In this document: positions 1 through 37,064 of the stretch, piece after piece
How positions within the stretch are numbered: the first letter of the stretch is position 1
Layout of the letters: the number at the start of each line of letters is the position of its first letter
Translations under genes and position numbers: made by a program
The notes under the pieces: model-generated
Told to the model about the DNA's origin: nothing
The model's input: the letters and a program-made list of their open reading frames with translations, nothing else
Databases searched by the model: none
DNA from: Dehalococcoidia bacterium
GTDB lineage: Bacteria > Chloroflexota > Dehalococcoidia > Tepidiformales > Tepidiformaceae
Direction of reading: 5' to 3'
NCBI GenBank assembly: GCA_022826585.1
Contig: JAJDUR010000069.1
Span: forward strand, 1 to 37,064
Length of the DNA stretch: 37,064 nucleotides

Positions 1-212
1 GTCGAGAGCCGTGGCGGGTCGTTGCGGTCGTTCGCGTAGGCCGCGAACCCGTCGATCTCGCGTACGTCGATGCCCGCGTCCTCGGCCGCCAGCCGGATGG
101 CGTCGAGCACCAGCTTGACCTCGGGGTCGGGGGACTGCCCGCGCTTGTAGTAGGTCGTCTCGCCGATGCCCACGATGGCCGTCTTGCCCCGCATGGTGGC
201 GTCCTCTGCCAT
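1..212 (-). CDS. Thiolase family protein (N-terminal part; runs off the window)
   Basis: Only the first 70 codons are present, because the gene continues past base 1. The translation opens with RGKTAIVGIGETTYYKRG and then DAIRLAAEDAGIDVREIDGF. This is the usual N-terminus of the SCP-x/acetyl-CoA acetyltransferase-like thiolases, which carry out or resemble CoA-dependent C-C bond cleavage or formation. The catalytic Cys and His regions lie outside the window, so activity cannot be judged. The start was chosen because GGGAGG sits 5 bases upstream of the ATG at 212; a second in-frame ATG at 194 has no such site. It is divergent from the VOC gene. Many close relatives are annotated loosely as lipid-transfer proteins, so the substrate is unknown. 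Confidence 0.8.
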   Translation of the reverse strand, partial: MAEDATMRGKTAIVGIGETTYYKRGQSPDPEVKLVLDAIRLAAEDAGIDVREIDGFAAYANDRNDPPRLS

Positions 213-336
213 GCCTGCCTCCCGGCGCTGAAAGGGTATGGCCGAATCGTACACGCCACCTTCGTACGGGGCGGTACCATCGACCGTGACGACTGAAGCA
301 GGCGCTCGCTGCGAGCCGCCGACGAGGGGAAGCGCG

Positions 337-714
337 ATGGACCGCTACGTCGACCCCACCGAGCAGCTGGTCATCGAGATCTTCGTGCGGGACATCAAGA
401 GGTCCACGGCGTTCTACCGGCGGCTGGGCTTCGAGGTGCTGCGGGACGATGGCGACTTCGTGGAGTTGACCTGGGAGGGTCACCGCCTCTTCCTCGATGA
501 GCGGGGAGACATGGGCCCCGTTCCCGACACCGTGCAGGCCAACGTCCGTGTGATGGTCCCGGACGTGGACCGGTACTGGGAGCTCACGCAGGAGATGGGG
601 GCGCGCGTCCTCGCCCCGATTGCCGACAAGTCCTACGGACTGCGGGACTTCGCCATCGCCGACCCCGACGGCTTCGCGGTGCGGTTCGCGACCCGGCTCG
701 AGGGCCAGGGGTGA
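337..714 (+). CDS. VOC (glyoxalase/bleomycin-resistance fold) family protein
   Basis: This 125-residue protein has the vicinal-oxygen-chelate pattern. It starts with a beta strand and helix (LVIEIFVRDIKRSTAFYRRL), followed by GFEVL, an ELTWEGHRLFLDE strand, and a C-terminal half ending in FAIADPDGFAVRFA, the typical D-P-(D)-G-N/F motif of single-module VOC proteins. VOC proteins are metal-dependent dioxygenases, isomerases or drug-binding proteins, and the sequence does not say which this is. The start at 337 was chosen over an upstream in-frame ATG at 238 because GAGGGGA precedes it by about 6 bases and the domain begins right after it. Its stop overlaps the start of the glycosylase gene by one base (TGATG), so the two are probably translationally coupled. 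Confidence 0.85.
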   Translation: MDRYVDPTEQLVIEIFVRDIKRSTAFYRRLGFEVLRDDGDFVELTWEGHRLFLDERGDMGPVPDTVQANVRVMVPDVDRYWELTQEMGARVLAPIADKSYGLRDFAIADPDGFAVRFATRLEGQG

Positions 715-1280
715 TGTCCGAACTGATCCGCTGCGAGTGGGCCGGCGACGACTCCCTCATGCAGCAGTACCACGACGAGGAGTGGGGCGTCCCCACACAC
801 GGCGACCGCGACCTCTTCGAGCTGCTCGTCCTCGAAGGGGCGCAGGCGGGACTCTCGTGGCGCACCGTGCTCCACCGTCGCGAGGGCTACCGCGCCGCCT
901 TCGACGGTTTCGACATCGCGACCGTCGCCGCCTACACCGACGCCGACCGCGAACGGCTGCGCGCCGACGCCGGCATCATCCGCAACCGCGCCAAGATCGA
1001 CGCCGCCATCGCAGGCGCCCGGGCGGTGCCCGCCGTGCAGGACGAGCACGGCTCCCTCGACGCCTTCCTCTGGTCGTTCGTCGGCGGCGAGCCCCGCCGC
1101 AACGCGTTCCACACGCTCGTCGACTTGCCCGCCCAGACCGACGAGTCCCGCGCCATGAGCAAGGGGTTGAAGGGCTACGGCTTCTCCTTTGTCGGGCCGA
1201 CCATCTGCTACGCCTTCATGCAGTCAGCCGGCCTTGTGAACGACCACGTCACGAGCTGCTTCCGCTACGGGCAGGTGTAA
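714..1280 (+). CDS. tag: DNA-3-methyladenine glycosylase I
   Basis: Base-excision repair enzyme that removes N3-methyladenine from alkylated DNA in the cytoplasm. The 188-residue protein matches the family's length and keeps the known zinc site: Cys7, His20, His178 and Cys182, which are the E. coli Cys4, His17, His175 and Cys179 shifted by three. The catalytic Glu (E. coli Glu38) is Glu41 in LLVLEGAQAGLSW. RCEWAGDD and YHDEEWGVP near the N-terminus and HVTSCFRY at the C-terminus are family hallmarks. A GTG at 711 directly precedes the chosen ATG at 714. The gene is coupled to the upstream VOC gene by overlap and ends 6 bases before a convergent gene, with no obvious terminator between. Confidence 0.95.
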   Translation: MSELIRCEWAGDDSLMQQYHDEEWGVPTHGDRDLFELLVLEGAQAGLSWRTVLHRREGYRAAFDGFDIATVAAYTDADRERLRADAGIIRNRAKIDAAIAGARAVPAVQDEHGSLDAFLWSFVGGEPRRNAFHTLVDLPAQTDESRAMSKGLKGYGFSFVGPTICYAFMQSAGLVNDHVTSCFRYGQV

Positions 1281-1286
1281 CGCTGG

Positions 1287-1682
1287 CTAGGCGGCCGCGA
1301 TCTCCTTCGGCCACAGCGCCCTGGGGAGCCAGCGCGAGAACACCCGCACTGCTTCCTCGTCGCGCCGGTTCGGCGAGAGCATGTACTTCGCCTTCCCCTT
1401 GCCCGAGCGCGAGAACGCGAACGTGCCGTTGGCGGTCTTCCCGATCGCGATGAACCCGTTCGCGTTGTTCGAGCTGATCGCGATGACGCCGTTCGCATTC
1501 ACGCTCGAGAACGCGATCACGCCCGTCGCGTTGATGGTCGCGAAGGCCACGACCCCGATCGCGTTGGCGCTGCAGATGGCGACAACACCGATCGCGTTCA
1601 CGGCGCTCACCGCGATCACCCCGATGGCGTTGACGGCGCTGATGGCAATCAGCGCGATGGCGTTGTTGGTATCGAAAACCAT
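1287..1682 (-). CDS. Protein of seven 11-residue repeats (possible beta-solenoid), unknown function
   Basis: I do not recognise this 131-residue protein as a characterised family. Residues 7-83 are seven tandem 11-residue units close to N-A-I-G-V-I-A-I-S-A-V: Asn at position 1, Gly usually at 4, small or beta-branched hydrophobics between. A partial eighth unit follows (ANGTFAFS). The regular small/hydrophobic alternation with a conserved Asn-x-x-Gly turn is what a right- or left-handed beta-solenoid would need. A basic, non-repetitive tail (RSGKGKAKYMLSPNRR ... WLPRALWPKE) follows. There is no signal peptide or clear membrane helix. The start is supported by GAGGAG 4-5 bases before the ATG at 1682. 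The gene is convergent with tag and lies just downstream of the VanW-family gene. At DNA level the repeat is a 33-bp period across 1434-1664. Confidence 0.7.
   Translation of the reverse strand: MVFDTNNAIALIAISAVNAIGVIAVSAVNAIGVVAICSANAIGVVAFATINATGVIAFSSVNANGVIAISSNNANGFIAIGKTANGTFAFSRSGKGKAKYMLSPNRRDEEAVRVFSRWLPRALWPKEIAAA
1434..1664 (-). repeat. 33-bp tandem coding repeat, 7 units
   Basis: Seven consecutive 33-base units encode the 11-residue repeat of the enclosing gene. The units are clearly related (gcgatcaccccgat / gcgttgacggcgct type blocks) but have diverged at codon third positions and some residues. This suggests old internal duplication under protein-level selection rather than a recent slippage tract. 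Confidence 0.8.
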
Positions 1683-1705
1683 GGTGCTCCTCGCTCTCTC
1701 CGTAG

Positions 1706-2629
1706 CTACCGGTGAACGGCCTTGTGCTTACCGTGACCGCTGCCCGCGAAGGGTAGGTGCAGGTGCACTCCACGCTCCCGCCCGCGCGCGATGACATGCG
1801 GCGTGCTGTGGTGCCGTGATTCCCCCAGGTCGTCCTCCTGCCGGGCGCCGTCGGGCCAGGTCAGCGTCCGGACCGTGCTGGTGCACAACCCTTCGTAGCC
1901 CGGCTCGATCACCCGCTCCTCGCCCGGCTCCAGGTCGGAGTCGAAGACGACTCGCGAAGGCGAAGGTTCCCGGGCGGGCTCGCTCACGGCCAGCTCCACG
2001 GCGAAGGGCCGCGGCTGATCCGCCCCGATCGCGACGCGCACGCGCTCGTCGCTCACCTCGACGCGTACCGTGACCGGATACGCGAACCCGTTCCGGAAGC
2101 GCAGGTCGCGGTAGCCGTACTCGATCGCGCAGTCGCGGCCCAGCTCGAAGTAGCGCGAGTCGCCGTACGTATCGACGCTGTGCGCCCACCGCTCGACGAT
2201 CTCCATTCCCGCCAGCAGTGCCGCGTTGTACAGGACCGTCGAGAGCAGGCAGGTGGACCCGCCCATGTCGGTCGTGAGCCGCCCGCCCCTGATAGCCGCC
2301 GCTGCCGCGTACCCGGTCGCGGCGGTGGGCCGCCCCGCCAGCCGCCAGAGCGAGAACGTCTCCCCCGGACGCACGACGGTCCCGTCGAGGGCATCCCCCA
2401 GCACCTGCTGGTTGTGCCGCTTTGCCCGCGCCAGACCCTCCTGGCCCGGGTAGTCGGTGAATGGCAATTCGTAGAGGCCGTGCTCGAACGCAGGCCGTGG
2501 CGCCTCCCGCACCTGGACCGCGAAGGCCGTTGCCGCGTGCCGGTCAAGCCACGCCCGCCGCGTTAGGGTGATACGGAGCCGCACTTCGTACGGCAGGATC
2601 GCGCGCGCCAGCCGACGCAGGGCGCTCAT
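1706..2629 (-). CDS. VanW family protein
   Basis: A 307-residue protein with a VanW domain across roughly residues 70-220. Seen motifs are VVRPGETFSLWRLAGRP, a Gly-rich GGSTCLLSTVLYNAALLAGM (family pattern GGGxCQxSTxLYNAA) and ERWAHSVDTY. VanW was named from vancomycin-resistance clusters, but its biochemical role is unknown and most homologues are not in resistance loci. There are no other van genes here. No signal peptide is visible; the first 60 residues are basic and moderately hydrophobic. The ATG at 2629 overlaps the stop of the upstream ABM-domain gene (ATGA), so these two are co-translated. Function in envelope biology is inference from the family name only. Confidence 0.85.
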   Translation of the reverse strand: MSALRRLARAILPYEVRLRITLTRRAWLDRHAATAFAVQVREAPRPAFEHGLYELPFTDYPGQEGLARAKRHNQQVLGDALDGTVVRPGETFSLWRLAGRPTAATGYAAAAAIRGGRLTTDMGGSTCLLSTVLYNAALLAGMEIVERWAHSVDTYGDSRYFELGRDCAIEYGYRDLRFRNGFAYPVTVRVEVSDERVRVAIGADQPRPFAVELAVSEPAREPSPSRVVFDSDLEPGEERVIEPGYEGLCTSTVRTLTWPDGARQEDDLGESRHHSTPHVIARGRERGVHLHLPFAGSGHGKHKAVHR

Positions 2630-3291
2630 GTCGCCACCACCCGGAAGCGGGTCGAGTCCAGCGACTCCATCACATCCGCGATCCCGGCCGGCATCCGCTC
2701 GACCCCCTCTGTCCCGGGAGGCGCCCCGTACCGCTCTTCGAGCGATGCCACCCGCGCGTCCAGCACCTCCTGGTCGCGCCACTGCTCGAACCAGCAGATC
2801 TGCCCCGGGATGTCCTCGCGCTCGTGGGCGATGTGCGTCACGTTGCCCGGGAACTCCTGCCCGGTGCGGCTCAGGTCCACCGCCAGCTGCCGCAGGTCCG
2901 CCTCCCGTCCCGGCTTCGCCCGCGCCACCGCCCACCCCGTGATCGACGCCTCGTACCAGTCCCGGTCCGGGTTCACGTGGTTCCGCAGGAGCTCGTACCC
3001 GAGCTGCTCGCGGTGCTGGATCGACGTGTACAGCCGCGAGCCCTCGGGCCCCTCCGGGCTCCCAGCCAGCATCGGCTGGATGCGCTCCACGTGACGCTCC
3101 AGGAGCGGCATCGTCGCCCACTGCTCGTACCAGAGGAAATCGCGCGCGTCGTCGAGGTTCTGCAGGCAGATGTAGATGTCGCAGCCCTCGTCCAGCCGGT
3201 TGGAGGTCTCCGTCAGCTCGTTCGCGAGCGCGATGAAGCTGTTCTCCCGCCCGGGACGCGCCGTCAGCCCTACCGTCCACGTGATCACCAT
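2626..3291 (-). CDS. Protein with two ABM (antibiotic biosynthesis monooxygenase-like) domains
   Basis: A 221-residue protein with two similar alpha+beta barrel halves. The first (residues 1-105) carries TWTVGLTARPGRENSFIALA, CDIYICLQNLDD and FLWYEQWATMPLLERHV. The second (about 113-205) carries ITGWAVARAKPGREADLRQLA, NVTHIAHE and ICWFEQWRDQEVLDAR. Each half matches the ABM fold, found in cofactor-free monooxygenases, heme-degrading enzymes and many uncharacterised proteins. Single-domain ABM proteins normally dimerise, so this looks like a fused dimer. GGAG lies 8 bases upstream of the start. The gene overlaps the VanW gene by 4 bases and follows the DinB gene by one base, so the three form one minus-strand unit. 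Substrate unknown. Confidence 0.75.
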   Translation of the reverse strand: MVITWTVGLTARPGRENSFIALANELTETSNRLDEGCDIYICLQNLDDARDFLWYEQWATMPLLERHVERIQPMLAGSPEGPEGSRLYTSIQHREQLGYELLRNHVNPDRDWYEASITGWAVARAKPGREADLRQLAVDLSRTGQEFPGNVTHIAHEREDIPGQICWFEQWRDQEVLDARVASLEERYGAPPGTEGVERMPAGIADVMESLDSTRFRVVAT

Positions 3292-3292
3292 G

Positions 3293-3796
3293 TCACTGCT
3301 CCGGCCCCTCGAACACGCCCGCCAGCGCTCCCGGGAAGTCCGCTTCCGTCCCCCGCCGCGTCGCCACCTCCCCGATGTGGTAGTAGGCGTGCGTGATCGT
3401 GCGGAAGACCAGGTAGCGCAGGGTCGTTGCCGGAAAGGGACCCCACGCAGGCACGACGGTCCCCGCCAGGTCCGCGTCGCTCATGCCCCCGAGAAACGCC
3501 TCCGCCTCCGCCCGCACCTCCCGAGCCGCCGCCGCGATCCCCTCCCAGTCCCCGCAGTCCCCGCTGAACTCGTACGCGGCGTGCTCGCGCGCGAAGGTCG
3601 GGTGCATGGCCCCGCCGCGCAGCAGCTCGTTCACGAAGAAGTCCACCCCGCCGATCAGGTGCCGCAGCGTCCACCCGAACGCGCTCGCGCCATCCGGCCG
3701 CGCCGTCGCCTCCTCCGCCGTCATACCCGCATAGGCGCGGTCGAGGTCGTCCCAGGCATCGAACAGCAGGGGGACGAGGGTTTGCTCGCCAGCCAT
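3293..3796 (-). CDS. DinB-superfamily protein
   Basis: A 167-residue four-helix-bundle protein of the DinB/YfiT group, many of which bind a divalent metal through three histidines. Visible candidates are the His in WTLRHLIGGVDFFVNE and the two in ITHAYYHIGEV. The family includes thiol-S-transferases (bacillithiol or mycothiol dependent), but nothing here shows the partner. The ATG at 3796 was preferred over GTG 3802 because GGGGAGG lies 6 bases upstream of the ATG and directly abuts the GTG. That ribosome-binding site lies in a hairpin (arms CACCCTC and GAGGGTG, 3800-3818), so translation may be structure-limited. It is the first gene of the DinB / ABM / VanW unit and begins 69 bases after the thiamine-transporter operon ends. 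Confidence 0.75.
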   Translation of the reverse strand: MAGEQTLVPLLFDAWDDLDRAYAGMTAEEATARPDGASAFGWTLRHLIGGVDFFVNELLRGGAMHPTFAREHAAYEFSGDCGDWEGIAAAAREVRAEAEAFLGGMSDADLAGTVVPAWGPFPATTLRYLVFRTITHAYYHIGEVATRRGTEADFPGALAGVFEGPEQ

Positions 3797-3864
3797 ACAC
3801 ACCCTCCCCGCGAGGGTGCCGGGAGTCTACGCGCTCTGCCACGGCGACGTGGTGATGGGGGTTG

Positions 3865-4632
3865 CTAGCCCGTTCCGCCTTCGTCCAGCGCCGCCAGCAG
3901 ACGCGCCTTGTCTGCCACGAACTCCGGCTCCGTGACGATGCTCGGGAGCCGCGGCCGCGGGTAGTCGACCTCGAAACGGGCGGCCATGCGCGCGGGACGC
4001 GGCGTCATCACGTAGGCCACGTCCGAGAGGATGAGCGCCTCTTCCACGTCGTGCGTCACGAACAGCACCGTGCGCGCGTCCGTCGCCCAGACTTCCTGCA
4101 GCCACTGGTGCATCTCGCGGCGCGTGATCGCGTCCAGCGCCCCGAACGGTTCGTCCAGCAGGAGCACGTGCCGCGGGATGAGGAACGTTCGCAGCAGCGC
4201 CAGCCGCTGCCGCATTCCCCCGCTCAGCTGCGAGGGCCAGCTTTCCTCGAAGCCCGCCAGCCCGAACCGCTCGAACAGGTCGAGCGCGTGCCGTCGCGCC
4301 TCCGCCTTCGGCTCCCCCGCAATCTCCGCCCCCAGCACCGCGTTGCCGATGGCCTTCCGCCACGGGAGCAGCAGGTCCTTCTGGGGCATGTAGGCCGCCA
4401 GGCCCGGCTCCTCGACCGTCGAACGACCCTCGATCAGCGACTCGCCCCCATCCGGTGCGAGCAGCCCCGCCAGCACCTGCAGGAGCGTGCTCTTGCCGCA
4501 CCCGCTCGGCCCCACCAGGGACACGAACGCGCCCGGCGCCGCCTCCAGGTCCACCCCGTCGAGCACCTCGACGGGGCGGTCCCCCGGAAACGTGTGTCGC
4601 AGCCCGCGGATGGCGATGGCCGCGTCGCTCAT
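3865..4632 (-). CDS. thiZ: ABC transporter ATP-binding protein, thiamine-precursor type
   Basis: Cytoplasmic ATPase of an importer of the nitrate/sulfonate/taurine-NMT1 type. The 255 residues show Walker A GPSGCGKST (41-49), Q-loop Gln84, signature LSGGM (136-140), Walker B LLLDEP (157-162) and H-loop His194 in FVTHDVEEAL. The C-terminal MTPRPARMAARFEVDYPRPR segment is typical of the SsuB/TauB/ThiZ branch. GTAGGAGG gives a strong ribosome-binding site. The gap to the upstream binding-protein gene is only 8 bases. The TPP riboswitch at the head of the operon, rather than the ATPase sequence, identifies the substrate class as a thiamine pyrimidine precursor; a sulfonate or nitrate role is less likely. 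Confidence 0.88.
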   Translation of the reverse strand: MSDAAIAIRGLRHTFPGDRPVEVLDGVDLEAAPGAFVSLVGPSGCGKSTLLQVLAGLLAPDGGESLIEGRSTVEEPGLAAYMPQKDLLLPWRKAIGNAVLGAEIAGEPKAEARRHALDLFERFGLAGFEESWPSQLSGGMRQRLALLRTFLIPRHVLLLDEPFGALDAITRREMHQWLQEVWATDARTVLFVTHDVEEALILSDVAYVMTPRPARMAARFEVDYPRPRLPSIVTEPEFVADKARLLAALDEGGTG

Positions 4633-4640
4633 CGCGCCTC

Positions 4641-5639
4641 CTACGGGAGGAAGTCGTTCGTGAACGCGTCCTCCACGTCGATCGCCGACTCGGTCAGCCC
4701 CGCCTCGCGCAGGAACTGCTCGAAGCGGGTCCAGACGTCCAGCTCCTGGCGTCCCCAGTTGTCCGGGTCCGACGTATACCGGCTTGCAAGATACGCCGCG
4801 CTTGCCTTCACGAGCGCCTCGTCCAGCTCCGGCGCCGCCTCCAGCAGGATCTCGGCCGCCTCCTCCGGGTTCTCGATCGCGTAGCGGTAGCCCCGCGCCG
4901 TCGCCTCCATGAAGGCTTCGACCAGGTCGGGGTCGTCCTCGATCAGCGACTCGCTCGTCACGATCATCGGCGTGTACCAGTCGGGAATGCAGTCCGTGTG
5001 GTCGATGAAGCGCACGAACGAGACATCCCGGCCCAGCACCTCGGTGTAGCGGATGCCGTCCCAGGCGTCGAAGATCCAGACGAAGTCGTAGTCGCCCTGC
5101 TCCATCCCCACGATGTAGTCGACGTTCCCGATGATGGCGTACTCGACCGTGCTCGGGTCGCCCCCGCCGCACTCGACGAGCTTCGAGATGAGCGCCGTCT
5201 CCAGCGGGCCGCCCCAGCCGCCGTACGTCTTGCCGGCCAGGTCGCCGGGCCCCTCGATGCCCTCTTCCGCGAGGGCGATAAGGCTCGACGTGTTGTGCTC
5301 GATCACGGCCGCGATCGCGACGATGGGGATCTCCTGCTCCCGCGCGGGGATCACGTTCTCCTGCACCGAGATGCCGAAGTGCGCGGCCCCCGAGGCGACC
5401 GTCTGGTCGACTCCGCCGGCCCCCGGCTCGACGATCTCGACGTTGAGCCCGGCCTCCTCGTACCAGCCCTTCGCCTTGGCGATGTAGACGCCGGCGTGGT
5501 TCGTGTTCGGCGTCCAGTCGAGCATGAAGGTGACGTCCGTGGGCTCGTCCGGTTCGTCGTCGCCGCAGGCGACGACCACCAGCCCCAGCGCCACCAGCAG
5601 CAGGGGTATCAGCAGGTACCGTGTCTTCAGGAAGTTCAT
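4641..5639 (-). CDS. thiY: ABC transporter substrate-binding lipoprotein (NMT1/ThiY-like)
   Basis: Extracytoplasmic binding protein of 332 residues, anchored through Cys25 after a signal peptide with lipobox VVAC (22-25). The mature domain has NMT1/THI5-like features: VTFMLDWTPNTNHAGVYIAKAKGWY, VEIVEPGAGG, and a C-terminal ESLIEDDPDLVEAFMEATARG helix. ThiY proteins bind N-formyl-4-amino-5-aminomethyl-2-methylpyrimidine or related HMP precursors. The eukaryotic THI5 catalytic CCCFC motif is absent, so this is a transporter subunit and not a synthase. The start overlaps the permease stop by 4 bases (ATGA). The exact pyrimidine ligand is inference from family and riboswitch context. Confidence 0.9.
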   Translation of the reverse strand: MNFLKTRYLLIPLLLVALGLVVVACGDDEPDEPTDVTFMLDWTPNTNHAGVYIAKAKGWYEEAGLNVEIVEPGAGGVDQTVASGAAHFGISVQENVIPAREQEIPIVAIAAVIEHNTSSLIALAEEGIEGPGDLAGKTYGGWGGPLETALISKLVECGGGDPSTVEYAIIGNVDYIVGMEQGDYDFVWIFDAWDGIRYTEVLGRDVSFVRFIDHTDCIPDWYTPMIVTSESLIEDDPDLVEAFMEATARGYRYAIENPEEAAEILLEAAPELDEALVKASAAYLASRYTSDPDNWGRQELDVWTRFEQFLREAGLTESAIDVEDAFTNDFLP

Positions 5640-6478
5640 GAGCCGTTCTCTCCTTTGTCGTTGGCGTACTTCCACGGCGAGGCCACCCTCGCCAGCAGGT
5701 GCACCGCCACGAAGAGGGCGATGCTGAGCAGGGCGATCACCCCGATCGCCACGAAGATCTGGTCGATTCGGAACGAGGCCTGGGAGCGGATGATGAAGAT
5801 GCCCAGCCCCTCCTTCGCCGCCACCCACTCCGCGATGACGGCGCCGATGACCGCGTAGGCGGCCGCGATCTTGAGCCCCGCGAAGAAGCCCGGGACGGCC
5901 GAGGGAATGAGCACGTGCCGCAGCTCCTCGATCCGGCTCGCGCCCATGCTCCGCACGAGCGCGACCATGTCCCGGTCTGCCGAGGCGAGCCCGTCGACCG
6001 TGCTCACCACGATCGGGAAGAACCCGACCAACGCGACCACGATCAGCTTCGACTCCAGCCCGATCCCGACCCAGACCATGAGCAGGGGCGCCAGCACGAT
6101 CGCCGGCACCGTCTGCGAGGTCACGATGATCGGGTAGAGCACCCGTCGCGCCAGCGGGATGCTCGAGAGCAGCACGGCCAGCAGCACCCCGCCGACCGCC
6201 GCTGCCACCAGCCCAAGGACAGCCTCGATGGCCGTCGCCTGGATGTGGTTGGGAAGCAGGTGGCCCTTGTCGATCAGCGCGTTCCAGATGGCGCTGGGCG
6301 CCGGCAGGATGTACGGCCGCGTGTCGAGCACCTCGACCATCAGCTCCCACAGTCCCACCAGCGCCACCAGCAGCACGAGCGCGGGCGCGTACTCCCAGGC
6401 CGCGCTTCCCCAGCGGCCCAGCAGCCGTCCGCCTCTGATGGGAAGCGTGCGTGGCAGGGAGGGAACCTCAGCTGCCAT
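5636..6478 (-). CDS. thiX: ABC transporter permease (ThiX-like)
   Basis: A 280-residue membrane protein with about six transmembrane segments (first near 31-50, then about 83-105, 120-140, 145-163, 205-225 and 240-260). It carries the cytoplasmic EAA loop that docks the ATPase, MGASRIEELRHVLIPSAVPG (about 178-197). It belongs to the binding-protein-dependent importers of the nitrate/taurine/ThiX group. The gene overlaps the upstream thiamine-binding-family gene by 11 bases and the downstream binding-protein gene by 4, so the operon order is binding-family protein, permease, SBP, ATPase. One permease gene implies a homodimeric channel. Confidence 0.9.
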   Translation of the reverse strand: MAAEVPSLPRTLPIRGGRLLGRWGSAAWEYAPALVLLVALVGLWELMVEVLDTRPYILPAPSAIWNALIDKGHLLPNHIQATAIEAVLGLVAAAVGGVLLAVLLSSIPLARRVLYPIIVTSQTVPAIVLAPLLMVWVGIGLESKLIVVALVGFFPIVVSTVDGLASADRDMVALVRSMGASRIEELRHVLIPSAVPGFFAGLKIAAAYAVIGAVIAEWVAAKEGLGIFIIRSQASFRIDQIFVAIGVIALLSIALFVAVHLLARVASPWKYANDKGENGS

Positions 6479-6767
6479 CGCGGAACTTCCCGGTCAGGCT
6501 CTCGATCGTCGGGCCGCCCGCCTGCGCGGTCTGCTCGACCTTGATGACCGTCACCAGACCTTGCGCGCCCGCGTTGAGGCAGGCCTCGTGCACCTGCCGC
6601 ATCAGCGGCCACACTTCGTCGGGCTCGCCCTCGACCGTCGTGCCGAGGGCGCCCACCTCGTACTTCAGCCCGGAGCCCTGGACGGCCGCGATCGCGGCGT
6701 CGATGTGCTTATACGGATCGTCGGGTGTGCCGGCGGGACTCGCCAGGCACTGCAGCTCCACGATCAT
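6468..6767 (-). CDS. Thiamine-binding family protein (MTH1187/YkoF-like, PF01910 type)
   Basis: A 99-residue ferredoxin-like-fold protein of the MTH1187/UPF0045 group, some members of which (YkoF) bind thiamine or its hydroxymethylpyrimidine moiety. Seen features are IVELQCLASP at the N-terminus, YKHIDAAIAAVQGSGLKYEVGALGTTVEG and LMRQVHEACLNAGAQGLVTVIKVEQ. It has no signal peptide and is presumably cytoplasmic. AAGGAGG lies 5 bases before the ATG. It is the first gene behind the TPP riboswitch and runs into the permease gene, so a role in receiving or buffering the imported thiamine precursor is a fair inference but not shown. Confidence 0.85.
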   Translation of the reverse strand: MIVELQCLASPAGTPDDPYKHIDAAIAAVQGSGLKYEVGALGTTVEGEPDEVWPLMRQVHEACLNAGAQGLVTVIKVEQTAQAGGPTIESLTGKFRDGS

Positions 6768-6930
6768 GCGCGCCTCCTTGCGCTGCCGGGAGCAACCGAT
6801 CGGTCCGGGGCTGGGGAGAGGGGTGAGGTCGGCTCAGCGCCTGGTGGCCGGGCCGCCGCCGGGCAGGCTCGCCGAACTCCGGCGCGCCTGCGCCGTGTCC
6901 GTACTCGCTGCCGAAGCTGTTACCTTCACG

Positions 6931-7042
6931 CCGCTTCCCTACGCTCGCATTACCGAGATCAGGTTCCTGGGGTGGTCCTCGCGGATCTCAGCCTTTCGGC
7001 CCCCCCGGCGGCAGATTCCGTTCAGGAATTTGCACCCTCCAC
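6931..7042 (-). ncRNA. TPP riboswitch (THI element)
   Basis: Minus-strand leader with the conserved pieces of the thiamine-pyrophosphate riboswitch in order: GGGTGC (near 7037-7032), CTGAGA (6991-6986), AACCTGAT (6965-6958), TAATGC (6952-6947) and GCGTAGGGA (6944-6936). The remaining leader to the first gene (6768-6930) is about 160 bases and strongly structured, but I see no hairpin followed by a U-tract. Control of translation initiation or a Rho-type mechanism therefore seems more likely than an intrinsic terminator. It controls the four-gene thiamine-precursor import operon on the same strand. The 395-base gap 6768-7162 is accounted for by this leader and the two divergent promoter regions. 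Confidence 0.93.
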
Positions 7043-7069
7043 GCTAGGCGGGGCCGCTCCCTGCGTCAA
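7041..7069 (-). promoter_or_regulatory. Candidate sigma-70 promoter for the TPP-riboswitch operon
   Basis: Minus-strand TTGACG (7069-7064), a 17-base spacer, then TAGCGT (7046-7041). The same layout occurs before the cobalamin riboswitch. Caveat: normal spacing to the start site would place +1 at about 7034, inside the riboswitch's conserved 5' segment, so the true promoter may lie slightly further upstream. Confidence 0.3.
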
Positions 7070-7083
7070 CCGCCCTCACCCCC

Positions 7084-7113
7084 GCTGACCCTGCACGCGC
7101 ATGGCGGTATACT
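7084..7113 (+). promoter_or_regulatory. Candidate promoter for the acyl-CoA dehydrogenase-like gene
   Basis: CTGACC (7084-7089), an 18-base spacer, then TATACT (7108-7113; five of six bases of the -10 consensus). It lies 50 bases before the GTG start and is divergent from the thiamine operon promoter region. Confidence 0.4.
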
Positions 7114-7162
7114 CGCGTGGCTTTAGCGAAACCCATCCTCAGGCAATCACAGGGAGGCCCCA

Positions 7163-8380
7163 GTGGCAGTAGCCTCAACCACGCTCGAAGGCACCGCGCT
7201 CGAGCGCGTGCACAAGCTCACCCAGGTTATCCGCGAAGGCGGCGACGAAGCGCAGAAGCTCCGCCGCCTCCCAGACGAGACGGTCAACATCCTCATCGAC
7301 GAGGGCATCTTTCGCTTCACCCTCCCGCCCGAGCTCGGCGGCGAGGATGCCAGCTCCATGGAGACCATCGAGGTGCTCGAGGCCATCTCCGCCATCGATG
7401 CCTCCGTCGGCTGGAACGTGATGATCGGCTCCGAGATCAACGCCATGGCCGCCGGCGGCATGGACAAGGACCTCGCCAAGGAGGTCTACCTCGATAACCC
7501 GCGCGTCATCATGTGCGGTGGCGGCGGCCCGGGAACCATCCCCGGCAAGGCCGTCGAGCAGCCCAACGGCGACTTCAAGATCTGGGGCCAGACCACCTTC
7601 CAGAGCGGCTGCCACCAGGTCGAGTGGGCCTTCATGTCCTGCCCCATCTACGAAAGCGAAGACGCCGAGGGCCCGATCATGGACGAGGCCATGGGCATGC
7701 CAAAGATGAAGATGTTCTTCGTCAACAAGTCCAAGTTCGAGATCGTCGATACCTGGGACGTCGCCGGGCTGCGCGGCTCCGGCAGCCACGACGTCAAGTG
7801 CGACGGCGCCATCATCGAGAAGAAGTGGCGGGACGTTGAGCTCGTGTCGCTTCCGGCGCACTACCCCAACCCCGTCTTCCGCATCCCCGTGCCCCTGCGT
7901 CTCTCCTACAACAAGGCGGCCGTGGCCCTGGGTGTCGGTCGCGGCGCCCTCGACGTGTTCGAGGACCTCGCGCAGAACAAGGTGCCGATGCTCTCGAGCG
8001 GCACCCTCCGCGAGCGCCCCGTCGCCCAGTACCGGACGGGCGAGGCCGAGGCCACCGTGCAGGCCGCCCGTGCCTTCGTCATGGAGTCCATGCGCGAGGT
8101 CGAGGACGAGCTCCACGCCGGGGCCGAGCACCCCAGCGCGGAAATCACGAAGAAGGCGCGGCTCGCCTGCACCTTCGCCGCCAACGCCTGCATGCACGCG
8201 GTCGATAGCATCCACAACACCGCCGGCACCACCGGCGCGCGCATGTACAGCCCGCTCGAGCGCAAGCTCCGCGACGCCCACGGCTGCGCCTCCCACCGCT
8301 GGGTCGCGCATCCGCTGTACGAGACCATCGGGAAGCTCTACCTGGGCCACGAGCCCGACTTCGAGTTCCAGGGCGCCTAG
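7163..8380 (+). CDS. Acyl-CoA dehydrogenase-fold flavoprotein (PF08028-type C-terminus)
   Basis: A 405-residue flavoprotein. The N-terminal helical domain contains LRRLPDETVNILIDEGIFRF and LPPELGGEDASSMETIEVLEAIS, and the central beta domain contains WGQTTFQSGCHQVEWAFM and the signature WDVAGLRGSGSHDVKC. The C-terminal helical domain looks like the acyl-CoA dehydrogenase type 2 group, which also includes flavin-dependent hydroxylases of the HsaA/HpaB class. It could therefore be either a dehydrogenase or a reduced-flavin monooxygenase. No reductase partner is adjacent, and the catalytic base is not obvious. The start is GTG with GGGAGG 5 bases upstream. A perfect 11-bp hairpin follows the stop. 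It stands as a single-gene unit. Confidence 0.82.
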   Translation: MAVASTTLEGTALERVHKLTQVIREGGDEAQKLRRLPDETVNILIDEGIFRFTLPPELGGEDASSMETIEVLEAISAIDASVGWNVMIGSEINAMAAGGMDKDLAKEVYLDNPRVIMCGGGGPGTIPGKAVEQPNGDFKIWGQTTFQSGCHQVEWAFMSCPIYESEDAEGPIMDEAMGMPKMKMFFVNKSKFEIVDTWDVAGLRGSGSHDVKCDGAIIEKKWRDVELVSLPAHYPNPVFRIPVPLRLSYNKAAVALGVGRGALDVFEDLAQNKVPMLSSGTLRERPVAQYRTGEAEATVQAARAFVMESMREVEDELHAGAEHPSAEITKKARLACTFAANACMHAVDSIHNTAGTTGARMYSPLERKLRDAHGCASHRWVAHPLYETIGKLYLGHEPDFEFQGA

Positions 8381-8390
8381 TCGACCAACC

Positions 8391-8432
8391 CCTCCGCACC
8401 CAACCAAGAGGCCGGGCGATTCGCCCGGCCTC
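8391..8432 (+). repeat. Left copy of a 42-bp direct repeat containing a terminator
   Basis: This 42-base stretch, beginning CCTCCGCACC and ending at the terminator palindrome, recurs at 9569-9610 in the same orientation with 40 of 42 identical bases. The only difference is AC versus CA at repeat positions 13-14. The two copies bracket the DGQHR-domain gene. This is compatible with a target- or attachment-type duplication, or with homologous insertion at a terminator. Confidence 0.85.
8408..8432 (+). terminator. Terminator hairpin after the acyl-CoA dehydrogenase-like gene
   Basis: Perfect 11-bp stem, GAGGCCGGGCG with its complement, closed by a 3-base ATT loop, 27 bases after the stop codon. 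The following sequence (ATTGCTATT) is T-rich relative to the surroundings but is not a run of T. Confidence 0.75.
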
Positions 8433-8441
8433 ATTGCTATT

Positions 8442-8455
8442 GCGACAAATGTCGC
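8442..8455. promoter_or_regulatory. Palindrome GCGACA-AA-TGTCGC, candidate operator
   Basis: Perfect inverted repeat of 6+6 bases with a 2-base centre, 12 bases upstream of the candidate -35 box of the DGQHR gene. Its position fits an operator. DndB relatives are known to act as transcriptional repressors in some phosphorothioation systems, so autoregulation is possible, but this is inference. Confidence 0.4.
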
Positions 8456-8467
8456 TGTGGCCTTAAT

Positions 8468-8496
8468 TTGAATCATAAAGTCGCAGGCGGTAAAGT
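8468..8496 (+). promoter_or_regulatory. Candidate sigma-70 promoter of the DGQHR-domain gene
   Basis: TTGAAT (8468-8473), exactly 17 bases, then TAAAGT (8491-8496), in an unusually AT-rich stretch for this window. Each box matches four of six consensus bases. It lies 31 bases before the start codon. Confidence 0.45.
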
Positions 8497-8527
8497 CTCA
8501 GTAACTTAAGTAATGGAGTCATGAGTC

Positions 8528-9523
8528 ATGCGAGCACCCGTAGAGATCCCTGCCGTCCGCCACTTCCAGAAGGCGCGAACGTGCTACACGGGACACATGT
8601 CGGCGGAATACTCCGCCCGATTGACCTTTGCTGATAGCTACCCGGAGGATCCCGACTCCGGGCGACTTGGCTACCAGCGCCCACCCGACGAAGCACGAGC
8701 CAAGTCCTTCGCAGCCTATTTGGATGGCCAGGAAGCAGGGTTCATGACACCCCTCCTCTTGAACGCTCGGGGTGGGGTCGAGTTCGTAGAGGTTTCTCCC
8801 GGAAGCGACCTCGGCCACCTGCGGATATCTAGAGAGCAGGCGATCGCAAAGATCGATGGGCAGCATCGTGGGATCGGAGCGGAGAAGTTCCTTGATAACC
8901 CCGACTACCCAATCCCCTTCATGATGTTCGACGACCTTGACACCAAGCTGGAAGAGCAACTCTTCATAGCCATCAACCGTGAGCAAAAGAAGGTGTCGAT
9001 GAGCCACGTCCACTTCGTAGGGCGCGAAGGGGACGAACTTGCTGAACTGGTCATCAGGCTCGAGTCCGATCCTGACTCGCCTTGGTTCCACAAGGTCAAC
9101 CTGATCGGCGCGCGTGGCACCGGCAGACCCACTAGCCTTCAGTCGCTTCGGTCCGGCTTGGAAGACCTTCTGGATTCGGGAAAGATCAAGGCGCTTACGA
9201 TTGATGAGCGTTACGAGATTGCCAAGGCGTATTGGCAGGTCGTCTCAGAGGTCTGGCCGGAGGCATGGGAGAATCCCCGAGGACATCTCCTCACCAAGTC
9301 CATCGGCATGATCGCCCTCAGCCAGCTAGGTCGCGACATCCTGCCCCAGTGCCTGAATGGGCGGGGAAGCCCGCCGGGCCACATCCTCGACAAGGCGAAG
9401 GTCGCCGAAGTGCTTGGACGGGCGACGCATGTTGACTGGTCCAGTGGTGGGGACTTCCAGGGCATCGCTGGTAGGGGCGGTGCCAAGATCGTCAAGGACC
9501 AGCTTGATCGCATCATTTTCTGA
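8528..9523 (+). CDS. DGQHR-domain protein (DndB/DpdB-like)
   Basis: A 331-residue protein with the defining motif IDGQHRGIG (DGQHR at 110-114) and the companion segment FIAINREQKKVS (146-157), found in DndB-type proteins. DndB regulates DNA phosphorothioation operons, and DGQHR proteins also occur in deazaguanine DNA-modification clusters; the biochemical activity of the domain is unsettled. No dndA/C/D/E, dpd or restriction gene is in the window, so this is an orphan. The codon mix (GAT, CTT, AGC, ACA-type codons) is less GC-biased than its neighbours. Together with the two terminator-containing repeats on each side, this suggests horizontal acquisition. The ribosome-binding site is weak (GGAG about 9 bases upstream of ATG 8528). 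An upstream ATG at 8514 meets a stop after three codons. Confidence 0.88.
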   Translation: MRAPVEIPAVRHFQKARTCYTGHMSAEYSARLTFADSYPEDPDSGRLGYQRPPDEARAKSFAAYLDGQEAGFMTPLLLNARGGVEFVEVSPGSDLGHLRISREQAIAKIDGQHRGIGAEKFLDNPDYPIPFMMFDDLDTKLEEQLFIAINREQKKVSMSHVHFVGREGDELAELVIRLESDPDSPWFHKVNLIGARGTGRPTSLQSLRSGLEDLLDSGKIKALTIDERYEIAKAYWQVVSEVWPEAWENPRGHLLTKSIGMIALSQLGRDILPQCLNGRGSPPGHILDKAKVAEVLGRATHVDWSSGGDFQGIAGRGGAKIVKDQLDRIIF

Positions 9524-9568
9524 GCCACCTGCCTGTTGCTTGGGAGCCCGGGGACACGAATCGGTAGT

Positions 9569-9610
9569 CCTCCGCACCCACACAAGAGGCCGGGCGATTC
9601 GCCCGGCCTC
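9569..9610 (+). repeat. Right copy of the 42-bp direct repeat
   Basis: Same orientation and 40 of 42 bases identical to 8391-8432. It lies 45 bases after the DGQHR stop codon and 10 bases before the end of the convergent CoA-transferase gene. Distance between the two repeat starts is 1,178 bases. Confidence 0.85.
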
Positions 9611-9613
9611 TTG
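9583..9613. terminator. Bidirectional terminator between DGQHR gene and CoA-transferase gene
   Basis: The same 11-bp GAGGCCGGGCG stem as at 8408-8432, here extended to 14 bp by flanking CAA and TTG, with an ATT loop. It sits between convergent genes and can serve both strands. Confidence 0.75.
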
Positions 9614-9620
9614 CGTTGCC

Positions 9621-10811
9621 CTACCCGATGATGCCCGCCTCCGCCAGATCCGCGAGCTCGCCGTCGTCCAGACTCAGGTCGGCCGTCAGCACCTCGTGCG
9701 TGTGCTGGCCCAACAGGGGCGAGGCCACGAGCGGCACCTCGCTCTCCGACATGCGGGGCGGCCAGCCCAGCAACTGCACCTCCCCCCACTCCTCGTGCTC
9801 GACCGTCTTCACGAAGCCGCGCGCGTTCAGGTGCTCGTTCTCGTAGATGTCTTGCGTGTCCAGGACCGCCCCGCAGGGCACGCCCGCCTCCCCGAGCACG
9901 CGCATCACCTCGTGCTTGTCGCGCACGGAGGTCCACGCCTCGATCTCTTCCGCCAGGGCGTCGCTGTTTTCCCGCCGTCCCGCGATGTCCGCGAACCGCT
10001 CGTCCTTGCCGAGGTCCGGGCGTCCGATGGCGCCGCAGAAGGCGTCCCACATCCGGGGCGTCACGATCAGCAGGATCACGTAGTCGTTCGGCCCGCCGGG
10101 CGCGCACCGGTATAGCCTCGACGTGGCCGTCGCGCCCACGCCCGTGCGTGGCGCGGCCCTGCGGCCCCAGTCCGCCCCGCTCGAGATGGCCGTTCGCAGC
10201 CAGTAGGTCATCGCCTCCTGCATGGAGATCTCGAGGGCCTGGCCCTCGCCCGTCCGCAGCCGCTGGATGTAGGCGGCGCAAATGGCTAGCGCCATCTGCA
10301 CCCCCGTGCCCGAGTCGCCCACCGTGATTCCCGGACGCAGGGGCGGACCGTCCGGCTCACCCGTTACCGCCACCGACCCGCCCGCCGCCTGCGCGATCAT
10401 GTCGAAGCACTTGTAGTCCGAGTACGGCCCCGACAGCCCGAACCCCTTGATGCGCGCGTAGATGATGGCGGGGTTCGCCGCCTTCATCACGTCGTAGGTG
10501 AGGCCGAGCTTCTCCATGACGCCCGGTCCGTAGTTCTCCACGAACACGTCGTAGTGTGGCGCCAGCCGGAGCAAGAGGTCCCGCCCCTGCGGGTTCTGCA
10601 GGTCCAGCGCGAGGCTCCGCTTGTTGCTGTTCCAGTTGACGAAGTAAGGGGAGTTGTCCTGGCCCGTGTAGACCCCCCGACCGGGATCGCCCACGCCCGG
10701 CCGTTCGATCTTCACGACGTCCGCTCCCAGCCAGGCGAGCGCCTGCGTGCACGAGGTTCCCGCCTCGTACTGCGTCATGTCGAGGATTCGCACTCCATCC
10801 AGGGCGGGCAT
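9621..10811 (-). CDS. CaiB/BaiF family CoA-transferase
   Basis: A 396-residue type III CoA-transferase, which moves CoA between an acyl-CoA and a free carboxylate via an aspartyl-CoA anhydride. Seen are the N-terminal LDGVRILDMTQYEAG and CTQALAWLGADVVKIERPG with GDPGR, NSNKRSLALDLQNPQGRDLL, IKGFGLSGPY, and the catalytic-Asp region ITVGDSGTGVQMALA with Asp166 in the usual position. The length fits the family. The substrate (formyl-, succinyl-, carnitinyl- or bile acid-type) cannot be read from sequence. The ATG at 10811 was preferred over GTG 10814 because GGAGG is 6 bases from the ATG. No operon partner is seen: the gene is divergent from the DUF402 gene and convergent with the DGQHR islet. 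Confidence 0.9.
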   Translation of the reverse strand: MPALDGVRILDMTQYEAGTSCTQALAWLGADVVKIERPGVGDPGRGVYTGQDNSPYFVNWNSNKRSLALDLQNPQGRDLLLRLAPHYDVFVENYGPGVMEKLGLTYDVMKAANPAIIYARIKGFGLSGPYSDYKCFDMIAQAAGGSVAVTGEPDGPPLRPGITVGDSGTGVQMALAICAAYIQRLRTGEGQALEISMQEAMTYWLRTAISSGADWGRRAAPRTGVGATATSRLYRCAPGGPNDYVILLIVTPRMWDAFCGAIGRPDLGKDERFADIAGRRENSDALAEEIEAWTSVRDKHEVMRVLGEAGVPCGAVLDTQDIYENEHLNARGFVKTVEHEEWGEVQLLGWPPRMSESEVPLVASPLLGQHTHEVLTADLSLDDGELADLAEAGIIG

Positions 10812-10906
10812 CACGTTCCTCCGGGGGCAGCAGCCGGTTCCGCCCGCAGTCTAGAGCGTTGCCCTCCCCGTTTGTCGCTGTCCCGGAGCCCGCCTACGCT
10901 GGCTCG

Positions 10907-11446
10907 ATGCCCCCCGACCGCATCCGCGTCGACTTTCGCAAGTACCCGGATACCCAGCACTGGCAGTACGACCTCCTCTGGCTTGCCGAGGACGAGTACG
11001 GCGCCTGGCTCTGGGGGCCGCCCGGCACCCGCGCCCAGCGGAGCGACGAGCCCCCCATCACCTTCAAGTCCACCAACCTCAAGCTCGTCACCGACGGCTG
11101 GTGGGCGGGCATCTGGCAGGAGACCGGCGAACCCGAGGTCTACGTCGACATCGCCACGCCCCCCGTCTGGAGCGAGGGCCGGGTCACGATGATCGACCTC
11201 GACCTCGATGTCGCCCGCCTGCGCTCCGGCGAGGTCCGCGTGCTCGACGAGGACGAGTTCGCCGAACACCAGGTCGAGCTGGGCTACCCCCGGGACCTCA
11301 TCGAGGGCGCCCGCGCCTCCTGCGAGCGCGTGCGCGCCATGCTGGAACGCAACGAGGAGCCCTTCGCCACGGTCGCCGCCGCCCGCCTCGCCGAGGCGGT
11401 CGCCATCGCCGGCGAGGGCGACGCCGCCGGAACGGCCGTCGAGTAG
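10907..11446 (+). CDS. DUF402-domain protein
   Basis: A 179-residue protein with a DUF402 domain. It has KYPDTQHWQYDLLWLAEDEYGAWLW, then the conserved region around VYVDIATPPVW, VTMIDLDLDVARL and VRVLDEDEFAEH. The family has the FomD/YgaC-like fold, and characterised members are metal-dependent nucleoside di/triphosphate or phosphonate-nucleotide hydrolases. The three Asp/Glu-rich strands here are where metal is held. The start at ATG 10907 is chosen because the domain begins there. No clear ribosome-binding site precedes it, and a TTG at 10859 could add 16 residues. The stop codon lies inside a terminator stem shared with the next gene. Confidence 0.8.
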   Translation: MPPDRIRVDFRKYPDTQHWQYDLLWLAEDEYGAWLWGPPGTRAQRSDEPPITFKSTNLKLVTDGWWAGIWQETGEPEVYVDIATPPVWSEGRVTMIDLDLDVARLRSGEVRVLDEDEFAEHQVELGYPRDLIEGARASCERVRAMLERNEEPFATVAAARLAEAVAIAGEGDAAGTAVE

Positions 11447-11468
11447 GCGGGACCGGGGGCCCGCCTAC
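11443..11468. terminator. Shared bidirectional terminator containing both stop codons
   Basis: Perfect 9-bp inverted repeat GTAGGCGGG / CCCGCCTAC with an 8-base loop. The TAG of the plus-strand DUF402 gene (11444-11446) and the TAG of the minus-strand lipoprotein gene (11467-11465) lie within opposite arms. There is no T-run, so termination efficiency is uncertain. Confidence 0.55.
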
Positions 11469-12238
11469 TCCCCCGGGAACTCGTCGGCCGGGAAGACGTC
11501 GTTGATGAGCTGCAGGTCCTCGCCCGGGCAGTGCGGCAGCCAGACGCGGCGCCACTCCTCCCTGGCGATGTGATAGAGCACCGTGTCGCCGACCACGACC
11601 TCCGCCTCCAGCTCGTAGCGGTGGTGGCGGCTGATCCTGACGCCCTCGTGCGGAAGCTCGAACTCGATCGGGAACCCGTCGAGCCCCTCCCTGCTCGTTT
11701 CCGTGACCAGCACCGGCGCCTCCGGTTCCGTCACGTCGACCAACCACACGCGCAGCGCCGCCCCCTCGGGCAGCGTCCGATCCTCGAAGCTCGAGTGGAT
11801 CACCCCCGGTAAAGGCTCGACGCACGTGTCGAACGGGTTGGTGGAGACTACCACCACGTCGCTCTGCCAGGGGGCGCCCCTCGTGAGGACGGGGTGGACG
11901 GTGTCGTTGACGTAGAGCAGCTCGTCGCCACGCCTCACCTCGGCGCTGAGCGAGTACTCACGGCCACCGGCAACCTCATCGGGGTCGAACTCGATGCGGA
12001 AGCGAACCGGCAGCTGCTCCGCGTTCTCGATGACGTCCCGCCCCAGCTCCACCGCCGGCGCATCGGCCAGCGACGTGTCCAGCAGCCTGACGGTCACGAC
12101 GGCGCCTTCGGGCAGCTCGACCTCGCGCGCGAACCGCACCTCCCCGGTGACCGCGCCGCCTGATCCGGCGGAACTGCAGGCGGCGGTCATGGCGACGACC
12201 GCGGCCATGGCGGCCATGGCGAGGCGGGGACTGCCCAT
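11465..12238 (-). CDS. Lipoprotein with two YbaY-like domains
   Basis: A 257-residue predicted lipoprotein. It has a short hydrophobic leader with a TAAC lipobox (Cys21) followed by a Gly/Ser linker. It then has two similar YbaY-type beta-sandwich repeats. The first (about 30-125) contains LPEGAVVTVRLLDTSLADAPA, PVRFRIEFDPDEV and YSLSAEVRRGDELLYVND. The second (about 145-240) contains LPEGAALRVWLVDVTEPEAPV, PIEFELPHEGV and YELEAEVVVGDTVLYH. YbaY domains occur in surface lipoproteins of unknown role, often annotated as secretion-chaperone-like. The start is the ATG at 12238; no clear ribosome-binding site is seen and an upstream TTG two codons earlier is possible. Confidence 0.75.
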   Translation of the reverse strand: MGSPRLAMAAMAAVVAMTAACSSAGSGGAVTGEVRFAREVELPEGAVVTVRLLDTSLADAPAVELGRDVIENAEQLPVRFRIEFDPDEVAGGREYSLSAEVRRGDELLYVNDTVHPVLTRGAPWQSDVVVVSTNPFDTCVEPLPGVIHSSFEDRTLPEGAALRVWLVDVTEPEAPVLVTETSREGLDGFPIEFELPHEGVRISRHHRYELEAEVVVGDTVLYHIAREEWRRVWLPHCPGEDLQLINDVFPADEFPGE

Positions 12239-12370
12239 GCTCAAGAGTATGCGCCGAACGGCGGAGCCGTTCCCCGGAGCCGGGCTGGAGTGCACCTGTA
12301 TCCGGGGCGGATCGAGGGTCGGCGGATGCCGGCCCATGCCGCCCCGTTCAGGGCCTTCGAATGGCAGGTG

Positions 12371-12446
12371 TGGTACGCCAGAGAGGATTCGAACCTCTGA
12401 CCTCTACCTCCGCAGGGTAGCGCTCTATCCACTGAGCTACTGGCGC
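12371..12446 (-). tRNA. tRNA-Arg, anticodon GCG
   Basis: A 76-base cloverleaf with encoded CCA. The acceptor GCGCCAG pairs with CTGGCGT (first pair G-U), the D-arm is GCTC/GAGC, the anticodon stem CTACC/GGTAG holds loop CTGCGGA, and the T-arm is AGAGG TTCGAAT CCTCT. Anticodon GCG reads CGC. Most bacteria use ACG (A34 edited to inosine) for this box. It follows tRNA-Leu by 10 bases and is probably co-transcribed with it. Confidence 0.95.
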
Positions 12447-12456
12447 ACGTCGTTTC

Positions 12457-12544
12457 TGGTGCCGAAGGTGAGATTTGAACTCACACGCCCGCAAGGGGCA
12501 CTACGCCCTGAACGTAGCGCGTCTGCCTGTTCCGCCACTTCGGC
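12457..12544 (-). tRNA. tRNA-Leu, anticodon CAG
   Basis: An 88-base class II tRNA with long variable arm and encoded CCA. The acceptor GCCGAAG pairs with CTTCGGC, and the anticodon stem CTACG/CGTAG holds loop TTCAGGG, giving CAG (codon CTG). The variable arm is TGCCCCTTGCGGGCG and the T-arm is GTGAG TTCAAAT CTCAC. Confidence 0.96.
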
Positions 12545-12554
12545 GCCAACGACC

Positions 12555-12583
12555 ATTATCTTCCGGCGTCCGCTCGCCTTCAA
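12555..12583 (-). promoter_or_regulatory. Promoter of the tRNA-Leu/tRNA-Arg pair
   Basis: Minus-strand TTGAAG (12583-12578), exactly 17 bases, then GATAAT (12560-12555). The expected start site is 4-6 bases before the mature tRNA-Leu 5' end. Confidence 0.6.
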
Positions 12584-12602
12584 ACCACGCGCCCTCCGCA
12601 GG

Positions 12603-12631
12603 TGGCCAACGACAATGCTCGGCCCTAGACT
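12603..12631 (+). promoter_or_regulatory. Candidate promoter of tRNA-Val
   Basis: TGGCCA (12603-12608), 17 bases, then TAGACT (12626-12631), ending 9 bases before the tRNA-Val 5' end. Each box matches four of six consensus bases. Confidence 0.4.
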
Positions 12632-12640
12632 CAGAGGGCT

Positions 12641-12717
12641 GGGCGGTTAGCTCAGATGGTTAGAGCGCGTCGTTCACACCGACGAGGCCACTGGTTCGAG
12701 TCCAGTATCGCCCACCA
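12641..12717 (+). tRNA. tRNA-Val, anticodon CAC
   Basis: A 77-base cloverleaf with encoded CCA. The acceptor GGGCGGT pairs with ATCGCCC, the D-arm GCTCAGATGGTTAGAGC is standard, the anticodon stem CGTCG/CGACG holds loop TTCACAC giving CAC (codon GTG), and the T-arm is ACTGG TTCGAGT CCAGT. Confidence 0.96.
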
Positions 12718-12785
12718 GCACCTTCGCCCGGCCCTCCGCTCCGTCGCTTGCCCGCGGGGCTGCACGTTCCTCCCTGGAGCTGTTG

Positions 12786-13268
12786 CTACCGTGGGGAAGA
12801 CTGATCGAGGAGGGCATGGTTGGCCATGATCCTGGAGACGACCGACGACAGGGTGGCAATCTCCTCCTCGCTCACGCCTTCCAGCAGCCGCGAGTCCTGC
12901 GCCTGGACGTGCTGGTACAGCCTCCAGGCGAGGTACCGTCCGCGTTCCGTAAGCGCCAGCAACATGGCGCGAGGATCCGCCGCTCCCTCCCCGTAGCGCA
13001 GGAGCCCCCGGTCGACGAGTTTCCCCACCAGTTGGGAGAGGCGCTCGCGGTCGATGGGGAGAACGTCGGCCAGCTGGGAGAGGGTTCGTTCCCGCTTCTC
13101 GACCAATGCTCGCAGCAGCACGAATTCCAGCGCGGTGAGTCCATGGGCCGCCGTCTGCCGCTCGATGCTTCTCACGACCGCCTGTGCGAGTCCGGCTACC
13201 CAGCCTTCCAGATCGAACTGTAGCGTCCGCGCACCGCTCGATGGTGCGCCTGCAGGTTGTCTATCCAT
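12786..13268 (-). CDS. MarR-family transcriptional regulator (first of two)
   Basis: A 160-residue winged-helix repressor/activator. The dimerisation helices flank a DNA-binding core: LTALEFVLLRALVEKRERTLSQLADVLPIDRERLSQLVGKLVDRGLL is the helix-turn-helix, and YGEGAADPRAMLLALTERGR contains the wing with the family's Asp-x-Arg. Ligand unknown. Its upstream region holds a TATGAT -10-like box (13309-13304) 17 bases from a poor -35 (CTAACG). It is preceded by a paralogous MarR gene on the same strand, 123 bases away, so both may be separately transcribed. No neighbouring efflux or enzyme gene on the same transcript shows what it controls. Confidence 0.88.
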   Translation of the reverse strand: MDRQPAGAPSSGARTLQFDLEGWVAGLAQAVVRSIERQTAAHGLTALEFVLLRALVEKRERTLSQLADVLPIDRERLSQLVGKLVDRGLLRYGEGAADPRAMLLALTERGRYLAWRLYQHVQAQDSRLLEGVSEEEIATLSSVVSRIMANHALLDQSSPR

Positions 13269-13391
13269 CCGTATTGTCCCGTGCAGAGTAGTGACACGTT
13301 CGTATCATAACTCCTGGAAGGGCAACCGTTAGGGCAGGCAAGCGAGGGCCCGCAATCGAGTCCTTCGGTGCGAGAAGGGACGCTGCCGTGG

Positions 13392-13895
13392 TTACCGCGC
13401 CTGGGAACGCTCCAGGTTCGCGTGGTTGGCCAGGATCTTGTCCGTGACCGCCCGAAGCGCGTCCAGCTCCTCGGCGCTCACGCCGGTAAGGAGCTGCGCT
13501 TCGTGCTGGTTGACCCGTGCGCAGAGCTCGTCCGTGACCTCACGCCCCGTCTTCGTCAACTTCAGCAGGACCACGCGGCGGTCGTCGGTCCTTCTGCGCC
13601 GGCGCAGGTAGCCCCGGTCGACCAACCTCGAGACGAGCCTGCTGATCCGCGGTGCGTCCGCGGGCAGGAGGTCTGCCAGGTGGGTGACCGTCCACTCATC
13701 CTTGTCGTTGAAGGCCTTCAGGATGGCGAACTCCATATTGATGAGGCCGAGCGGCTCAAGTTGCCGCTCCATGCCCTTCACTACGGCGTTCACCAGGAGC
13801 GCCACCCCCTCCGCAAGTGCAGCAGGTGGACCCCCCTCCTGGGAATACTCTTCACTGTCCGTCGTTCGCGCTGTATCAGCTATGTTCGTAGACAC
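13392..13895 (-). CDS. MarR-family transcriptional regulator (second of two)
   Basis: A 167-residue winged-helix protein paralogous to the neighbouring MarR gene. The core is LINMEFAILKAFNDKDEWTVTHLADLLPADAPRISRLVSRLVDRGYL, with wing RRRRTDDRRVVLLKLTKTGR carrying the conserved Asp-Asp-Arg-Arg. The C-termini also match in layout (EELDALRAVTDKILANHANLE versus EEIATLSSVVSRIMANHALLD), which points to tandem duplication followed by divergence. The start is GTG 13895, with GGAG about 8 bases upstream. Residues 1-28 are an acidic, probably disordered extension. The 206-base gap upstream (13896-14101) holds this gene's promoter region; I see no clear gene or strong terminator in it. Confidence 0.88.
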   Translation of the reverse strand: MSTNIADTARTTDSEEYSQEGGPPAALAEGVALLVNAVVKGMERQLEPLGLINMEFAILKAFNDKDEWTVTHLADLLPADAPRISRLVSRLVDRGYLRRRRRTDDRRVVLLKLTKTGREVTDELCARVNQHEAQLLTGVSAEELDALRAVTDKILANHANLERSQAR

Positions 13896-14101
13896 CCGAT
13901 CGCTCCAACAAATGGTGCGCGGCGCAGTATGTACTATTTAGAGCCCTCGTGGTGAGCGATCTGCACCGAATCTGTGAGCATGCTGACACTTTTCGGCGCA
14001 AAATTCGAGCCCCCACCAGTTTTTCGCCCCCTCTGGCCCCGATTTCGGGCCAACAGCGGGAGGTTGGAACCCCCTCCGACGTGGAGCGCTGAGCGACCGC
14101 G

Positions 14102-14647
14102 CTAGTCCTCGCTGAGCGACTTCAGGTTCAGGGGAAGCCCCGCCACCATTAAGTATACGTGGTCCGCGGCCGCTGCCATCATCTGGTTCACCCGTCCCAG
14201 TTCGTCCGCGTAGAGGCGGCCTAGCTCGGTTGGCGGCACGACCCCCTGCCCCACCTCGTTGCTCACGACGATCCACGAGGCCGTCCCCTGCTCGTACGCC
14301 GCCAGCAGCCTGCGCGCCTCCCGGGGGATATCCACGTCCGCCGACTCCGCTGTCCCGCCCCGCAGAAGCAGGTTGCTGACCCAGAGCGTGAGGCAGTCGA
14401 GCAGGATCATGTCGTACCGATCCCCGACCCCCGCCAGTGCCCCCACGAGGTCGAGCGGCTCCTCGAGTGTGTCCCACTCCGCGGGACGGCTCTCGCGATG
14501 CGTCCGGATGCGCGCCTCCATCTGATCGTCTCCCGCCTCCGCCGTGGCCACGAACAGGACGCGCTTCCCGCCTGCGGCCAGGCGCTGGGCGTAGGTGCTC
14601 TTGCCCGCCCGGGCGCCCCCCAGGACCAGCGTCAGTTGCTTGTTCAC
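14102..14647 (-). CDS. cobU: Adenosylcobinamide kinase / adenosylcobinamide-phosphate guanylyltransferase
   Basis: Bifunctional enzyme of nucleotide-loop assembly: it phosphorylates adenosylcobinamide and then transfers GMP to give adenosylcobinamide-GDP. The 181 residues include P-loop GGARAGKST (10-18), the guanylylation His in RIRTHRESRP (His50, equivalent to Salmonella His46), DMILLDCLTLWVSNLL and SNEVGQGVVPPTELGRLYADELG. These are all hallmarks. The start is GTG with GAGGGA about 7 bases upstream. It is the last gene of the riboswitch-led operon, 22 bases after cobS. Confidence 0.95.
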   Translation of the reverse strand: MNKQLTLVLGGARAGKSTYAQRLAAGGKRVLFVATAEAGDDQMEARIRTHRESRPAEWDTLEEPLDLVGALAGVGDRYDMILLDCLTLWVSNLLLRGGTAESADVDIPREARRLLAAYEQGTASWIVVSNEVGQGVVPPTELGRLYADELGRVNQMMAAAADHVYLMVAGLPLNLKSLSED

Positions 14648-14669
14648 GTGCGCTCCCTCATCTCAGTGT

Positions 14670-15431
14670 CTACCAGAGCGGCGCTCCGAAGATGCCGGGC
14701 ATCGCCGAGTAAAGCGCGATGCCCAGCACCAGCACCGCTACCTCCCCCACCTCGTTCACGGCCCCGTACGTGTCACCCGTCATCCCACCGAGCATCCCTG
14801 TCATCCACTGCCCCAACCCCAGCGCCACGACGCTCGCCACGCCCAGCAGAATCGCGCCGCCACCGCCGAGGAACAGGACGGCCACCGCCGCTGCCGTCGC
14901 CGACGCCACCGCCACCTGCCACCACCCCCGCCCCTCCTGGAACGCTGTTCCAAGGCCCTGCTCGCGGACGTACGGGAACAGCGCCATCGTCGCCACCATC
15001 CCGAATCGCGAGAGGCAGGGGAACGCCAGCAGGAGGCCCGTGCGAGCACCGTCCGGGATGCCTGCGATGGCGCTCCACTTCAGCAGCAGCAGGGCGGCCC
15101 CGCCGATGACGGCGAAGGCGCCCACGTGCGTGTCCCGCAGGATGCGCAGCCGCTCTTCGCGGCTGTAGCCCCCGAACAGGCCGTCACAGCAGTCGAGGAA
15201 CCCCTCCGTGTGGATGGCCCGCGTCAGCACGAGTAGCGCCGCCACCAGGATTGCCCCCACCACCAGCGGTGGCAGCGCCTCCCGAGCCGCCACGTCGAGT
15301 CCCAGCAGGACTCCGCCCAGCCCCAGCCCTACCAGCGGGAACCACGCCCGTGCCGGCCCCATCCGCACCTCTCCCGCAGGCGCGACGGGCAGCACCGTCA
15401 GGAACCCGATCGCCAGTCGCAGGCCTGTCAC
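14670..15431 (-). CDS. cobS: Adenosylcobinamide-GDP ribazoletransferase (cobalamin synthase)
   Basis: Integral membrane enzyme that joins adenosylcobinamide-GDP to alpha-ribazole(-phosphate), the closing step of cobalamin assembly. The 253-residue protein has six to seven hydrophobic segments, the family's acidic signature TRAIHTEGFLDCCDGLFGG, and the following REERLRILRDTHVGAFA and MTGDTYGAVNEVGEVAVL motifs with conserved Asp/Glu. The GTG at 15431 is chosen, since AAAGGG/GAGGGGGGA sits upstream. A longer in-frame reading from 15482 would overlap cobT and has no supporting site. It lies 16 bases after cobT. Confidence 0.93.
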   Translation of the reverse strand: MTGLRLAIGFLTVLPVAPAGEVRMGPARAWFPLVGLGLGGVLLGLDVAAREALPPLVVGAILVAALLVLTRAIHTEGFLDCCDGLFGGYSREERLRILRDTHVGAFAVIGGAALLLLKWSAIAGIPDGARTGLLLAFPCLSRFGMVATMALFPYVREQGLGTAFQEGRGWWQVAVASATAAAVAVLFLGGGGAILLGVASVVALGLGQWMTGMLGGMTGDTYGAVNEVGEVAVLVLGIALYSAMPGIFGAPLW

Positions 15432-15447
15432 CGGACCCTTTCCCCCC

Positions 15448-16506
15448 TCAATCCGCCCCGGCGCCCGAGACGCCCGCCTCACCGAAGGTCGCCATCTCCG
15501 TCAGGCACGAGGCGGCCGCCTCCACCAGCCCCATCGCCAGCACCGCCCCCGTCCCCTCTCCCAGCCGCATCCCCAGGTCGAGCAACGGACGCAGCCCCAG
15601 GTGCGCAAGCACGACCCGGTGCCCCGCCTCCGCTGAGAGGTGCGATGCCACGAGGTAGTCGGCGACCGTCGGGCAGAGCCTGTGCGCGATCAACGCCGCC
15701 GCCCCCGAGATGAAGCCGTCGAGCACGACCACCCGGCGAGAGGCCGCCCCGCCCAGCACCACGCCCGCCAGCACCCCGATCTCGAAGCCGCCGACCCTGG
15801 CGAGCACGTCCAGCCCGTCCGCCGGGTCGGGACCATTCACCTCCAGCGCCCGCTCCACGACCGCGACCTTGCGCTCCAGCTCCTCGTCGTTCCGGCCCGT
15901 TCCCCGTCCGGTCGTCTGGCTGGCGGAGCGTCCGGTCAGCGCCGCCGTGATGGCGCTCGAGGCCGTCGTATTGCCGATGCCCATGTCGCCGGTCCCGATC
16001 AGGTCCGCACCCTCGGCGGCCGCCTCGCGGGCCAGCTCCACGCCCGCCATCACGCAGGCCTCCGCCTGTTCTCGCGTCATCGCCGGTCCCCGCGTGATGT
16101 CGGCCGTGCCCGGCCCCGCCCTCGCGACCCGAAGTCCCGGATGCTCGGGCAGCGGCGTCGCCACACCCGCATCGACGATCACCAGCTTCACGCCCGCGTG
16201 CCGCGCCATCACGCTGACGGCGGCGCCGCCCGCGAGGAAGTTCAGCACCATCTGCGCCGTCACCTCCTGGGGGTACGCCGTGACGCCCTGAGCCACCACC
16301 CCGTGGTCCCCCGCCGCCACCACGACCGCCTTCCCCCCGACGGTCGGACACTCCGTCCGCTGGATTGCCGCCACCTGCAGGGAGAGTGCCTCGAGCCGGC
16401 CGAGGCTTCCCGGCGGCTTGGTCAGGCGCTCCTGCCGCAGGCGAGCCGCCTCCCGGGCCGCGGGATCCCCGGGCGCGATGCTCGCGACCACGTCCTCGAT
16501 CGCCAT
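15448..16506 (-). CDS. cobT: Nicotinate-nucleotide--dimethylbenzimidazole phosphoribosyltransferase
   Basis: Makes alpha-ribazole phosphate from the lower-ligand base and nicotinate mononucleotide. At 352 residues the protein is of family length, with LTKPPGSLGRLE at the N-terminus, VVVAAGDHGVVAQGVTAYPQEVT, DLIGTGDMGIGNTT and the catalytic-base motif MRLGEGTGA, where Glu317 falls at the same number as the Salmonella catalytic Glu. Its presence means the cell activates a lower-ligand base itself; no base-synthesis gene is in view. The start is 3 bases after the cobO stop. Confidence 0.96.
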   Translation of the reverse strand: MAIEDVVASIAPGDPAAREAARLRQERLTKPPGSLGRLEALSLQVAAIQRTECPTVGGKAVVVAAGDHGVVAQGVTAYPQEVTAQMVLNFLAGGAAVSVMARHAGVKLVIVDAGVATPLPEHPGLRVARAGPGTADITRGPAMTREQAEACVMAGVELAREAAAEGADLIGTGDMGIGNTTASSAITAALTGRSASQTTGRGTGRNDEELERKVAVVERALEVNGPDPADGLDVLARVGGFEIGVLAGVVLGGAASRRVVVLDGFISGAAALIAHRLCPTVADYLVASHLSAEAGHRVVLAHLGLRPLLDLGMRLGEGTGAVLAMGLVEAAASCLTEMATFGEAGVSGAGAD

Positions 16507-16509
16507 CGC

Positions 16510-17106
16510 CTAGTACTCGAGGCCCGGCTGCGCCCGGATGCCCTGTTCCTGGTACGGGTGCTTGACGAGCTTCATTTCCGTCACCAGGTCCGCGAACTCG
16601 ACCAGCTCATCGGGCGCGTACCGCCCGGTGATGATGACGTGCATCCCCTCGGGCCGCCGGCTCAACGTGTCCAGCACGTCCTCGACCGGCACCCAGCCGT
16701 AGTGCATCGCGTACGTGAACTCGTCGAGGATGATGACGTCCTCCCCGCCTTCCAGGATTGCTTCCTTGCAGCGCTCCCACTGCGCCACCGCCAGCGCTGT
16801 CGTCCGGTCCATGTCCTTCGAGAGCCAGGTGAAGCCGTCGCCCATCGCCTCGATGCGGATGTCGAGCTTCTTTGCGGCCCGGTGCTCCCCGAACCGCGCC
16901 GTGGAGTGCTTGATGAACTGGAACATCCGGACGCGGAAGTCCCGCCCCCACGCCCGGAACAGGACTCCCAGCGCGGCGGTCGTCTTCCCCTTGCCCTCGC
17001 CCGTATTGACGATGACGAGGCCGTGCTTCACGCGCCGCCGCCCGGCCGCCTGCGTTTCCCCCTCGTCGGGGGAAGAGCCGTCTAGCTGGTCATTGTCGGG
17101 AGGCAT
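16510..17106 (-). CDS. cobO: Cob(I)yrinic acid a,c-diamide adenosyltransferase (CobO/BtuR type)
   Basis: ATP:corrinoid adenosyltransferase that attaches the 5'-deoxyadenosyl ligand to cob(I)alamin or precursors. The 198 residues carry P-loop GEGKGKTT (36-43), FQFIKHSTARFGEH, DVIILDEFTYAMHYGW (Walker B-like) and HVIITGRYAPDELVEFADLVTEM, diagnostic of the CobA/CobO/BtuR family. The first 25 residues are a polar extension. The start overlaps the end of the ABC ATPase gene by 17 bases and has no ribosome-binding site of its own, so it depends on translational coupling. Confidence 0.95.
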   Translation of the reverse strand: MPPDNDQLDGSSPDEGETQAAGRRRVKHGLVIVNTGEGKGKTTAALGVLFRAWGRDFRVRMFQFIKHSTARFGEHRAAKKLDIRIEAMGDGFTWLSKDMDRTTALAVAQWERCKEAILEGGEDVIILDEFTYAMHYGWVPVEDVLDTLSRRPEGMHVIITGRYAPDELVEFADLVTEMKLVKHPYQEQGIRAQPGLEY

Positions 17107-17980
17107 TGGGCATGCCGTTCTGGCCGGCGGACTTGCGACCGTTCCCGCCTGCGCTCACAGGGGGCGCGGCGCCGTTGCCCTGCGCCGGACCAATCAGGCT
17201 GATGGCGAGAGCATCGGTCACCGGCTCGCGGTACACCGCCGCCCGCACCCCGAAGGCGGACTCGATCGTCTCCGGCGTCAGCACCTCCTCGGGACGCCCC
17301 TCGGTCAGCACCCTCCCTTCGCTGATCAGCACCAGCCGGTCGAAGTAGCGGGCCGCCAGGTTCAGGTCGTGGATAGCCGCGATCGCCGTCAGCCCCTCCT
17401 CGACGAGCTTCCGCACCAACCCGAGGATCGTGAGCTGGTGCAGGATGTCGAGGTTCGAGGTGGGCTCGTCCAGCAGCAGGATGCGGGGCTGCTGGGCCAG
17501 CGCCCGCGCCAGGAAGACGCGCTGGCGCTCGCCCCCCGAGAGCGTATCGAGCGTCCTCGTCTCGAATTCCTCCGTCTCCGTCAGCCGCATCGCTGCTTTC
17601 GCGACGCGATCGTCGTTCTCACCCTCGACCTGGAATCGCCCCAGGTGCGGGTAGCGCCCCATCAGGACCAGCTCGAAGGCCGTGAACCCCTGCGTGTAGG
17701 GCGCGATCTGGGGCACCAGCGCCAGCATCGCGGCCACGTCCCTGGCGGGCATCGACTGCAGGTCCGAACCCTCCAGCCAGACCGCGCCCTCCTGGTTCCG
17801 CAGCACCCCCGATAACGTCCGCAGCAGGGTGGACTTGCCGGCGCCGTTCGGACCGATCAGCCCGACGAACTGCCCCCGCTCGGCGCGCACGTCGACGCTG
17901 TCCAGGAGCGTCTTCGCCTCGACGCTGAAGGAGACCGCTCGCGCGTCGACCGATGCGGGGGAGTTGCCGTTCGTGCTCAT
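17090..17980 (-). CDS. btuD: Cobalamin ABC transporter ATP-binding protein
   Basis: ATPase of a BtuCDF/FecCDE-type importer, 296 residues. Walker A is GPNGAGKST (43-51), the Q-loop is in LALVPQIAPYTQGFTA, the signature is LSGGE (147-151), Walker B is ILLLDEP (167-173) and the H-loop His is in IAAIHDLNLAARYFD. The approximately 40-residue Gly/Asn-rich C-terminal tail is not part of the core fold. The start is ATG 17980 with AGGTGA upstream. A longer in-frame reading would run into the upstream gene. Heme or siderophore transporters share this fold, but the B12 riboswitch and cob genes fix the substrate as a corrinoid. Confidence 0.92.
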   Translation of the reverse strand: MSTNGNSPASVDARAVSFSVEAKTLLDSVDVRAERGQFVGLIGPNGAGKSTLLRTLSGVLRNQEGAVWLEGSDLQSMPARDVAAMLALVPQIAPYTQGFTAFELVLMGRYPHLGRFQVEGENDDRVAKAAMRLTETEEFETRTLDTLSGGERQRVFLARALAQQPRILLLDEPTSNLDILHQLTILGLVRKLVEEGLTAIAAIHDLNLAARYFDRLVLISEGRVLTEGRPEEVLTPETIESAFGVRAAVYREPVTDALAISLIGPAQGNGAAPPVSAGGNGRKSAGQNGMPNASRQ

Positions 17981-17988
17981 GTCGTCAC

Positions 17989-19179
17989 CTACTCGGCCAG
18001 GCTGAAGGACTCCGCGGGCGGATTGGGGAAGTCGTCCGGCCACAGCATGCGCGCCAGGTCCTCCGCTCCGCGGATGTTCCAGTAGGAGAGCGTCGTGAAG
18101 TGCTTGCTCTCCACGACGAAGACCGCCCCATTCGCGATGGCCGGCAGTTCCGACAGGGCTTCGTGCTCCAGCAGGCTCTGCCGGAACTCCTCCGCCCCGA
18201 ACGCCACCGGCTGGGCAATGATGATGATGTCCGGGGCCATCGCGATCACGCCCTCGAGGCTCGTCGTCTGGTTCCCCGTGACGCCCGCTTCCTCGGCGGC
18301 GTTCACGCCGCCTGCGGCCGTGATCACGCCGCCCTCCGTCGACCCGCCACCGGCCACCCAGAGGGTGTCCGAGTACTGCGTCAGGGCGAGCACGCGGGGC
18401 TTCGGGTCCTTGGCGCTGGTCACGCTCACGAGGGCGTCGTAGCGCGCCTGCACTTCGTCGGCGAATGCGGAGGCGCGTTCCTCCTCGCCGTAGATGTAGC
18501 CCATCAGCAGGATTGCGTTGATTCGTGCCTCAGGACCCTGCTCGAGCTCCGTCTGGATGACGGGAATGCCTGCTCGCGTGAGCGCCTCGACCACCTCGAT
18601 CGGGAAGAAGGGGCTCGTCACGACGACGTCGGGAGCCTGCGCGATGATGACTTCCGGGTCGCGCGAGATCTCGGCCTTCTCCTGCACCAGGTGCGCGACG
18701 TTCGAGTACGTCTCGTTCTTCGTCGCCCCGCCGACGGCCACCAGCCGCTCGTTGGGCACGATCGCGAGCGTCATCTCGTCGTGTCCCACCGAGGCCGTGA
18801 TGATGCGAAGCGGCTTCGCCGGGATGCTGACGACCCCGTTCAGCCCCTCCACCTCGCGTGGCCAGCCCCGGTTCGTGGGGTCGACGATGCCGCGCACGCC
18901 CTCGAGCGAGCGCGGTGCGGGCGTGGGCGCCGGCGTGGGTTCGGGCGTCGCCGCCTCGGTGGGAGCTGGCGTTGCCGTTGGCGCCTCGGTAGGCGCTTCG
19001 GTAGGCGCCTCCCTGGCTGCGGCAGTTGGTTCGGGCGTCGATGTCGGGGTGGGCTCGGCCGTTGCGGCCGGGGTTGTCGGCGGCTCCTCGTCGGAGCCAC
19101 AGGCCACAAGCGCCAGCGCCAGCACGGCCAGGGCCAACGGCACGACAAGGAGGCGAAACGGAATAGGAATAGTGGACAC
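17989..19179 (-). CDS. btuF: Cobalamin-binding lipoprotein (ABC transporter SBP)
   Basis: Extracytoplasmic corrinoid-binding protein of 396 residues. A signal peptide ends in lipobox LVAC with Cys27. A long Pro/Thr/Ala-rich linker (about 31-89, with repeated EAPT and PTPAP units) follows, then a class III binding-protein fold: RIITASVGHDEMTLAIVPNERLVAVG, PDVVVTSPFFPIEVVEAL, TLWVAGGGSTEGGVITAAGG and PDIIIIAQP. Extended Pro/Thr linkers are common in Chloroflexota lipoproteins. The GTG at 19179 was chosen because AAGGGAG lies 6 bases upstream. An ATG at 19209 that overlaps the permease stop would add ten residues and lacks such a site. Confidence 0.9.
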   Translation of the reverse strand: MSTIPIPFRLLVVPLALAVLALALVACGSDEEPPTTPAATAEPTPTSTPEPTAAAREAPTEAPTEAPTATPAPTEAATPEPTPAPTPAPRSLEGVRGIVDPTNRGWPREVEGLNGVVSIPAKPLRIITASVGHDEMTLAIVPNERLVAVGGATKNETYSNVAHLVQEKAEISRDPEVIIAQAPDVVVTSPFFPIEVVEALTRAGIPVIQTELEQGPEARINAILLMGYIYGEEERASAFADEVQARYDALVSVTSAKDPKPRVLALTQYSDTLWVAGGGSTEGGVITAAGGVNAAEEAGVTGNQTTSLEGVIAMAPDIIIIAQPVAFGAEEFRQSLLEHEALSELPAIANGAVFVVESKHFTTLSYWNIRGAEDLARMLWPDDFPNPPAESFSLAE

Positions 19180-19205
19180 GATTGCTCCCTTGCGACAGGC
19201 CCCGC

Positions 19206-20282
19206 TCATAGCGAGTAGACCTGCCGTTTGTTCTTGATCAACAGGAAGATGAAGAACGGCGCGCCCACGAATGCCGTGAGGATGCCGACGCGGATCTCGG
19301 CCGGCTCGATGACCATCCGCGCAACCGTGTCCGCCGCCATCACGAACACCGCGCCGCCGAGGGCGCTCATCGGGATGAGCACGCGGTTGTCCGGTCCGAG
19401 CACCAGCCGCAGGACGTGCGGGACGACGAGCCCCACGAAGGCGATCGTCCCGCTGACCGCGACCGCCGCCCCCGTGGCGAGCGCTGCCGTTGCCAGCAGC
19501 GCCACCCGCGTGATCCCCACGCGTACGCCCATCGAGCGCGCCTCGTCGTCGCCCAGCATCATCAGGTTCAAGTCGCGCGACATCAGCAGGAGGATGGCCG
19601 TGCTCCCCACGATCAGCGGCGTCGCGATGCGCACGTGCTCCCAGGCGCGCGCGTCCAGGCCTCCCGCCAGCCAGAACAGGATCTCGCGCAGGAGCTCGTT
19701 GTCGGGCAGGAAGATGATGATGGCCGAGACGATCGCCCCCAGGAACGCGTTCACCGCTACTCCGGCCAGCAGCAGCGTCGCCATCGAGAAGTGCCCGCCG
19801 ACCACGGCGATGCCATAGACGAGGAACGCCGCCGCGATCGCACCCGCGAAGGCGAACAGGGGAAGCGCCAGGAAGAACAGTCCCGTGAATCCCGCGGCGA
19901 TGGCGATTACCGCTCCCAGCGCCCCGCCCGCCGAGACCCCGATGATGCCGGGATCGGCCATCGGGTTGCGGAACAGGCCCTGCATGGTCGCTCCCGCCAC
20001 CCCCAGCGCCATCCCCACCGATGCGCCCACGATGATCCGGGGCAGGCGTATCTGCTCGATGACGAGCTGCTCCGTGCGCCCGAACTCCGGCGTGTCGAAA
20101 CCGAGCGCCGAGAGCACGATCCAGGCCACGTCGCTGACGGAGATGTCCACGGGCCCGAGGCTCAGCGAGATCAAGCCAACCACGATTACCAGCGCCAGCA
20201 GGATCGTCCCGCCGATCGCCATGCGGGCGCTGATGCCCAGCTGGCGATAGCCGCGCAGTGTGGTGAGCCCGACTGCCTGCAA
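19206..20282 (-). CDS. btuC: Cobalamin ABC transporter permease (FecCD family)
   Basis: A membrane protein of up to 358 residues with about ten helices. It has family motifs RLPRIIVGASVGMALGVAGA, MQGLFRNPMADPGIIGVSAG and the Gly-Asp docking region LGDDEARSMGVRVG. C-terminal IAFVGLVVPHVLRLVLGPDN is also typical. It is the first gene after the cobalamin riboswitch. The start is uncertain. The longest reading uses TTG 20282, which lies in the U-tract of the leader terminator with GGGGG 7 bases upstream; ATG 20222 would shorten it by 20 residues but has no ribosome-binding site. The TTG choice would make the terminator hairpin also mask the initiation site. Confidence 0.9.
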   Translation of the reverse strand: MQAVGLTTLRGYRQLGISARMAIGGTILLALVIVVGLISLSLGPVDISVSDVAWIVLSALGFDTPEFGRTEQLVIEQIRLPRIIVGASVGMALGVAGATMQGLFRNPMADPGIIGVSAGGALGAVIAIAAGFTGLFFLALPLFAFAGAIAAAFLVYGIAVVGGHFSMATLLLAGVAVNAFLGAIVSAIIIFLPDNELLREILFWLAGGLDARAWEHVRIATPLIVGSTAILLLMSRDLNLMMLGDDEARSMGVRVGITRVALLATAALATGAAVAVSGTIAFVGLVVPHVLRLVLGPDNRVLIPMSALGGAVFVMAADTVARMVIEPAEIRVGILTAFVGAPFFIFLLIKNKRQVYSL

Positions 20283-20312
20283 AAGAAAACCCCCAGCGTC
20301 TCTCCGCTGGAG
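20281..20312 (-). terminator. Intrinsic terminator of the cobalamin riboswitch leader
   Basis: Minus-strand hairpin with 8-bp arms CTCCAGCG and CGCTGGGG (one G-U pair), loop GAGAGA, followed at once by GTTTTCTTTT. The 5' arm plus loop (GCGGAGAGA, 20307-20299) is perfectly complementary to TCTCTCCGC at 20376-20368 upstream. A competing antiterminator can therefore form. Confidence 0.85.
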
Positions 20313-20367
20313 GTACCTTCTTCGACCATTCCGGAACGGTGCCCGGAGATCGAGGGCACCTCTCTAT

Positions 20368-20376
20368 GCGGAGAGA
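20368..20376 (-). promoter_or_regulatory. Antiterminator segment of the cobalamin riboswitch
   Basis: The minus-strand 9-mer TCTCTCCGC is the exact complement of GCGGAGAGA in the terminator. The same segment can alternatively pair with the preceding GAGAG (hairpin GAGAG-GTGACAT-CTCTC), giving the expected ligand-dependent choice. Confidence 0.6.
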
Positions 20377-20384
20377 TGTCACCT

Positions 20385-20545
20385 CTCGTCCAGGCAGGTC
20401 TCCTGGCTTACGGGCTGGATGTCTGCCGGACCCTTCCCATCGGTTCCCCGACAGTGGGCGCCGGCTCCGTCTTCCCGATTACAGTGGCGCTACCGCGGCG
20501 GAATCTCACCGCCTTCCCTATTCTCCCGGGACGGGCACCTGGACG
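20385..20545 (-). ncRNA. Cobalamin (B12) riboswitch
   Basis: Minus-strand RNA with the canonical order. AGGTGCCCG (near 20540) is followed by GAATAGGGAAGGCGGTGAGA, the GCCACTGTAA segment, a second CCACTG, GGGAAGG, CCCGTAAGCCAGG and the B12 box AGCCAGGAGACCTGCC (20408-20393). It heads btuC-btuF-btuD-cobO-cobT-cobS-cobU. With the downstream terminator and antiterminator it most likely turns the operon off when adenosylcobalamin is plentiful. The 334-base gap between btuC and the tRNA is fully occupied by this leader and its promoter. Confidence 0.96.
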
Positions 20546-20560
20546 AACAAAGCCATCGCG

Positions 20561-20589
20561 AGCCTATGGCCGCGCCGCTCGCCCGTCAA
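20561..20589 (-). promoter_or_regulatory. Promoter of the cobalamin riboswitch operon
   Basis: Minus-strand TTGACG (20589-20584), 17-base spacer, TAGGCT (20566-20561), ending about 20 bases before the first conserved riboswitch bases. The -35 matches five of six consensus bases. Confidence 0.55.
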
Positions 20590-20616
20590 GGTTTCGCCCG
20601 TCTGCTGGAAGTTGGC

Positions 20617-20702
20617 TGGTACCGGGGGAGGGATTCGAACCCTCACGCCTTTCGGCCACGGATTTTAAGTCCGCTGCGTCTGCCAAATTCCGCCACCCCA
20701 GC
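20617..20702 (-). tRNA. tRNA-Leu, anticodon TAA
   Basis: An 86-base class II tRNA with encoded CCA. The acceptor GCTGGGG pairs with CCCCGGT (two G-U pairs), the anticodon stem GCGGA/TCCGT holds loop CTTAAAA giving TAA (codon TTA, rare in this GC-rich genome), the variable arm is GGCCGAAAGGCGT and the T-arm is GAGGG TTCGAAT CCCTC. A TATCAT box lies at 20717-20712 upstream on the minus strand. Confidence 0.95.
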
Positions 20703-20754
20703 GCCTGACCTTGATGATAGGCGCTCACGGCAACCCGCGACCCTCGCGGTCCCG

Positions 20755-21732
20755 CTACCGCGCCTCCCAGACCCCGTCCGCCTCCCGCGCCTCCCCCCGT
20801 GACGCGAGCAGGTCGAGCTGACCCTGCACGCTCGAGGTCGTCTGCCAGAAACGCCGCTCCGTCCCGCGCGGATAGAGCCGCATACAGAGGTCGTACACGG
20901 TCGCCGGCCCGGCCTTCCGCAGCGAGCCCCGCACTCGCTCGCAGCGCCGCTCGATGCGGCTCAGCGCCCCTGTGATCGCTTCACCGGCGCCGTCGAACGG
21001 TTCCCCGTGGCCGGGGAAGCAACGCGTGAACCCGCCTTCCGCCAGCCGTTCAAGAGAGGCCGCGAAGTGCGCCAGCGAGGGGAAGCGCCTCAGCTCCTCA
21101 CCCTCGCCCACGAACTGGATCGCTGGCAGCGGGTCAACGTTCGGGAGGAGCTGGTCGCCCGAGAACAGCCACCCCTCCTCCGGGATCGCCAGCACGACGT
21201 TTCCGGGTGTGTGTCCGGGAGCCGCCACGATCTCGACCCCGCCGACCTCCCCGTCGCCCTCGACGAGAAGGTCTGCCTCGAACGGCGGATAGCGCAGCCC
21301 CGTGGGCCAGCGCACGCCGTCCTCCGGGTACTCCGCCGACCCGGCCGCCCGCAACGCCGCCGCCCGTCTCGACTCGATGCGCTCCCGCACGTGCACGAGC
21401 GTCTCCGGCGGCGCGCCCGTGCCCTCCGCCCATGCCAGCATCGCCTCCCTCTCGGCCGCCGATTGCAGCAGGGGGCGTGCCGTCAGGGATCTGTCGGCAG
21501 CTCCTATCCACACGGGGGTTCCGGTCTGCTGCCACCTTCGCCCCAGCCCCGCGTGGTCGTGATGCCCGTGCGTCGCCACCACCACCTCCGGAACGTCGCC
21601 GCCGAGCGCCTCACGCAGCGTCTCCCAAGCGCCCGCGAAGTCCGGCCCCGTATCGACGAGCAGGCTGGCGCCGCCCCGCTGCACGAGGTGCACGGTGTTG
21701 TCTCCCAGCGCGATCGAGCGCACGTCGGCCAT
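20755..21732 (-). CDS. MBL-fold metallo-hydrolase (LACTB2-like)
   Basis: A 325-residue metallo-beta-lactamase-fold hydrolase. It has the metal motif THGHHDHAG (HxHxDH at 55-60), the third-ligand region VAAPGHTPGNVV, FSGDQLLPNV with the bridging Asp, and FPGHGEPF. A C-terminal helical/winged region (ERRCERVRGSLRKAGPATVYDLCMRLYP) resembles that of LACTB2-type and polyketide-cluster MBL hydrolases. The substrate is not determinable; thioester or nuclease activity is known in the group. The start is ATG 21732, where the fold begins, without a clear ribosome-binding site. A small hairpin (CCGCGA/TCGCGG, 20735-20749) just after the stop may end transcription before the tRNA. Divergent from the MoxR operon. 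Confidence 0.85.
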   Translation of the reverse strand: MADVRSIALGDNTVHLVQRGGASLLVDTGPDFAGAWETLREALGGDVPEVVVATHGHHDHAGLGRRWQQTGTPVWIGAADRSLTARPLLQSAAEREAMLAWAEGTGAPPETLVHVRERIESRRAAALRAAGSAEYPEDGVRWPTGLRYPPFEADLLVEGDGEVGGVEIVAAPGHTPGNVVLAIPEEGWLFSGDQLLPNVDPLPAIQFVGEGEELRRFPSLAHFAASLERLAEGGFTRCFPGHGEPFDGAGEAITGALSRIERRCERVRGSLRKAGPATVYDLCMRLYPRGTERRFWQTTSSVQGQLDLLASRGEAREADGVWEAR

Positions 21733-21802
21733 CCCGTCAGTTTGCCACGGGATTCGCGCGCGTCCGGTCCACGCCCTACCATCGCTCCGCCAGGGGGTTC
21801 CC

Positions 21803-22897
21803 ATGACCGATGCCACCACGACCCGTCTCTCCCCCGAGGACGTGAACACGATCCACGGCGTTGCTTCCGAGATGCAGTCGAGCGTCGAGCGCGTCATCGT
21901 GGGGAAGACCGAGGTCGTCCAGCTCGCGCTCGTCGCCCTCCTCTGCGAAGGGCACATCCTCCTCGAGGACGTGCCCGGCACCGGCAAGACCACGCTCGCC
22001 AAGGCGATCGCCCGCTCCCTCGGCTGCTCCTTCCGGCGCATCCAGTTCACCCCCGACCTCATGCCCTCCGACATCACCGGCATCCACTACTTCGACCAGA
22101 AGGAGCAGGAGTTCGCTTTCCGCGAGGGACCCCTCATCGCCCAGATCGTCCTCGCCGACGAGATCAACCGCGCCACCCCGCGCACCCAGGCCGCCCTCCT
22201 GGAGGCCATGGAGGAGCGCCAGCTCACGGTCGAGGGCGAGACGACCCTGCTGCCCCGCCCCTTCCTCGTCATCGCCACCCAGAACCCCGTCGAGCTCGAA
22301 GGCACCTTCCCCCTGCCCGAGGCCCAGCTCGACCGCTTCCTCCTGCGGCTCAACCTCGGCTACCCCGGCGAGGACGACGAGGACGAGATCCTCGCCCGCC
22401 AGGAGCACACGAACCCCCTCGACGCCCTCCAGCCCGTCGTCACCGCCGAGCGGCTCACGGAGTTGGCGGCCGCCCTCCAGCGCCTGCACGTAGACCCCGC
22501 CATCCGCCGCTACGCCGTCCGTATCGTGCGCGAGACCCGCAACGAGGCCGCCTTCGAGCTGGGCGCCAGTCCGCGCGCCAGCCTCGCTCTCTTCCGTTCC
22601 GCCCGCGCCTACGCTGCCGTCCAGGGTCGGGACTACGTCCTCCCCGACGACGTGAAGTCGATGGCGCCCCACGTCCTCCCCCACCGCGTCATCCTCTCCA
22701 CCCAGACCCGCCTCCGCGGGCGCGAGGTCGAGGATCTCATCGACGACGTGCTCGACCGCGTCCCCGTCCCCGTCGCGGACGAGCCCCTCGCCCGTTCCGC
22801 CCCTTCCCCCTCCTCCCGTCCGGAACCGACCGCGGCCTCCCGGCCGTCGCCCGCCCCGGCCCTGTCCGACGACGAGTCTCCCTGGCGCCGCCGCTGA
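21803..22897 (+). CDS. MoxR-family AAA+ ATPase
   Basis: Cytoplasmic AAA+ chaperone-like ATPase of 364 residues. Walker A is in LLEDVPGTGKTTLAKAIA (GTGKTT 59-64), Walker B is VLADEINRATPRTQAALLEAM (ADEI 118-121), sensor 1 is FLVIATQNPVELEGTFPLPEAQLDRF, and the lid domain is ASPRASLALFRSARAYAAVQGRDYVLPDDVK. MoxR ATPases mature or activate partner proteins, and usually sit beside DUF58 genes as here. A Pro/Ser-rich tail (about 325-360) follows the core. The start ATG 21803 has AGGGGG upstream. First gene of a three-gene operon. Confidence 0.95.
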   Translation: MTDATTTRLSPEDVNTIHGVASEMQSSVERVIVGKTEVVQLALVALLCEGHILLEDVPGTGKTTLAKAIARSLGCSFRRIQFTPDLMPSDITGIHYFDQKEQEFAFREGPLIAQIVLADEINRATPRTQAALLEAMEERQLTVEGETTLLPRPFLVIATQNPVELEGTFPLPEAQLDRFLLRLNLGYPGEDDEDEILARQEHTNPLDALQPVVTAERLTELAAALQRLHVDPAIRRYAVRIVRETRNEAAFELGASPRASLALFRSARAYAAVQGRDYVLPDDVKSMAPHVLPHRVILSTQTRLRGREVEDLIDDVLDRVPVPVADEPLARSAPSPSSRPEPTAASRPSPAPALSDDESPWRRR

Positions 22898-22929
22898 TGT
22901 CGCCGCCACCTGCCCGCCGGCGCTAGCCC

Positions 22930-24141
22930 ATGGTCTTCCGAGACCTCTGGCTGCTCGTGGGACCGGTCCTGATAGGCGTGGGCGCCGGCACCGGCCAGCC
23001 CATGATCACCGGCATCGGCGTCGTCGTCCTCGTTGTTGGCGCCATCAGCCGGCTGTGGGCGCGCTATCTCTTTCGGCGCGTGAGCGCCCGCGCCGACCTC
23101 AGCGAAGCCCGCGCCTTCCAGGGAGAACAGGTCGAGCTGCGCTTCGAGGTCGAGAATCGCAAGCTCCTCCCGCTCCCCTGGTTCGACCTGCGATTGACCA
23201 TCTCCGAAGAGATCGACGTCGAGGGAGAGACGCCGGCGGCTGCCTCCGCTCCGGGTCTCAACTGGCTCTCCCGTCGCGGCGCCCTCGGCTGGTACGAACG
23301 GCGGCGCTGGCGCCTACGGGTCAGCGCCGGTGAACGCGGCCAGTTCCAGATCGGCCCCACCCAGATCCAGTCGGCCGACATCCTCGGCATCTTCCCCCGT
23401 TACTGGGACGGGCCCGCGATGACGCCCTTCATCGCCTACCCGCGCGTCTTCGCCCTCGACGACCTCGGATTCCCCGCCGACCGCCCCATGGGCGAGTCGA
23501 AGGGCCGCAACCGCGTCTTCGAGGACCCCCTCCGGATCGCCGGCGTGCGCGACTACGAGCCCGGCGACCCCCTCCGCCGCATCGACTGGAAGGCGACCGC
23601 CCGCCACGGCGAGCTCCAGTCCCGCGTGTACGAGCCCTCCGCCGTCCAGCACCTCTACGTGCTTCTCAACATCGATACCCTCGAGCATTCCTGGGAGGGG
23701 TACCTGAAGGACGACCTGGAGCGGACCGTCTCCATCGCCGCCTCGCTGGCGGTCTGGGCCACGGGGCGGCGCTACGCCGTCGGCCTGCTCGCGAACGGCT
23801 CCCTCCCCAACTCCGACCGCCCCATCCACCTCGCCCCCTCCCGCGCCCGCTCCCAGCTCACCCGCATCCTCGAGACCCTGGCGGTCGTCCAGCCGCTCAC
23901 CATGGGGGACCTCGCCGGCCGCCTCCGCCGCGAGGCCGGCCGCCTCCCCCTCGGTTCCACCCTCGTCCTCGCCGCCGCCTACATCCCCGACGAGCTGGCG
24001 GAGGCCATGCGCCGCCTCCAGGACGAGGGCTACCGCGTTGCCGTCGTCGTCACCTCCGACCGCGTCGACCTCGACAAGCTCCACGGCCTCTCCGTCCGCA
24101 TCACGGGCCGCCAGTTCGAGGAAAGCGAGGCGCTCGTGTGA
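22930..24141 (+). CDS. DUF58 domain membrane protein
   Basis: A 403-residue protein with two N-terminal transmembrane helices (about 6-22 and 25-42), a beta-sandwich-like region and the DUF58 signature YEPGDPLRRIDWKATARHGE at about 215-234. This is followed by a von Willebrand-like segment (LYVLLNIDTLEH ... TLVLAAAYIPDELAEAMRRL). DUF58 proteins are the standard partners of MoxR ATPases; the shared task is thought to be metal- or complex-insertion or envelope maintenance, without a fixed reaction. It begins 32 bases after the ATPase gene and overlaps the next gene by 4 bases (GTGA). Confidence 0.9.
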   Translation: MVFRDLWLLVGPVLIGVGAGTGQPMITGIGVVVLVVGAISRLWARYLFRRVSARADLSEARAFQGEQVELRFEVENRKLLPLPWFDLRLTISEEIDVEGETPAAASAPGLNWLSRRGALGWYERRRWRLRVSAGERGQFQIGPTQIQSADILGIFPRYWDGPAMTPFIAYPRVFALDDLGFPADRPMGESKGRNRVFEDPLRIAGVRDYEPGDPLRRIDWKATARHGELQSRVYEPSAVQHLYVLLNIDTLEHSWEGYLKDDLERTVSIAASLAVWATGRRYAVGLLANGSLPNSDRPIHLAPSRARSQLTRILETLAVVQPLTMGDLAGRLRREAGRLPLGSTLVLAAAYIPDELAEAMRRLQDEGYRVAVVVTSDRVDLDKLHGLSVRITGRQFEESEALV

Positions 24142-25496
24142 TCGCTCGCGCCGCCCTCGCCCTCCTGCTCGCCTCCGAAGCGCTCGCCTTCTACACCGTG
24201 GGCGAAGTCGTCATGCGCATCTTCCCCGAGCCCGGCAACGAGCTCGTGAGCGCTCCCGGTTTCGTCCTCGTCGCCTTCGTCGCCTTCTTCGCTCCCGCGG
24301 CGCTGGACTGGTTCGCGGTCGAGGGTGGAAGGAGGGCCACGGCGATCACCGTGCTCGCCTTCCTGCTGCTCTACGGCGCTCTTCGCCTCCAGTATGGCCA
24401 CGACCTGGCCCTCTGGGACTTCGCCTGGGCTCGCGACTTCGTCGTCGAGACCGGCAAGGTGCGGGAGTGGATCGCTCCCGTGATCACGAGCGGATCCCTC
24501 CTCCTGGTCACCTGGTCGTGGGCCGCCTGGCGCTCCCGCAGCGAACTGTGGCTGGACAATGCCCCCCGCGCCCTCGTCGTCCCCTTCATCGTCGTCACCA
24601 TTGCCCTCGTCGTGACCGCGGGAAGCGAGCAGGCCGAGGTGGTCACCCGTGGCGGTGTCGTCTTCTACGGCGTGGCCCTTGCCGCCCTCGCCTGCTCCCA
24701 GCTCTCGCAGAGCGGCTCCTCGATCGGCGGCCTCCGCGGCGGGGGCATCACGACCGTCATGCTCGCCGGAACAGCCGCCTTCGCGGCCCTCGGCGTCCTC
24801 CTGGTCGGCGTTCTCCTCGAACCACTCGTCGATGCCCTCTCCACCCCGGCCCTGGCCGTCGGCAAGGCCATCGCCTGGTTCATGACGTACGTGATTTTCA
24901 TTCCGATCGCCTGGGTGATCACCAACCTGCTGGAGTTCATCCTCGGGCTGCTCGGCGGGGGCGACTCAGAGCCGCCCGAGATCCAGACTCCCGAACCACT
25001 CGCCGGAGCCGAAGCGGCGGGCGCGGACGGTGGCGGGGAGACCCTGGCCGCCCGGGTTACGAGGTACACACTGGCGGGCGGCATGATCTTCCTTGGGGTC
25101 GCGGTCGTGGCCGCGATCATCTTCATCCTCGCCATCCTTCGCCGTCGCGCCGCGGAGGCTGAACCCGAGGCGCCAGAATCCGAGCGCGCGGGCAGCCTCG
25201 GTGACGACCTGCGCGATGCCGCCCGCGGCCTCCTCCGCCGCGAACGCCGCCGCGAGCCCTCCGGCGAGGGAGCCGTCCGCCTCTACCTCGACGTGCTCGA
25301 ATCCGCCCGCAGGCAGGGCACGCCCCGTGCCGACGCCCAGACCCCGCACGAGTTCGCTCCCATCCTCACCAGTGCTTTCCACCGCGACGTGACCGACGAG
25401 ATCACCGCCGCCTTCGAGTACGCCCGCTACGCCGGCCGCCCACCCGACGAAGCCACCCTGGCCGATCTCCGGCGCCGCTGGGAGAGCCGCGACTAG
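24138..25496 (+). CDS. Multi-pass membrane protein with C-terminal DUF4129 domain
   Basis: A 452-residue protein with about seven to eight hydrophobic segments in the first 280 residues, one more at about 310-335 (YTLAGGMIFLGVAVVAAIIF), then a cytoplasmic DUF4129 region (VRLYLDVLESARRQGTPRADAQTPHEFAPIL ... FEYARYAGRPPDEATLADLRRRW). In related operons this domain follows a transglutaminase-like domain, as in the MoxR-DUF58-TgpA arrangement. I see no Cys-His-Asp transglutaminase motif here, so it is either a stripped form or a separate adaptor. The start is GTG, overlapping DUF58. The stop uses the same CTAG tetranucleotide as the convergent comB stop. Confidence 0.8.
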   Translation: MIARAALALLLASEALAFYTVGEVVMRIFPEPGNELVSAPGFVLVAFVAFFAPAALDWFAVEGGRRATAITVLAFLLLYGALRLQYGHDLALWDFAWARDFVVETGKVREWIAPVITSGSLLLVTWSWAAWRSRSELWLDNAPRALVVPFIVVTIALVVTAGSEQAEVVTRGGVVFYGVALAALACSQLSQSGSSIGGLRGGGITTVMLAGTAAFAALGVLLVGVLLEPLVDALSTPALAVGKAIAWFMTYVIFIPIAWVITNLLEFILGLLGGGDSEPPEIQTPEPLAGAEAAGADGGGETLAARVTRYTLAGGMIFLGVAVVAAIIFILAILRRRAAEAEPEAPESERAGSLGDDLRDAARGLLRRERRREPSGEGAVRLYLDVLESARRQGTPRADAQTPHEFAPILTSAFHRDVTDEITAAFEYARYAGRPPDEATLADLRRRWESRD

Positions 25497-26254
25497 CGAC
25501 CGTCCCGCAGCAGCGCCCACCCTTCCCCGTGCTCGACCACGATCGGGACACTTCCCGACGTGTCCTCGCGCGCCGCGAAGGCGATGTCCGCCTCCAGTCC
25601 GAGCGCCTTGAGGCCGCGCGCGTGGTGCGCCCCCGCGACCAGGCGTGCGCTCCGGTCGGTCCGCTGCGGGAGCCCCGGCGCGATCCAGTCCTCGTAGCCC
25701 GTCGCCTCCGCCGCCACTCCCGCCGCGTCCCCCAGCTCCAGCCCCGGGCTCTCCCGCGCGATGATCTGGACCAGGCGCGCCGCCGCCGCGAAGTCCTCCA
25801 GCGCGAACCGCTTGCCCCCCGAGTTTCCCGCGCACACGAGCGCCACCCGTTCGTGCCCCGCCGCCCACCGCGCTGCCGCCCCCGCGTTCGCGAACGCTGC
25901 TGTTGCCGCCTGCCCGCGTCCCGCCACCCCACAGATCGCGCGCGTCCCGTTCGTGGTGAACAGCACCGCTCCCTTGCCCCGCACGTCCAGCCCGGCCGCC
26001 TCCGCCGGCGAGTTCCCGTGGTCGAACCCCTCCGGGGGCAGTCCGCCGACCTCCCCGAACAGGACGCGCCCCTCCCGTCGCGCCCGCTCCCGCGCCGCCT
26101 CGATGTCGTCGACCACGAGGAGGTCCGCCAGCCCATGCTCGAACAACGTCGCAATCGTCGTCGTCGCCCGCAGCACGTCGATGACGAGGAAGGCGTCTGC
26201 CTCCATCGTCTCCGCTTCCGAGGGCAGCAGGGCCACGTCCAGCCACGTCGTCAT
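25493..26254 (-). CDS. comB: 2-phosphosulfolactate phosphatase-family protein (ComB-like)
   Basis: A 253-residue protein with ComB family motifs: DAFLVIDVLRATTTIATLFEHG, LFGEVGGLPPEGFDHGNSPAE, VLFTTNGTRAICG and VALVCAGNSGGKRFALEDF. ComB dephosphorylates 2-phospho-3-sulfolactate in coenzyme M synthesis in methanogens. In bacteria without coenzyme M the family is widespread, and its role (possibly sulfolactate metabolism) is unclear. No ComA or ComC is in this window. The three-letter symbol is therefore a family label rather than a pathway claim. It is divergent from murI and convergent with the DUF4129 gene, overlapping it by 4 bases. Confidence 0.88.
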   Translation of the reverse strand: MTTWLDVALLPSEAETMEADAFLVIDVLRATTTIATLFEHGLADLLVVDDIEAARERARREGRVLFGEVGGLPPEGFDHGNSPAEAAGLDVRGKGAVLFTTNGTRAICGVAGRGQAATAAFANAGAAARWAAGHERVALVCAGNSGGKRFALEDFAAAARLVQIIARESPGLELGDAAGVAAEATGYEDWIAPGLPQRTDRSARLVAGAHHARGLKALGLEADIAFAAREDTSGSVPIVVEHGEGWALLRDGR

Positions 26255-26331
26255 GGGCGCAGCATGCCCCGTGGACGGAGAGCGCGCACCTCCGGCAGCG
26301 GCAAGGCGGGCCAGGCCGTATGCTTGACGGG

Positions 26332-27120
26332 ATGGACCCGCGACCCGTCGGCATGTTCGATTCCGGCGTCGGCGGGCTCAGTGTTTTCCGCGAGTTCCGA
26401 CGCCTGGCCCCCCGCGAGCGCACCGTCTATTTCGCCGATACCGCCTACTTTCCCTACGGGCCCCGCGACCCCGGCGAGGTGCGCAAGCGCGCCTTCGCCA
26501 TCGCCCACCGCCTCGTCGATGCCGGCGCCAAGCTCATTGTCGTTGCCTGCAACACCGCCTCCGCGGCCGCGGTCGCCGATCTGCGCCAGCTCTTCGAGGT
26601 GCCCTTCGTCGGCATGGTGCCGGCCGTGAAGCCCGCCGCCCGTGCCTCCCGAAGCGGTCGCGTCGCCATCCTCGCCACGCCCGGCACCTTCGACGGCGAC
26701 CTCTATTCCAGCGTCGTCGACGAGTTCGGCAAGGACGCCGCCATCGACCGCGTCGTCGGCCACGACCTCGCCGAGCTCGTCGAGCTCGGCGACGTGGACA
26801 CCCCCGCCGCCCGCGAAGCCGTCCGCGCTGCCCTCGCCGGTCCGGTCGCGAACGGCGCCGACATCGTGGTGCTCGGCTGCACCCACTACGAGTTCCTCGC
26901 GCCCGCCATCAACGCCGAGTTCCCGGGCGTCTCCGTCCTCGGGACGGGCGAGCCCGTCGCGAGGCGCGCCTGCGCCCTCCTCGCCGAGCTCGACCTGGAG
27001 GCGCCTCCCGACGCCGAGGGCGCCCTCGACCTCATCGTCTCCGGAAACCGCGAGGCCTTCCTCCAGACCCTGCCGAAGCTCGGGTTCGCCCCCCGCGAGG
27101 CGGCGGAGGCGCAGTCGTGA
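26332..27120 (+). CDS. murI: Glutamate racemase
   Basis: Cofactor-independent racemase giving D-glutamate for peptidoglycan. The 262 residues include PVGMFDSGVGGLSVFREF (Asp10-Ser11), YFADTAYFPYGPRDPGEV, the first catalytic Cys73 in VVACNTASAAA and the second Cys183 with His185 in VLGCTHYEF. Length and order are normal. ATG 26332 was chosen because the family core begins right after it. An upstream ATG at 26320 would add four residues; neither has a strong ribosome-binding site. The gene supports the presence of a peptidoglycan wall. The stop overlaps pyrF by 4 bases. Confidence 0.96.
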   Translation: MDPRPVGMFDSGVGGLSVFREFRRLAPRERTVYFADTAYFPYGPRDPGEVRKRAFAIAHRLVDAGAKLIVVACNTASAAAVADLRQLFEVPFVGMVPAVKPAARASRSGRVAILATPGTFDGDLYSSVVDEFGKDAAIDRVVGHDLAELVELGDVDTPAAREAVRAALAGPVANGADIVVLGCTHYEFLAPAINAEFPGVSVLGTGEPVARRACALLAELDLEAPPDAEGALDLIVSGNREAFLQTLPKLGFAPREAAEAQS

Positions 27121-27881
27121 CCACGTACGTCGAGCGCCTCGCCCGCCGCAGCCGCGAGGTGAGCAGCTACGTCTGCGTCGGCCTCGACCCGCCCGGCGAC
27201 ACGCCCGTCGGGGAGGTCGCGGACCGCAACCGCCGCCTCATCGAGAGCACGGCGCCCTATGCCGCCTGCTTCAAGCCGAACCTCGCCTTCTACGAGCAGT
27301 TCGGCATTCCCGGCCTGCGCGCCCTCGAACAGACCCTCGAGGCCATTCCCGACGGCATCCCCGTCATCGCCGACGCCAAGCGCGGCGACATGGGCAACAC
27401 CGCCGCCGCCTACGCCCGCGCCCTCTTCGAGGTCTGGGGCTTCGACGCCGCCACGGTCAATCCTTTCCAGGGGCAGGATGCCGTGCAGCCTTTCCTCGAC
27501 TACGAGGACCGGGGTGTCTACCTCCTCTGCCGCACCTCCAATCCCGGCTCCGCCACCATCCAGAACGCCACCCTCGAGAGCGGGGTGCCCCTCTACGAGC
27601 GCCTTGCCGCCGAGATGCCCTCCTGGAGCCCGAACGTCGGCCTCGTCGTCGGTGCGACCGCCCCCGCCGAGCTCGCCCGCGTGCGGGCTCTCGCCTCCCG
27701 CGCCACCCTCCTCGTGCCGGGCGTCGGCACACAGGGCGGCGACCCCGCCGAAGTCGTGGCCGCGACCCGGGCCGAGTACGGCCTCATGGTCGTGAACGCC
27801 TCCCGCAGCATCGCCGGCGCTCCTGACCCCGGCGCCGCCGCCCGCGAGCTGCGCGACGCCCTCAACGCCCCCGCCCCGTGA
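27117..27881 (+). CDS. pyrF: Orotidine 5'-phosphate decarboxylase (class 2)
   Basis: Converts OMP to UMP, the last step of pyrimidine synthesis. The 254-residue protein carries VCVGLDPP, YAACFKPNLAFYEQFG, the catalytic DAKRGDMGNT (DAKRGD at 86-91), TVNPFQGQDAVQPFLDY and LLVPGVGTQGGD, all of the longer class 2 subgroup. The start is GTG within murI's stop (GTGA). The end overlaps the small DUF951 gene by 4 bases, so murI-pyrF-DUF951-MFS are tightly coupled. Confidence 0.96.
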   Translation: MTTYVERLARRSREVSSYVCVGLDPPGDTPVGEVADRNRRLIESTAPYAACFKPNLAFYEQFGIPGLRALEQTLEAIPDGIPVIADAKRGDMGNTAAAYARALFEVWGFDAATVNPFQGQDAVQPFLDYEDRGVYLLCRTSNPGSATIQNATLESGVPLYERLAAEMPSWSPNVGLVVGATAPAELARVRALASRATLLVPGVGTQGGDPAEVVAATRAEYGLMVVNASRSIAGAPDPGAAARELRDALNAPAP

Positions 27882-28069
27882 ACGAAGAGGTAGCCGTCGG
27901 CGACGTCTGGCGGATGCGCCGCCGCCACCCCTGCGGGAGCTGGGAGTGGCGTGTCTATCGCATCGGCGCCGACATCGGCCTGGTCTGCCTCGAGTGCGGG
28001 CGGCGCGTGATGCTCGAGCGCCGCCGCTTCGAGCAGCGGGCCAAGTCGCGCGTCTCCGCCGCCTCGTGA
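27878..28069 (+). CDS. Small DUF951 protein
   Basis: A 63-residue basic protein with the DUF951 pattern VGDVWRMRRRHPCGSWEWRV and YRIGADIGLVCLECGRRVMLERRRFE. Three conserved Cys (19, 37, 40) could bind a metal together with His17. The family is conserved in Firmicutes and Chloroflexota and is thought, from its fold and charge, to bind nucleic acid, but the function is unknown. It starts with GTG inside the pyrF stop and ends in the MFS gene start (GTGA). Confidence 0.9.
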   Translation: MNEEVAVGDVWRMRRRHPCGSWEWRVYRIGADIGLVCLECGRRVMLERRRFEQRAKSRVSAAS

Positions 28070-29433
28070 GCGCCGCTCCCGCCTGGGACGAGGTCGCCGA
28101 GCCCTCCCCGCCTTCTGCCCTCCTCCAGCAGATTCCCTTCCGCCGCCTCAGCACCTCGCGCTTCTTCGCCCGCGTCGCCCAGAACGCCCTCAACCTGGCG
28201 CTCGTCCTCCTCGTCCTCGACGCCACCGGCAAGGCGTTCTTCACCAGCCTCCTCGTCCTCGCCCTCGTCGTCCCCATGATGGTCGCCGGCGTCATCGCCG
28301 GCGTCGCCGCCGACGCCATCCCCCGGCGCCTCATCGTGGCGCTCGGCAACCTGGCGCGAGCCGCGGTCTGCGTCGCCTTCATCGTCGAACCGGGCGGAGC
28401 CGGGACGCTCTACGTGGTGGCGGTCCTCCTCGCCGTCGCCGCCCCGTTCGTCTCCGCCGCCGAGGGCGCGATCCTTCCCGCCATCGTGACGCGCGGCGAG
28501 CTGGCCCGGGCCAACGCCATCGGCCAGGCCGTCGGCGGGGCCGCCCAGATCGTCGGGTTCGCGCTCCTCACCCCCGTCGTCCTCCGCGTCTTCGAGCGTG
28601 CCGACGTGCTCTTCGGGATCGTCGCCGCGCTCTTCGTGCTCGCCGCTGTTGAGGCCGTCCGTATCGGCCCCGTGGCCCGCACCCGCGACGAGTCCGACGC
28701 CTTCCTGCCCGAACCCGACCCATCGCCCGCCGCCGCGGTCGTGGGTGGCCCTCCCGACGAGTTCGCCCCGGCTCCGCTGGAGCGCGCCTCCTGGTGGCAG
28801 ACCGGGTGGCGGGCCATGCGCCGCGACCCCATCGTCTTCAAGGCCGCCGTCGAGCTCACCCTCATCACGATGATGCTGATCATCCTCGGGGGGCTCATCC
28901 CGACCTACATCCGTGACGTCCTCGGCCTCCCCTTCGAGATCGGCGCACTCGTCTTCACGCCGGCGGCCCTCGGCGTGGTGGTGGGACTGCGCATCGCCGG
29001 TCCCCTCGCCCATCGCGTCCCGCACGGGCTCCTCAGCTCCGCCGGTTTCGCCATCTTCACGGGACTCTTGCTGGCTCTCGCCTTCGTCAACGAGGAGGCT
29101 TCTTTCCTCGCGGGCTACGGTGCCTTCGTCTGGCTCAACGACGTTCACCTGGGGGACTTCGACGGCGGAACCCTGCTCGCCATGCTCATCGTGCTCCCCC
29201 TCGGATTCGCCTACGCCATCGTCGGCGTCGCCGCCCAGACCGTGCTGAACGACCGCGTTCCCCTCGCCCTCCAGGGCCGCGTCGTCGCGACCCAGGGCGC
29301 GATGGCCGCCCTCGCCGCCTCCCTCCCCGTCCTCGGTGCCGGCGCCCTTGGAGACTGGGTAGGGGTGCAGCCCGTCATGGCCATCCTCGCCGTCAGCATC
29401 GCCGCCGCAACGGTCGTCAACCTGCGTTCCTGA
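28066..29433 (+). CDS. Major facilitator superfamily transporter
   Basis: A 455-residue membrane protein with about 11-12 transmembrane helices in two halves separated by a polar loop of about 60 residues (IGPVARTRDESDAFLPEPDPSP ... WWQTGWRAMRRDP). After the first helices come AGVIAGVAADAIPRRLIVALGN (the MFS loop 2-3 pattern with Asp-Arg-Arg) and GAILPAIVTRGELARANAIGQA, typical of the EntS/drug-efflux-like MFS group. Substrate unknown. The GTG at 28066 was chosen, since it is fused to the DUF951 stop and the reading further upstream is antisense-like sequence inside that gene. Confidence 0.85.
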   Translation: MSAAPAWDEVAEPSPPSALLQQIPFRRLSTSRFFARVAQNALNLALVLLVLDATGKAFFTSLLVLALVVPMMVAGVIAGVAADAIPRRLIVALGNLARAAVCVAFIVEPGGAGTLYVVAVLLAVAAPFVSAAEGAILPAIVTRGELARANAIGQAVGGAAQIVGFALLTPVVLRVFERADVLFGIVAALFVLAAVEAVRIGPVARTRDESDAFLPEPDPSPAAAVVGGPPDEFAPAPLERASWWQTGWRAMRRDPIVFKAAVELTLITMMLIILGGLIPTYIRDVLGLPFEIGALVFTPAALGVVVGLRIAGPLAHRVPHGLLSSAGFAIFTGLLLALAFVNEEASFLAGYGAFVWLNDVHLGDFDGGTLLAMLIVLPLGFAYAIVGVAAQTVLNDRVPLALQGRVVATQGAMAALAASLPVLGAGALGDWVGVQPVMAILAVSIAAATVVNLRS

Positions 29434-29445
29434 ACGGCCGGCGTC

Positions 29446-29475
29446 TTGCCGCCTCTCCTCGCCTCCTCCTATCAT
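29446..29475 (+). promoter_or_regulatory. Candidate promoter of the DUF151 gene
   Basis: TTGCCG (29446-29451), 18-base spacer, TATCAT (29470-29475). It lies about 40 bases before the start codon and directly after the MFS gene. Confidence 0.45.
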
Positions 29476-29515
29476 CGACCCGATCGAGCCGGATACTGCC
29501 GGCGGGGGGTGGGCC

Positions 29516-30049
29516 ATGCGCGAGATGAGCATCGAGAGCATCCGTCTGTCCCTCAACAGCTACCAGCGCATCGCCATCCTTCGCGAGAAGGACACCGATC
29601 GCTACCTCACGATCTGGATCGGGCCCTACGAGGCCGAGAGCATCTCCCTCCGCCTCCACGACGTCACCCCACCCCGGCCCCAGACCCACGACCTGCTCTG
29701 CAACGTCATCGAGCAGCTCGGCGGGAAGGTCCAGCACATCCTCCTGAACGACCTCGCCCGCGATACCTACTACGCCCGCATCGTCCTCGACGTGAATGGC
29801 GACGCCGTCGAGATCGACTCCCGCCCCTCCGATGCCATCTCCCTCGCCGTCCGCACCGGCGCGCCCATCTATGCGGAGGAGGCCGTCCTCGACCAGGGCG
29901 GCGAGATCATCCGCGACGGCGACATGGACGAGAGCGTCGAGCGCGAGCCGGAGAAGCCCGTCGACCCGGCCGAATTGGAGCGGCTGGGCCCGTTCAAGGA
30001 CTTCATCGAAGGGCTCGATCTGAGCGGGATCGACGATCCGCAGGGGTAG
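29516..30049 (+). CDS. DUF151 / bifunctional nuclease-domain protein
   Basis: A 177-residue protein with a full DUF151 domain: MSIESIRLSLNSYQRIAILRE, RYLTIWIGPYEAESISLRL, THDLLCNVIEQLGGKVQHILLNDLARDTYYARIVL and the very conserved EIDSRPSDAISLAVRTGAPIYAEEAVL. Some members show DNase and RNase activity in plants; in bacteria the role is unproven. An acidic 40-residue tail (DMDESVEREPEKPVDPAELERLG) is typical of actinobacterial and Chloroflexota versions. It is a single-gene unit before the ATP synthase operon. Confidence 0.9.
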   Translation: MREMSIESIRLSLNSYQRIAILREKDTDRYLTIWIGPYEAESISLRLHDVTPPRPQTHDLLCNVIEQLGGKVQHILLNDLARDTYYARIVLDVNGDAVEIDSRPSDAISLAVRTGAPIYAEEAVLDQGGEIIRDGDMDESVEREPEKPVDPAELERLGPFKDFIEGLDLSGIDDPQG

Positions 30050-30073
30050 CCGGGTAGTGGGCCCCGTCGCCGC

Positions 30074-30103
30074 TTGCGCATCTCTTCACAATCACCCTAT
30101 GAT
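30074..30103 (+). promoter_or_regulatory. Candidate promoter of the ATP synthase operon
   Basis: TTGCGC (30074-30079), 18-base spacer, TATGAT (30098-30103; five of six consensus bases), 21 bases before the first start codon. Confidence 0.45.
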
Positions 30104-30124
30104 CCCCGCGGTTTGAGCGCGGTC

Positions 30125-30385
30125 ATGGCGAAGCCTGAGCGTGGCGGCTGGATAGCGCCCACCGCCTACCTCATGGGGGCAGGCTGGTATTTCGCCACCT
30201 GCATTGTCGTCGGAATCGTGCTCGGCCTCTGGCTCGATGACCTTACCGGGCTTGAGCCGCTCTTCATCCTCCTGGGGATTGTCCTCGGGCTGACTCTGGC
30301 CATCGGTGGCGGAATCCGCATGCTTCTCCCCTTCATGAAACGCTTCGGCGGCGGCGCCAACGGCGCCCCTGGTGACGGCCAGTGA
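30125..30385 (+). CDS. atpZ: AtpZ/AtpI-like small membrane protein
   Basis: An 86-residue protein with two transmembrane helices (about 16-37 and 45-68). It belongs to the AtpZ/ATP synthase protein I group, whose members help c-ring assembly or carry ions for the synthase. Seen features are YLMGAGWYFATCIVVGIVLGLWLDDLTG and LFILLGIVLGLTLAIGGGIRML. The ATG at 30125 was chosen over a GTG/ATG-extended reading because the family N-terminus begins here; the ribosome-binding site is weak. The stop overlaps atpB by 4 bases (GTGA). Confidence 0.82.
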   Translation: MAKPERGGWIAPTAYLMGAGWYFATCIVVGIVLGLWLDDLTGLEPLFILLGIVLGLTLAIGGGIRMLLPFMKRFGGGANGAPGDGQ

Positions 30386-31680
30386 GGCGTTTCCGGCTCC
30401 CCCTCATCATCATCGCGGCGATCGCCTGGATCGTGGTCGGCCTCATCGTCGCCCGCGGCCCCCAGCCCGAGATCATCGTCCCCGCCGAAGTCATTACCAA
30501 GGTCGGCTTCCTCAACATCTCCAACACGATGATCTCCGCCTGGGCGGCGATGTTCATCCTCCTCGTCGGCTGCTTCCTCGCCACCCGCACGATGCGGCTC
30601 ATCCCCACCGGCGCCCAGAACTTCGTCGAGTCCGTCATCGAGTTCCTCATGGGTCAGCTGGAGGACATCGCCGGCACCAGCAACGCCCGCCGTTTCTTCC
30701 CCGTCATCGCCACCTTCTTCATCTTCATCCTCCTCGCCAACTGGATGGGCCTCCTCCCCTTCTTCAACGCCATCGGCAAGACCGAGGACATCGGCGTCGA
30801 GGTCTTCCACTACATCGAGGAGCACCACGAGCACCACGAGCCCTTCGAGGAGGAGATCGCGCATTCCTCCGGCTGGCTTGTCGACAACGTCGGCATCGGC
30901 CTCGTCAAGCCCAATGCCGGCGACGCCCACTTCGAGATGGGCGCCAACCCCTCGAATCTCGTGTCCGCCGAGGAAGCCCTCGACAAGTACATCGTCTTCC
31001 TCGCCGAGACCTTCACCGATTTCGAGGCTGAGGGCGGCGGCGGCCACGGTCCCGTCCAGGTCACCCCCGACATGCTCGAGGGCGCTATTGCCGCCCTCAA
31101 CGCGGACCCCGACGCACCCAAGCTCCTGCCCGCCAGCGAGAAGCATGCCGTCCCCAGCGCCGCCCTTGGCGATGAGCTCGTCGTGAGCGGCATCGACTTC
31201 CCCGGTCAGAAGCTGGCGCTCATCATCCCGCTCTTCCGCTCCGTCTACAGCGACGTCAACAACACGATCGCGCTCGCCCTCATCTCGTTCGTCATGGTCG
31301 AGTTCTGGGGCCTGCGCACCCTCGGCTTCAGCTACCTCGGGAAGTTCTTCAACTTCAGCGGGGCCATCCCCTTCTTCGTCGGCATCCTCGAGCTGCTCTC
31401 GGAGTTCATCCGCATCGTCAGCTTCGCCTTCAGGCTCTTCGGAAACATCTTCGCCGGGGAGGTGCTCATCTTAATGCTCACCTTCCTCTTGCCCTTCCTC
31501 ATCGTCGACATCATCTATGGCCTGGAGCTCTTCGTCGGCTTCATCCAGGCTGCGGTCTTCGCTCTCCTCACGCTCGTGTTCGCCGTCATGGCGGTCGAGC
31601 ACCACGACGAGGAGCACGACGACCACGAAGGCGAAGCCGGCCACGACGAAATGGAATCCCAGGGGACCCCGGGGCAGTAG
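30382..31680 (+). CDS. atpB: ATP synthase F0 subunit a, with a large internal insertion
   Basis: Membrane subunit forming the proton half-channels. At 432 residues it is much longer than the usual 230-270. Core features are the N-terminal helix, FFPVIATFFIFILLANWMGLLP (105-126), SDVNNTIALALISFVM (290-305) and the essential Arg351 in RIVSFAFRLFGNIFAGEV. Between residues about 132 and 285, where relatives have a short loop, lies an extra hydrophilic segment with a His/Glu cluster (HYIEEHHEHHEPFEEE, 143-158), a Gly-rich stretch and VQVTPDMLEGAIAALN. The C-terminus is also extended with a His/Asp/Glu-rich tail (VEHHDEEHDDHEGE). The reading frame is uninterrupted and codon use is like its neighbours, so this is not a frameshift. 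The start GTG overlaps atpZ. Confidence 0.92.
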   Translation: MRRFRLPLIIIAAIAWIVVGLIVARGPQPEIIVPAEVITKVGFLNISNTMISAWAAMFILLVGCFLATRTMRLIPTGAQNFVESVIEFLMGQLEDIAGTSNARRFFPVIATFFIFILLANWMGLLPFFNAIGKTEDIGVEVFHYIEEHHEHHEPFEEEIAHSSGWLVDNVGIGLVKPNAGDAHFEMGANPSNLVSAEEALDKYIVFLAETFTDFEAEGGGGHGPVQVTPDMLEGAIAALNADPDAPKLLPASEKHAVPSAALGDELVVSGIDFPGQKLALIIPLFRSVYSDVNNTIALALISFVMVEFWGLRTLGFSYLGKFFNFSGAIPFFVGILELLSEFIRIVSFAFRLFGNIFAGEVLILMLTFLLPFLIVDIIYGLELFVGFIQAAVFALLTLVFAVMAVEHHDEEHDDHEGEAGHDEMESQGTPGQ

Positions 31681-32010
<330 letters not shown>

Positions 32011-32048
32011 CCCGGCGGAAACGCCAATCGGGAAGAAGGGAGCTCGCG

Positions 32049-32561
32049 ATGGGCGAGGCTTTCACCGCTCTCGGTATCAATCTGCCGCAGTTGATCGCGC
32101 AGATCGCGAATTTCGTGGTCCTGCTCCTCATCCTGCGCTTCACCCTCTACAAGCCGGTCCTGCGCATGCTCGACCAGCGCCGCGAGCGCATTGCCGAGGG
32201 GCTCGGCGCGGCCGAACAGGCCCGCGCCGAAGCCTCCGACGCACAGGAGCGCATCGAGGCCCAGCTTGCCGAGGCCCGCGGACAGGGTCAGGAGATCGTG
32301 GCCAACGCCCAGCAGGTGGCGGCCCGCATCCAGGACGATGCGCGCCAGCAGGCCGAACGCGATCGCGAGGCAGCCGCCGAGCGCTCGCTCCAGGAAATCC
32401 AGCTGGAGCGTGACCGCGCGATCGCCGACCTCCGCGCGGAGTTTGCCGAGATCACCGTCACCGCCGCCGAGCGGGTCATCCGCCAGTCCCTCGATGGAGA
32501 CGCCCACCAGCGCATCATCGAGGAGACCCTGGCCGAGTCCGACCTCGGGGAGCGAAGCTAG
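32049..32561 (+). CDS. atpF: ATP synthase F0 subunit b
   Basis: A 170-residue peripheral-stalk subunit. It has one N-terminal membrane helix (LIAQIANFVVLLLILRFTLYKPV), then a long charged coiled coil (RRERIAEGLGAAEQARAEA through AAAERSLQEIQLERDRAIADLR), then ITVTAAERVIRQSLDGDAHQRIIEE, which contacts the delta subunit. Only one b gene is seen, so the stalk is a b homodimer. The stop abuts the atpH start with no spacer. Confidence 0.95.
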   Translation: MGEAFTALGINLPQLIAQIANFVVLLLILRFTLYKPVLRMLDQRRERIAEGLGAAEQARAEASDAQERIEAQLAEARGQGQEIVANAQQVAARIQDDARQQAERDREAAAERSLQEIQLERDRAIADLRAEFAEITVTAAERVIRQSLDGDAHQRIIEETLAESDLGERS

Positions 32562-33092
32562 ATGGCCGACAGGCAGGCGGCAAAGCGCTACGCCCAGGCG
32601 GCCTTCGCCATCGCCCGCGACGGCGATGCGATCGCCCAGTGGCGCGCCGACCTCGACGACGTCGCCGCCGTCCTGGCGGACTCCGATGCCGCGGGCTGGT
32701 TCGCCGCCCCGCGCGTACCCGTCGCCGACCGCCAGGCCGCTGCCGAACGCGCGCTCGAAGTCGGGCAGCTTGCGCTGAACCTCGCCCGCTTGCTCGTCGC
32801 CAAGGGGCGGACCCTGGAGGCGCGCGACATCGCCGACGCCTTCAACCGTCTCGCCGATGAGCACGAGGGCCTCGCGCAGGCCGAGATCACCACGGCCGTC
32901 CCCCTCGGGGACGACCAGGTCGCCGCCATGGAGCAGCGCCTGGGCGAGGCCCTGGGGAAGCAGATCACCGCCACCGCCACTGTCGACTCCGACATCATCG
33001 GTGGCGTCGTTCTCCGCATCGACGACCATCTCATCGATGGCAGCGTGCGCACTCGCCTGCGGCGGATGCGCCAGGAGCTGAGCGGCGCCTAG
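32562..33092 (+). CDS. atpH: ATP synthase F1 subunit delta
   Basis: A 176-residue stalk-to-F1 connector. The N-terminal helical bundle (AAKRYAQAAFAIARDGDAIAQWRADLDDVAAVL) is followed by FNRLADEHEGLAQAEITTAVPL and the C-terminal signature DSDIIGGVVLRIDDHLIDGSVRTRL. Length and order are normal. The ATG follows directly on the atpF stop. Confidence 0.95.
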   Translation: MADRQAAKRYAQAAFAIARDGDAIAQWRADLDDVAAVLADSDAAGWFAAPRVPVADRQAAAERALEVGQLALNLARLLVAKGRTLEARDIADAFNRLADEHEGLAQAEITTAVPLGDDQVAAMEQRLGEALGKQITATATVDSDIIGGVVLRIDDHLIDGSVRTRLRRMRQELSGA

Positions 33093-33119
33093 GGCCGCAC
33101 CACACAAGAGGGAACCACC

Positions 33120-34622
33120 ATGGCCGTTCGCGCCGAAGAGATTGCATCCATCCTCCGCGAGCAGATCGAGCAGTTCGAGGCTCCGTCTGTCGCCACCGAC
33201 GTCGGCGTCGTCATCGAAGCCGGCGACGGCGTGGCCCGGGCTCACGGCCTCACCAACGCCCGCTACTCGGAGCTGCTCGAATTCCCCAACGGCACCATGG
33301 GCCTCGCCCTCAACCTCGAGGAAGAGTCCGTCAGCGCCGTCGTCCTCGGCGACTACGAGGACATCAAGGAAGGCGACGAGGTGCGCGCCACCGGCCGCAT
33401 CATCGAGGTTCCCGTGGGCGACGAGCTCATCGGTCGTGTCGTCGATGCGCTCGGCAACCCCATCGATGGCAAGGGTCCCCTCGGCACCACGAAGACGCGC
33501 CCGGTCGAGCGCATCGCCCCTGGCGTCACCCTCCGCCAGAGCGTCGACACCCCCGTCCAGACCGGCATCAAGGCGATCGACTCGATGATCCCCATCGGCC
33601 GCGGCCAGCGCGAGCTCATCATCGGCGACCGCTCCACCGGCAAGAGCGCCATCGCCCTCGACACCATCATCAACCAGAAGGGCGGCGACCTGATCTGCAT
33701 CTACGTCGCCGTCGGCCAGAAGGCCGGCAAGGTCGCCCAGGTGCTCGGCCAGCTCGAAGAGTACGGCGCCATGGAGCACACCATCATCGTCGCCGCCGGC
33801 GCCTCCGAGTCGGCGGCTCTCCAGTACCTCGCGCCCTACGCCGGTTGCGCCATGGGCGAGGAGATCATGGAGAGCGGGCGAGACGCCCTCATCATCTACG
33901 ACGACCTCAGCAAGCACGCCTGGGCCTACCGCCAGATCTCCCTCCTCCTGCGCCGTCCTCCCGGGCGCGAGGCCTACCCCGGCGATGTCTTCTACCTCCA
34001 CAGCCGCCTGCTCGAGCGCGCGGCCAAGCTGGAGGCGGGCGGCTCCCTGACCGCCCTGCCTATCATCGAGACGCAGGCCAACGACGTGTCGGCCTACATC
34101 CCCACCAACGTCATCTCCATTACCGACGGCCAGATCTACCTGGAGCCCGACCTCTTCAACGCCGGCATCCGCCCGGCGCTCAACGTCGGCCTCTCCGTGA
34201 GCCGCGTGGGCGGCTCCGCCCAGACGCGCGCCATGCGCTCCGTCGCCGGGCGCCTCAAGCTCGACCACGCCCAGTTCCGCGAGCTCCAGGCCTTCGACCA
34301 GTTCGGCACCAGCGACCTCGACGCCGCCACCCAGCGGCAGCTCGAGCGTGGCCTGCGCGCCAACGAGGTGCTCAAGCAGCCCCAGTTCGCGCCCCTCAGC
34401 CTCGCGGAAGAGGTCGCCGTCATCTTCGGCCTCACCAACGGGCTGCTCGATGACGTGCCCACCGAGAAGATCGCCGACTTCGAGGCCGCCTTCACCGGCT
34501 ACCTCTCCAGCAACAAGCCCGACCTCTCCGCCCGCATCGAGTCCGAGCGCACCATCAGCGACGAGACCGACCAGGAGCTTCGCGACGCCATCGCCGAGTT
34601 CAAGGAGACCGTCCCCTACTAG
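33120..34622 (+). CDS. atpA: ATP synthase F1 subunit alpha
   Basis: Non-catalytic nucleotide-binding subunit, 500 residues. Features are [18 protein letters not shown] (beta-barrel domain), [34 protein letters not shown] with P-loop GDRSTGKS (169-176), [18 protein letters not shown] (Walker B) and the arginine-finger region [18 protein letters not shown]. The usual P-loop is GDRQTGKT; here Gln172 is Ser and Thr176 is Ser. A GAGGGA site precedes the ATG. It ends 8 bases before atpG. Confidence 0.97.
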
Positions 34623-34630
34623 GGAGCGCC

Positions 34631-35524
34631 ATGCCCACCATCCAACAGCTCCGCCGCCGCATCGGGTCGGTCCGCAATACCGCCAAGATCACGAACGCGC
34701 TCCAGCTCGTGGCGGCTTCCAAGATGCGCCGCGCCCAGGAGCGGGCCACCGAGGGCCGCCCCTACGCGGAGAAGATCCAGCTCGTCCTCTCCTCCCTTGC
34801 CTCCACCGCCCCCGGCGGCGGCGAGGGCGACAGCGACGAGTCGCATCCCTTCCTCACCCAGCGCCCGGTCGGGAACATCGGCATCCTCCACATCACGCCC
34901 GACCGCGGCCTCTGCGGCGCCCTCAACGCCAACCTCAACAACAGCGCCGGCGGCTTCGTCGCCGAGACCGAGCCCCCGACCGCCATCGTCGCCGTCGGGC
35001 GCAAGGGCCGCGACTTCTTCGTGCGCTCGCGCCAGAACGTCGCCGCCGAGTTCACCGACCTCGGCGACTATCCCGCCCTCACCGACACGAGCGTCATCGC
35101 CCGCCTCGTCATGGACGACTACCTCGCGGGCGAGGTCGACCAGGTCTTCATCAGCTTCGCCGAGTTCGTCAGCACCGTGAACCAGCGGCCCGTCGTGCGC
35201 CGCCTCCTCCCCGTCGAGCCCCCCACGGCGGCGGACGAGGCGGAAGCCGAGGCCTTCCGGCAGGAGTACATCTTCGAGCCCGACCCCGGCCAGGTCTTCG
35301 AGCGTCTCCTCCCCCGCTACGTGGAGATGCAGGTGCACGCCGCCATCCTTGAGTCGGCCGCTTCCGAGCAGTCCGCCCGCATGGTCGCCATGAAGAACGC
35401 GACCGACAACGCCAACGAGATCGAGCGCGAGCTCACCCTCACCTACAACAAGGCTCGCCAGGAGCAGATCACCACCGAGCTGCTCGACATCGTCGGCGGC
35501 GCCGAGGCCGTTGTGAATGAGTAG
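34631..35524 (+). CDS. atpG: ATP synthase F1 subunit gamma
   Basis: Central-shaft subunit, 297 residues. N-terminal coiled coil is LRRRIGSVRNTAKITNALQLVAASKM, the Rossmann-like middle contains ITPDRGLCGALNANL, and the C-terminal coiled coil is ARMVAMKNATDNANEIERELTLTYNKARQEQITTELLDIVGGAEAV, all conserved. The stop overlaps the following HAD gene by 8 bases, so the next two genes belong to the same transcript. Confidence 0.96.
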   Translation: MPTIQQLRRRIGSVRNTAKITNALQLVAASKMRRAQERATEGRPYAEKIQLVLSSLASTAPGGGEGDSDESHPFLTQRPVGNIGILHITPDRGLCGALNANLNNSAGGFVAETEPPTAIVAVGRKGRDFFVRSRQNVAAEFTDLGDYPALTDTSVIARLVMDDYLAGEVDQVFISFAEFVSTVNQRPVVRRLLPVEPPTAADEAEAEAFRQEYIFEPDPGQVFERLLPRYVEMQVHAAILESAASEQSARMVAMKNATDNANEIERELTLTYNKARQEQITTELLDIVGGAEAVVNE

Positions 35525-36179
35525 CAAGGCCCCCTTCGACGCGGTCATCTTCGACATGGACGGTGTCCTCGTCGATGGCGAGCCTATCTACTACGAAGCC
35601 GCCCGCGCCCTCCTGGCCGAGGACGGCCTGACGCTTCCCCTCGATCGGTACAAGCAATACATGGGCACCAAGGCCGGCTGGGACGAGCTGGCCGAGGACC
35701 TCGAACTGCCGCGCCCCGCTTCCTACTATCGCGAACGCGGGTATGTGCTCGTCGCCGCCGCCTACGCTGCCGTCGACACCGCCCTTCCCGGCGCCGTCGA
35801 GCTCGTGCGGGGCCTGCAGCGCCTCGGGCTGCCCCTCGCCCTCGCCTCCTCCACGCACAGCTCCAACGTAGCGGTCTGCCTCGACCGGCTCGGCATCGCC
35901 GACGCGTTCACGGCCGCCGTCTGTGGCGACGACGTCACGAACGGCAAGCCCGACCCCGAGATCTACCTGGAAGCCGCCGCGCGGCTCGGCCTGGACCCGA
36001 CCCGTTGCCTCGCCATCGAGGACGCCCCCGCCGGTATCAGGGCCGCCCGCGCCGCGGGCATGGCCTGCTGGGCCGTCCGCACCGAGTACACCCGCGGCCT
36101 GCCCCTCCCCGACCCCGACCGCACGCTCGAGTCCCTCACCGAGATCAACCTCGCCGACATCGCGGGGGTGCCCGCATGA
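35517..36179 (+). CDS. HAD-superfamily phosphatase/phosphoglucomutase-like hydrolase
   Basis: A 220-residue HAD hydrolase of the beta-phosphoglucomutase/phosphatase-like group. Motif I is [19 protein letters not shown] (nucleophile Asp13, acid/base Asp15), motif II is [10 protein letters not shown], motif III Lys is in [13 protein letters not shown], and motif IV is [18 protein letters not shown]. An alpha-helical cap lies between residues about 20 and 85. The substrate is a small phosphorylated compound, not determinable. It is embedded in the ATP synthase operon between atpG and atpD, overlapping atpG by 8 bases and the next gene by 4. Confidence 0.9.
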
Positions 36180-36913
36180 GCGAGCTCGTCCTGCGCGAGG
36201 ACCGCGACGGCGTCGCCACCCTCACGCTCAACCGCCCCGAGGCTCTCAACGCCCTCAACATCCCGCTCTTCACCGAGCTGCGCGAGCACGTGGCCGCCAT
36301 CACCGACCAGACCGACTCCGTCGGCTGCGTCGTCCTCCGTGGCGAGGGCCGCGCCTTCAGCGCCGGCAACGACCTGAAGGCCCTCGGTACACCCGCGCCC
36401 GACCCCTACTACCAGGCCGAGACGCTCGACATGATCGAGGCGCTCCCCCAGCCCGTCATCGCCTCCGTGCGCGGCGCCTGCTACACCGGCGCTCTCGAAC
36501 TCATGCTCGCCGCCGACCTCTGCATCGCCGGCGAGTCCGCCATCTTCTGCGACTCTCACGGCGAGTGGGCGCTCACGCCCCTCTGGGGCCTCACGCAGCG
36601 TCTTCCCCGCCGCATCGGTCCCCTCCTCGCCAAGGAGATGATGTACACCGCCCGCCGCGTCGACGCCCACGAGGCCGTCAGCATCGGCCTGGCGAACCGC
36701 GTCGTCCCCGACGACGAGCTCGACGAGGCCGCGGCCGCCATGGCCGCCCAGATCGCCTCCAACTCGTGGCACACCCTCCGCGCCGACAAGCGTCTCGTGA
36801 ACGAGGGTCAGAACTACAACCATGCCGAAGGCCTTGTCTTCGAGCGTCGAACCAGCCCCGGTGCGGGGCCCGAGCTGGCGGAGCGCCTCGAGCGCTTTCG
36901 CTCCAAATCCTGA
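36176..36913 (+). CDS. Enoyl-CoA hydratase/isomerase (crotonase) family protein
   Basis: A 245-residue crotonase-fold protein. It has [23 protein letters not shown], the first oxyanion-hole strand [14 protein letters not shown], and the second with the catalytic Glu in [18 protein letters not shown] (Glu108, equivalent to rat Glu144). By my alignment the second catalytic Glu (rat Glu164) is His128 in [20 protein letters not shown], with a Glu two residues on. That makes a standard hydratase uncertain; isomerase, hydrolase or another crotonase reaction is possible. It overlaps the HAD gene (ATGA) and ends 23 bases before atpD, inside the ATP synthase operon. Confidence 0.9.
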
Positions 36914-36936
36914 GCAACCCCAGAAGGAGCCCCATC

Positions 36937-37064
36937 ATGGTCACTGCTGCTACCGCCGAGGGACGCATCGTCCAGATCATCGGCACCGTGATCGACGTCG
37001 AGTTCCCGCCCGACCAGCTGCCCCCCATCTACAACGCCCTCCGCATCGACCGCGGCGACGGCAC
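36937..37064 (+). CDS. atpD: ATP synthase F1 subunit beta (N-terminal part; runs off the window)
   Basis: Only the first 42 codons are present. After a short leader, [19 protein letters not shown] followed by [10 protein letters not shown] is the conserved N-terminal beta-barrel of the catalytic beta subunit. AGAAGGAG lies 9 bases before the ATG. The catalytic P-loop and the epsilon gene (atpC) are outside the window. Confidence 0.93.

Follow-up and report, generated by a model that had tools for sequence, protein, structure and literature searches.

Long target duplications at restriction-modification genes were reportedly described in Helicobacter pylori by Nobusato et al. in 2000. Excerpts of two papers that cite such work (PMC1643837, PMC3031569) give "insertion with long target duplication" as an event published for restriction-modification genes. 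The locus analysed here resembles it in having a small insert between conserved genes, a long direct target duplication, and only one copy of the target in the genome used for comparison. It differs in that the cargo is an orphan DGQHR gene, the host belongs to the Dehalococcoidia, and the target is the terminator of two convergent genes. The variable segments of microdiversity loci are also similar, in that they are small presence/absence segments, 10–18% of which have flanking repeats according to passages of PMC2884548. However, 66–94% of the repeats in those passages are shorter than 30 bp, whereas the islet repeat is longer, and strains were compared there, whereas species are compared here. 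A related process is homology-facilitated illegitimate recombination, in which, as outlined in a part of PMC3240628, one end is joined through homology and the other end is joined illegitimately.

On the protein side, one of the closest described systems is DndB, the regulator of the dnd phosphorothioation operon. In excerpts of PMC4507180 and PMC10853773, DndB is described as an ATP-dependent repressor and as an effector with possible nuclease or NTPase activity, and a passage of PMC12704722 reports a DndB-like protein that binds ATP/GTP. The wider DGQHR family is linked to the ParB/Srx (ParB-CTPase) fold in the relevant section of PMC4619093, which also names three motifs for the family, i.e., QR, DGQHR, and FxxxN.

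The window, i.e., the whole stretch of 37,064 nucleotides that was analysed, contains an islet between an acyl-CoA dehydrogenase-like gene on its left (7163–8380, + strand; Pfam PF08028, 7.4e-27) and a convergent CoA-transferase family III gene on its right (9621–10814, − strand; PF02515, 1.8e-110). An earlier note on this DNA had described the islet as bracketed by two 42-bp, terminator-containing direct repeats, and both parts of this description were borne out. Alignment of the two copies (8391–8432 and 9569–9610, + strand) showed the same orientation and 40 of 42 identical positions (95%) at a distance of 1178 nt. Each copy contains a GC-rich core stem of 11–12 bp, and the hairpins at 8408–8432 and 9586–9610 gave RNA folding z values of − 5.7 and − 7.8, respectively, the left copy alone being listed as terminator-like by the terminator scan. 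The right copy is joined to native sequence towards the CoA-transferase gene, as in the relatives with an empty site.

Between the repeats, a leader (8433–8527, + strand) is followed by the orphan DGQHR-domain gene of the DndB family (8528–9523, + strand, 331 aa) and by a 3′ tail (9524–9568, + strand) that runs up to the right repeat. This gene is the sole ORF read as a gene between the repeats, overlapping ORFs in other frames not being taken as genes, and neither an integrase nor a transposase was found there in the ORF list or the Pfam search of the islet. A single DGQHR gene without an integrase was indeed what the earlier note had claimed, together with promoter-like boxes of its own and a palindrome. 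The boxes were not confirmed, since no sigma-70-like site on the + strand reached the scan threshold and the best pair, located in the leader, matches at only 8 of 12 positions by reading. The palindrome is present in the leader at 8442–8455; its 6-bp arms are, by estimate, about what chance would produce.

The base composition of the islet is foreign, as the lower GC content and less GC-biased codons noticed at first had implied. The GC content is 58.2% in the islet vs. 69.2% in the window. The gene has a GC3 of 0.716, vs. an average of 0.887 (sd 0.058; minimum 0.75), and a CAI of 0.49, vs. a lowest value of 0.52, over 29 other ORFs that were picked on the GC content of their codon positions, a few of which may be spurious frames; it is thus the lowest of 30 in both measures. 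In a looser ORF set, 3 of 22 ORFs have a GC3 at or below that of the gene, and none of the 22 has a CAI at or below it.

A different explanation for the two hairpins is a dispersed terminator, common in the genome and unrelated to the gene. The 25-nt hairpin, searched with up to three mismatches in the 2.74 Mb draft genome, occurs only at the two places that bracket the islet, and none of 100 shuffled windows gave two hairpin matches. The dispersed terminator was thus ruled out, the hairpin being confined in the draft genome to its two islet copies.

The slot between the two flanking genes was compared across nine genomes of the genus, with the source genome referred to as G000. The acyl-CoA dehydrogenase gene was matched in all nine genomes, and the CoA-transferase gene adjoins it in seven of them, G000 included, while G005 and G008 have another downstream neighbour. 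In G001 and G002, the junction is empty and has one terminator copy, i.e., the arrangement that the earlier note had proposed to look for in relatives. In G003, G004, G006, and G007, one terminator copy is accompanied by a segment of about 300 bases. This segment encodes an 87-aa MazE/AbrB-like protein (PF04014) in G006 and G004, the two tested, where this alternative cargo has neither a visible toxin partner nor a PADLOC match, and the segments of G003 and G007 resemble those of G006 and G004 in sequence. No direct repeat bracketing the segment was reported in G004 or G007, and the MazE/AbrB gene may have been either gained or lost at the junction. G000 alone contains the DGQHR gene and two repeat copies, and a protein search did not find the gene in the other genomes of the genus; conservation of the gene with both repeats across distant relatives, the opposite pattern, was not seen. 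A duplicated target thus flanks the insert in G000, and two relatives have one copy and no insert, which places the islet among insertions with long target duplication. The central claim made beforehand, that a one-gene insertion had duplicated the shared terminator between two convergent genes, is therefore upheld by the empty one-copy sites and the foreign composition.

The outer side of each G000 repeat copy matches the native flank, and the hairpin loop of both copies is of the type found in G001 and G006. In the CoA-transferase tree and in the concatenated tree (both with a midpoint root), G000 groups with G001 and G006; the tree of the acyl-CoA dehydrogenase alone is unresolved. These observations bear on an assembly or binning artefact, in which a foreign fragment would have been joined into the contig at the shared 42-mer. 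Such a join might be suspected because G000 is a draft of 2.74 Mb in 127 contigs with an estimated contamination of 5.1% and because the composition of the islet is atypical. However, the foreign fragment would itself need the terminator in the form typical of this clade, the loop of both copies is of the G001/G006 type, and each outer flank is native, so that an artefact is considered very unlikely.

A similar arrangement was observed in another genus (g99). In its genome G371, a DGQHR gene of 361 aa lies between mutS and ybeY and is flanked by 90-base repeats, 94% identical, which correspond to the start of mutS. By reading, the two copies have four coding differences at third codon positions, one of which introduces a stop codon into the detached copy; such a pattern would be expected of copies derived from different strains. 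The mutS–ybeY junction was matched in 15 of 20 genomes of this genus, and the match is continuous in seven genomes, three of which (G181, G232, and G128) were read. G745 holds a DGQHR gene as well; the inserts of G371 and G745 are 96.6% identical, the dN/dS of the gene is 0.33, and the two insertions may represent one event. In G745, the right repeat copy is cut to 50 bases (L220, 2070–2119). About 10 bases in L220 fit the tail of the insert as well as the repeat, which suggests a short-homology joint or a deletion.

Other genomes of this genus carry different cargo at the same junction. MNT-HEPN-like genes were observed about 40 bases further right in G142 and G744, with the domains tested in G142 only (PF01909 and PF01934); the MNT part matches PDC-S09 at 7.6e-28, and the HEPN protein has no PADLOC match. 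G212 and G264 contain a methyltransferase-like gene and further ORFs (the N6/N4 methyltransferase domain was tested in G212 only, and three further G212 ORFs gave no Pfam match), and no clear gene was seen in the short inserts of G162 and G740. No direct repeat around the whole insert was reported in G142, G744, G212, or G264 beyond short chance-like matches. The mutS–ybeY junction (L110, L213–L223) thus has the appearance of an insertion hotspot, occupied by DGQHR genes, MNT-HEPN genes, methyltransferase genes, short inserts, or nothing.

This second locus is relevant to site-specific integration of a minimal cassette, in which the hairpin would be the attachment site, a recombinase acting in trans would make the repeats, and the cassette would bring its own copy. 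Palindromes occur in many recombinase sites, and the repeat does contain one; both outer junctions are native, and the same topology is seen at mutS/ybeY. However, no integrase gene lies between the repeats, the terminator hairpin and the mutS start look unrelated by eye, and such repeats are absent at most DGQHR genes tested. In addition, the right end points, 90 bp in G371 vs. 50 bp in G745 around nearly the same insert, are better explained by an illegitimate joint or a later deletion than by a fixed attachment site. There is also no room for an integrase beside the gene, and this, together with the lack of such repeats at most DGQHR genes tested, speaks against a mobility mechanism of the gene's own. 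Site-specific integration is thus regarded as unlikely.

The frequency of such repeats was determined from flanking direct repeats with a score of at least 20, which occur at 2 of 88 DGQHR genes and at 10 of 357 control ORFs. The 88 genes are what is left of 109 DGQHR ORFs after duplicates and genes with fewer than 300 bases of flank are subtracted; G745, with its 50-bp repeats, stands outside this count, and one of the ten repeat-flanked controls lies antisense to the window gene in L057, i.e., it has the window's own repeat. The hypothesis that bracketing by repeats is a hallmark of DGQHR genes was rejected for lack of enrichment. With no enrichment at DGQHR genes, the repeat is uninformative on the function of the protein. 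As a separate observation, L143 (G255) has an ORF at 4314–5018 between duplicated hairpin-like sequences (34 of 35 nt identical), and the same stretch also holds a DGQHR gene.

The same counts make it hardly credible that the DGQHR protein acts as a homing-type enzyme responsible both for its own insertion and for the duplications. A passage of PMC10853773 considers nuclease activity for this superfamily, and two DGQHR insertions at unrelated sites with a duplicated target, plus G745, would be in line with such an enzyme. However, repeats are no commoner at DGQHR genes than at controls, and the same slots take unrelated non-DGQHR cargo.

The preferred reading, held as probable but well short of certain, is that a horizontally acquired stand-alone conflict/defence DGQHR gene was inserted into a variable slot with duplication of the 42-bp terminator. 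In such a lineage-specific acquisition, the DGQHR gene would have entered the intergenic space of a conserved convergent gene pair, where the shared terminator was duplicated, each side keeping one copy. The islet has two native outer junctions, one extra target copy, and no recombinase inside, and homology-facilitated illegitimate recombination could be the source of this topology. As the likely route, incoming DNA would have recombined homologously with one of the conserved flanks and formed an illegitimate joint at its other end. DprA is present in eight of the nine genomes of the genus; it is also present in 10 of 14 control genomes, including E. coli, and its presence is thus no evidence of competence.

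The islet protein belongs to the DGQHR family, scoring 155.8 bits against TIGR03187 (DGQHR domain; cut-off 58.85) and 76 bits against the Pfam DndB model PF14072 (cut-off 29.1). It contains the sequence GYQR at residues 48–51 (QR at 50–51), DGQHR at 110–114, and FxxxN at 146–150. An AlphaFold2 model built from 7 sequences gave a pLDDT of 81.9 and a pTM of 0.79, and was used in preference to an earlier 5-sequence model in which the N-terminus was poor. In a Foldseek search of the PDB with this model, the top ten hits were Noc, ParB, PadC, and other ParB-family entries with probabilities of 0.54–1.00, the best E value being 0.0045, with none reaching 0.001, and the query-normalised TM-scores 0.21–0.24. 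Among the 27 viral matches with E values of at most 1e-3 are ParB/Srx, GmrSD, and DNA-sulfur proteins, and no solved structure was matched by sequence at E values up to 1. The model thus leans towards a ParB/Srx-type fold, probably nucleotide-binding, for the N-terminal domain, and the C-terminal part is predicted to be helical.

More specific family assignments were not obtained. The protein scores 21.7 bits against DndB proper (TIGR03233, cut-off 328), 49.4 bits against DGQHR_dnd_1 (TIGR04172, DNA phosphorothioation-associated DGQHR protein 1; cut-off 450), and 42.8 bits against DpdB (NF041060, equivalog cut-off 300); the PADLOC matches were DpdB at 1.1e-11 and DndB at 7.7e-10. The earlier note had stated that no other phosphorothioation gene is present and had raised the question of dnd or dpd genes elsewhere in the genome. 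In agreement with its statement, DndC was found in none of the nine genomes of the genus, the window genome being a draft, and none of 14 control genomes had a DndC over the cut-off either, so that this negative lacks a positive control. DpdA, searched with the G006 protein as the query (which itself matches the PADLOC DpdA at 3.1e-121), was found in G006 alone among the nine genomes and not in the draft G000. As neither DndC nor DpdA was found, a role of the window protein inside a phosphorothioation or deazaguanine system is unlikely. In the sister species G006, an apparent 7-deazaguanine DNA-modification (dpd) cluster with DpdA was observed (L103, G006:C45:6000-20000), which has a DndB/DpdB-like gene of its own and ORFs that, by reading, resemble QueC/QueE.

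The protein could also be a regulatory orphan, i.e., a DndB-type DNA-binding autoregulator kept without its operon. It shares PF14072 and the DGQHR motif with DndB, and Salmonella DndB is a DNA-binding repressor according to an excerpt of PMC4507180. However, its scores for DndB, DGQHR_dnd_1, and DpdB are all far under the cut-offs, the TACGN10CGTA pair is not in the leader by reading, DndC and DpdA were not found in the genome, and in an 82-protein DGQHR tree it is apart from both Vibrio DndB and the DGQHR protein of G006. A similar comparison applies to DpdB of dpd clusters, with which it shares the DGQHR domain and a weak profile match, whereas the DGQHR gene of G006 lies near DpdA, the window genome has no DpdA found, and the two genes are far apart in the tree. 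A retained regulator is thus rather improbable.

In the same tree, the window protein groups with a protein of G065 (Dehalococcoidia) and a long-branch phage protein (99/95), and the next clade (13 rows, 98/92) adds five proteins from plasmids or viral contigs and five more from its class. G065 has the best relative in any search, at 31–32% identity, and by ORF listing its gene also looks solitary. Searches of phages, plasmids, viral contigs, and genome contigs found neither a donor nor a close relative. All matches in 48 phage and 158 plasmid records are below 60% identity, the genome-contig search gave three loci with 30% identity at best, and the pattern-based scans of viral contigs gave distant relatives at most (L102, 29%; L187, 22%). 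The viral L192 protein is 53% identical to that of L102. Overall, 61 of 393 genomes of the class yielded DGQHR genes, 54 exceeding the family cut-off, as did 28 of 400 genomes of a phylum sample, 25 exceeding it.

Among the next relatives in the tree, at 27–30% identity, are DGQHR proteins of radical-SAM/ATPase operons on alphaproteobacterial plasmids; they sit in a multi-gene operon, whereas the window gene stands alone. In four such plasmids (L082–L085), the DGQHR gene is followed by a radical SAM gene, annotated as hypothetical in L084, and then by an ATP-binding gene; helicase or PIN-like genes lie close to this array. The ORFs of the viral contig L102 are, by reading, similar to this array. 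In the one plasmid of which four genes were scanned, PADLOC matched neither the radical SAM gene nor the ATP-binding gene beside it. Methyltransferase neighbours were observed elsewhere: in L111 (G338, 5357–8365), the DGQHR gene adjoins a DNA methyltransferase gene, and in the Salmonella phage SPN1S, a DNA methyltransferase directly follows the DGQHR gene.

A third slot was found within the genus of the window, with a downstream flank matched in seven genomes and a sequence readable across in G007, G000, and G003. In G007, it holds a DGQHR gene of another subfamily (Pfam DndB, 24.9 bits, below the cut-off of 29.1; TIGR03187, 82.4 bits, over the cut-off). The DGQHR stretch of G007 corresponds to only 73 bases in G000, and the same place in G003 has a 1.27-kb insert encoding a DUF3644 protein that matches PDC-S19, a candidate phage-defence entry, at 3.2e-124. 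In G001, G004, and G006, the compared stretches gave no match to the upstream neighbour.

DGQHR genes thus alternate with MNT-HEPN or methyltransferase genes in the second slot, with a candidate phage-defence gene in the third, with a MazE/AbrB-like gene in the slot of the window, or with nothing. This exchange, seen in three slots only, suggests a stand-alone conflict/defence role by analogy. The initial description of the gene as an anti-modification, regulatory, or immunity-type orphan can, on the evidence of slot exchange only, be refined to a stand-alone conflict/defence gene. The protein would most likely work alone, sensing or consuming nucleotides or acting on DNA during invasion, and the gene would come and go in such slots as toxin-antitoxin, restriction-modification, and single-gene defence cassettes do. 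A broader idea is put forward tentatively, as possible rather than probable: operon-less DGQHR proteins may form a class of single-gene defence ("solo DndB"), i.e., ParB-fold nucleotide switches without phosphorothioation or deazaguanine machinery that are exchanged in fixed slots for toxin-antitoxin, methyltransferase, and defence cassettes by target-duplicating insertion. Among the matches listed in the open-licence literature on DGQHR, DndB-like, and orphan DndB proteins, none was seen that deals with stand-alone DGQHR defence or with insertion slots.

The kind of event is already known, and the present cargo and slot exchange extend it modestly. DndB has so far been studied as a regulator within dnd operons, whereas the family members described here stand outside them, and DGQHR genes swap with other cargo, much of it of defence type, in three separate slots. 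Single genes without integrases can thus enter chromosomes by duplicating their landing site, and the role of orphan DndB-like genes becomes a directly testable question.
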